Positions 1 through 40,750 of a stretch of 40,750 nucleotides of DNA are shown piece by piece. Numbering within the stretch: the first letter of the stretch is position 1; every line of letters begins with the position of its first letter. This DNA is from Chloroflexota bacterium (GTDB lineage: Bacteria; Chloroflexota; Anaerolineae; Anaerolineales; Villigracilaceae). The DNA lies in the NCBI GenBank assembly GCA_013152325.1, contig JAADGN010000039.1, forward strand, positions 1 to 40,750. Direction: 5' to 3'. The translations under genes and the position numbers were made by a program. The notes below the pieces were generated by a model that saw nothing but the letters and a program-made list of their open reading frames with translations, did no database searches and was not told the DNA's origin.

Positions 1-128
1 ATGCTCAACATGCGGATGGACAGTGAGACGTACGGCGTATCGCCGTCCGTGGCGCGCAGGTAGCGTTTGGAACCCAATTTGTCCAGTTCCATTCCGGCCG
101 GGTCCCAGAAAATAGCGACGTCAGACAT
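1..128 (-). CDS. Possible SNase-like (thermonuclease-fold) protein, N-terminal fragment
   Basis: The first 42 codons of a leftward gene run off the left edge of the window. The start is the ATG at 126-128, chosen because a GGGAG-type ribosome binding site lies just upstream and a good promoter lies beyond it at 179-207. The fragment contains DGDT followed by a hydrophobic stretch and the residues IRMLS. Staphylococcal-nuclease-fold proteins typically carry DGDT-x-x-V-x-(I/V)-R-(L/M)-x-x-I-D-T-P-E near the N terminus, so this resembles the start of that fold. There is no obvious signal peptide, since residues 1-20 are mixed polar. The catalytic Arg/Glu region lies outside the window, so the assignment rests on one short motif only. 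Confidence 0.4.
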   Translation of the reverse strand, partial: MSDVAIFWDPAGMELDKLGSKRYLRATDGDTPYVSLSIRMLS

Positions 129-178
129 TATCAACTCCCTTCTCTAAGTCGTGAAGCTGGTACACAAGTGACAATTAC

Positions 179-207
179 AGTATAGGGGAGAAGGTGAGGG
201 AATACAA
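179..207 (-). promoter_or_regulatory. Sigma70-type promoter for the leftward gene at 1-128
   Basis: Read on the minus strand, TTGTAT (202-207) is followed after exactly 17 bases by TATACT (179-184). The distance from the -10 box to the ATG at 128 leaves an untranslated leader of roughly 45 bases that includes the GGGAG ribosome binding site. Confidence 0.6.
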
Positions 208-292
208 GTTTTGATAGTCCTGCACCGGCCGCCTCGTTTTCTCCCCGGGATGTGCACGTTGATCGGACTGTGGCCTTATCCCGGCCTGGTAT

Positions 293-321
293 TTGACGAT
301 TTGCCTGCCCGAAAGTACAAT
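293..321 (+). promoter_or_regulatory. Sigma70-type promoter for ttuB-ttuA
   Basis: TTGACG (293-298), a 17-base spacer and TACAAT (316-321) form a near-consensus promoter. Transcription would begin near 328, about 30 bases before the GTG start of ttuB. This makes upstream in-frame starts of that reading frame, such as 293, untenable because they lie inside the promoter. Confidence 0.7.
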
Positions 322-358
322 GTCGTCCCTGGCACCCCCAGCATGGATAGGAGTTTTT

Positions 359-553
359 GTGAGCGTTAAACTGATTTTGCGCGATAAAGAGTATGAAGTT
401 AAAGCCGGCATGACTTTGCTCTCGGCGTTGAAGAAAACTGGCATTGTGCCCGAATCTGTGATAGCCACACGCGATGGCGAACTGATCACTGAAGACGAAA
501 TCCTGCAGGATGGTCAGGTCGTCAAATTAATTGCCGTCATTTCGGGCGGCTGA
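359..553 (+). CDS. ttuB: Ubiquitin-like sulfur carrier protein (TtuB / ThiS-MoaD fold)
   Basis: A 64-residue beta-grasp protein that ends in the Gly-Gly tail needed for C-terminal thiocarboxylate formation. Members of this family (ThiS, MoaD, TtuB) are adenylated and thiolated at that glycine and donate sulfur to a partner enzyme. The GTG at 359 is preferred: an AGGAG at 349-353 lies five bases upstream, and earlier starts fall within the promoter. The next gene, 57 bases downstream on the same strand, is a TtuA-type tRNA thiolase, so TtuB (2-thiolation of ribothymidine 54 in tRNA) is a better guess than ThiS or MoaD; no thiamine or molybdopterin gene is nearby. Family assignment is strong, and the partner assignment is inferred from context. 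Confidence 0.8.
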   Translation: MSVKLILRDKEYEVKAGMTLLSALKKTGIVPESVIATRDGELITEDEILQDGQVVKLIAVISGG

Positions 554-610
554 TGTCATTGCCCCGGGCCATGCCCTCGCAAAGATGTGTGCTTTTGAAT
601 AGAGATCAAA

Positions 611-1534
611 ATGAAATGTCGTAAATGCGGCGGGAAAGCTGCTTTCAATATGCGCCAGCACAAACTGGCTTTGTGCAAGGAACATTACCTGGAGTGGATT
701 CCGGCCCAGACGGAACGCTTCATCGAGAAATATCGCATGTTCACGCACGACGAGAAGATACTGGTGGCGGTCTCCGGCGGCAAGGATTCGCTCTCGTTGT
801 GGGACATTCTCTGGAAACTGGGCTATCACGCCGATGGCCTGTACCTCGCTTTGGGCATTGACGAGGGCATCGGCTATTCGGACGAATCCCGTCGTCTGTG
901 CGAGGAATTTGCCAGCAAGCGCGGCCTGACGCTGCACGTGGTGGATGTCTTGGGAGATTACGGTCACACCATTCCGGATTTGGCGCGCTCCACACATCGC
1001 GGCAAAGACAAGCCTTGTTCGGTTTGTGGATTGGTCAAACGGCACGAGATGAACCGCATCGCGCGCGACTTTGGGTACGACGTGCTGGCGACTGGACACA
1101 ACCTGGACGACGAAGCCGCCGTCCTGTTTGGGAACACGCTCCGCTGGGATGGCGAATACCTGCTTCGGCAGGGACCGGTTCTCCCCGCCGCCCCCGGTCT
1201 GGCGCGCAAAGCCAAGCCGCTCTGCCGCTTTTGCGAGCGCGAAATGGCCGCCTACGCGCTGTTGAGCGGTATCGAATATATCTACGACGAATGTCCCTTC
1301 GCTGTGGGTTCCACGTCGATTTATTACAAGGAGTTGCTCAACGACCTCGAGCACGAACGTCCCGGCGCGAAATTGTCTTTTTACCTCTCGTTTCTGGAAG
1401 CCAAGAAGAAGGGCCTGTTTGCCGAACAGCGCGAAGAGACCACGGCTGGATTGAACGTCTGTCAGCAGTGCGGTCAACCGACCTCTGCCCTGGACTTGTG
1501 CTCGTTTTGCAGGATGATGGGCGTAGGCGTCTAA
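611..1534 (+). CDS. ttuA: tRNA 2-thiolation enzyme, TtuA/TtcA family PP-loop ATPase
   Basis: A 307-residue adenine-nucleotide alpha-hydrolase. An N-terminal zinc finger (C3, C6, C22, H25) precedes the PP-loop SGGKDS at residues 55-60. The pattern C136-x2-C139 plus C228 matches the three cysteines that hold the catalytic [4Fe-4S] cluster in characterised TtuA. A GHNLDDEA motif sits near residues 162-169, and a C-terminal zinc finger has paired CxxC motifs. TtuA transfers sulfur from the TtuB thiocarboxylate to U54/T54 of tRNA, a modification that stabilises tRNA at high temperature in Thermus. The adjacent ttuB supports this role over TtcA (C32 thiolation). It is likely co-transcribed with ttuB and ends in the hairpin at 1541-1577. 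Confidence 0.85.
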   Translation: MKCRKCGGKAAFNMRQHKLALCKEHYLEWIPAQTERFIEKYRMFTHDEKILVAVSGGKDSLSLWDILWKLGYHADGLYLALGIDEGIGYSDESRRLCEEFASKRGLTLHVVDVLGDYGHTIPDLARSTHRGKDKPCSVCGLVKRHEMNRIARDFGYDVLATGHNLDDEAAVLFGNTLRWDGEYLLRQGPVLPAAPGLARKAKPLCRFCEREMAAYALLSGIEYIYDECPFAVGSTSIYYKELLNDLEHERPGAKLSFYLSFLEAKKKGLFAEQREETTAGLNVCQQCGQPTSALDLCSFCRMMGVGV

Positions 1535-1540
1535 TCTAAA

Positions 1541-1577
1541 AGAGACCTCCGAGGTTTTAAAAACCTCGGAGGTCTCT
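1541..1577. terminator. Bidirectional terminator hairpin between ttuA and glnA
   Basis: An 18-base perfect inverted repeat (1541-1558 with 1560-1577) built around GACCTCCGAGG, with T- and A-rich inner arms. It lies between the convergent genes ttuA and glnA, so it can terminate both. The same GACCTCCGAG core recurs at 8186-8282, so this terminator belongs to a dispersed repeat family. Confidence 0.8.
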
Positions 1578-1583
1578 TCGTTC

Positions 1584-2921
1584 TTACGCCGTTTCCAAAT
1601 AGCGCTCGACCTCCCAGTCAGAAACCTTCATCCGGTAGTCTTCCATCTCGGCCCATTTTGCGCGTGCGAAAGATTCATACGTTGCTGCGCCCAGCGCATT
1701 CTTGATGACCTCGTCGTTTTCCAATTCGCGCATCGCTTCGGCGAGAGAGCCGGGCAGGGCCTTGATGCCCATCTCGTCGCGTTCTTCAGGGGTCAGGTGA
1801 TAGATGTTGATGTTGTTCAGACCCTCGGGAGCAGCCAGCTCATTGTCGATCCCGTCCAGCGCGGCGCCGAGCATCGCAGTGAAAGCCAGATACGGATTCG
1901 AGGAGGGATCGGGGAAGCGCAGCTCCGCGCGGACGGCCTTGTCTTGTCCTTCGTTGTGGCGCGGGATGCGGATCAGCGCGGAGCGGTTGGTTTGCGCCCA
2001 GCCGATGTATACGGGCGCTTCGTAGCCGGGAACCAGCCGCTTGTACGAATTGATCGTCGGCGCGACCACAGCCGCCAGCGCGCGGGCATGCTTCAACTGC
2101 CCGGCGATGAAACTGTAGGCCAATTTCGAGAGTTTGAATTCATCGCTGTCGTCGAAGAACAGGTTCTCGCCGTCCTTGTCGAAGAGCGACTGATGGCAGT
2201 GCATCCCGGAGCCGTTCACGCCGTAGATCGGCTTCGGCATGAAGGACGCCACTAAACCGCGCTGGGCCGCAATGGCTTTGACGGTGTATTTCAGCGTCAG
2301 CACATTGTCGGCGGCATGCAGCGCGTCGGCGTAGCGGAAGTCGATCTCGTGCTGTCCCAAAGCTACTTCGTGGTGACCTACCTCCACGTCCAGGCCCATG
2401 ATGTCGAGGGCTTCCATCAACTCGGTGCGCACGCGTACCGCATCGTCGTTGGCGGAGAAGTCGAAATAACCGCCCACGTCATGCGGCAGGGGGTGGACTC
2501 CAGCGCCGTTGGCGCGTTTGAAGAGGAAGAACTCAGGTTCGGGGCCGATGTTCAGCTTCCAGCCGCGCTCAGCGATCTTTGCCAGCATCCGCTTCAACGT
2601 CCCGCGCGGGTCGCCCTCGAAGGGCGCTCCGTCTGGCGTATGAATGTCGCAGAAAACGCGCGCACGCCGGCGTTCCTCGGGCGACCAGGGCAAAAGCGCA
2701 TAAGTTGCCGGGTCGATCACCAGGTGCATGTCGCTTTCCTGAATGCGTGCAAACCCTTCCACCGACGAGCCGTCAAACCAGACGCCGTCTTCGAGCGCGT
2801 CGGGCAGGTTGCGCACGGGCATGTCGACCGATTTGACCGCGCCGGTCACATCGGTGAACTGCAGCGAAACAAATTTGACATTGTCTTCCTTGATGCGGTT
2901 GAGTAGTTCTTTTTGATCCAT
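1584..2921 (-). CDS. glnA: Glutamine synthetase type I (GSI-alpha)
   Basis: A 445-residue GlnA that condenses glutamate and ammonia using ATP. Recognisable motifs are DGSSVEGF near residue 50, the metal and glutamate site PEPEFFLF, NGSGMHCHQS, the latch region KRLVPGYEAPVY, and the ATP-site RSALIRIPRHN. The length and the absence of the tyrosine adenylylation loop typical of GSI-beta fit the alpha subtype. The arginine in FARIQESDM (about R59) corresponds to the B. subtilis residue needed for glutamine feedback inhibition. The ATG at 2919-2921 has an AGAAGGAG ribosome binding site. No convincing promoter was seen directly upstream; the upstream region contains RNA structures and an intrinsic terminator at 3072-3106, which leaves room for attenuation or a separate small RNA. 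Confidence 0.97.
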   Translation of the reverse strand: MDQKELLNRIKEDNVKFVSLQFTDVTGAVKSVDMPVRNLPDALEDGVWFDGSSVEGFARIQESDMHLVIDPATYALLPWSPEERRRARVFCDIHTPDGAPFEGDPRGTLKRMLAKIAERGWKLNIGPEPEFFLFKRANGAGVHPLPHDVGGYFDFSANDDAVRVRTELMEALDIMGLDVEVGHHEVALGQHEIDFRYADALHAADNVLTLKYTVKAIAAQRGLVASFMPKPIYGVNGSGMHCHQSLFDKDGENLFFDDSDEFKLSKLAYSFIAGQLKHARALAAVVAPTINSYKRLVPGYEAPVYIGWAQTNRSALIRIPRHNEGQDKAVRAELRFPDPSSNPYLAFTAMLGAALDGIDNELAAPEGLNNINIYHLTPEERDEMGIKALPGSLAEAMRELENDEVIKNALGAATYESFARAKWAEMEDYRMKVSDWEVERYLETA

Positions 2922-3071
2922 TTTTCTCTCCTTCTAACTAAGTTGGTTGGATAGGATGACTTTCCAGCCTGCGCGAATTGGTTGGCGCGCAGATGATGGA
3001 CAAATATGAGCGACCTCGACAGTCTCCGTTTTGCGCGTGGACCTGGGTTTGCCCGTACCCGACAAGGCGCT

Positions 3072-3106
3072 AAAACAAAAAAGGTATGCCTGTGCAGGCA
3101 TACCTT
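3072..3106 (-). terminator. Intrinsic terminator upstream of glnA
   Basis: A perfect 12-base stem (3081-3092 with 3095-3106) with a two-base loop. On the minus strand it is followed by TTTTTTGTTTT, the layout of a rho-independent terminator. It lies about 150 bases before the glnA start in the same orientation. Confidence 0.8.
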
Positions 3107-3135
3107 AATAGACGGAGTCCGTTTAAATAAAGCAG

Positions 3136-3240
3136 CCCTTCCAGAAAAATACAAACAGGTGCAGTTATCCTGTATCACTGTATCGTCCTTGTGGCGCACG
3201 TTGCCGTCCGCTTTTCAGACCATACTTTCTTTTGGAAGGG
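3136..3240 (-). other. Candidate structured RNA element upstream of glnA
   Basis: On the minus strand CCCTTCCA (3240-3233) pairs perfectly with TGGAAGGG (3143-3136) and encloses about 90 bases. Inside are nested helices: ATAC/GTAT (3149-3152 with 3180-3183) and ACAGG/CCTGT (3155-3159 with 3169-3173). It starts directly after the terminator at 3241-3266 and is followed about 30 bases later by the terminator at 3072-3106, in the same orientation as glnA. I do not recognise a known riboswitch core. It could be a leader element, a small RNA or chance pairing. Confidence 0.4.
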
Positions 3241-3266
3241 GAAAAAGGAGCCTGTGATCGGGCTCC
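3241..3266 (-). terminator. Intrinsic terminator downstream of the 6S-like RNA region
   Basis: GGAGCC (3266-3261 on the minus strand) pairs with GGCTCC (3252-3247) across an eight-base loop and is followed by TTTTT at 3246-3242. It would end transcripts that start at the 6S-like promoter at 3603-3613 or that read through from asnS. Confidence 0.7.
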
Positions 3267-3295
3267 AGAGGCATCCGCTGATCTATCCGATTTTC

Positions 3296-3386
3296 AGCCC
3301 TCACTTGTGAGGGCTTTAGCGCGTCCCTCGCGGGACGGAACCTCCACCTCGTAACCCTGCCTGGTTGAGCAGGGCTCAGTCGCTAA
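3296..3386 (-). other. Candidate multi-branched structured RNA of unknown family
   Basis: Four helices fit together. TTAGCG/CGCTAA (3316-3321 with 3381-3386) closes a junction that holds CCCTGC/GCAGGG (3355-3360 with 3369-3374) and CGTCCC/GGGACG (3322-3327 with 3332-3337). A separate nine-base-pair hairpin lies at 3296-3304 with 3307-3315. The element sits between the 6S-like RNA and the terminator at 3241-3266, so it is probably transcribed leftward, either as a tail of the same primary transcript or on its own. No known family was recognised. Confidence 0.45.
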
Positions 3387-3424
3387 TTCTCCATTATTCA
3401 GTTGTTAAGGATACCCTGTAACAG

Positions 3425-3598
3425 GTAACCCCGCTTATGCCGTGTGCTGCTAAGTTTTGAACCTGCTTATGGCAGGTGGGTCCCGACGCAGAAATTTCGC
3501 CTTGGCTCAGGCCTATCGCGTAGCTTCTGTCAAAGAAGGACCCCTTTAGTACGTGTTGGTACAAAACGTTGGTGCGGCATCACGCGCACAGCAGGGTC
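3425..3598 (-). ncRNA. ssrS: Probable 6S RNA (RNA polymerase regulator)
   Basis: About 174 bases, the usual 6S size. The ends pair: ACCCTGC (3597-3591) with GCGGGGT (3434-3428), then ATGCCG with CGGCAT further in. The 3' side of the presumed central bubble carries a small hairpin, CCTGC-CATAA-GCAGG followed by TTCAAAAC, in the position where E. coli 6S has its bubble hairpin followed by the 3' strand with CGGCAT. GGGTCC and GGACCC form an apical-stem base. An extended -10 promoter (TGGTATAAAAT) ends about five bases before the proposed start. 6S RNA mimics an open promoter and binds the housekeeping holoenzyme. The identification rests on structure and a few short matches recalled from memory. 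Exact ends are uncertain by several bases. Confidence 0.6.
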
Positions 3599-3602
3599 AG
3601 AG

Positions 3603-3613
3603 ATTTTATACCA
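3603..3613 (-). promoter_or_regulatory. Extended -10 promoter of the 6S-like RNA
   Basis: The minus strand reads TGGTATAAAAT, an extended -10 element. The -35 region is not recognisable, which is common for extended -10 promoters. The predicted start falls at about 3596-3598, at the base of the closing stem of the RNA. Confidence 0.55.
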
Positions 3614-3661
3614 TAAACTTTGGGGGCTGGCTAGGGAAATATTAAAGTGCAGGGGCAAATG

Positions 3662-3702
3662 CCCCAAGTGACTGACGCCTCACGGGCGTCGGTCACTTGG
3701 GG
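3662..3702. terminator. Large hairpin directly after asnS
   Basis: An outer 11-base-pair perfect stem (3662-3672 with 3692-3702), one G-T pair, then an inner GACGCC/GGCGTC stem (3674-3679 with 3685-3690) and a five-base loop. It begins five bases after the asnS stop codon. It lacks a T-run on the minus strand, so it may act as an mRNA 3'-end stabiliser or a non-canonical terminator. Confidence 0.6.
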
Positions 3703-3707
3703 GAACG

Positions 3708-5048
<1,341 letters not shown>

Positions 5049-5069
5049 GATCTCTCCTCTTGCACGCTT

Positions 5070-5102
5070 ACCCCTGCCCACGGGGAGGGGTTGGGTGAGG
5101 GA
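5070..5102. repeat. Dispersed GGGGAGGGG-type palindromic repeat
   Basis: CCCCTGCCCACGGGG followed by AGGGGTTGGGTGAGGG occupies most of the aspS-asnS gap. A similar CCCTCTCCC..GGGGGGAGGGGG module is found inside the coding region of the helicase-like gene near 30948-30979. Confidence 0.5.
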
Positions 5103-5104
5103 AT

Positions 5105-6868
5105 TTACAAATCCAATTTAATGTGCAACTCTTTCAACTGTTTCGGTTCTGCGGGGGAGGGCGCGTCGGCCATCACGTCGCGGGCCTGTTGGTTTTTCGG
5201 GAAGGCGATCACCTCGCGGATATTCGGCGCGTTGGCGAGGAGCATGACCAGTCGATCGATGCCGACGGCGATGCCGCCGTGGGGCGGCGCGCCATATTCG
5301 AAGGCCTCCAGCATGTGACCGAAGCGTTCCTGCGCCACATCGTGGTCGAGACCGATCAGCGCGAAGACTTTTTCCTGCAGGTCGCGCTGATGGATGCGGA
5401 TCGAGCCGCCGCCGACCTCGTAATTGTTCATCACCAGGTCGTATTGCTGGCCGCGCGCTTTGCCGGGATCGCTGTCGAGCAGGGGGATGTCTTCCGGCAT
5501 GGGCGAGGTGAACAGGTGATGGCTGGGGTCCCAGCGTTGCTCGTCCTCGTTCCACATCACGAAGGGGAAGTCGATCACCCAGCAGAAGGCGAGCACGTTT
5601 GGGTCGCGCAGGCCGAGGACGTCGCCCAGGTGGACGCGCAAACGTCCCAGTGTTTCGAAGACGACTGCGGGCTGGTCGGCGACGAAGAGCAGCAAGTCGC
5701 CGGGCTCCGCGCCCATGCGCTCGATGATGGCCTGGACACGTTCTTCCGGCAGGAATTTGGCAAAGGACGAGCGCATCCCGCCCTCGCTGGGCAGCGCGAT
5801 GTAGGCCAGTCCCTTTGCGCCGTGTTCCTGGACGAAGGCGGTCAGGGCTTCGATTTGTTTGCGGGTGTAATCGCCCAGCCCTTTGGCATTGATGCCGCGC
5901 ACGTCTCCGCCCGCGGCGATTGTCCCTTCGAAGACTTTGAAGCCGCTGCCCTCGGCCAGGTCGCTGATATTTTGGAGTTCCAGCCCAAAGCGGATGTCGG
6001 GATTGTCTTTGCCGAAACGCTCCAGCGCCTCCTGGTAGGTGAGACGCGGCCAGGGACTGGCGAACAGTTTCTTTTCCGGGACGACCTCGGCGACCAGTTT
6101 GGTGAACATATCCTCGGCCAGCGCCATCACGTCGTCGCGCTCGACAAAGGACATTTCCAGGTCGAGCTGGGTGAACTCCGGTTGGCGGTCGCCGCGCTGA
6201 TCCTCGTCACGGAAGCAGCGTGCGATCTGGAAATAGCGTTCCGTGCCTGCCACCATCAGCAATTGCTTGAGCTGCTGCGGAGACTGGGGCAGCGCGTAGA
6301 ATTGGCCGGGATGCACGCGCGAGGGCACGAGGTAGTCGCGTGCGCCTTCGGGCGTGGTCTTGAACAGGATGGGGGTTTCGATTTCCAGGAAGCTGTGCTC
6401 GTCCAGATAATCGCGGATGGATTTGGTCGTACGGTGACGCAATGTCAGGTTGCGGCGCATGCGCTCGCGGCGCAGGTCGAGGTAGCGGTACTTGAGCCGC
6501 AGATGCTCGTCTTCGCCTTCTTCCTTGTTGACCAGAATTGGCAGCGCCTTGGACGGGTTCAGCACGCTGACGCTCGTTGCTGCGACCTCGATCTCGCCGG
6601 TGGCGAGGTTGGGATTGACCGCTCCTTCGATGCGCGGCTGCACCACGCCGGTAATTTGCAGGACCCACTCGGAGCGGGCTTCTTTCAGCGGGAGCAGCGC
6701 GTCGGACTCATCCGGATTGCCGACCACCTGGACGACGCCGAAGCGGTCGCGCAGATCGATGAAGGTCACGCCGCCGTGGTCGCGGAAATGGTGCACCCAA
6801 CCGGCCAATGTGACCGTCTGCCCGACGTGGGCGGAGCGCAGTTCTCCGCAAGTATGGGTTTTGTACAT
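5105..6868 (-). CDS. aspS: Aspartyl-tRNA synthetase, bacterial type
   Basis: A 587-residue enzyme, the normal length for bacterial AspRS with the GAD insertion domain. It has an N-terminal OB-fold ([23 protein letters not shown]), class II motif 2 with [18 protein letters not shown], and motif 3 [23 protein letters not shown]. It charges tRNA-Asp with aspartate. The ATG at 6866-6868 is preceded by TCGGAGG at good spacing. Because asnS is next door, the enzyme is more likely to be discriminating (Asp only), but no residue inspected here proves that. A long leader with a perfect TATAAT at 7135-7140 precedes the gene. Confidence 0.97.
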
Positions 6869-7140
6869 GCCGAACCTCCGATTTTTTTATTCGTCACAGA
6901 GACACAAAGCGCGGCGTTTTTCTTCGCGGATACGGGGAAAGTCTTTGTGGCGAGTTGGTATAAACTAAATCGCCCTCCGCTGGATAGGCTTTGGGCGACG
7001 GGGTGTACCGAAAAATGATTTCGTTACGCTGGCAGGCTGCACCAGCCGGCCCGACGCCTGTCGGTCGGCGAATTATCATTATTGTTGGTGCGCAGTCTGA
7101 GTTTGAATATCATCTTTTTCTCCAGCGTGGCCGTATTATA
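6869..7140 (-). promoter_or_regulatory. aspS promoter and about 260-base structured leader
   Basis: TATAAT on the minus strand (7140-7135) would start transcription near 7128; the -35 is poor (TGCCCA at 18 bases). The leader can fold into at least three short stems: CCGAC/GTCGG, GCTGG/CCAGC and TCGCCC/GGGCGA. The stretch about 6895-6950 (ACAAAGCGCGGCG..CTTCGCGG..CTTTGTGG) is a degenerate member of the dispersed 'cgcgaag..cgcaaag' repeat. No T-box signature (GGGTGGTACCGCG-like) was seen. Confidence 0.4.
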
Positions 7141-7180
7141 GCACAGGGATGGGGGATGTGGGCAGGGGGAAAATACGAAC

Positions 7181-8113
7181 TTACTTCACAAATACCTCGC
7201 TGGCCTCATCCAGCGCGGCGATCTGTCCTTCGTTCAGCCGCCAGCCGAGCGCGCCCGCGTTCTGCTGCGCCTGTTTGGCGGTTTTCGCGCCGGGGATGGG
7301 CAGCGTCCCTTTGCAGATGCACCAATTGAGCGCGATCTGGGACGGGGCTTTGCCGCCCAGGTCTTGGCCGATCTCGGTCATCAGTTTGAGCAATGGACCC
7401 ATTTTGGGCAGTACCTTGGCCGCGCGTCGGCTGCGTGCGCCGGGGGGCGGGTTTTCGGAGGTATATTTGCCGGTCAGCAATCCCATCGCCAGCGGGGAGT
7501 AGGCGATCAGCCGCACGCCCAATTCCTGGCAGCGCCCCAGCAGACCGTTCTTCTCTATGCGTCGGTCGAGCAGACTGTATTCCACCTGATTGGACGCCAA
7601 CGGGATGTCGTGCCGCGCCAACGCGGAGTAGGCGCGCAGCATCTGGGTTTGGCTGTAGTTTGAGACGCCGACGGCGCGCGTCAATCCGAGTTTGACCGTT
7701 TCGGCCAGTTCATTCATCCAGGTCTCGACAGGAATGGGCGGGAGAGGAAAATGGATCTGGTAAAGGTCGACCGAGTCCAGCCCCAAACGTTCCAGGCTGC
7801 GGCGCAGCGACCGGAGCAGACTGCTCTTGCGCAGCCGCCAGGGGAAGGGCATGAATTTGGTCGCCACCAGCACGGGCTGCTGGCTGTCTTTGATGAACTC
7901 GCCGAGCAGTTGTTCGGAGCGCCCGTTGCCATAGACCTCGGCGGTGTCCACCAGGCGGATGCCTTCTTCGAGCGAAACGTCGAAGGCGGCGCGGATGTCG
8001 TCGTCGGTATAGCCGCGTCCGTAGTTCCAGATGATGCGGTCGCCCCAGGCCCAGGCGCCGACCCCCATTTCGGTAACGTGCAGGAAGCGGGTTGCTTCGG
8101 GGATGTCGCTCAT
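7181..8113 (-). CDS. Aldo/keto reductase family oxidoreductase
   Basis: A 310-residue AKR-fold protein, probably a cytosolic NADPH-dependent carbonyl reductase of unknown substrate. The catalytic tetrad is visible: Asp and Tyr in RLVDTAEVYGNGRSE, Lys in LVATKFMPF, and His in DLYQIHFPL. The cofactor-binding C-terminal region IPGAKTAKQAQQN is also present. The ATG at 8111-8113 is preferred because AGGAGA lies seven bases upstream; an earlier start 36 bases upstream lacks this. It lies upstream of aspS on the same strand, but aspS has its own promoter, so no functional link is implied. Confidence 0.9.
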   Translation of the reverse strand: MSDIPEATRFLHVTEMGVGAWAWGDRIIWNYGRGYTDDDIRAAFDVSLEEGIRLVDTAEVYGNGRSEQLLGEFIKDSQQPVLVATKFMPFPWRLRKSSLLRSLRRSLERLGLDSVDLYQIHFPLPPIPVETWMNELAETVKLGLTRAVGVSNYSQTQMLRAYSALARHDIPLASNQVEYSLLDRRIEKNGLLGRCQELGVRLIAYSPLAMGLLTGKYTSENPPPGARSRRAAKVLPKMGPLLKLMTEIGQDLGGKAPSQIALNWCICKGTLPIPGAKTAKQAQQNAGALGWRLNEGQIAALDEASEVFVK

Positions 8114-8185
8114 GATCTCTCCTGTGGGTGGGATATGCGATTTTATCATACGAAAACGGCTCGCTTCGCTTTTGCGCTTTTGTTG

Positions 8186-8369
8186 AGACCTCCGAGATTT
8201 TATAGAGTGATGACGAAAAAAAGAATCTTTGCGAGTGTGATACGCTTATTCCTGGACAGATTCTAGAAATCTCGGAGGTCTTGTCCGAAACATGATGCTA
8301 TTCCCAATACTCTTCCAGAGAATTAATGTTTATTCCTGGACAGATTTTGGAAATCCCGGAGGTCTTGCC
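8186..8369. repeat. Repeat cluster with GACCTCCGAG modules (8114-8440 gap)
   Basis: This 327-base gap holds no gene. Two 40-base direct repeats (8246-8285 and 8330-8369) begin TTATTCCTGGACAGATT and end CGGAGGTCTTG, differing at only a few positions. A 15-base inverted partner of the first copy's end lies at 8186-8200 (AGACCTCCGAGATTT with AAATCTCGGAGGTCT at 8267-8281), so the region could fold into a long-looped hairpin. The core is shared with the terminator at 1541-1577. Confidence 0.65.
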
Positions 8370-8383
8370 TGGGATTTAATGGG

Positions 8384-8412
8384 TTTATCTTTTTCCCGAA
8401 AGCGTGTAAAAT
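8384..8412 (+). promoter_or_regulatory. Possible promoter for rnc-smc
   Basis: TTTATC (8384-8389), 17 bases, then TAAAAT (8407-8412). The -10 is good and the -35 weak. It lies about 100 bases before the rnc start. Confidence 0.35.
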
Positions 8413-8509
8413 CAGGCTTACCAAAATCTATTAGGAACTAATGGAACGCCAGCCACTGGACGCCGCTGTTGGGTGGCTGGCGCTCCCTGAGTTCCGGGAG
8501 GTTGTCAAC

Positions 8510-9229
8510 ATGTCTCAACCGAACGGACGGAGCGCGCTCGAAACTCCGCAGGAATTGGCGAAACGTTTGTCGCTGCCCTTTGCCGACGATGTGCATCTGC
8601 TCACTCGTGCGCTGACGCATACGTCTTATCTGAACGAGCACCCGGACGTCCTGGATGATAATGAACGGCTGGAATTCCTGGGCGACGCGGTGCTCGATTT
8701 CGTGGTCGCTGCGTGGTTGTACACGCATTGCCCGGAGATGCGCGAAGGCGAATTGACCCGTACGCGCTCCGCGCTGGTGCGCACCGAGCAACTGGCCGAA
8801 TTCGCCCGCCGCATTGACCTGGGGGACGCCATGCGTCTGGGCAAAGGGGAACGGAGCAACGGCGGCGCTGATCGTCCCGCGCTGCTGTGTGCGACTTTTG
8901 AAGCCCTGGTTGGCGCACTGTACTTGCAGGCTGGCGTTCAAGCGGTCGAATCGTTCTTTTTCCCCTTCCTGGAAGAATCGCAGGAGCAAATCGTATCGCG
9001 TGCGGAGATCTACGATCCGAAGAGTCGTTTGCAGGAGTGGGCGCAGTCCCAAAAACTGGGTATCCCGCGCTACGTGACGATCCGGGAGAGCGGCCCCGAC
9101 CATGCCAAAACTTTCGAAGTGGAAGTGTGCATCAACGGCACAGCCTATGGCGTGGGCAGCGGGTCGAGCAAAGGCGCGGCTGCCCAGGTCGCGGCGCAAG
9201 TTGCCCTCGAGACGCTGGGGTTGGTGTGA
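8510..9229 (+). CDS. rnc: Ribonuclease III
   Basis: A 239-residue RNase III that cuts double-stranded RNA in rRNA and mRNA processing. The signature NERLEFLGDAVL is followed by the second catalytic segment with ATFEALVGALYLQ, and a C-terminal double-stranded RNA-binding domain starts near DPKSRLQEW and ends with SSKGAAAQVAAQVALETL. The ATG at 8510 has GGGAGG about nine bases upstream; an alternative ATG at 8441 would add 23 residues and lacks a comparable site. rnc followed by smc is a common bacterial order. Confidence 0.95.
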   Translation: MSQPNGRSALETPQELAKRLSLPFADDVHLLTRALTHTSYLNEHPDVLDDNERLEFLGDAVLDFVVAAWLYTHCPEMREGELTRTRSALVRTEQLAEFARRIDLGDAMRLGKGERSNGGADRPALLCATFEALVGALYLQAGVQAVESFFFPFLEESQEQIVSRAEIYDPKSRLQEWAQSQKLGIPRYVTIRESGPDHAKTFEVEVCINGTAYGVGSGSSKGAAAQVAAQVALETLGLV

Positions 9230-9294
9230 ATTTGGCGATTGACTGCCAGCGACCGGCTTTTAACTTTTCAACTTGGTAACCCTCTAACTACATT

Positions 9295-12200
9295 ATGCCT
9301 CTACGTCTGAAATCACTCGAACTGCACGGATACAAAACCTTCGCTGCCAAAACGGCTTTTGAATTTGCCGAGGGGATCACGGCTATTGTCGGCCCGAACG
9401 GTTCCGGCAAATCCAATATCGCGGACGCGCTGCGCTGGGTGTTGGGCGAGCAGTCCTACAGCCTGTTGCGCGCCAAGAAGACCGAAGACATGATCTTCGC
9501 CGGTTCGGAGCATCGTCCGCGCGCCGGGATGGCCTCGGCCATGATCCTGTTTGACAACACCGAGAATTGGCTGCCGGTCGATTTTTCCGAAGTTGCCTTG
9601 GCGCGGCGTGCTTACCGTGACGGCAACAACGAATATCGACTCAATGGGCAGAAAGTCCGCTTGCGCGATGTCAACGAACTGCTGGCGCAGTCCGGGCTGG
9701 GCCAGCGGACGTATACGATTTTGGGACAGGGCTTGGTGGACGCCTCGCTGGCGCTCAAGGCGGACGACCGTCGTCGTTTGTTTGAAGAAGCGGCGGGGAT
9801 TGGCCTCTATCGTTCCCGCCGCGAAGAAGCCTTGCGCCGTCTGGAGAAGACCCAGCGCAACCTGGAGCGCGTGCTCGACATCATGGCGGAACTCTCGCCC
9901 CTCCTGCGCAGGCTGGAACGGCAGGCGCGCCGGGCGCGGGAATATTCCCAGGTGCAGGCCGATTTGCGCATCTTGCTGCGCGATTGGTACGGTTATCACT
10001 GGCATCGGGCGCAGAAAGAACTTGCTGAGGGCCGCGAGGCCTTGCGTCGACAGAGCGAGAAATTGCGCGAAGCACAGGGGGCGCACCACCAGCAGCAGGG
10101 CGAATTCACCGCCTTCCGCGGCCGCATCCAGGAATTGCGCTCCCGCCTGAGCGCCTGGCATCGTCAATCGTCGGAGCTGCACAGCCAGCGCGAGACCGTC
10201 AGCCGGGATTTGGCCGTGTTGGAGGAGCGCCGCCGCTCGCTGCAAACCTCCCGCCAGAATATCCTGGCGGAGCAGGAGCGCGCCAGGGACGAGGAGCGCA
10301 TCGCACAGGAGAGGCTGGCCGCGGCGGAGAAGGAGACATCCCGTCTGCAGGCGGAGTACGAAGAAGCGCAGGGACAGATCGAGTCCGCCCAGGAATCGTT
10401 GACGGGACGCCAGTCCGAACGGGCGCAGGTGGAGGAGCAATTGCAGGCCGCGCGTCGGCAGGTCGGCAAGCTGGGCGCACAGCGCGCCGAGTTGCAGGCC
10501 CGCCTGGACGAACTTGGCTCCCGCATGGAGAGCCAGCAGCAAAAAATGGAACAAACCGAGAGGGCGGTTGCCAAGGCCGAGGAAGACGCTCGTCAAGCGC
10601 AGAAACGCCAGCATGCCGCCAAGTCCAAGCGTGAGAAGGCCGGGCAGGCCTACCAGCAAGCCGAGGCGGCGCTCAGCGCGCAGCGGGAAAAGGCCGCCGC
10701 GCTGGACGTGGAACGCCGCAAACAACTCGAAAAACGCGCCGAGCGCGAGACCACCCGCACCCGCCTTCAGGCGCAGCTCGAAGTGCTCGAACAGGCCGAG
10801 CAGTCGCTTTCCGGTTATGCGGAGGGCGCCCGCTTTTTGCTCGAAGCCGCCCGCCAATCGCGTCTCAAAAAATCGCACGGCGCCCTGAGCGCGGCATTGG
10901 ACGTCCCGGCCGAATACGAGACGGCCATCGCCGCCGCGTTGGGCGAATACGTGGACGCCATCTTGCTCGACTCCGCCGATGAGACCGAACAGGCGCTCAC
11001 GCTGCTCGAGAACGACCAGGCCGGCCGCGCCGCCATTTTGCCGCTGGAGAAGCTCTCGCAGGCCGCGCCGCTCAAGGCCCCCAAAGACGCCGCCTGCCTG
11101 GGCGTGGCCGCCGAATTGATCCAGGCGCCCGATGCGCTGCGTCCGGCGGTGGATTTGCTGCTCGGCCGGGTGTTGATCGTCAAAGATCGCGCTGCTGCCC
11201 GTCGTTTGATTAAAGGGAAGGATGCTGCAACCCGCGCCGTGACACTGCGCGGTGAAGTGTTCCGTGCGGACGGTTTGATCCTGGCCGGAGGGCAGACGCG
11301 CTCCGGGACCCTGAGCCGGCCGCGCCAACGCCGGGAGTTGCAGCAGTCCCTGGAGGATGTCTCGTCCCGTTTGGCGGCGTTCGACAAAACCCTGACGCGC
11401 TTGACCGCCGAACTGGAGTCTGCCCGGCAGGAAGAATCGCGTCTGGAGGAGGCCTTGCGGCGCGCGCGCGCCCGCCTCGACGAGGCGCAGGCCGAGGAAC
11501 AGCAAGCCGCCCTGGCCCTCGAATCCGCCCGCAGGCAGGTCGCCTGGCAGACGTCGCAGCGGGAGCAGCTTCAGGCTGAGATCGAACGGGCTGAGACAGA
11601 CCGTCAACAGGCCGCGGAGTCGCTGTCCAAAATCGATGAGCAGGATACGCAGTCACGCGAGGCGCTGCGCACTCTCAGCGCCCAGTTGGCCGAACTGTCG
11701 CTGGACGAGGCGCAGTCCCAGGTCACCTATTGGAGCACCCGCGTGGCGGTTACCGAGCGTGCTGTGAGCGATGCCCGCGCCCGTCAAACCGAACGTCAGC
11801 AGGCCGTCAGCCGTTTGGCCGGACAGCAGGAAGCGCTGCAGCGCCGCCTGAAAGAGACCGAGCAATCGCTGGCCGCGCTGGAGACGGAGAAGGAGACGCT
11901 GCGCAAGAAGGAAGCCGATTTGAACGCGCAGTTGGAAGCCCTGCAAACGCAGATCGAGCCGGCCGAAAAGGAACTGGAGACGGCGGAAGCGCAGGAGGGG
12001 AAGCAGCGCAGCCAGGAGACGACGGCCCAGCGGGCGCTGGCGACGATTGAGCGTCAGTATGGACAAATGCAGTTGGACGTGACCCGCCGCCAGGAGGCGC
12101 TGGATACGCTCCGTCAGCGCATCGAGGACGATTTTGGGCTGGTCATGTTCTCATACGGCGCGGATGTTTCCGGCCCGGTTCCGCTGCCGTTCGATGGCAT

Positions 12201-12900
12201 GGTGGAGCAGTTGCCGGTCATCACGGAGCTGCCGCCCGAACTGGAAGAACAGGTCACGCAGCAGCGCGCCCGTTTGCGGCGCATGGGGCCGGTGAATCCG
12301 GAGGCGCAGGAAGAGTACGATAAGGAGCATCAGCGTTTCGAGTTTCTCGAAACGCAGGTCGCCGATTTGCGCAAGGCCGAAGCCGACTTGCGCGAGGTGA
12401 TCGACGAGCTGGACGAATTGACCGAGCGCGCCTTCTACAAAACCTTCAAGGCCGTGGCGCAGGAGTTCCGTGAGATTTTTGTACGGCTGTTCGGGGGCGG
12501 GTCGGCCAAGCTGATGCTGACCGACCCCGACAACTTGATCGAGACCGGTATCGAAATCCAGGCCCGGCTGCCGGGACGGCGCGAACAGGGGTTGGCGCTG
12601 CTTTCTGGCGGCGAGCGCAGCCTGACGGCCATCGCATTGGTCTTCGCTTTGCTCAAGGTTTCGCCCACGCCCATCTGCGTGATGGACGAGGTCGATGCCA
12701 TGCTCGACGAGGCCAACGTGGGCCGCTTCCGCGAGATGCTGCTCGATCTGAGCAAGGATACGCAATTCATCATCATCACGCACAACCGCAATACCGTCCA
12801 GGCCGCGGACGTGATCTACGGCGTGACCATGGGGCGCGACTCGACCAGCCAGGTCATCAGCCTGAAACTGGATGAGATCAGCGAGGATATGCTGAGGTAG
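9295..12900 (+). CDS. smc: Chromosome segregation protein SMC
   Basis: A 1201-residue condensin subunit that organises and segregates the chromosome as a dimer with ScpA/ScpB. The N-terminal ATPase half carries Walker A GPNGSGKSN at residues 33-41. Two long coiled-coil arms rich in Glu, Gln, Arg and Ala (about 170-520 and 690-1020) flank a hinge near residues 530-650, which includes AALGEYVDAILLD and LRGEVFRADGLILAGG. The C-terminal half has the ABC signature LLSGGERSLTAIAL and Walker B PICVMDEVDAMLDEANV, then the D-loop and H-loop ITHNR. The length is normal. It begins 65 bases after rnc and is probably co-transcribed with it. Confidence 0.97.
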   Translation: MPLRLKSLELHGYKTFAAKTAFEFAEGITAIVGPNGSGKSNIADALRWVLGEQSYSLLRAKKTEDMIFAGSEHRPRAGMASAMILFDNTENWLPVDFSEVALARRAYRDGNNEYRLNGQKVRLRDVNELLAQSGLGQRTYTILGQGLVDASLALKADDRRRLFEEAAGIGLYRSRREEALRRLEKTQRNLERVLDIMAELSPLLRRLERQARRAREYSQVQADLRILLRDWYGYHWHRAQKELAEGREALRRQSEKLREAQGAHHQQQGEFTAFRGRIQELRSRLSAWHRQSSELHSQRETVSRDLAVLEERRRSLQTSRQNILAEQERARDEERIAQERLAAAEKETSRLQAEYEEAQGQIESAQESLTGRQSERAQVEEQLQAARRQVGKLGAQRAELQARLDELGSRMESQQQKMEQTERAVAKAEEDARQAQKRQHAAKSKREKAGQAYQQAEAALSAQREKAAALDVERRKQLEKRAERETTRTRLQAQLEVLEQAEQSLSGYAEGARFLLEAARQSRLKKSHGALSAALDVPAEYETAIAAALGEYVDAILLDSADETEQALTLLENDQAGRAAILPLEKLSQAAPLKAPKDAACLGVAAELIQAPDALRPAVDLLLGRVLIVKDRAAARRLIKGKDAATRAVTLRGEVFRADGLILAGGQTRSGTLSRPRQRRELQQSLEDVSSRLAAFDKTLTRLTAELESARQEESRLEEALRRARARLDEAQAEEQQAALALESARRQVAWQTSQREQLQAEIERAETDRQQAAESLSKIDEQDTQSREALRTLSAQLAELSLDEAQSQVTYWSTRVAVTERAVSDARARQTERQQAVSRLAGQQEALQRRLKETEQSLAALETEKETLRKKEADLNAQLEALQTQIEPAEKELETAEAQEGKQRSQETTAQRALATIERQYGQMQLDVTRRQEALDTLRQRIEDDFGLVMFSYGADVSGPVPLPFDGMVEQLPVITELPPELEEQVTQQRARLRRMGPVNPEAQEEYDKEHQRFEFLETQVADLRKAEADLREVIDELDELTERAFYKTFKAVAQEFREIFVRLFGGGSAKLMLTDPDNLIETGIEIQARLPGRREQGLALLSGGERSLTAIALVFALLKVSPTPICVMDEVDAMLDEANVGRFREMLLDLSKDTQFIIITHNRNTVQAADVIYGVTMGRDSTSQVISLKLDEISEDMLR

Positions 12901-12910
12901 TTTTTTTTAG

Positions 12911-12990
12911 CGTTCATTGGTTGGCCAGTGCATTGGTTCATTGGTTCGTGGATGTGTTGACGAACCAATCAACCAACTGACCAACGAAAC
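12911..12990. repeat. Imperfect inverted repeat of CATTGGTT motifs
   Basis: A run of GGTTCATTGGTT-type motifs (about 12911-12949) is followed by the complementary GAACCAATCAACCAAC series (about 12962-12990). It lies in the convergent gap between smc and the PpiC-type gene, next to the terminator. Confidence 0.45.
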
Positions 12991-12991
12991 C

Positions 12992-13027
12992 AAAGACCCG
13001 ACAGGCCATGAGGCTTGCCGGGTCTTT
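12992..13027. terminator. Bidirectional terminator between smc and the parvulin gene
   Basis: AAAGACCCG (12992-13000) pairs with CGGGTCTTT (13019-13027), and the stem continues inward through CAGGCC/GGCTTG. The T-run TTTT is on the plus strand and the A-rich flank serves the minus strand. Confidence 0.8.
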
Positions 13028-13053
13028 TCTTGTGTCTTGGGTATTTGGCCGGG

Positions 13054-14361
13054 TTACTGTGCAGGCTGCGGTTGGCCAAAGGCCTCTTGTAACGCTTGCT
13101 GCAAATCGGGGTCGCTGGGTATGCGATCCATCCAAATATCGTAGATCTCGATATTTGCTTCTTCGCGCACCTGGGCCAGCCATTCCTGGAATGCGGTATC
13201 GCGTGCTTTCTGGTACTCGTCCGCGCTCAGGGGGCGGTTTTCGTGTCCCAGCACCTGGATGATGTGGAAGCCAAAGTCCGTTTGCACCGGTTCACTGATC
13301 TCGCCGACCTCGAGGTTGAATGCCGCGTCCTCGAAAGCAGTCACCATCGTCCCTCTGCTAAACCAGCCCAGGTCACCGCCGTTGTCTTTGTTGCTGGTGT
13401 CCAGGGATACTTGAGCGGCCAGGGTGGCAAAGTCTTCGCCGCTTTTCAGGCGTTCGCGGATGACATTTGCCAACGCGGCGTCCGGGACGAGGATGTGACG
13501 CGCCCAGACCTGCTCCCCCTCGTGGGGGACATCCGCGGTGATGACTTCGTAGAGTTTGTTGAAATAGAGCTGGCTCTCGAAGAGCGCGCGCACGTCTTCT
13601 TCCGTCAGGCCCAGGTCCGTGTAACGCGGCAGGGCATTTTGGTATTGCTGCTGATAGCCCTCCAGCGTGTAGGGTGTTGGCGTCAGTGTGGGCAGGGCAG
13701 TGGGCGTTGGGCTGGAGACCGCCGTCGGTGTGGCGGCTGGATCAGGGCTCGCGGTGGGCGCGGGGGTGGAGGTCGGGGCGTCGGTCGCTGTTGGGGTGAT
13801 GGTCACCAGCGCCAGTTGTTCCGGCGAAAGAGTCGGGTAGGTGACTTCTGTGGGCGTGATCGTCGGCGTCGGGGTCCCGTCGGGGAAGAATCCAAACATC
13901 GAGCGGATATAGTCTTCCACTTCCTCCGGCGTGACGGTGATGCCGCGCTTGGCCGCTTCCTGTTGGTACAGACGCTCGTTGATCATCGCGTCGAGGACGC
14001 TTTTCCCGAGAACAAGCGGGGAGTTGAGGCGATCCTCGATGGGTTGGGTTTGGCTGGTCGTATCGAAACCAAGCGCCTGCCCGAATTGCAGCGTCTGGAT
14101 ATACTGGTCGATCAGACGCTGGCGTTCCAGCCGGACGCGGGCCTGGAATTGGATTATGGAGATGGTCTCATCCCCGACTCTGGCAACTGGCTTGTGCAGT
14201 TGCAGAACGGTCTGGTCGAGGTAGCCGTATCCCAGGAGCAGGATGATAGCGACCACAATGCCAATGGCGATGTTTCGGATGAGCAGCGACTGGCGTCGTT
14301 CGCGTTCCAGCCGTGCAACATGTTTTCTGCTAACTATTCTTTTTTGCCTGCGATTTGCCAT
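13054..14361 (-). CDS. Membrane-anchored PpiC/SurA-type peptidyl-prolyl isomerase
   Basis: A 435-residue extracytoplasmic folding factor. A basic N terminus precedes one membrane helix (about residues 30-48, IAIGIVVAIILLLGYGYL), with no cleavable signal or lipobox evident. A SurA-N-like helical region follows, interrupted by a Thr/Pro/Ala-rich low-complexity linker (about residues 155-230, many TPTP units). The parvulin rotamase domain begins at VWARHILV and includes NKDNGGDLGWFSRG and FGFHIIQVLG. The protein would sit on the outer face of the membrane and help secreted proteins fold. It lies 67 bases downstream of rpsR on the same strand. The ATG is preceded by AAGGTGA. Confidence 0.88.
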   Translation of the reverse strand: MANRRQKRIVSRKHVARLERERRQSLLIRNIAIGIVVAIILLLGYGYLDQTVLQLHKPVARVGDETISIIQFQARVRLERQRLIDQYIQTLQFGQALGFDTTSQTQPIEDRLNSPLVLGKSVLDAMINERLYQQEAAKRGITVTPEEVEDYIRSMFGFFPDGTPTPTITPTEVTYPTLSPEQLALVTITPTATDAPTSTPAPTASPDPAATPTAVSSPTPTALPTLTPTPYTLEGYQQQYQNALPRYTDLGLTEEDVRALFESQLYFNKLYEVITADVPHEGEQVWARHILVPDAALANVIRERLKSGEDFATLAAQVSLDTSNKDNGGDLGWFSRGTMVTAFEDAAFNLEVGEISEPVQTDFGFHIIQVLGHENRPLSADEYQKARDTAFQEWLAQVREEANIEIYDIWMDRIPSDPDLQQALQEAFGQPQPAQ

Positions 14362-14428
14362 AATTCACCTTATGAAAATTTTGGGGCATGGCATGCGCCA
14401 TGCCCCGTTTGTTGCCGGATGGGGTAGA

Positions 14429-14713
14429 TTATGATCGACCCTCTTCCCAGTACTTGCCTGTAAACGGCAGCAGCGCGATATGGCGGGAGCGTTTGATGGC
14501 AGTTGCCAGCGTGCGTTGGTGGCGGGCGCAGGTGCCGGTCTGGCGGCGTGGGCGAATCTTGCCGTCTTCTGTGATGAAGCGGCGCAGCAGGTCTGTGTTT
14601 TTGTAGTCGATTGCCAGATTTTTGTCTGTGCAGAACTGGCAGACCTTGGGACGTGAATAGTACCGGTTGTGAGAACGCCTTTTGAATGGACGTCTGTTGT
14701 TTGTCGGGGGCAT
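14429..14713 (-). CDS. rpsR: 30S ribosomal protein S18
   Basis: A 94-residue S18 that binds S6 in the small-subunit platform. CQFCTDK and GTCARHQ supply the cysteines of the zinc-binding form of S18. The core [22 protein letters not shown] and the tail [10 protein letters not shown] are characteristic. It is the last gene of the rpsF-ssb-rpsR cluster, 27 bases after ssb, with GGAG at ribosome-binding distance. Confidence 0.96.
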
Positions 14714-14740
14714 TGCTTACTCCGATCTGTCTTATATCTT

Positions 14741-15157
14741 TTAAAATGGAAATTCGTCTTCGTCTGTCTGGGATCCGGCTTCGACGTCGGATTTGTCTTC
14801 GCCTTGGCTCTGACGGTTGTCCCGCCGATCCCCAAGCATCATCATCTCATTGGCGACCACTTCGACGGAGGTACGTTTCGTGCCTTCCTTGTCTTCCCAG
14901 CGCCGGGTTTGCAAGCGGCCCTCGATGTAGACCTGCTGACCTTTGGTCAGGTATTTCTTGCAAATTTCAGCCAAATGGCCCCAGGCGACCACGTTGAACC
15001 ACTCGGTTTCAGAGTGGCGTTCGCCATCCGAGCTGTTCCATGAGCGGCTGACGGCGACCGAGAAAGTGGTCACAGGCCGGCCAGAGGGAGTGTAACGCAT
15101 CTCAGGATCGCGCCCCAGGTGACCGATAATCATGACCTTGTTCAAGCCTCGGCTCAT
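14741..15157 (-). CDS. ssb: Single-stranded DNA-binding protein
   Basis: A 138-residue SSB. The OB-fold occupies residues 1-105 (MSRGLNKVMIIGHLGRDPE, WFNVVAWG, GQQVYIEGRLQTR). A short acidic Gln-rich linker follows, and the protein ends EDEFPF, matching the acidic protein-interaction tip of bacterial SSBs. It lies between rpsF and rpsR in the conserved order, with GGAGAA before the ATG. Confidence 0.97.
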   Translation of the reverse strand: MSRGLNKVMIIGHLGRDPEMRYTPSGRPVTTFSVAVSRSWNSSDGERHSETEWFNVVAWGHLAEICKKYLTKGQQVYIEGRLQTRRWEDKEGTKRTSVEVVANEMMMLGDRRDNRQSQGEDKSDVEAGSQTDEDEFPF

Positions 15158-15213
15158 GACATTCTCCTTTACTAGTAGTTGACCGAGAAACGAAAACCAG
15201 ACAGACGTGTGAC

Positions 15214-15498
15214 TTAATTAACAAGGACGAGCATGTGACGCATGACGGGCTCTAGCAGACGCAGCTTGCGTTCCAGCTCCGACGTCGTGGCGGGAAGCAT
15301 GGTGACGTTCAGCAGCACGTATTGACCTTCCATCTGCTTGCGGATCTGGTAGGCCATCTTGCGGCGGCCCCAAATTTCCACGTTGTCAACGCTGCCGTCT
15401 GCTTCGCCAATCCAACCCTTGATCTGGTCGAGCACGTCGTTGAACGCGGTCTCGTCCAGGTCTGGGTGGATCACACAAACCAATTCGTATTTACGCAT
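15214..15498 (-). CDS. rpsF: 30S ribosomal protein S6
   Basis: A 94-residue S6 with MRKYELVCVIHPDLDE, the central KMAYQIRKQMEGQYVLLNV strand pair, and a short C terminus. It is the first gene of rpsF-ssb-rpsR. AAGGAGG lies ten bases before the ATG. The leader carries a strong hairpin at 15566-15589 that may be an autoregulatory site. Confidence 0.96.
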   Translation of the reverse strand: MRKYELVCVIHPDLDETAFNDVLDQIKGWIGEADGSVDNVEIWGRRKMAYQIRKQMEGQYVLLNVTMLPATTSELERKLRLLEPVMRHMLVLVN

Positions 15499-15565
15499 GA
15501 GGGGGGAACCTCCTTTCCCTGGGATTGCTCCCGGTCAACACCGTGGGTGAGCCGGGGGCGGAAAG

Positions 15566-15589
15566 ATGTACGCCGCGCGGGGCGTACAT
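15566..15589 (-). promoter_or_regulatory. rpsF leader hairpin, possible S6:S18 binding site
   Basis: ATGTACGCC and GGCGTACAT form a perfect nine-base-pair stem around a six-base CCGCGC loop, about 70 bases before the rpsF start. S6:S18 autoregulatory leaders in other bacteria present a CCG trinucleotide in a hairpin. The CCG here sits in the loop, which is suggestive only. Confidence 0.35.
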
Positions 15590-15684
15590 GAACTGGGCAA
15601 GTTTAGCACAAAGTAAAGGTTTTGGGGAGGGCGAAATGAAGTCCATGGGGCGGGATCGAATGCCGCCGATCCTGCCCGATCGGC

Positions 15685-16746
15685 CTACTTCACGTAAATC
15701 GGATTGCTGAAGATCCAGCCGCGCTTGCGTCCCAGATAACGGCGGTGGACCTCTACTCGATAGACGCCCGGCTCGGTGGTGATGTGGGTGCAGGCCTGCT
15801 GTTTCTTCCAGACGCGTATCACCTCCGCGTCCTTGATCAGGCGGATCTCGGCCAATCCGGGCAGGTGGGCTTGCAGGGTCACGCCGCCTTGAGCCGGGAT
15901 TTCGTCGCCCATGATGGCGGCCTCTTCCCGTCCCTGTGCCGTGAAGCGGAAACCGCGCGTGGACGCGGGCCGGTCGTAGCCGACGAAGGCATGGCCGGCG
16001 CTCAAGGCGTCCAGGATCAGGCGGCGATCTGCAGCCAGGTCGCCGCTCAAGGGCTGGGGCAGGAAAAGGTGTGTGTTGATGGCCCTGAAGTGGAATTCAT
16101 ACGGAAAAATGACGCGTTGCAGCGGGCCCATGCTGGCCTGCATGGCGTGTGCGTCTGAGCCGCCGATGGCGACCACGCGTTTGCCGTCCGTGAGCAGGTC
16201 GTCCCATTTCCGTAACGCGTCGGGGAAGGGGCTGCGGGCGATGAAATCTGGAAAATAGGCGTAAAACAAGGCGTGGAATTTGCTCTTGATGGCGCCCTTG
16301 AATTCGCTGAAGCCGTTCCACAACTCGATGCCGGTAAAACCCTGCACGTCCCAGTCTGCCCAGGAGATGTCCGGCTCGTTGAAGGCTGGCTGCTCGGGGT
16401 CAAAAGGGTGGGCGATGAAGGCCAGCCCTCCGGCCTTGCGCACGTTATTGATCAGCGCTTGTGGGTCGTCTGCGTATGTGGCGACCTCGCTCCCCGCGCC
16501 AAAGACCAGCAGGTGATTCTTTTGTGGTTCGCGGTCCTGGTCGTGAACTTCCTCGCCGACCAGCAGCAGGACGCGTTTTGCCCCCTCTTTGTAATAGCCC
16601 TCCGGCCCCTGAACCCAGACGTTGTGATCGGTCACGATGACCGCGTCCAGGCCGGCGCGCAGGGCTGCCCGGGCGATGTCCGCGTGCGATCCGCTGCCAT
16701 CGGAGTAACGTGTGTGCATGTGTAGGTTAATGATCACTTCGTGCAT
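15685..16746 (-). CDS. PHP-domain metal-dependent phosphoesterase
   Basis: A 353-residue protein of the polymerase-and-histidinol-phosphatase superfamily. The N-terminal metal site NLHMHTRYSDGS (His9, His11, Asp16) is followed by VIVTDHN, the GEEVHD segment, FIAHP and IGGSDAHA, all positioned as PHP metal ligands. The last about 110 residues form a beta-rich extension that probably fine-tunes substrate choice. The likely chemistry is phosphoester hydrolysis; the substrate is unknown. It is leftward and separated from rpsF by about 190 bases that hold the rpsF leader. No signal peptide is visible. Confidence 0.88.
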   Translation of the reverse strand: MHEVIINLHMHTRYSDGSGSHADIARAALRAGLDAVIVTDHNVWVQGPEGYYKEGAKRVLLLVGEEVHDQDREPQKNHLLVFGAGSEVATYADDPQALINNVRKAGGLAFIAHPFDPEQPAFNEPDISWADWDVQGFTGIELWNGFSEFKGAIKSKFHALFYAYFPDFIARSPFPDALRKWDDLLTDGKRVVAIGGSDAHAMQASMGPLQRVIFPYEFHFRAINTHLFLPQPLSGDLAADRRLILDALSAGHAFVGYDRPASTRGFRFTAQGREEAAIMGDEIPAQGGVTLQAHLPGLAEIRLIKDAEVIRVWKKQQACTHITTEPGVYRVEVHRRYLGRKRGWIFSNPIYVK

Positions 16747-16827
16747 TGAAGCAGCCTTTGTCGGTTCTGTATTCTTCGAGAGAATTTCTTGTCATACTCG
16801 GCGAAATTTGTGAGAGTCGCCTCGCTG

Positions 16828-16857
16828 TTGACTATTTCACTGTATCGCAGGTATAAT
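16828..16857 (+). promoter_or_regulatory. Sigma70 promoter for secG
   Basis: TTGACT (16828-16833), an 18-base spacer and a perfect TATAAT (16852-16857). The start would be near 16864, leaving a leader of about 23 bases that contains AGGAGG. Confidence 0.75.
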
Positions 16858-16886
16858 TTGCCCGCTAATTTCTAGGAGGCAGTGGT

Positions 16887-17111
16887 ATGAGCAAATATTT
16901 GGATATTGCCCTGATTATAACGTCGATTGCTTTGATCGTCAGTGTGATCTTGCAAAGCAAGGGTGCCGGGCTGGGTGGTTTGACAGGCGGCGACACGGGC
17001 GGCGTATTTACGGCGCGCCGCGGCGTAGAGAAGACTCTTTTCAAAGCCACGATTGTTTTGAGCATTATTTTCTTTGCATTGGCGATCGCCGCGGTGTTGG
17101 CTGCTCGCTAG
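16887..17111 (+). CDS. secG: Preprotein translocase subunit SecG
   Basis: A 74-residue membrane protein with two hydrophobic helices (about residues 5-23 and 53-73) joined by the Gly-rich SKGAGLGGLTGGDTGGVF loop typical of SecG. It is part of the SecYEG channel. AGGAGG precedes the ATG, and the gene has its own promoter and terminator, so it is probably monocistronic. Confidence 0.93.
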   Translation: MSKYLDIALIITSIALIVSVILQSKGAGLGGLTGGDTGGVFTARRGVEKTLFKATIVLSIIFFALAIAAVLAAR

Positions 17112-17126
17112 GAAAGCGTCCGATCT

Positions 17127-17189
17127 AGAAAGGCCGTTTACCTGGTTACGGCTGACAGGCCGGGTCTGGGAAAAGGCCTTTCTTTTTTT
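17127..17189 (+). terminator. Intrinsic terminator after secG
   Basis: AGAAAGGCC (17127-17135) pairs with GGCCTTTCT (17175-17183), followed by a run of seven T. The 39-base loop can form further pairs. Confidence 0.75.
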
Positions 17190-17262
17190 GTGCCTGCTGA
17201 GTGCGACGAAACTTGCTGAAAAAAACTGTTTTTGAAAAACACATAGCCCGGATTGGCGTTTT

Positions 17263-18948
17263 ATGAAAAAACTTCGCTGGCAAATTCTGGTTGTTGTTCT
17301 GACTCTGGTTCTGGTCGCGATCTTGTTGCTCAGCCAGCAGCCGGTATTGCAACCAATCTCGCCGCAGCCGACCAGCGGCGGGGTCTACACAGAGGGTTTG
17401 GTCGGTTCGATGAGCCGTTTCAATCCGCTTCTGGATTGGAACAATTCCGCCGATCGTGACGTGGACCGGTTGCTGTTCAGCGGCCTGATCCGTTTTGATG
17501 CGCGCGGCTTGCCGCGTCCCGACCTGGCCGAATCGTGGGGCACGTCGCAAGATGGGATGATCTACAACTTCTCCATCCGCCCGAACGCGGTCTGGCACGA
17601 TGGGACGCCGGTCACCAGTGACGATGTTATCTTCACGCTTGACCTGATCAAGGGCGACGCCTCGTTCTATCCACAGGACATCAAGGAATTGTGGGCCGAG
17701 GTCGAGATCAAGCGGCTGGACGAGAAGACACTGCAATTTCGGCTGCCCGAACCATTCGTCCCGTTTCTCGACTATCTGACCTTCGGCGTGCTGCCCAAGC
17801 ATTTGCTGGAGTCCATCCCGGCGGCGCAGTTGGTGGACGCCGAGTTCAACCTGAAACCCGTCGGCAGCGGTCCGTATCAATTTGACCATTTGATCGTGGA
17901 TAATGGTCAGATCACGGGCGTGGTGCTGACCATTTTCGAAGATTATTACGGACAAAAGCCATTTATCCAGCAGGTTGTGTTCCGTTATTATCCCTCCGCC
18001 AGCGCTGCGCTGGATGCCTACCAGCAGGGCGAGGTGTTGGGCATCAGCCAGGTGACGACGGACATTTTGCAGGACGCGCTGAACGAACCGAATCTGGGGC
18101 TGTACACCAGTCGCAGTCCGGAGTTGAGCCTGATCCTGCTCAATCTGGATAATGGGGAAGTGCCCTTTTTCCAGGAGTTGCCTGTGCGGCGGGCGCTGAT
18201 GCTCGGGCTTAACCGTCAGCGGATGATCAACGAGATCTTGCATGGACAGGCCATCCCGGCGGACGGGCCGATCCTGCCCGGTTCGTGGGCTTATTACGAT
18301 GGCATCGAGCACATCTCCTATGACCCTGACGCGGCGGTTGCGCTGTTAAAGGCAGAAGGCTATACCATCCCGGCCGAGGGCGGCGATGTGCGCGCCAAGG
18401 ATGGCACGCTGCTGGCCTTTACGCTTCTCCACCCGGACGATACACTGCATACTGCGCTGGCGGAGTTCGCGCAGCGTGACTGGGCCAAGATCGGTGTGCA
18501 GGTCACGCTCCAGGCCGTCCCTTACGACCAACTGCTTTTTGAGAACCTGACGCCGCGTCAATATCAGGCCGCGCTTGTGGACTTGAACCTGACGCGCACT
18601 CCCGACCCCGACCCGTATCCTTTCTGGCATCAGGCCGAATCCGTGGGCGGACAGAACTATTCGCAGTGGGACAATCGTCCTGCCAGCGAATATCTGGAGC
18701 AGGCGCGCGTCACGGCGGACTTGGACGAGCGAACACGCCTGTATCGCAACTTCCAGGTCGTGTTTGCGAAAGACTTGCCGGCCCTGACGCTGTACTATCC
18801 CACCTACACCTTCGCGGTCGACGTTCAGGTCGGCGGCGTGCAGGCGGCGCCGTTGTACGATACCAGCGACCGGCTGAACGACATCGTGAATTGGTATCTC
18901 GTCACGCGCCGAGCGCTGGATCAGACTCCGACGCCGGCCGCACCATAG
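17263..18948 (+). CDS. ABC transporter substrate-binding protein, family 5 (peptide/oligopeptide type)
   Basis: A 561-residue SBP_bac_5 protein. It starts with KK and a single hydrophobic segment (residues 7-25) but shows no lipobox cysteine, so it is probably kept by an uncleaved anchor or released after signal cleavage. The family pattern is clear: a GGVYTEGLVGSMSRFNPL start, LLFSGLIRFD, LAESWGTSQDGMIYNFSIRPNAVWHDGTPVTSDDVIFTLD, and a C-terminal NDIVNWY. Such proteins bind peptides, sugars or metals outside the cell for a DppBCDF-like importer. No permease or ATPase gene is adjacent, so the partner or ligand cannot be named. It heads a rightward series with the next gene only 11 bases away. 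Confidence 0.88.
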   Translation: MKKLRWQILVVVLTLVLVAILLLSQQPVLQPISPQPTSGGVYTEGLVGSMSRFNPLLDWNNSADRDVDRLLFSGLIRFDARGLPRPDLAESWGTSQDGMIYNFSIRPNAVWHDGTPVTSDDVIFTLDLIKGDASFYPQDIKELWAEVEIKRLDEKTLQFRLPEPFVPFLDYLTFGVLPKHLLESIPAAQLVDAEFNLKPVGSGPYQFDHLIVDNGQITGVVLTIFEDYYGQKPFIQQVVFRYYPSASAALDAYQQGEVLGISQVTTDILQDALNEPNLGLYTSRSPELSLILLNLDNGEVPFFQELPVRRALMLGLNRQRMINEILHGQAIPADGPILPGSWAYYDGIEHISYDPDAAVALLKAEGYTIPAEGGDVRAKDGTLLAFTLLHPDDTLHTALAEFAQRDWAKIGVQVTLQAVPYDQLLFENLTPRQYQAALVDLNLTRTPDPDPYPFWHQAESVGGQNYSQWDNRPASEYLEQARVTADLDERTRLYRNFQVVFAKDLPALTLYYPTYTFAVDVQVGGVQAAPLYDTSDRLNDIVNWYLVTRRALDQTPTPAAP

Positions 18949-18959
18949 AGGGCATAGCT

Positions 18960-19511
18960 GTGTCCACCCAAGAAAAAGATCAAACTTACTTCCAGTCCGG
19001 TGTGCAGGAACTTTCCGACTACCTGCTTTCCAAAGAACTCTACTGGCCGCTTTCTTCGTCCCTGCCGCGTCTGACGATCGGCGGGCTGCTTTTGGCGCGG
19101 AAGCGTCTGGAGGCGCGTGCCGCCTCGGTCTCGCCCGCGGCGCAGGCGGATTTTCTCGATCTCGAAAACCAATTGGACGCGGTGCGCACCAAGTGGCGGG
19201 TGGCCTGGGAGCAGAAAGCAGCCCGCGAGGTGCGTGCACGTTACGATCTGTGGAAGAACTATCTGGCAGACTATCGCGCTGCGCCGGAGCGATACGGGGT
19301 GGACTATCCCCAGGAAGTGCGCTGGCGCGTCATGCTGCATTTGCTGCTGGCCGAGTTGCCGACGCCGCCTGCCGAAGGGGCCGCATTGACATCGCTCGAC
19401 GCGGTGCTGCGGGCGGCGTTCGTGCCCGGTGAATTTGTTTGGGAAACTGATCTGGAAAATGGCTTCCCGCGGGATGAGTACTGGTTCCTGTACGGGACGT
19501 TGCGAGGCTAA
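18960..19511 (+). CDS. Conserved-looking protein of unknown function
   Basis: A 183-residue protein that I do not recognise. The GTG at 18960 is chosen because it lies 11 bases after the stop of the solute-binding protein gene with GAGGG just upstream; the longer frame to the left overlaps that gene's coding sequence. The composition is mostly alpha-helical and charged: a Tyr/Leu-rich N-terminal half (FQSGVQELSDYLLSKELYWPL), a central Ala/Arg/Glu-rich helix region, and a C terminus with aromatic residues (EYWFLYGTL). No membrane segment, signal peptide or metal motif is visible. Its tight placement between the binding protein and the M20 peptidase suggests co-transcription. Confidence 0.7.
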   Translation: MSTQEKDQTYFQSGVQELSDYLLSKELYWPLSSSLPRLTIGGLLLARKRLEARAASVSPAAQADFLDLENQLDAVRTKWRVAWEQKAAREVRARYDLWKNYLADYRAAPERYGVDYPQEVRWRVMLHLLLAELPTPPAEGAALTSLDAVLRAAFVPGEFVWETDLENGFPRDEYWFLYGTLRG

Positions 19512-19530
19512 TTGTGCTGGAGGAGAAACG

Positions 19531-20901
19531 ATGAGTGATGCTCGTGAAAAGGCTTTGCAATACGCTCGCCAGAACGGCGAACGTTTTTTGACGGAGTTGA
19601 AAGAGGTTTTGTCCATTCCGTCCGTCTCGACGGACGATGCAAATAAAGCCGATGTGCAGCGTACCGCCGAATGGGTGGCTGAGCAAATGCGCGGCATGGG
19701 GATCAATAACGTACAGGTCATGCCGACGGACAGGCATCCGGTTGTGTATGGCGAGTACCTGGAAGCGAAAGACGCGCCGACCGTGCTGATCTACGGTCAC
19801 TACGACGTCCAACCGGTCGACCCGCTGGACTTGTGGGAGACGCCGCCTTTCGAGCCGACCCAGCGTGGCGAGAATCTCTACGCCCGCGGCGCATCGGACA
19901 TGAAGGGACAGGTGGTCGCGACGCTCAAGGCAATCGAGTCGATCATGCAGAACGGCGGCCTCCCGGTCAATGTCAAGTTCATCATCGAGGGCGAGGAAGA
20001 GATTGGCTCGCCGAGCCTGGTTTCGTTCATGGAATCGCACAAGGACATGCTCGCGGCGGATTTTTGTTTAAATCCCGATGCGGGCATGTTGGGCGCGGAC
20101 AAACCGAGCATCGCCTATGCCCTGCGCGGATTGGCCTATTTTGAACTGCGCGTTTTCGGCCCGGATCATGATTTGCATTCCGGTCAATACGGCGGCGCGG
20201 TGCGCAATCCGGCCAATACGCTGGCGGCATTGATCGCGGGCATGAAGGATGAGAACGGCCGTGTGACGCTGCCCGGCTTTTATGACAAGGTCCGTCCTTT
20301 GGACGAGGAAGAACGCGCCGAACTGGCGCGCCTGCCGATGGACGAAGCCTTTTACCTGGAGCAGACCGGCGCGCCCGCGCTGTGGGGCGAAACAGGGTAT
20401 TCGTCGGTGGAGCGGGTCGGTGCGCGTCCGTCCCTGGATGTCAACGGACTGCTTTCCGGCTTTACTGGCAAGGGCGCGAAAACCGTCCTGCCGGCCTGGG
20501 CGATGGCAAAGATTTCCATGCGCCTGGTTCCGGATCAAGACCCGGACGAAGTCCGCCAGCAGTTGCTGCGTTATCTGGAAGAGAACGCGCCCGAAGGCGT
20601 CCGCTGGGAGTTGGAAACCATGCATGGCGGCCACCCCTCGATTTCGAAACGCGACACTGCGGGCGTGCAGGCGCTCAGCCGGGCGATGGAGACGGTTTGG
20701 GGCACGCGTCCGCTTTTCAAGCGGGAGGGCGGCTCCATTCCCGTTGTGGCGGATATGCAGCAAATCCTGGGCATCGAATCGGTGCTGACCGGTTTTGCGC
20801 TGCCCGACGACCACATCCATGCGCCGAACGAGAAACAACATCTGCCGACCTGGTATCGGGGCATCGAGGCGCTGATCCATTTTTTCTATAATTTGGCATA
20901 G
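19531..20901 (+). CDS. M20 family metallopeptidase (dipeptidase/deacylase)
   Basis: A 456-residue cytosolic zinc hydrolase of the ArgE/DapE/carnosinase group. The metal and catalytic residues are visible: H90 and D92 in YGHYDVQP, D123 in GASDMKGQ, the acidic cluster in EGEEEIGS (about 153-160), D183 in NPDAG, and a C-terminal His in DHIHAPNEK. A dimerisation lid begins near DLHSGQYGG. The ATG at 19531 follows GGAGGAG; longer versions of the frame overlap the upstream gene. The substrate is probably a dipeptide or N-acyl amino acid. The upstream solute-binding protein of the peptide-binding family suggests a peptide-use role, which is inference. Confidence 0.92.
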   Translation: MSDAREKALQYARQNGERFLTELKEVLSIPSVSTDDANKADVQRTAEWVAEQMRGMGINNVQVMPTDRHPVVYGEYLEAKDAPTVLIYGHYDVQPVDPLDLWETPPFEPTQRGENLYARGASDMKGQVVATLKAIESIMQNGGLPVNVKFIIEGEEEIGSPSLVSFMESHKDMLAADFCLNPDAGMLGADKPSIAYALRGLAYFELRVFGPDHDLHSGQYGGAVRNPANTLAALIAGMKDENGRVTLPGFYDKVRPLDEEERAELARLPMDEAFYLEQTGAPALWGETGYSSVERVGARPSLDVNGLLSGFTGKGAKTVLPAWAMAKISMRLVPDQDPDEVRQQLLRYLEENAPEGVRWELETMHGGHPSISKRDTAGVQALSRAMETVWGTRPLFKREGGSIPVVADMQQILGIESVLTGFALPDDHIHAPNEKQHLPTWYRGIEALIHFFYNLA

Positions 20902-20948
20902 GGACGCAGCACCGCTGCTTCCCTACTGCGATTACAAAACAGGATGAC

Positions 20949-21830
20949 ATGGAAGACAAACTGATTACTTACGGCGGTCAGGCCGTTATTGAAGGCGTGA
21001 TGATGCGCGGGCGCGGCGCGGTGGCGATTGCCATGCGCGACCCGGAGGGGAAAATCGTTACCCATACCGAATCGCTGGGCGGCATCTATAAATCCCGCCT
21101 GGCGAAGATACCCTTCCTGCGCGGCCTGATCCTGCTCTGGGATGCCCTCGGACTGGGGATGCGGGCCTTGACCATATCGGCCAACACGCAGACCGGCGAA
21201 GACGAAAACCTTGAAGGCCCGGCTTTGTACCTGACGCTGGGATTTTCGCTTCTTCTTGGCGTGGGCTTGTTTTTCTTGCTCCCGGCTACTGCGGGCGGCC
21301 TGGCCGAACGTTTCCTGGGATGGAACGCCTGGTGGGGCAATCTGCTGGAGGGGGTTGTCCGCCTGTTGCTGCTCGTGGGGTATATTTGGGGCGTTGGCTT
21401 CATGCCGGATATCCGGCGCGTGTACGGTTATCATGGCGCGGAACACAAGACGATCAACGCCTTCGAGGCGGGCGTGGAACTGACTCCCGAAAATGTGGCG
21501 CGCTATTCCCGTGAACATGCCCGCTGCGGGACGGCCTTCCTGCTGACGCTGGTGCTGATGTCGATATTGCTGTTTTCGGTGATGGGGCCGATGCCGCTGG
21601 GCTGGCGTTTGGTCAGCCGGGTGGTGCTTCTTCCGGCGTTGGCTGGCGCGGCTTATGAGTACATCAAATGGACGGCCGGCCACCTCGACTCGCGTTTTGT
21701 CCGCGCCCTGATCCGCCCGAACCTGGCTTTGCAGGGACTGACCACGCGCGAACCCGATCTCGAGATGTTGGAAGTGGCGATCACGGCTTTCAAGACCATG
21801 CGTCAGGCCGAACAAGAATTGGCCGCCTGA
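20949..21830 (+). CDS. DUF1385 family membrane protein (YqhQ-like)
   Basis: A 293-residue integral membrane protein of unknown biochemical role. Family hallmarks are the N-terminal GGQAVIEGVMMRG, the central YHGAEHKTINAFE, and HARCGTAFLL before a hydrophobic helix. At least four hydrophobic stretches are visible: about residues 93-113, 131-150, 195-215 and 218-235. The conserved His, Glu and Cys residues suggest a metal site or enzymatic function, which is inference from conservation. It begins 47 bases after the M20 peptidase. Confidence 0.88.
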   Translation: MEDKLITYGGQAVIEGVMMRGRGAVAIAMRDPEGKIVTHTESLGGIYKSRLAKIPFLRGLILLWDALGLGMRALTISANTQTGEDENLEGPALYLTLGFSLLLGVGLFFLLPATAGGLAERFLGWNAWWGNLLEGVVRLLLLVGYIWGVGFMPDIRRVYGYHGAEHKTINAFEAGVELTPENVARYSREHARCGTAFLLTLVLMSILLFSVMGPMPLGWRLVSRVVLLPALAGAAYEYIKWTAGHLDSRFVRALIRPNLALQGLTTREPDLEMLEVAITAFKTMRQAEQELAA

Positions 21831-21997
21831 TTCACAGGATCGATTCGCAAGGGTGGCTGTTGGTCTGCCCTTGTGTGCTTTAAAGCCTTGCGGGGGATGT
21901 TGCGGCTCTGGCGTGATGGTATTCGGCGACTTGTTTTCCCCGAAAGGCGAGCGGTCGCCGGGGTTCCACGAATAGGGGTCAAAAAGGAAACAAGACG

Positions 21998-22873
21998 ATG
22001 CCGAAAAGACGACCTGCCTTGTCCATTGTCTGGATACTGATCATCCTGTGCCTGTGTGTTGGCGCGCCGGGACTGTATTACGCTGGCCGTCCGCTGCCTG
22101 TTGAGATGCGGGAAGAACTGTATGACGGGGTGGTTTATCACCGCAAGGTGCATCTCACGCCGCACCTGATGATCGCGCATATCATCACGGTGGATTTGCA
22201 CACGGAGGGGATCAGCTTTCTCGTCACGCCGCCGGACTATACAAAAAAGCGGGACGAACATCCGCTGAAGGCGCGCACGACCTCCCGGTTTTTGGATGAG
22301 TTTGGTTTGCAGGTCGCCGTCAATGCGGATGGATTTTCTCCCTGGTATTCAAACTCGTTCCTGGATTATTATCCCCATCCGGGCGACCCGGTCACCCCAA
22401 ACGGATTTGCGGCCTCGCGCGGCAAGCGTTATTCCGATGGCGTTGAGCCGACATTGTACATTTCAAGGGACAACGTCGCCCAGTTTGGCTCGCCAAAGGG
22501 CAAAATTTACAATGCGATCTCCGGCAGCCATATGCTGGTCGAGAACGGTGAACCGGTCGCCGGATTGGACGACAGCATCCCCGCGCCGCGCACGGCCATT
22601 GGCGTGGACTTTGGCCCCGACCGGCTGGTTATCGTCGTGGTGGACGGACGTCAGCCGTTTTACAGCGAGGGCGCGACCCTGGCCGAATTGGCCGATCTGC
22701 TGATCTCTTACGGCGCGTACGCAGCCATGAACCTGGATGGCGGCGGCTCGTCCACGCTGGTGGTGGCAGGCCCCTTTGGGCCGCGCGTGGTCAACTCGCC
22801 GATTGACAGCCATATCCCCGGGCGTGAGCGGCCGGTGGCAAATCATTTGGGGGTATACGCGGGAAATAAATGA
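21998..22873 (+). CDS. Phosphodiester glycosidase family (NAGPA-domain) exported protein
   Basis: A 291-residue protein with an N-terminal membrane segment (about residues 8-28) and an extracytoplasmic domain. The signatures of the NAGPA / exopolysaccharide phosphodiester glycosidase family are present: VNADGF, PRTAIGVDFG, and MNLDGGGSSTLVV near the C terminus, then PVANHLGVYA. The family removes sugar-1-phosphodiester caps in eukaryotes and acts on cell-surface polymers in bacteria; the substrate here is unknown. AAAAAGGAAA precedes the ATG. The 167-base upstream gap contains two GC-rich hairpins (CAAGGG..CCCTTG near 21850; CCCCG..CGGGG near 21937-21962). Confidence 0.85.
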   Translation: MPKRRPALSIVWILIILCLCVGAPGLYYAGRPLPVEMREELYDGVVYHRKVHLTPHLMIAHIITVDLHTEGISFLVTPPDYTKKRDEHPLKARTTSRFLDEFGLQVAVNADGFSPWYSNSFLDYYPHPGDPVTPNGFAASRGKRYSDGVEPTLYISRDNVAQFGSPKGKIYNAISGSHMLVENGEPVAGLDDSIPAPRTAIGVDFGPDRLVIVVVDGRQPFYSEGATLAELADLLISYGAYAAMNLDGGGSSTLVVAGPFGPRVVNSPIDSHIPGRERPVANHLGVYAGNK

Positions 22874-22916
22874 CCGCGAGCGCGGCAACAGATTCTATAC
22901 CGCCATCTCCCTTTTT

Positions 22917-23096
22917 TTCTTGGCGAACTTCGCGCCTTCGCGGTTAATTCTCCCGCCCTGCGCCCGGACGTGACCGCGGGCTGTTTTTTATGGAGCCTGC
23001 GGTCGGTGATGTTGTGGGTCGGGAGTCCCTGCGATATCGCGGGACGTCTGTCCCCCTTTTTTTTCTTGGCGGGCTTCGCGCCTTCGCGGTTAATTC
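22917..23096. repeat. Two copies of the CTTGGCG..CTTCGCGCCTTCGCGG repeat plus a palindrome
   Basis: The 255-base gap between the glycosidase-domain gene and the nuclease contains no gene. A 34-base repeat occurs at 22917-22950 and 23063-23096 with only a couple of differences. Between them lies the palindrome TCCC-T-GCGATATCGC-G-GGGA at 23026-23044. The same repeat, in the reverse sense, occurs upstream of the helicase gene (29031-29320) and, in the same sense, twice at 29747-29829. Confidence 0.7.
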
Positions 23097-23128
23097 AACT
23101 GTGTGCTTTCCGCATGGCGCGGTTCAGA

Positions 23129-23959
23129 TCAAAACGCTATCTCCCCGATCTGTTCGAAGTTGATCTCGAAGTTCCCTTCGTCTTCCCTCTCGACCTCGGC
23201 CTCGTCCCAGTCTCCGGCTTTGACGCCCCGGTCGCAGTAGGAGCGATAGGTGCAAAAGCGGCATTTGTGCTCGTCATCTGTCAGCGGGAACTCGCTGGCG
23301 GACGAGATTTCGTCCACGATCTTGGTGACGGAATCCCAGTCGCGTTTGAATTGCGCCGCGTTGTAGGGGAAACACGCCGGTTCGTTGGGAAAATTCGCGA
23401 ACCAGTAGATCATCTCGATTCGCTCCGGGACGATGGAATTGCTACCATTTAAATGGTCTCCGGCCTGGGTCAACAGCGCCCGGTAGAGACGCGTTTGCCA
23501 GCGGGTAGCCAGCCACTCGTCGCGTGGACGTTTGCGGTAGGTCTTCCAGTCGTAGATTAACGCTTGTTCGCCGGGCTTGACCGCGAGCAAGTCGTATTTT
23601 GCGACCAGGCGGTGTTCCCCCAGCGGCGCGGACAGTGTGTATTCGGGGTACAGGTCCAGACTTCGGAAGTTTTCGAAACTTCCGAAGTCTTTCTCATAGT
23701 GATCCCACCAGCGGTTGAGATTGGGCGTATTTGCCAACCGCGCCAGTTTTTCAATGGGCAGACCGATCAGGTGCTGCTGCACCAGACGGTGGAAGAGCAG
23801 CCCCTCCTCCTGATGGCGTTCGTATTCCTGCGTCGGTTCGCTCCCGACGGCGGGCCAGGCCAGGTGGTCAATGTAGCGCAGCTGGAAGCGGCGCGGACAG
23901 TCGCTGTAGTCTTGCAGGGAGGACTGCGAGAAGGTAAAGGGGGTGGGGAGTGTTGCCAT
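23129..23959 (-). CDS. Cas4/RecB-like PD-(D/E)XK nuclease with putative Fe-S cluster
   Basis: A 276-residue nuclease. The nuclease core has GLLFHRLVQ (His57), KYDLLAV (Asp123), the catalytic IYDWKTY (Asp137, Lys139), and motif III WQTRLYRALL (Gln155, Tyr159). Cys21 in DCPRRFQLRYI plus Cys233, Cys236 and Cys242 in CRFCTYRSYC match the four-cysteine iron-sulfur arrangement of AddB, Cas4 and RecB-type domains. It is a stand-alone version of the nuclease module that is usually fused to AddA/AddB helicases. The start is five bases after the PIN gene stop, and no strong ribosome binding site is seen, so translation may be coupled. Residues about 90-101 (DFGSFENFRS) are encoded by a palindromic repeat. 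No cas genes or CRISPR are present. Confidence 0.85.
   Translation of the reverse strand: MATLPTPFTFSQSSLQDYSDCPRRFQLRYIDHLAWPAVGSEPTQEYERHQEEGLLFHRLVQQHLIGLPIEKLARLANTPNLNRWWDHYEKDFGSFENFRSLDLYPEYTLSAPLGEHRLVAKYDLLAVKPGEQALIYDWKTYRKRPRDEWLATRWQTRLYRALLTQAGDHLNGSNSIVPERIEMIYWFANFPNEPACFPYNAAQFKRDWDSVTKIVDEISSASEFPLTDDEHKCRFCTYRSYCDRGVKAGDWDEAEVEREDEGNFEINFEQIGEIAF
23658..23690. repeat. 15-bp palindrome inside the nuclease coding region
   Basis: AGACTTCGGAAGTTT (23658-23672) and its exact complement (23676-23690) flank a three-base loop. It looks like the terminator-type palindromes found between genes here, but it is read in frame and keeps the nuclease open. Confidence 0.75.
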
Positions 23960-23964
23960 GAGTT

Positions 23965-24414
23965 TCAGGTCTCAAGTTGTGTTCTGATCCACGCCAGCGC
24001 GTCGCCCGGAGAGCCGATCTGGAAGGGGAGTTCTGCCAAATCCGGGTTGTCCAGAAAATGCTCGCGGTCATGGGATGTGAACCAATCCGGCGCGGCTTGC
24101 AATGCTTCGGCCAAAACCTGCGCGTCCGGCGCATAGGCCATGAGCGCAGCAGCCTTGTCGAGATGGTCTTCTTGTGGATCATCCCCTATCTTTACTTGCG
24201 CAGCATCCAACAGCTGGGCTAGTAATGCGCGCAGTTCTGGCGCTTTGCGCAGCAAAACATCGTCTGTTTCTTGCAGCACGATCTTCCCGACGACCAGCGT
24301 CACCACGCCTGCCTCGCCGAGACGGAACAACATCCTCGCCCCGCCGGTTGCCGAGAACAAGGCCGCGATGATGACGCTGGTATCGAGGAAGATTTCAGGG
24401 CTTTTTCGCGGCAT
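23965..24414 (-). CDS. PIN-domain ribonuclease toxin
   Basis: A 149-residue PIN protein. Asp11 in IFLDTSVI, a conserved Glu in VLQETDDVLL, Asp97-type residues in YAPDAQVLAEAL, and FTSHDREHFL near the C terminus form the metal-binding acidic set. Such toxins (VapC-like) cut RNA. The ATG lies inside the end of the upstream AbrB-type gene (20-base overlap), the usual antitoxin-toxin layout. The stop is five bases before the nuclease start. Confidence 0.85.
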   Translation of the reverse strand: MPRKSPEIFLDTSVIIAALFSATGGARMLFRLGEAGVVTLVVGKIVLQETDDVLLRKAPELRALLAQLLDAAQVKIGDDPQEDHLDKAAALMAYAPDAQVLAEALQAAPDWFTSHDREHFLDNPDLAELPFQIGSPGDALAWIRTQLET

Positions 24415-24661
24415 AGTCTGCGCGTACTTCGCGCAAGGTCGTCAACATCGATTCAAGCGTTTCACCGCGTTCTTCTAGTTCGCCGGCGATTTTATCCGCG
24501 ATTTGGTCTACACGTGACCGGCGCGGCGAGAGCAAAAAGACACCGTTATCCAAGTCGATCAATGTCAGAACTTCGCCTTCATCGAGATGATATTTGCGGC
24601 GTAAATCGGCGGGGAGGGTGATCGTCCCCTTTTTTCGGATTTGGAGCGTGGTCGTACCCAT
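24395..24661 (-). CDS. AbrB/MazE-type antitoxin
   Basis: An 88-residue DNA-binding antitoxin. The swapped-hairpin AbrB fold is seen in residues 1-45: LQIRKKGTITLPADLRRKYHLDEGEVLTLIDLDNGVFLLSP. The C-terminal half (ADKIAGELEERGETLESMLTTLREVR) is helical and would wrap the PIN toxin. It precedes and overlaps the PIN gene, and would repress its own operon. Any effect on the downstream nuclease is inference. Confidence 0.85.
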   Translation of the reverse strand: MGTTTLQIRKKGTITLPADLRRKYHLDEGEVLTLIDLDNGVFLLSPRRSRVDQIADKIAGELEERGETLESMLTTLREVRADYAAKKP

Positions 24662-24741
24662 TTTATTCTCCCGGATGTCGGAAAATCGGAAATTCCGCCC
24701 TTATTCTATCACGGAAATCCGGCATGGAATAAGAGCAGAAT

Positions 24742-24772
24742 GCTGTGATGGGGGCTTGACGCCCGTCACAGC
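24742..24772. terminator. Hairpin between the hydrolase and the antitoxin gene
   Basis: GCTGTGA/TCACAGC outer stem and GGGC/GCCC inner stem at 24742-24772. There is no clear T-run, so termination is not certain. It follows the alpha/beta hydrolase gene by about 16 bases in the leftward direction. Confidence 0.5.
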
Positions 24773-24787
24773 GTTCCGGAATCCATG

Positions 24788-25558
24788 CTATCCGTGTCCG
24801 GTATTTTTCAACCACTCCGCGACATACTCCGCGACCTCTTCCCAACCCGGTTCGGAGACGATCCAGTGTGCGTGGTTGGGGAATTCCTTGTATGTGGCGG
24901 TGGGATATTTTCTTGCCACCCGCCGCACGACCCAGACCGGCGTGATGTGATCCTGCCCGCCGCCGACGACCAGCATCGGCGCGGTAACTTTGGAAGCGTC
25001 CACACGCCCGTCCAAGCCGCCGCCCATCATCCACAAGCCGACCGCGGCAATCGCCCGCCCAGATTCGTGGACGAAGGTCTCGTAGACCGCCTTTTGCTCT
25101 TCGGGCGGCAGCAGGTTGAGCATCGAATAGGCGGCCTCGTTGAACGTCTGGCGCATGGGTTTTCTCCAGAAGCCCCAGGTGGTCAGGATGCTGAAGAAAC
25201 TTCGCAGCACCGAGGGCGTGATGGGAAAGACCCCAACCGGCGCGGCGGGCGTCAACGCGACCAGCGCTTTGCCCAGCCCGCGGCCGCCCAAAATTTGGGT
25301 CAGCAGGCCGCCCATCGAGTGCCCCATGATGATGGGGGCTTCATCCAGGGCGCGGATTTCGGCTTCCAGGTCGGCGGCGTAGTCGAGCAGTCTGGTCACG
25401 CCCAGGCGCGGATCTGGGTCATCCCTGCGGGTGCTGTCATGGTAGCGCAGCGTGGGCGTGACGACGCGGTAGCCTCTGGCCTCGAAGAAAGTTTTGTAAG
25501 TATCCCAGAAGGCTGCCGTGCCCCACATGCCGTGGATCATGAAGATGGTTTTGCTCAT
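24788..25558 (-). CDS. Alpha/beta hydrolase
   Basis: A 256-residue serine hydrolase. The oxyanion-hole segment MIHGMWG (residues 7-13) is followed by the nucleophile elbow GHSMGG with Ser81, an acid in VGGGQDHITP, and a C-terminal His in FPNHAHW. There is no signal peptide. The ATG at 25556-25558 is chosen for the AGGAGA just upstream; the longer frame reaches into the REP cluster. The substrate is unknown (ester or small lactone). It sits between the REP element and the toxin-antitoxin pair. Confidence 0.88.
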   Translation of the reverse strand: MSKTIFMIHGMWGTAAFWDTYKTFFEARGYRVVTPTLRYHDSTRRDDPDPRLGVTRLLDYAADLEAEIRALDEAPIIMGHSMGGLLTQILGGRGLGKALVALTPAAPVGVFPITPSVLRSFFSILTTWGFWRKPMRQTFNEAAYSMLNLLPPEEQKAVYETFVHESGRAIAAVGLWMMGGGLDGRVDASKVTAPMLVVGGGQDHITPVWVVRRVARKYPTATYKEFPNHAHWIVSEPGWEEVAEYVAEWLKNTGHG

Positions 25559-25644
25559 TTTTGTTCTCCTTTTGAAATATGTGTTTGGATGGCGCAAGGT
25601 CTTCGCGAAGCACTTGTGGAGCGTTGAGACCTTCGGTCGGGTGT

Positions 25645-25670
25645 GTCCCTGGGTCGGGAGACCCTGGGAC
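25645..25670. repeat. REP palindrome copy A
   Basis: GTCCCTGGGTC and GACCCTGGGAC around a four-base GGGA loop; one central T-T mismatch in an otherwise complete 11-base stem. Confidence 0.75.
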
Positions 25671-25813
25671 ATCACGCAAAATCATTCTCTCCCATCCCAC
25701 CAGCAGACCTGCGGGTCAAGAGCCCCGACAACATCGGGACCCAGAAACATCACACGAAATCAGGATGGCGCAAGGTCTCCTGACCTGCGCCGTTGAGACC
25801 TTCGGTCGGCTAC

Positions 25814-25839
25814 GTCCCTGGGTCAGGAGACCCAGGGAC
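25814..25839. repeat. REP palindrome copy B
   Basis: GTCCCTGGGTC and GACCCAGGGAC form a perfect 11-base-pair stem with an AGGA loop. Confidence 0.8.
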
Positions 25840-25909
25840 ATCACGCAAAATTATCGGGATGGCGCTAGGTCTCTTGACCTGCGCCCAGGAGTGACCGCAG
25901 GTCTCCAAA

Positions 25910-26449
25910 CTACCAGTCTGCGGCTGATAGCCTCACGTCAACCTCTTCGTCCGTAAGCCAGAAGGCTGCTGACGAGAAGCGCCAGTCTTCTGGCCTGCGT
26001 ACCAATCCTTTTCGGACGGGATTCCAGTGAATATAATTCATCTTTTGTGCCCAGAATTTCTCTGTGAATATCCCTTCGGGATGTTGCGTGGGCTGCCAGA
26101 AGCGTCGCTTGCGATCTTTTCCGGCGTGTTTGCGGAACGCTTCAGTGAAGATGGGAGACTTGTGTTGGACGCAGTAGTCTGCCAGACGCCGTCCTGTGAA
26201 TTTCCGGATGTCGTCCAATGTGTGCTTGAGACGTTCGGCGTCGAACTCGGCGTCGAATACGATGGCATGGAAGTGGTTTGGCATGATGACGTAAGCGTTG
26301 ACGCGCAGGTGCTTGTTGTCGATGCTGAAGTTGAGACTGTCCGTGATGATTTTACACGAGGCATCGTCGACGAAAACAGGCAGCCACTCTACGATGGTGA
26401 AGGTAATGAAATATAGCCCTATTCCTTCGACAATGCGGTAACTTTCCAT
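25910..26449 (-). CDS. REP-associated tyrosine transposase (RAYT, Y1 family)
   Basis: A 179-residue HUH single-strand transposase of the IS200/IS605-related Y1_Tnp family. The first strand YFITFTIVEWLPVF is followed by the HUH metal motif in VIMPNHFHAIV and the tyrosine helix MNYIHWNPVRKGLV. RAYTs cleave and join single-stranded REP hairpins and are thought to spread them. The ATG at 26447-26449 gives the expected start MESYRIVEG; a TTG 21 bases upstream would also be in frame, and no ribosome binding site decides between them. REP repeats abut both ends. There is no second transposase or accessory gene. Confidence 0.92.
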   Translation of the reverse strand: MESYRIVEGIGLYFITFTIVEWLPVFVDDASCKIITDSLNFSIDNKHLRVNAYVIMPNHFHAIVFDAEFDAERLKHTLDDIRKFTGRRLADYCVQHKSPIFTEAFRKHAGKDRKRRFWQPTQHPEGIFTEKFWAQKMNYIHWNPVRKGLVRRPEDWRFSSAAFWLTDEEVDVRLSAADW

Positions 26450-26533
26450 GGATAGGTTGAGACAGCGCAAGGTCTTCGCGAAGCAGGGGGAAGGTCTCCC
26501 GACCTGCGCTGTTTGAGACCTTCGGTCAGGTTC

Positions 26534-26559
26534 GTCCCTGGGTCGGGAGACCCTGGGAC
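26534..26559. repeat. REP palindrome copy C
   Basis: Same palindrome as copy A, including its GGGA loop and central mismatch, preceded by GACCTTCGGTC. Confidence 0.75.
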
Positions 26560-26715
26560 ATCAAGTCAGGAGACCCGGCAACATCGGTACGCGGGATGGC
26601 GCTAGGTCTCCTGACCTGCGCCCAGATGCGGCCGCAGGTCTTGGATGGCACAAGGTCTTCGCGAAGCACTTGTGGAGCGTGGAGGCCTGCGCTGTTGAGA
26701 CCTTCGGTCGGCTAC

Positions 26716-26741
26716 GTTCCTGGGTCAGGAGACCCAGGAAC
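26716..26741. repeat. REP palindrome copy D with compensatory change
   Basis: GTTCCTGGGTC and GACCCAGGAAC form a perfect 11-base-pair stem. Relative to copy B, a C-G pair has become T-A, with both arms changed. Confidence 0.8.
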
Positions 26742-26786
26742 ATCGCGCGAGTTGCGGGGCGGGAGACCCTGGGACATCACGCAAAA

Positions 26787-29024
26787 TCATTCTCTCCCAT
26801 CCCACCAGCCCTGCAGCGCCGCGAAGGGCAGCGCCTGCGTGGCGTCGCCGCGGCGGCCGGTGTTCCACGTCACCACGATCTCGCGCCTGGCGCGCGTGAG
26901 GCCGACGTAGAACAACCGCAGGCGCTCCTTGACGTAGTCCAGGCGCGCCGCTAACGTGGCCTGGCCCTCCGCGTACCACTCGTACTCGCCGCGCTGCGTG
27001 GCTGCCTCCAGTTGCGCCAGCGCCTCGGCCTCCAGGTTCAGGCCATCGCGCACGAACCATTTCTCCGAGATGTAGCTGTCGTTGGGCTGCCCGGACGGGA
27101 AACTGTAGTTGTTGACCGACATCAAATACACCCGGTCCCATTCCAGCCCCTTGGCCTTGTGCATGGTCGTCACCACCACCTTGCCGCGATAATTCTCCGG
27201 CTTGAAACCCGCATCGTCCGACGAAAAGCCGATGAAGCGGCGCTCGTTCCTGGCGATGACGGCCAGTTCGCCGGTCAGGTCGGGCAGCCGCCAGTCGCGG
27301 TGCGCCTCGCTGACCTGGCGCAGCAGCAGCGCCAGTTTGTGCGCCAGCGCCAGATCGGCGGCATCGGTGAACAGGTCTTGCGCCAAGGTCAAAACCATTT
27401 GGTCAATCGGGAGCAGCGTCGTACCCTGCCAGCGTTTCACCACCTCGCGAAAGGATTCCAGCTCCAGCAGAATCTGCTCGGACTCGGACTCCCGCAGGCC
27501 GGACAGCCAGTCGCGGGCCGGGTCCTGCGGGGAGACGAAATCCTCCACCCGGCGGCATTTGCGCAGCAACTTGCTTACGCGGCCGTAACGCGATTTTTGC
27601 TCGTCTTCGCCCTCGCGCCAGTCCCGCCGCCAGACTTTGTAGGCGGTGGCCAGTTTGGTCGGCGATTGCGGGTCGGCCAGGTAGTTGACCAGGTTGCCCA
27701 GCGCGCCCGCCGCGGCGCGCGTGGAGGTGGTGCTGGAAAGGAACTCGACGTAATCGAGGCCGCGTTCCTTGAGCGCTTCGATGATCTCCATGCCGCGTGT
27801 GTTGCGAGGCACCAGCACGGCGACGGTCTGATCGGGGTGGTCGGGCAGCCAGCGCGACAGGGAATCGGCCACGGCCTGCAGCTCCGCTTCGGGGCTGAAT
27901 TTGCTGCCGATCAAACGGATGCCGGCCGGGTCGTCGGGCGGATTCGGCTGGGGGTCGCCCTCGGGGGCCGGGCGGATATGGGGCGGCGCGAGCGCCCCTC
28001 GGGCCTCCGCGTCCGGATGTTCCTCCATCACCCAATCGATGAGACGGTTTGCCAGCGCGATGATGCCGGGCTGGGAGCGTCCCGATTCGGGCAGCTCGCG
28101 CGGGAAGTCGGCTTCGCGGGCGATGAAGTCGCGCAGGTAGCGCGGGTCGGCGGTGGTGAAGGTTTCGAAGATGGCCTGGTTGGGATCGCCGACGCGCACC
28201 CAGTTGCCTTTCTCGCCGGCCAGCAGGCGCAGGATATCCTCCTGGAGTTTGCTGGAGTCCTGGGCTTCGTCTTCGAGGACGTAAGGCCAGCGGTAGCGCA
28301 GGCGCTCGAGAAATTCCTGGTCGCGTTCGAGCAGGTCGAGGGCGAGGCGGATCAGGTCGTCGAAATCGACCGCGCCGCGGTAGGCCAGGGCGCGCTGGTA
28401 GTCAGCGTAGATTTGCCAGCCCATCTCGGCCAGCGGCAGCGGCGCGGGTTGACGGTCGAGGTGGGCGCGCAGGGCGTCCGGCGTCAGGCGGCGGTCTTTG
28501 GACGAGCGGACGAAGGCCAGCGCCAGCCCTTCGAGCAGTTTGGGCAGTTGCTGGCGGCGCACCCAATCCCGTTTGGAGTCGTCGAGCGAGGGGTCGAGGA
28601 AGTCGTCGAGGTCGTGGGGGTGGGCGGCCAGCCAGGCGCTGACAGCCTCGCGGCGGATGAAGCCGGCCTCGCGCTCGTCGATGATCTGGAAGCGGTCTTC
28701 CAGCCCGACCATGCCCGGTTTCTCGCGGACGATGTCGTGCGCCAGTCCGTGCAGCGTGCGCACGCGGTAGCCGACGCGCGGCAGCAGGCCGCGCTCTGCG
28801 ATGAACTCGCCGATGCGGGCGGAGAAGTTGTCCACCGCGGAGTTGACCAGCGTGACGACCAGCACTTCCTGCTCGGGGTCGAGGTCGCCGCGCGAGATGA
28901 TCTCGGCGGCCAGCGCGGAGAGGGTGAAGGTCTTGCCCGCGCCGGGCACGGCGGAGATGCCGAGCGTGCCGCCGGTGTAGGCGAGGATTTCGGTTTGGGA
29001 GGGGCGGAAGGTGATATTCGTCAT
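26787..29024 (-). CDS. UvrD/PcrA-type superfamily 1 DNA helicase
   Basis: A 745-residue helicase with all main SF1A motifs: Walker A AVPGAGKT (residues 25-32), motif Ia VVTLVNSAVDNF, motif II EDEAQDSS, motif III VGDPNQAIF, a motif IV region with AVLVPRNTRG, motif V TTMHKAKGLEWDRVYL, and motif VI LFYVGLTRARRE. It lacks the C-terminal nuclease domain found in AddA/RecB and ends at GWWDGRE. It would unwind DNA 3'-5'. It lies between two functionally related genes on the same strand: the second helicase-like protein upstream and the stand-alone RecB-type nuclease downstream. Its 3' end is duplicated at 25681-25704 and its 5' end is duplicated twice in the tandem units at 29141-29402. Confidence 0.93.
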   Translation of the reverse strand: MTNITFRPSQTEILAYTGGTLGISAVPGAGKTFTLSALAAEIISRGDLDPEQEVLVVTLVNSAVDNFSARIGEFIAERGLLPRVGYRVRTLHGLAHDIVREKPGMVGLEDRFQIIDEREAGFIRREAVSAWLAAHPHDLDDFLDPSLDDSKRDWVRRQQLPKLLEGLALAFVRSSKDRRLTPDALRAHLDRQPAPLPLAEMGWQIYADYQRALAYRGAVDFDDLIRLALDLLERDQEFLERLRYRWPYVLEDEAQDSSKLQEDILRLLAGEKGNWVRVGDPNQAIFETFTTADPRYLRDFIAREADFPRELPESGRSQPGIIALANRLIDWVMEEHPDAEARGALAPPHIRPAPEGDPQPNPPDDPAGIRLIGSKFSPEAELQAVADSLSRWLPDHPDQTVAVLVPRNTRGMEIIEALKERGLDYVEFLSSTTSTRAAAGALGNLVNYLADPQSPTKLATAYKVWRRDWREGEDEQKSRYGRVSKLLRKCRRVEDFVSPQDPARDWLSGLRESESEQILLELESFREVVKRWQGTTLLPIDQMVLTLAQDLFTDAADLALAHKLALLLRQVSEAHRDWRLPDLTGELAVIARNERRFIGFSSDDAGFKPENYRGKVVVTTMHKAKGLEWDRVYLMSVNNYSFPSGQPNDSYISEKWFVRDGLNLEAEALAQLEAATQRGEYEWYAEGQATLAARLDYVKERLRLFYVGLTRARREIVVTWNTGRRGDATQALPFAALQGWWDGRE

Positions 29025-29402
29025 GGGTGAACCGCGAAGAGCGCTAAGGGCGCAAAGGGTTTGTGCTTTTATCTCTGGATTCTGGCAGGCTGTTGGTTAC
29101 TCGTTTGACGTCATGTTTCGTCAATGTGAAGTTCCAGTCGGGAGGGGCGGAAGGTGAAATTTGCCATGGGTAAACCGCGAAGAACGCTAAGGACGCAAAG
29201 GTGTGTTTTGTCGAAGCAGTCTCGAATACTGTGTCTCATCCATGCGGCCTGTCAGGTGGGAGGGGTAACAGGGGATATTCGCCATAGACGAACTGCGAAG
29301 GGCGCTAAGGACGCAAAGGGTTTGTGTTTTTGTCTCTGGATTCCGGCAGGCTGTTGGCGACGCGTTTGATGCCGCGTTTCATCAGTGTGACGTTCCAATT
29401 CA
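28998..29402. repeat. Three tandem units carrying ends of neighbouring genes
   Basis: Units at 28998-29140, 29141-29258 and 29259-29402 each begin with GGAGGGG and contain a copy of the helicase 5' end: the real start in unit 1, then remnants beginning MANFTFRPS and MANIPCYPS on the minus strand. Each also has a CCGCGAAG..CGCTAAGG.CGCAAAG repeat. Units 1 and 3 end in a copy of the GxxExxY gene's 3' end; the middle unit's corresponding part has diverged. Together they fill the gap between the helicase and the GxxExxY gene. Confidence 0.7.
29044..29139 (-). pseudogene. Remnant of a second GxxExxY gene (3' end only)
   Basis: Thirty-two codons including the stop (TAG) translate to a sequence that matches the last 31 residues of the intact GxxExxY protein at 23 positions, ending SRDKSTNPLRP versus SRDKNTNPLRP. 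Differences include DWNFTL for NWNVTL. Everything upstream of this fragment is missing, so it is a degraded duplicate. Confidence 0.7.
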
Positions 29403-29727
29403 GGAGGAAGCCAAGTTGACAGTCTTTCAATTTCAGATATGTGAGCAATTGCGCCAAGTGGATGGGGGCAATTCGCTCAACGGTTTTGTTTTCAATGATA
29501 ACCAGGTCGTCAACAAACATGTCCAGCCGATAGCCGGCGTCAATTCTTTGCCCATCATACATGATGGGCACGAGGACTTCGGTTCGGACTTTGCGGCCTC
29601 GTTTGCGCAGTTCGTACGCCAGGCATTTTTGATAAGCCGATTCCAGAAGTCCCGGCCCGAGCGCGCGATGAACCTTTATGGCGGCATCCACGATGTCTGC
29701 GGCAACGGATTCAATTTGTTTGTCCAT
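29305..29727 (-). CDS. GxxExxY family protein
   Basis: A 140-residue protein with the defining GPGLLESAYQKCLAYEL segment (G-x2-E-x2-Y), followed by LDMFVDDLVIIENK, which resembles a PD-(D/E)XK-like core (D, then E-N-K), and LLTYLKLKDCQLGFLLNWN. Its biochemical role is not established; the fold suggests a small nuclease-like protein. The ATG at 29725-29727 gives the usual family start DKQIESVAADIVDAAIKVHRALG. It lies between the two helicase genes on the same strand. Its last ten codons, including the stop, are formed from the dispersed 'cgcaaag' repeat. Confidence 0.85.
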   Translation of the reverse strand: MDKQIESVAADIVDAAIKVHRALGPGLLESAYQKCLAYELRKRGRKVRTEVLVPIMYDGQRIDAGYRLDMFVDDLVIIENKTVERIAPIHLAQLLTYLKLKDCQLGFLLNWNVTLMKRGIKRVANSLPESRDKNTNPLRP

Positions 29728-29746
29728 TCCAGGCCCCTTTTCTTTT

Positions 29747-29829
29747 CCTTTGTGTTCTTTGCGTCTTGGCGGTTGGCACCTCGCAAGACTTGCTTTTCTT
29801 TCCCTTCGCGTTCTTCGCGTCTTGGCGGT
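29747..29829. repeat. Two copies of the CTTTGCGTCTTGGCGG repeat
   Basis: Copies at 29747-29773 and 29802-29829 occupy the gap between the GxxExxY gene and the second helicase-like gene. The second copy touches the stop codon of the helicase-like gene (29829-29831). Confidence 0.65.
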
Positions 29830-31940
29830 CATCCCTGGCGGTTGGCCTCCTGCAACACCCGCTGGAACGCCTTCAGCAGCACGCCGCGCTGTTCGAAGCC
29901 GCTCTCGCCCAGGTCGGAGATGCCCAGGTAGAGACGTTCCCGGCAGCGGCGCAGCAGACCGGTCAGCAGGCGGGCGAGCGTTCCCCGCGCGGCGGCCACT
30001 TCGTCGGCGTCCGTCCAGAGTCCGTCTTTCGGCCAGTGGCGCGATAACACGTAGGGCTGCGTCAGGGGCTGGAAGAGGCGCTCCGTCCAGCCCTCGGAGC
30101 CGGGATTGAGCCAGAACTGCGCCGTCACCGGCCGGTTTTGCATCAGGAAGGTGTAGGCCGGGGCGATCAGCACGGCCTCTTCCGGCTGGTCCCGCCAGGA
30201 TTCGAGATATTGCGCCGCGATGACGCCCTCTTGCAGCATGGCGATGTATTCTCTGCCCAGGCTCGCAAGGGGTTCGCCCTCCTGCGAAGCGAAATTGGCG
30301 GGCTCCATCACCCGCCGGAACTTCTGCGCCGACTCGATCAGGCTGGCGGCCACGCGGGCGGCGTCGAAGTTGCGGTGAAAGCCAAATCCGGGCTGCGACA
30401 GGACTTCGCCAAACAGGCGGCGCAGGAAGTGGTCGAGCGGCATGGGCTCGCGCTCGCGGCAGGCCAGCAGCCAGTCACGGAGCTGCGTGTAGCGGGAGCC
30501 GAGCACGAAGGTGATGCGCTCCTGCACGTCGGGCTTGATGCGCTCGAACGACGAGAGATTCAGGTCCCGCTGGCGGTAGACGATCTCGGCCAGCAGTTGG
30601 GCGCGCACCAGGTCGCTCTCGAGGGCCAGCATGAAGGCGTAGGCCGCGTCGAAGGAGGTTGGCCGCAAGCCCCAGTCGGGATGGGCGATCTCGGCCAGCG
30701 TCAGCAGGGCTTGCGCGGCGGGTTCGTCGCGCAGCGAGCGCGAGGGCCGGTGTGAGCGGGCCGGGATGCGGCGCGCTTCGAGGCGGTTCATCAGCGAGAA
30801 GCGCAGCGCGTCCGAAAGGTAGGGGGCCAGGACGACGATCTCGGAGGCCGGCAGACCCCCGTCCATCAGCGCGGCGATCTCGTCCGTGACCCAGTCGAGC
30901 ACTTCGGGGTAGAAGCGGGCGTTGGAGAATTTCAGGACGCTCGCCCCCGTTCCCTCTCCCTTCAGGGGGGAGGGGGAGGCCGCGGGGATAATGACGTTTT
31001 CCAAAGACCTCGCCAGTCGCTCGACCTCCTCCGAGACGACGAACGACTCGGCGAGCACGGCCCGGGAGGGGCAGAGGTCGCTTAAACGGCGGCCCGTTTC
31101 CGGGTCCGCGCCGAGGAAGCGGCGGTAACCGCCTCCCTCGTCGAAGATGAGCAGCGCCGAGTCGAAATCCGGCAGCCAGTCGGCGATCAGGTCGTGGGCG
31201 AGGGGGATGTCCTCCTCGAGGTTGTCGTAGATCAGGTGGCGGTAGCGCTGCGTCAGGTGGCCGCGCACGAGCGGGTCGGGCCAGAGATGATCCCGGAAGA
31301 TTTCGAGCTGCAGCGAGAAGTCGAGCAGGTTGTGTTCCAGGCAGTAGTCGCGGAAGCGGTTGGCGCAGTCCTGGGCGTCAGCGTAGACGCGGCGCTGGGA
31401 CGGGTCGCCAAGCCAGGCCGCATCCAGCCGCGCGCCGATTTCGGTGTGCGGGAAACCGACCGCGGCGGCCTTGTTGAGATTGTCGATGATCTGGGCGTAG
31501 AGGCGGTTGCGGTTGATGGTCAGCGATTCGAAGTAGCCCTCTTCGAGCAGCGGGCGGACGATGTGCGCCATGTAATACTGCGCCGTTTCGAGGGTCAGGA
31601 AGACGGGCGGCTGGTCTGGATTGGCGAAGCCGGCCGCTTCGGCAGCCAGCGGCCAAAAGAGATCCACCGTGCGACGGGCGAGGCCGCCGACGGTCGCCAG
31701 CGTGACCTGTCCGCCCGCGCCGACCTCGGGGCTGCGCAGGGCGTTCTGGTAGGGCTCCTGGAGGGTGCGCTGCGGCGTCAGGACGAGCAGCGACGCGCCG
31801 GGCACGCCGGCCTCGAGCAGCCCCAGCATCCGCGCCACGCCGACGGTGGTCTTGCCGCAGCCGGCCGGGCCGGACAGGAAGATCTTTGCTTCGAGCGGGG
31901 CTGCGACGACGTCGGTTTGCGCGGGGGTGAGTTCGTCCAT
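29829..31940 (-). CDS. AddB-like helicase/ATPase with degenerate motifs
   Basis: A 703-residue UvrD-superfamily protein. Walker A SGPAGCGKT (residues 23-31) is intact, and LLVLTPQRTLQEPYQ fits motif Ia. The Walker B position reads LIYDNLEEDIP instead of DExQD, and the motif III, V and VI regions are altered (IFDEGGGYRRF; TAQFWLNPGSEGW; CRERLYLGISDLGESGFEQRG). It resembles the inactive or ATP-clamp helicase half of AddB-like partners, but no C-terminal nuclease domain or Fe-S cysteines are seen. It lies upstream of the active-looking helicase and the stand-alone nuclease on the same strand. The promoter at 31947-31975 would give an almost leaderless mRNA. A repeat-derived stretch (SPSPLKGEGTGA) interrupts the middle of the protein. 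Confidence 0.75.
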   Translation of the reverse strand: MDELTPAQTDVVAAPLEAKIFLSGPAGCGKTTVGVARMLGLLEAGVPGASLLVLTPQRTLQEPYQNALRSPEVGAGGQVTLATVGGLARRTVDLFWPLAAEAAGFANPDQPPVFLTLETAQYYMAHIVRPLLEEGYFESLTINRNRLYAQIIDNLNKAAAVGFPHTEIGARLDAAWLGDPSQRRVYADAQDCANRFRDYCLEHNLLDFSLQLEIFRDHLWPDPLVRGHLTQRYRHLIYDNLEEDIPLAHDLIADWLPDFDSALLIFDEGGGYRRFLGADPETGRRLSDLCPSRAVLAESFVVSEEVERLARSLENVIIPAASPSPLKGEGTGASVLKFSNARFYPEVLDWVTDEIAALMDGGLPASEIVVLAPYLSDALRFSLMNRLEARRIPARSHRPSRSLRDEPAAQALLTLAEIAHPDWGLRPTSFDAAYAFMLALESDLVRAQLLAEIVYRQRDLNLSSFERIKPDVQERITFVLGSRYTQLRDWLLACREREPMPLDHFLRRLFGEVLSQPGFGFHRNFDAARVAASLIESAQKFRRVMEPANFASQEGEPLASLGREYIAMLQEGVIAAQYLESWRDQPEEAVLIAPAYTFLMQNRPVTAQFWLNPGSEGWTERLFQPLTQPYVLSRHWPKDGLWTDADEVAAARGTLARLLTGLLRRCRERLYLGISDLGESGFEQRGVLLKAFQRVLQEANRQG
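30948..30979. repeat. Palindromic repeat read in frame inside the helicase-like gene
   Basis: A CCCTCTCCCTTCAGGGGGG-type module of the kind seen between genes (compare 5070-5102). Here it is translated as SPSPLKGEGTGA without breaking the frame. Confidence 0.6.
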
Positions 31941-31946
31941 GTCTCA

Positions 31947-31975
31947 AGATTAGCGGAAGGCGGGATGTTTGTCAA
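31947..31975 (-). promoter_or_regulatory. Promoter of the AddB-like gene, predicted leaderless
   Basis: Perfect TTGACA on the minus strand (31975-31970), 17 bases, then TAATCT (31952-31947). The expected start site, six to seven bases on, coincides with the ATG at 31940, and no ribosome binding site is present. Confidence 0.5.
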
Positions 31976-32051
31976 TGCGGATGTGATAAAATGCGTTCGG
32001 TACAGGGAATGGGAATTAGAACTCGGGCTCATCACCCCGCCCCGACAGACG

Positions 32052-32080
32052 AAGGCTCCAGACAATTCTGGAGCCTTTTT
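32052..32080 (+). terminator. Terminator hairpin in the gap before ilvE
   Basis: AAGGCTCCAGA (32052-32062) pairs with TCTGGAGCCTT (32067-32077) around CAAT, followed by TTTTT on the plus strand. On the minus strand it is a strong hairpin after ilvE without a good T-run. The T-run direction suggests a rightward transcript of unknown identity from the region near 31985. Confidence 0.65.
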
Positions 32081-32101
32081 GCTTCCCCTGTAACCCGGCT
32101 G

Positions 32102-33016
32102 TTATACGTAATCCAGCCATTCGGACGAGCGCTTGCCGTCGCCTTTCACCGTCTGGAAGAAGGTTTTTTGCAGGATTTCCGCCACCGGGCCGCGTTTCCC
32201 GGCGCCGATTTGGCGATGATCGATCATGCTCACCGGGGTGATTTCGGCGGCCGTCCCGCAGACGAAGACCTCGTCGGCAATGTAGAGCTGGTCCCGGGAA
32301 ATGGGTTCCTCCACGACCCGGTAACCCAGGTCGCGGGCCAGGGTGATGACGGCATCCCGGGTGATGCCTTCCAAGATCGTTGCCCGATGGGGGGTGTAGA
32401 TGACGTCATCGCGCACGAAGAACAGGTTTTCGCCGGTGCACTCGGCGACATACCCTTCCGGATCGAGCATGATCGCTTCATCGTACCCGGAACGCACCGC
32501 CAGCGTTTTGGCCAGGACCGAATTGACATAATTGCCCGCCAGCTTGGCTTTTGTCATGCTGACGTTGATGTGTTGGCGCGTGAACGATGACACCGTCATG
32601 TGGACGCCCTTTTCCAGCGCTTCTTCGCCGAGATATGCGCCCCATTCCCAGGTGGCAATGCTGACCCGGGGACGGGAAGCGTCCAGGTTCAGCCCCAAAG
32701 AGCCTTCCATGTACATGAGGGGGCGTATATAACACGCCTGGAACTTGTTCCGCCGGATGGTTTCGTGGACCGCTTGACGCAAATCTTCGACCGAATAGGG
32801 AAAGTCGCGAATCCCAAAGATGTGCGCCGAATTCAAAAAACGCTCTAGATGTTCCTTCAGGCGAAACACGGCCGTGCCTTTCGGGGTGGCATAAGCGCGA
32901 ATCCCTTCAAAGATGCCTAAACCGTAATGCAATGTAGGCGTTAGAACGTGGACGGTGGCCTGATCGTAGGGAACGAGTTCGCCGTCCATCCAGATAAAAT
33001 CGGATTTCATTGTCAT
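32102..33016 (-). CDS. ilvE: Branched-chain amino acid aminotransferase
   Basis: A 304-residue fold-type IV PLP enzyme that catalyses the last step to Val, Leu and Ile. Visible features are LHYGLGIFEGIRAY near the N terminus, the lysine region SMTKAKLAGNYVNSVLAK, the phosphate-binding ECTGENLFFV and TILEGITRDAVI, and CGTAAEITPV. The first ATG has GGAGAAG six bases upstream; a second ATG two codons later is possible. It is the last gene of the leu/ilv operon, 32 bases after leuB. Confidence 0.95.
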   Translation of the reverse strand: MTMKSDFIWMDGELVPYDQATVHVLTPTLHYGLGIFEGIRAYATPKGTAVFRLKEHLERFLNSAHIFGIRDFPYSVEDLRQAVHETIRRNKFQACYIRPLMYMEGSLGLNLDASRPRVSIATWEWGAYLGEEALEKGVHMTVSSFTRQHINVSMTKAKLAGNYVNSVLAKTLAVRSGYDEAIMLDPEGYVAECTGENLFFVRDDVIYTPHRATILEGITRDAVITLARDLGYRVVEEPISRDQLYIADEVFVCGTAAEITPVSMIDHRQIGAGKRGPVAEILQKTFFQTVKGDGKRSSEWLDYV

Positions 33017-33048
33017 TGTCTTCTCCAGTGTCTCAAAAGGTGATCGTT

Positions 33049-34140
33049 TCAGGAAAGCCGTTCGATGAGTTTTTCCGTCATTTCGCGGGTGTTCAGCGGC
33101 GACTCGCCCGGACGGGCGATGTCCGCGGTACGATGACCGGCGTTTAGGACAGCATCGACGGCGGCTTCGACCGCGGTTGCTTCATCGTCCAATCCCAGAG
33201 AGTGCCGCAGCATCATGGCCGTGGAAAGGATCGTGCCGATGGGGTTCGCAATGCCTTTCCCGGCAATGTCAGGGGCCGATCCGTGGATGGGCTCGTACAG
33301 GCCGCGCGGTTTGCCAAAGCGGTTGGTACCCTCGCCTAACGAAGCTGAGGGAAGGTTGCCCATCGAGCCGGTCAACACCGAGGCTTCATCCGTCAGGATA
33401 TCGCCGAACAGGTTGGCCGTGACCATCACGTCGAAAGTTCCGGGGCGCGTAAGCAAGTGCATGGCGGCGGCATCCACCAGCAAGTGCTCCAGTGCAATAT
33501 CGGGGTATTCTTCCGCCACCTGCGTCACAGTCTGCCGCCAGAGACGTGACGATTCCAGGACGTTGGCCTTGTCGACCGAGGTGACTTTTCCCTGCCGTTT
33601 GCCTGCCAACTGAAAAGCCAACCGCGCAACCCGCCGCACTTCGCTTTCCGTGTAAGCCATCGTGTCAACGGCTTGTTCCTCGCCATTCACGGTGCGGCGA
33701 AAACGCGGCTCCCCAAAATAAATGCCGCCGGTCAACTCGCGCACAACGAGCAAATTGACATTTTCCAGACGCTCAGGGCGCAAGGGGGAGGCATTGAGCA
33801 GGGTGGGATGCGGCTGCACGGGACGCAGGTTGGCGAACAATCCCAATCCCTTGCGCAATCCCAGTAATCCCTGTTCGGGACGGACAGCGGCGGTCGGGTC
33901 GTCCCATTTTGGGCCTCCCACCGCGCCCAGGATGACGGCATCCGCCTCGCGGCAGGCGTTCAAGGTCTCCTCGGGGAGGGGATTCCCGGTCAGATCGATG
34001 GCGGCGCCCCCAATGGGGTGCGCTTCCATTTTAAAGGTGTGTCCAAATCGTTCGGCGACGGCCTCTAGCATCGCTTGGGCTGCATCCACGACTTCCGGGC
34101 CGATGCCGTCGCCGGGAAGCAGGGTGATCATGGCTTTCAT
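33049..34140 (-). CDS. leuB: 3-isopropylmalate dehydrogenase
   Basis: A 363-residue NAD-dependent decarboxylating dehydrogenase. The N terminus [15 protein letters not shown], the substrate loop [27 protein letters not shown], the metal-site [16 protein letters not shown], and the adenine-binding [19 protein letters not shown] are all present. It converts 3-isopropylmalate to 2-oxoisocaproate. In the citramalate route the same enzyme usually handles 3-methylmalate as well. GGAGAG precedes the ATG; it lies 27 bases after cimA. Confidence 0.97.
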
Positions 34141-34167
34141 AAAACTCTCCTGCCTAAAGAAAAAAGA

Positions 34168-35718
34168 TTATTTCTGTAGGGCATACTCAATGCTGTCGGC
34201 CAGCGCGCGCCAGCTGGCTTCAATGATATTCGTGCTGGCGCCAACCGTGCTCCAGCGCGAGTTGCCGTTTTTCGTGTCGATCAACACCCTCACATTGGCG
34301 GCTGTGCCGCTTTCGCTGTCCAGGATGCGAACCTTGTAATCGTCCAGGCGAAGATCAGCCAGACGAGGGTAGGCGTCGAGCAGGGCTTTTCGCAGAGCGG
34401 CATCCAGCGCGTTGACGGGGCCATTGCCCTCGGCGGCGGTATGCACAACCTTTCCGTTGACGCGCACCTTGACCGTTGCTTCGGCAAAGACGCCCAGCCC
34501 GCGTCGATGTTCGACGACCACGGTGAAATCGATCAATTCGAAGGGGGGCGAGTAATCCGATTTCATGCGCTTCATCAACAAGTTCGCGGAGGCTTCGGCG
34601 CCCTCGAAAGTAAAGCCCTGCGCTTCCAGCTCTTTGATCTGTATCACGACGTCTCGAGCTTGTTCGCTGTTGACGTCCAACCCAAATTCACGGGCTTTGT
34701 CGATCACGTTGCCGCGCCCGGAAAGTTCCGACACCAACGTCCTGCGTTTGTTGCCCACCAGCGCGGGGTCTATGTGCTGGTAGGAGTCTTCATTCTTCAA
34801 CACCGCGGCGACGTGGATCCCGCCTTTGTGGGCAAAAGCCTTCTTGCCAACAAAGGGCAGGTAGGGGTTGGGCGGCTGGTTGGCGATCTCGGCCACGAAA
34901 TGGGAAAGGTCCGACAGCGCAGCCAAATTTTCGCGGGTGACGCAGGACAGTCCCATTTTGAGCTGCAGGTTGGGGATGATCGTACACAAGTTCGCGTTGC
35001 CGACCCGTTCTCCGTAACCGTTGATCGTGCCTTGAACGTGCACGGCGCCAGCTCGTACGGCGGCCAGTGTGTTGGCGACGCCGTTGCCGCCATCATCATG
35101 GGTGTGGACGCCCAACGGAACCCGGATTCGTTCCCCTACCTGCCTGACGATCTCTTCCACCTCCCAGGGGAGCGCTCCGCCGTTGGTTTCGCACAAGACG
35201 ATAACGTCGGCCCCTCCGCTCGCGGCAGCCTGGACGGTCTCGAGCGCGTATTCGGGATTGGCTTTGTACCCGTCAAAGAAGTGTTCCGCATCGTAGACGA
35301 CTTCTTTCCCCAAACTTTTGATGTAGGCGACGCTTTCCTGGATCATGGCCAGGTTTTCTTCGGGGGTGGTTTCCAGCACGTCGGCGACGTGCAGATCCCA
35401 ACTTTTTCCGACAATGGTGACAACCGGCGTTTCCGCATCCACGAGCGCCCGCAGGTTGGGATCGTTTTCGGGACGGCTGTTTTTCCTGCGCGTGGACCCA
35501 AAGGCCGCAACTTTGGCGTTCCGTAAATCCAGGGATCGCACCCGACGGAAATATTCGGCATCCTTGGGGTTGGACCCCGGCCAACCGCCCTCAACATAGT
35601 GCACCCCGAAATCGTCCAGGCGGCGGGTGATCTTCAGTTTGTCGTTGACCGAAAGCGAAATGCCTTCGCTTTGGGTGCCGTCTCGCAAGGTAGTGTCGTA
35701 GATAAAAACGCTTGACAT
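34168..35718 (-). CDS. cimA: (R)-citramalate synthase
   Basis: A 516-residue member of the LeuA-like DRE-TIM superfamily. The start IYDTTLRDGTQSEGISLSV, GGWPGSNPKD, VYDAEHFFDGYK, THDDGGNGVANTLAAV, and a C-terminal regulatory domain with GPVNALDAALRKAL are characteristic of CimA rather than LeuA. It condenses acetyl-CoA and pyruvate to citramalate, the first step of a threonine-independent path to 2-ketobutyrate and isoleucine. The neighbouring leuC, leuD and leuB can complete the path. GAGGAG precedes the ATG. A 152-base gap with a hairpin separates it from leuD. Confidence 0.92.
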   Translation of the reverse strand: MSSVFIYDTTLRDGTQSEGISLSVNDKLKITRRLDDFGVHYVEGGWPGSNPKDAEYFRRVRSLDLRNAKVAAFGSTRRKNSRPENDPNLRALVDAETPVVTIVGKSWDLHVADVLETTPEENLAMIQESVAYIKSLGKEVVYDAEHFFDGYKANPEYALETVQAAASGGADVIVLCETNGGALPWEVEEIVRQVGERIRVPLGVHTHDDGGNGVANTLAAVRAGAVHVQGTINGYGERVGNANLCTIIPNLQLKMGLSCVTRENLAALSDLSHFVAEIANQPPNPYLPFVGKKAFAHKGGIHVAAVLKNEDSYQHIDPALVGNKRRTLVSELSGRGNVIDKAREFGLDVNSEQARDVVIQIKELEAQGFTFEGAEASANLLMKRMKSDYSPPFELIDFTVVVEHRRGLGVFAEATVKVRVNGKVVHTAAEGNGPVNALDAALRKALLDAYPRLADLRLDDYKVRILDSESGTAANVRVLIDTKNGNSRWSTVGASTNIIEASWRALADSIEYALQK

Positions 35719-35787
35719 GTGGAACTCCTCTCATAAAAAGAAAATGCAAATTTGCAATTACAGGGCAGTGACAGGGGTTCCAATACC

Positions 35788-35830
35788 CTGGGCGACGAGA
35801 ATTGCCTGGCAATAAGCGCTCGTCGCCCAG
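35788..35830 (-). promoter_or_regulatory. Long hairpin between leuD and cimA
   Basis: A perfect 12-base-pair stem CTGGGCGACGAG/CTCGTCGCCCAG (35788-35799 with 35819-35830), whose loop contains the smaller palindrome ATTGCC-T-GGCAAT. No T-run follows, so it may be a processing or stability site rather than a terminator. Confidence 0.5.
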
Positions 35831-35870
35831 AAGGCCTTCCTTTTGTGTTCCTTTGGCGTCGTCATAGAAA

Positions 35871-36461
35871 TCACTTCTCCATCGCCTGCTCGAAAGCGGC
35901 GATTTTCTCTTCGTTCTTGAGCAGGTACCCGAGCTGGTCGAGCCCTTCCAGCAAACAGACTTTGCTGAACTCGTCTATCGGAAATGCGGCCTCCCGACCG
36001 TTGGGCAGCTTCACTGTTTGGGCATCCAGGTCAACGGTTACCCGCGTCGAGGGGTCGTCGGCAACCATTGCGAATAACTGTTGGTGGGTTTCCTCGTCCA
36101 CGATGATCGGGAGCAGGCCGTTTTTCAGGGAATTGTTCCGGAAAATATCCGCAAAGGACGTGCTGATGATGGCCCGGATGCCCCACCCGACCAGCGCCCA
36201 GGGGGCATGTTCACGGGACGAACCGCACCCGAAGTTGTCTCCGGCCAACAGGATCTGTGCGCCTTGGAATTGGGGTTGGTTAAGTGGAAAGTCGGGTTTT
36301 GGGCTTCCATCCGGCAGGTAGCGCCAGCCGGCGAACAGTCCTTCCTCCAATCCGGATTTGTCGATCACTTTAAGGTAGCGGGCCGGAATGATCTGGTCGG
36401 TATCGACATCGTTGTGGGGCAGTGGGATGAGTCGGGACGTGAGAATCTGGAATTTTTTCAT
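35871..36461 (-). CDS. leuD: Isopropylmalate isomerase small subunit
   Basis: A 196-residue LeuD. The start FQILTSRLIPLPHNDVDTDQIIPARYLK and the swivel-domain motif AGDNFGCGSSREHAPWAL are diagnostic, followed by IISTSFADIFRNNSLKNGLLPI. With LeuC it isomerises 2- to 3-isopropylmalate and probably citramalate to 3-methylmalate. The ATG is three bases after the leuC stop, so translation is probably coupled. Confidence 0.96.
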   Translation of the reverse strand: MKKFQILTSRLIPLPHNDVDTDQIIPARYLKVIDKSGLEEGLFAGWRYLPDGSPKPDFPLNQPQFQGAQILLAGDNFGCGSSREHAPWALVGWGIRAIISTSFADIFRNNSLKNGLLPIIVDEETHQQLFAMVADDPSTRVTVDLDAQTVKLPNGREAAFPIDEFSKVCLLEGLDQLGYLLKNEEKIAAFEQAMEK

Positions 36462-36464
36462 TGC

Positions 36465-37874
36465 TTAGCTCATGAATGTCCTGGGGTCGGTGACTTTGCC
36501 GGTGATCGCGCTGGCAGCCGCGGTGAGCGGACTGGCCAGGAAGGTGCGTCCGCCTTTGCCCTGGCGGCCTTCAAAGTTGCGATTGCTGGTGCTGACGGCG
36601 TATTGCCCGGGCTGCAACTGGTCTCCGTTCATCGCGATGCACATGCTGCATCCGGCATAACGCCATTCGCCGCCCGCATCCCGGACGATCTTGTCGATGC
36701 CTTCGGCTTCGGCTTGCCGGCGGATATTCTCCGAGCCGGGGACGACCAGCAGGCGCACGCCGTCGGCCACCTTGCGGCCTTTTAGCAACGAAGCTGCCAG
36801 GCGCAGGTCGCTCAGGCGTGAGTTCGTACAACTGCCGATAAAGACCACGTCCACGGGATGGCCGGTCAGCGGGCGACCGGGCTGCAAATCCATGTAGCGC
36901 AGGGCTTTTTCAAGGGCGGCGCGTTTTGCGGGGTCGGCTTCCTGTTCCGGATCCGGGACAGGCTGGCTGATGGGCGCGCCCATGCTGGGGTTGGTGCCAT
37001 AGGTGACCATCGGCTCCAGTTTGGAGGCGTCTATCGTCACAGATTTGTCGTAAACGGCGCCCGCATCCGAAGGAAGGCTGCGCCAGCGATCCAGGGCGGC
37101 ATCCCAGGCTGCGCCGCGAGGGGCAAATTGACGTCCGGCCAGATATTCGAAGGTTGCATCATCGGGGGCGATCATTCCGGCGCGTGCGCCGGCCTCGATG
37201 GACATGTTGCACAAGGTCATGCGGCCTTCCATGTCGAGGGCGCGCACCGCCGAACCGGCGAATTCGAAAACGTGGCCCGTGCCGCCGCCAATGCCGATCT
37301 TCGCGATCAGGGCCAGGATCATGTCTTTGGCGGCGACTCCCGGCTGAAGCTGCCCGTCGAAGTTGACCAGGTACGTTTTGGGGCGGTATTGCAGCAAACT
37401 TTGCGTGGCGAGCACATGTTCCACTTCGCTGGTGCCGATGCCAAAGGCCAGCGCGCCGAACGCGCCATGCGTGGATGTATGGCTGTCGCCGCAGACGATG
37501 GTCATGCCGGGCTGCGTAAGACCCAGCTCCGGCCCGATGACGTGCACGATCCCGCGTTCCGGGTGCTCCAGGTCGTAGAGCGGGATGCCAAAATCCGAGC
37601 AGTTGCTCTCGAATTGCCGCAACTGCCGGACGGCCATGTCGTCTGCCAGGGCCAGGGAGAGGGACAGCGTGGGCGTGGAATGGTCCATCGTCGCCACGGT
37701 ACGATCCGGGCGACGGACACGCAGCCCTTTCTGGCGCAGTCCGCTGAACGCTTGGGGGGAGGTAACTTCGTGCACCAGATGCAGGTCGATGTACAGGATC
37801 GAGGGCGAAGCCTGGTCTTTGGCGACGACGTGAACGTCCCAAACTTTTTGCAGTAATGTTTTCGGTTGTGGCAT
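36465..37874 (-). CDS. leuC: Isopropylmalate isomerase large subunit
   Basis: A 469-residue aconitase-superfamily protein. It has [25 protein letters not shown], the active-site [28 protein letters not shown], Cys-containing [13 protein letters not shown] (first cluster Cys), and [10 protein letters not shown] with the C-x2-C pair of the [4Fe-4S] cluster. The start lies nine bases after the stop of the small duplicated-motif gene. No clear ribosome binding site is seen, so coupling to that gene is likely. Length and motifs match the bacterial LeuC type. Confidence 0.97.
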
Positions 37875-37883
37875 GGCTGGATA

Positions 37884-38123
37884 CTATTTGTACAGTTCCG
37901 ACAGATCCCAGCGTGCGGGTATGGTTCTTGTTTCGGGAAAGGTCTCGATCTTGCCGGGCGCGTGAACTTCTTCGGTTTTCGGCGCTGGCTTGGAGGCCAT
38001 TAAACCCGATACGTCCCAATGGGCCGGTATGGTTCTTGTTTCGGGGAAAGTTTCGATGCGGCCTTCTTCGTGAACCGGCTCATCGACGGGTTGTTGCGCA
38101 TGTTTGTCGGTCTGGTTGGTCAT
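37884..38123 (-). CDS. Small protein with a duplicated TFPETRTIPA-WD motif, unknown function
   Basis: A 79-residue hydrophilic protein. Two copies of a block occur: GRIETFPETRTIPAHWDVSGL (about 21-41) and GKIETFPETRTIPARWDLSEL (about 57-77), joined by a Lys/Pro-rich linker. The duplication is also visible in DNA, where 37918-37937 and 38026-38045 are identical 20-mers. AAGGAGA precedes the ATG at good spacing, and the gene sits between leuA (29 bases) and leuC (nine bases) in the same orientation, so it is very likely translated. There is no membrane segment, Cys or catalytic motif. It is not a typical leucine-rich leader peptide. An adaptor, scaffold or regulatory peptide of leucine synthesis is one possibility; the function is unknown. 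Confidence 0.75.
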   Translation of the reverse strand: MTNQTDKHAQQPVDEPVHEEGRIETFPETRTIPAHWDVSGLMASKPAPKTEEVHAPGKIETFPETRTIPARWDLSELYK

Positions 38124-38152
38124 CGTATTCTCCTTAAAGTTGATAGGTGAAG

Positions 38153-39772
38153 TTATCCTGCAATCTCGGTGGGGGTTTCGGCAAGCCCAAAGCGCCCGCT
38201 GGCAACCAACAGTTTGTTCAGGGCGGCCAGATAAGCTTCGCCGGCCACGATGATGTCGGTATCGGCGCCGTAACCGCCATACGTGCGCGCGTGGGCTTGT
38301 CCGCTTTGCGGGGATGTGCGCTGAGGGCTGCTGCCGTTCTCGGGCTGTAGGCGTACGGTGACCTCGCCAATCGCATCGATGCCCTCCGTGACGGCATGGA
38401 CGTGAAATTCCAGCAACGTATTGGGCACGCCGACGATGGCGTCGATGGCTTTGTAGACCGCATCGACGGGGCCTGTGCCAATGGACGCCTGCACCAGCAG
38501 GTCGTCGTCGGGGCCGAGCAGACGGACGGTGGCGGTGGGCAGGCCAATCGTCCCGCAGGCGACCTGAAGACCGTCCAGGCGGTAGATTTCATGAGCCTGG
38601 TACATCTGGTCTTCGATCAATGCTTCCAGGTCTGCATCGGTAATGGTTTTCTTTTTGTCCGCCAACTCTTTGAAACGCTGGAAGGTGTAGGCCAGGTCGT
38701 CTTTTCCCAGGTCGTAACCCAACTCGGCCAGACGGACTTTCAACGCGTGCCGGCCCGAGTGTTTTCCCAGCACCAGACGGGAGCGATTGAGTCCAACGGT
38801 TTCGGGGCGCATGATCTCGTAGGTGGTTTCATTTTTAAGCATGCCGTCCTGGTGGATGCCCGCCTCGTGGGCAAAAGCGTTTGCCCCGACAATGGCTTTG
38901 TTCGGCTGCACTGACATGCCGGTATAGTTCGAAACCGTGCGGCTGATGCGGGTGATCTGCGTGGTGTCGATGCCGGTGGCGCAGCCATAGACCTTGCGAC
39001 GGGTGTACAGGGCCATGGCGATCTCTTCCAAAGAGGTATTTCCGGCCCGCTCGCCGATCCCGTTGACGGTCACTTCGACCTGGCGCGCCCCGGCTTGGAT
39101 CCCCGCCAGCGTATTGGCAGTTGCCATCCCCAGATCGTCATGACAATGGACGGAAACAACCGTATTTTCGATTCCGGGTGTGTTGGCGATGATCCCGGCG
39201 ATCAGTTTTCCGAATTCATCCGGGGTCGTATATCCGACCGTGTCCGGAATGTTGAGGGTGGTCGCGCCGGCCTTGATGGCCTCGCCCAGCACCAGGTAGA
39301 GGAATTCGGGCTCGCTGCGTCCGGCATCTTCGGGGGAGAATTCCACATCGTCACACAGTGAACGGGCATAGGAGACCATCTCGTGGACGCGCTCGACGAC
39401 CTCTTCGGGGTCCATGCGCAGTTTGTGCCGCATGTGGATGGAGGAAGTGGCCAAAAAGGTGTGGATGCGCGGCCGGGAGGCGTGACGGACCGCATCCCAG
39501 GCCGCGTCGATATCCGATTTCACGGCACGCGCCAGCCCGCAAATGATGGGGGGCTGGCCCGTCGAGGCGTTGCCCACTTCGACGGCGATGCGGCGGACGC
39601 CTTCCAGGTCGTCGGGGGACGCGGCGGGGAATCCCGCTTCAATGACGTCCACGCCCAGGCGAGCCAAACCGCGGGCGATTTCCAGCTTTTCGTTGGATGT
39701 GAGTGAAGCGCCGGGAGACTGCTCGCCATCTCGCAGGGTGGTATCGAAAAAGCGAATATAGTTATCCTGCAT
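38153..39772 (-). CDS. leuA: 2-isopropylmalate synthase
   Basis: A 539-residue enzyme that condenses acetyl-CoA with 2-oxoisovalerate, the committed step to leucine. The catalytic TIM barrel carries [59 protein letters not shown] and [13 protein letters not shown]. The C-terminal LeuA dimer domain, which binds leucine for feedback control, ends [22 protein letters not shown] Ser/Pro/Gln-rich insertion ([16 protein letters not shown]) interrupts that domain. The ATG is three bases after the ilvC stop. Confidence 0.97.
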
Positions 39773-39775
39773 AGT

Positions 39776-40750
39776 TTATTCTCCAGCTTTAATGGTTACG
39801 GGTTCTACGAATGGCATCATAGAACGCAACTCTGCGCCGACTTTCTCGATCAGGTGCCCCTGCTCTTTGCGCCGCTGCTCGTTGAACCAGGGCCGGCCGG
39901 CTTCATTTTCCTGTATCCATCCCCTGGCATAGGTGCCATCCTGGATGTCTTGGAGCAGTTTTTGCATGATTTTGCGGGTCTCTTCATTGATAAGCTGGGG
40001 GCCGGCGTGATAGTCGCCATGTTCAGCAGTATCGGAAATCGAGTAACGCATGTAATTCAGGCCGCCGCGGTACATCAGATCGACGATCAGTTTGAGTTCG
40101 TGCATACACTCGAAATATGCAAGTTCGGGTTGATAACCGGCATCGACGAGAGTCTCGAAAGCCATCTTCACGAGGCCGCTGACGCCGCCGCACAAGACAG
40201 CCTGCTCTCCGAACAAGTCGGTTTCGGTCTCTTCGGAGAAGGTCGTTTCCAGCACGCCGGCGCGCGTAGCGCCCAAAGCATAGGCGTACGAAAGCGCGTT
40301 GGCCTTGGCTTCCCCGCTGGCATCCTGGTGGACGGCCAGCAGCGCCGGGGTCCCGCCGCCCTCGGTGTACAGTTCGCGCACCCGGTGACCGGGCGCTTTT
40401 GGCGCGACCATGCTGACGTCCACGTCTTCGGGGGGCGTAATGGTCCCGTAGCGGATATTGAAGCCGTGTGCGAACATGAGCGTTTTTCCCTTGCCAAGAT
40501 GGGGGGCGATATATTCCTTGTAGATGGCGGGCTGCGCCGTATCCGGGGCCAGGAGCATGATGGTATCGGCCCACCGGGCGGCCTCGTCGATTGCGCTGAC
40601 GGTCAGGCCGTTGGCCTCGGCTTTGGCCCATGACTTGCTGCCTGGCCGCAGGCCGACCCGGACGTCTACGCCGCTGTCGTGCAAATTAAGGCTGTGGGCA
40701 TGCCCCTGGGAACCGTACCCAACAATGGCAACTTTCTTGCTGCGGATTAA
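39776..40750 (-). CDS. ilvC: Ketol-acid reductoisomerase, 5' end outside the window
   Basis: An open frame of 324 codons from the right edge to the TAA at 39776. The visible part starts in the Rossmann fold ([19 protein letters not shown]), then [16 protein letters not shown], whose Arg and Ser residues fit NADPH preference. It continues with [34 protein letters not shown], and the metal-binding [18 protein letters not shown]. It is a short class I enzyme missing only about 15-20 N-terminal residues. It converts acetolactate or acetohydroxybutyrate to dihydroxy acids for Val and Ile. It is the first visible gene of the operon; acetolactate synthase genes are likely further upstream. Confidence 0.97.

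Follow-up and report, generated by a model that had tools for sequence, protein, structure and literature searches.

Few bacterial operons have been studied as thoroughly as those for leucine, and the described elements closest to the gene reported here include the leucine attenuator leuL and regulatory upstream ORFs, which are short, lie directly before a leu gene and carry translation start signals, with leuL located at the head of its operon together with a terminator/antiterminator. MbtH-like proteins (PF03621) are small accessory proteins with a link to NRPS and an aromatic-Pro-x5-Pro-x-Gly-Trp arrangement, the consensus of which is SLWP-x5-PxGW (PMC7593251). A functional precedent is provided by the TCR tripeptide of the eukaryotic CIA machinery, a Trp-bearing motif ([LIM]-[DES]-[WF]) that stands at the extreme C-terminus of Fe-S clients such as yeast Leu1, or of their adaptors, and recruits Fe-S assembly to them; it is reported to be missing from the bacterial orthologues (PMC10623007). 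It illustrates how a short linear Trp motif, in the client itself or in a small adaptor, can serve the Fe-S isopropylmalate isomerase, and it has no sequence relation to the protein described below, for which it is a precedent in function only.

The gene considered here, which we refer to as X, lies between leuA and leuC on an Anaerolineae contig (the window, meaning the whole stretch of DNA that was analyzed, is 40,750 nt in length). Like leuL and the regulatory upstream ORFs, X is a short ORF directly before a leu gene and carries translation start signals, but it is found inside the operon, encodes proteins of 44–104 aa without a Leu run, and has an internal motif that is conserved as amino acids. 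The features of the window that are needed here are the following:

35871..36461, minus strand: leuD, small subunit of isopropylmalate isomerase
36465..37874, minus strand: leuC, large subunit of isopropylmalate isomerase, 9 nt downstream of X and with no Shine-Dalgarno (SD) sequence of its own
37884..38123, minus strand: X, the gene for a 79-aa microprotein, supported by the ORF call, its relatives and a core pN/pS of 0.27
37893..37949, minus strand: second motif copy of X, IETFPETRTIPARWDLSEL, residues 59–77, two residues before the C-terminus
38001..38057, minus strand: first motif copy of X, IETFPETRTIPAHWDVSGL, residues 23–41, aligned to the family core
38124..38141, minus strand: ribosome binding site (RBS) region of X, AACTTTAAGGAGAATACG, containing AAGGAG and directly before the ATG
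38153..39772, minus strand: leuA, 2-isopropylmalate synthase, the upstream neighbor of X

The ORF at 37884-38123 on the minus strand translates as MTNQTDKHAQQPVDEPVHEEGRIETFPETRTIPAHWDVSGLMASKPAPKTEEVHAPGKIETFPETRTIPARWDLSELYK. The original prediction that X is expressed agrees with its AAGGAG-containing RBS and with the short gaps on either side, 29 nt from leuA and 9 nt to leuC, and a strong anti-SD match at the start of X is found at 41 of 44 loci (median −8.8 kcal/mol). The same prediction had argued that X is not a leucine attenuation peptide, and this is borne out, as only 3 of its 79 residues are Leu, with neither a run nor a pair among them, and the gene is in the middle of the operon between leuA and leuC instead of at its head. 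The sole match in an Rfam scan of the window is a 6S RNA (RF00013, 72.3 bits, 3424-3600, minus strand), and no terminator/antiterminator position of the leuL kind applies to X. A leuL-type attenuator is thus rejected on composition and position.

That X is a genuine protein-coding gene under selection is demonstrated by comparison with its relatives. For the core, pooled pN/pS is 0.27 in the reading frame of X, whereas the two alternative frames give 1.4 and 1.9, which indicates that the core is under purifying selection, and for the whole ORF the values in close pairs are mostly 0.1–0.5. These values, the strong RBS of X in 41/44 loci and the retention of the core across several families leave virtually no room for the view that X is either spurious or a relic left between leuA and leuC, a view ruled out by conservation and for which the small size of X is the only point in favor.

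The first searches yielded four weak relatives, all of them located before leuC. A scan of the whole collection with the window protein as the sole query gave no relative, and it was the use of relatives as queries that revealed the family: with one of them, matches at E ≤ 0.1 were obtained in 62 of 150 genomes from the same family, of which the best 30 all lie between leuA and leuC. Profile searches then extended X to other families and to the window's own genus, such that more than 50 relatives of 44–104 aa with the same core are now recognized in several Anaerolineae families, mostly in genomes annotated as Anaerolineales or Chloroflexi bacteria; of the loci, 44 distinct ones were placed in a single scripted table and roughly a dozen others were inspected one by one. 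When the class was searched with a motif-core profile, the clear members were confined to a few families, and among 301 genomes searched across the phylum there was no convincing member outside the class Anaerolineae; on these searches X is specific to one class of Chloroflexota. The original prediction had proposed a search for its block in this phylum and would have counted a lack of homologues beside leu genes as its refutation. It is not refuted in this way, as homologues do adjoin leu genes in many relatives, single-copy forms included, while the fusions of X to Leu enzymes that it had also envisaged were not seen in the class and phylum searches, in which all strong matches were short ORFs and none was a LeuC or LeuD fusion. 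In two genomes of one family (loci L101 and L102) X is extended at its C-terminus by a further conserved tail, AAxMNGTAxEQHLR...YExPKxVV, and 26 nt of the gene overlap with leuC.

X is not assigned to any known family by the sequence searches that were carried out. No Pfam match was above cut-off for the window protein, 30 aligned members or 13 further variants, and the same was true of NCBIfam and PHROGs for X, including the absence of any match to LeuC or LeuD in Pfam and NCBIfam. A profile search of PDB sequences yielded chance matches only (e.g., calcitonin and chlorophyll a/b-binding proteins) and we found no paper that describes X, so the designation of X as uncharacterized stands.

The family core is F-P-x-P-x-T-I-P-x-G-W-D-x-S, or more fully F-P-E-P-x-T-[IM]-P-x-G-W-D-x-S, and the putative functional motif ends in -x-L. 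Core residues P4, P8 and W11 are invariant in 39 sequences although all four Pro codons occur, while the remainder of X is variable, often acidic and predicted to be disordered. In the window the motif takes the form IETFPETRTIPA-x-WD-x-S-x-L and is present twice, with P-A-H-W and P-A-R-W in the two copies where the family has P-x-G-W. The two blocks are identical in 17 of 21 residues, compared with no more than 8 in any of 2000 shuffles, and at the DNA level 43 of 63 positions are identical, with the codon differences consisting of 7 synonymous and 5 nonsynonymous changes. Hence the repeat in X is not a brand-new duplication of DNA. The two copies recognized at the outset are therefore real, but the description of the protein as essentially two copies of a 21-residue block goes too far, since they make up only about half of it and the rest consists of a non-conserved N-terminus and a spacer.

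Most X proteins have one motif and in three lineages there are two, these being the window's own genus (G000, G411, G422, G430, G436, G453, G458), G387, and G428/G435/G441. The own genus forms one clade in the LeuC tree with G387 apart, and the G428/G435/G441 lineage, which is absent from that tree, belongs to another genus. From their distribution the doublings appear to have arisen independently in the three lineages and would suit a binding motif. In the proteins of the window, of G387 and of the G428 type, no more than about three residues follow the second motif. Within the own genus, the first motif reads W-H-E-H (WHEHD) at the motif Trp and the second has W-H-C-x-x-C in several species and C-x-x-x-C in one. 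These His and Cys residues have been lost from the window X and are missing from most of the family, and thus metal binding cannot account for the family as a whole.

The core also invites comparison with the MbtH-like proteins, of which X might be a minimal relative that clamps a partner through F-P-x5-P-x-G-W as they do through W-P-x5-P-x-G-W. The spacing of the family core is identical to that of the MbtH consensus (PMC7593251), with F replacing W and with the two window copies departing from it at P-x-G-W, and the G387 protein matches PF03621 (E 4.9e-4). That match, at 19.9 bits, is below the Pfam gathering cut-off of 27 bits, however, and there is no PF03621 match for the window protein, 30 aligned members or eight further variants, no MbtH protein among the results of the PDB profile search, and neither the N-x-E-x-Q-x-S strand nor the C-terminal WTDxRPxSL in the X alignment. 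With the score below cut-off and the rest of the signature missing, membership of the MbtH-like family is rejected and even a distant relationship is very improbable. X also differs in that it is predicted to be disordered and is found in the leucine operon, next to leuA and leuC at nearly all loci, rather than being linked to NRPS.

The operon in the window, on the minus strand, is ilvC-leuA-X-leuC-leuD-cimA (citramalate-synthase-like)-leuB-ilvE, and in relatives ilvC is preceded by ilvD, ilvB and ilvN to give ilvD-ilvB-ilvN-ilvC-leuA-X-leuC-leuD-cimA-leuB-ilvE. The ilvC of the window (39776-40750, minus strand) shares 73.7% identity with its counterpart in G340, which is from a different family, but only ~32–33% with the ilvC in the same position in the window's own genus, and these identities suggest a xenologous swap of the ketol-acid reductoisomerase.

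At nearly every locus leuC directly follows X, even where leuA is not the preceding gene. X remains beside leuC with leuA not adjoining at loci L004/L070 (behind pckA), L099, L100 and L180; where leuA is separated, the gene before X is pckA (G387), inserted ORFs (G021) or a different gene (G129), and in G401 X is next to leuC with no leuA close by. Gene order in these four genomes therefore favors LeuC over LeuA or IlvC as the relevant neighbor. There are two exceptions. In G436, whose genome is 82% complete and gave no leuC, X directly precedes ilvD on a contig of 5.9 kb, and in G411 X and leuC are separated by an inserted 150-aa ORF (L145, 7373-7822, minus strand), the product of which has a hydrophobic N-terminus. 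The distance from X to leuC is −26 to 146 nt, with larger values of 289 nt in G021, 230 nt in G458 and 537 nt in G411, the last including the inserted ORF. At four loci (L028, L022, L029, L021) a palindromic repeat, TCATTGCGAGG...AGCAATCTC...CCTCGCAATGACA, has been inserted around X, between leuA, X and leuC, and the leuA-X gap of G412 (L033) contains tandem repeats of ~30 bases with a GGTGAGACG-type unit as well as a run of N.

At least 10 genomes have leuC but no X, and in these the leuA-leuC gap is either too short for X or empty of it. Of 26 genomes tested, most of them negative in the profile searches, 11 had no leuC match and X was present in only one of these, G436. When mapped onto the LeuC tree, the state of having no X involves ten changes, at least six of them on well-supported branches and scattered among X-bearing relatives. 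X was thus most probably present in the ancestor of the family and lost on repeated occasions, and these losses in several lineages make it an accessory gene that is dispensable over evolution.

The distribution of ribosome binding sites links the two genes further. Where SD sequences are counted as present at dG ≤ −5, the region upstream of leuC in the window, TGTACAAATAGTATCCAGCC, has none (dG +1.0), and the same is true of leuC behind X in general, with an SD in only 1 of 46 cases (median +0.4) versus 7 of 10 where X is absent (median −5.8; p = 5e-6 with related genomes treated as independent). In tree-independent pairs the SD of leuC is always opposite to X, by 4–5 to 0, which gives p = 0.06, the smallest value attainable with that number of pairs. 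In G314 the start of leuC, ATAAAAGGAAACC-ATG-ACA-AAT-CAA, is like the RBS and first codons of X, and here a deletion has apparently joined the start site of X to leuC. Since the leuC SD is nearly always absent with X and mostly present after its loss, the two genes are linked at the level of translation and not by position alone.

A translational role in cis, which the original prediction did not consider, is a serious alternative and the main rival reading, although we regard it as rather unlikely. X would be a leader cistron: ribosomes would load at its SD and gain access to leuC only once X has been translated, and this passage would be tuned by the conserved nascent peptide or its product. 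X would thereby set or sense the output of LeuC instead of binding an enzyme. The SD counts and the tree-independent pairs are in its favor, as is the AAAAGGAAACC-ATG-ACA-AAT-CAA start of G314, in which the RBS and first codons of X appear fused to leuC. X would then be a candidate for a regulatory upstream ORF with a functional nascent peptide, the peptide being conserved and leuC mostly lacking an SD where X is present. Against it are the wide range of X-leuC distances up to 537 nt, the long palindromic repeats within some of the gaps, the position of X before ilvD in G436, and a motif that doubles and varies in its distance from the stop codon. The start of leuC is also as accessible as other starts, with no special structure to hide or expose it. 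In addition, starts with no SD are common elsewhere in the operon in relatives, in genes that have no X before them (an SD is present in 7/34 cimA and 23/57 leuD). Given these cimA and leuD starts and the long or palindromic gaps, tight translational coupling is only a candidate.

The doubling of the motif, the variable X-leuC distance and the ilvD case favor a role in trans, whereas the RBS pattern favors one in cis. We tentatively propose that X acts in trans on LeuC(D) as an accessory motif protein and assign a rough probability of 0.4 to this reading, in which the partner and mode of action are inferred. X would be a small and largely disordered protein whose functional part is the linear Pro/Trp motif F-P-x-P-x-T-I-P-x-G-W-D-x-S-x-L, and this would dock as an accessory or assembly peptide onto the enzyme encoded downstream, LeuC or the LeuC-LeuD isomerase, with two copies of the motif providing avidity. 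Binding might, for example, stabilize the Fe-S enzyme or its assembly, and X would be made together with LeuC because the RBS is at X and there is none at leuC. LeuC and IlvD are both Fe-S hydro-lyases (dehydratases), and they are the products of the two genes found directly behind X, which in the own genus has HEHD and HCxxC at the motif Trp.

Several results count against LeuC(D) as the partner, namely the at least 10 genomes with leuC and no X, the absence of His and Cys from the window protein and the ilvD position in G436. Structure prediction lends no support to docking of X on the LeuC monomer. AlphaFold2 was given a natural X-LeuC read-through, where the frames match, with 14 read-through rows and 38 LeuC rows, and in the model X does not dock, with most of LeuC at a pLDDT above 90 and X at 30–44 except for residues 31–33, which alone reach about 50; an earlier model of poorer quality likewise had no docking. 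No LeuC column covaried convincingly with the presence of X (best p = 0.009, uncorrected over about 470 columns). Of the proposal that X would be a conserved small partner of LeuA, LeuCD or IlvC, conservation beside leu genes holds and gene order points to LeuC, while a partnership with LeuC gained no support from the AlphaFold2 models.

X could also serve another or a broader target in branched-chain synthesis, such as Fe-S handling shared by IlvD and LeuC, or a multi-enzyme complex, in which case its adjacency to leuC would reflect operon position only. The G436 arrangement, the shared Fe-S dehydratase chemistry of the two enzymes and the possible metal ligands WHEHD and WHCxxC in own-genus proteins fit such a role, but G436 is a single case on a short contig of an incomplete genome, ilvD itself stands at the head of this operon and the ligands are missing from the window X and most of the family, and we consider this unlikely.

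Roles in trans and in cis may hold together. In the combined form, X would be both a translational gateway to leuC and a Pro/Trp partner of the Fe-S isomerase: leuC would have given up its RBS such that the enzyme is made only with the peptide, and lineages that lost X would have had to gain an RBS at leuC. We put this forward as an unlikely reading. From the comparative analysis, X is coding and conserved, is tied to leuC by both position and RBS distribution, and has been lost repeatedly.

The leucine operon of Anaerolineae therefore holds an unrecognized gene under selection in its middle. The at least six losses of X, in each of which leuC is preceded by an RBS, are a natural experiment on whether small ORFs embedded in operons serve as gateways for translation, as enzyme partners or as both, and if X proves to be a partner, isopropylmalate isomerase would have an accessory peptide in bacteria, something for which we found no precedent.
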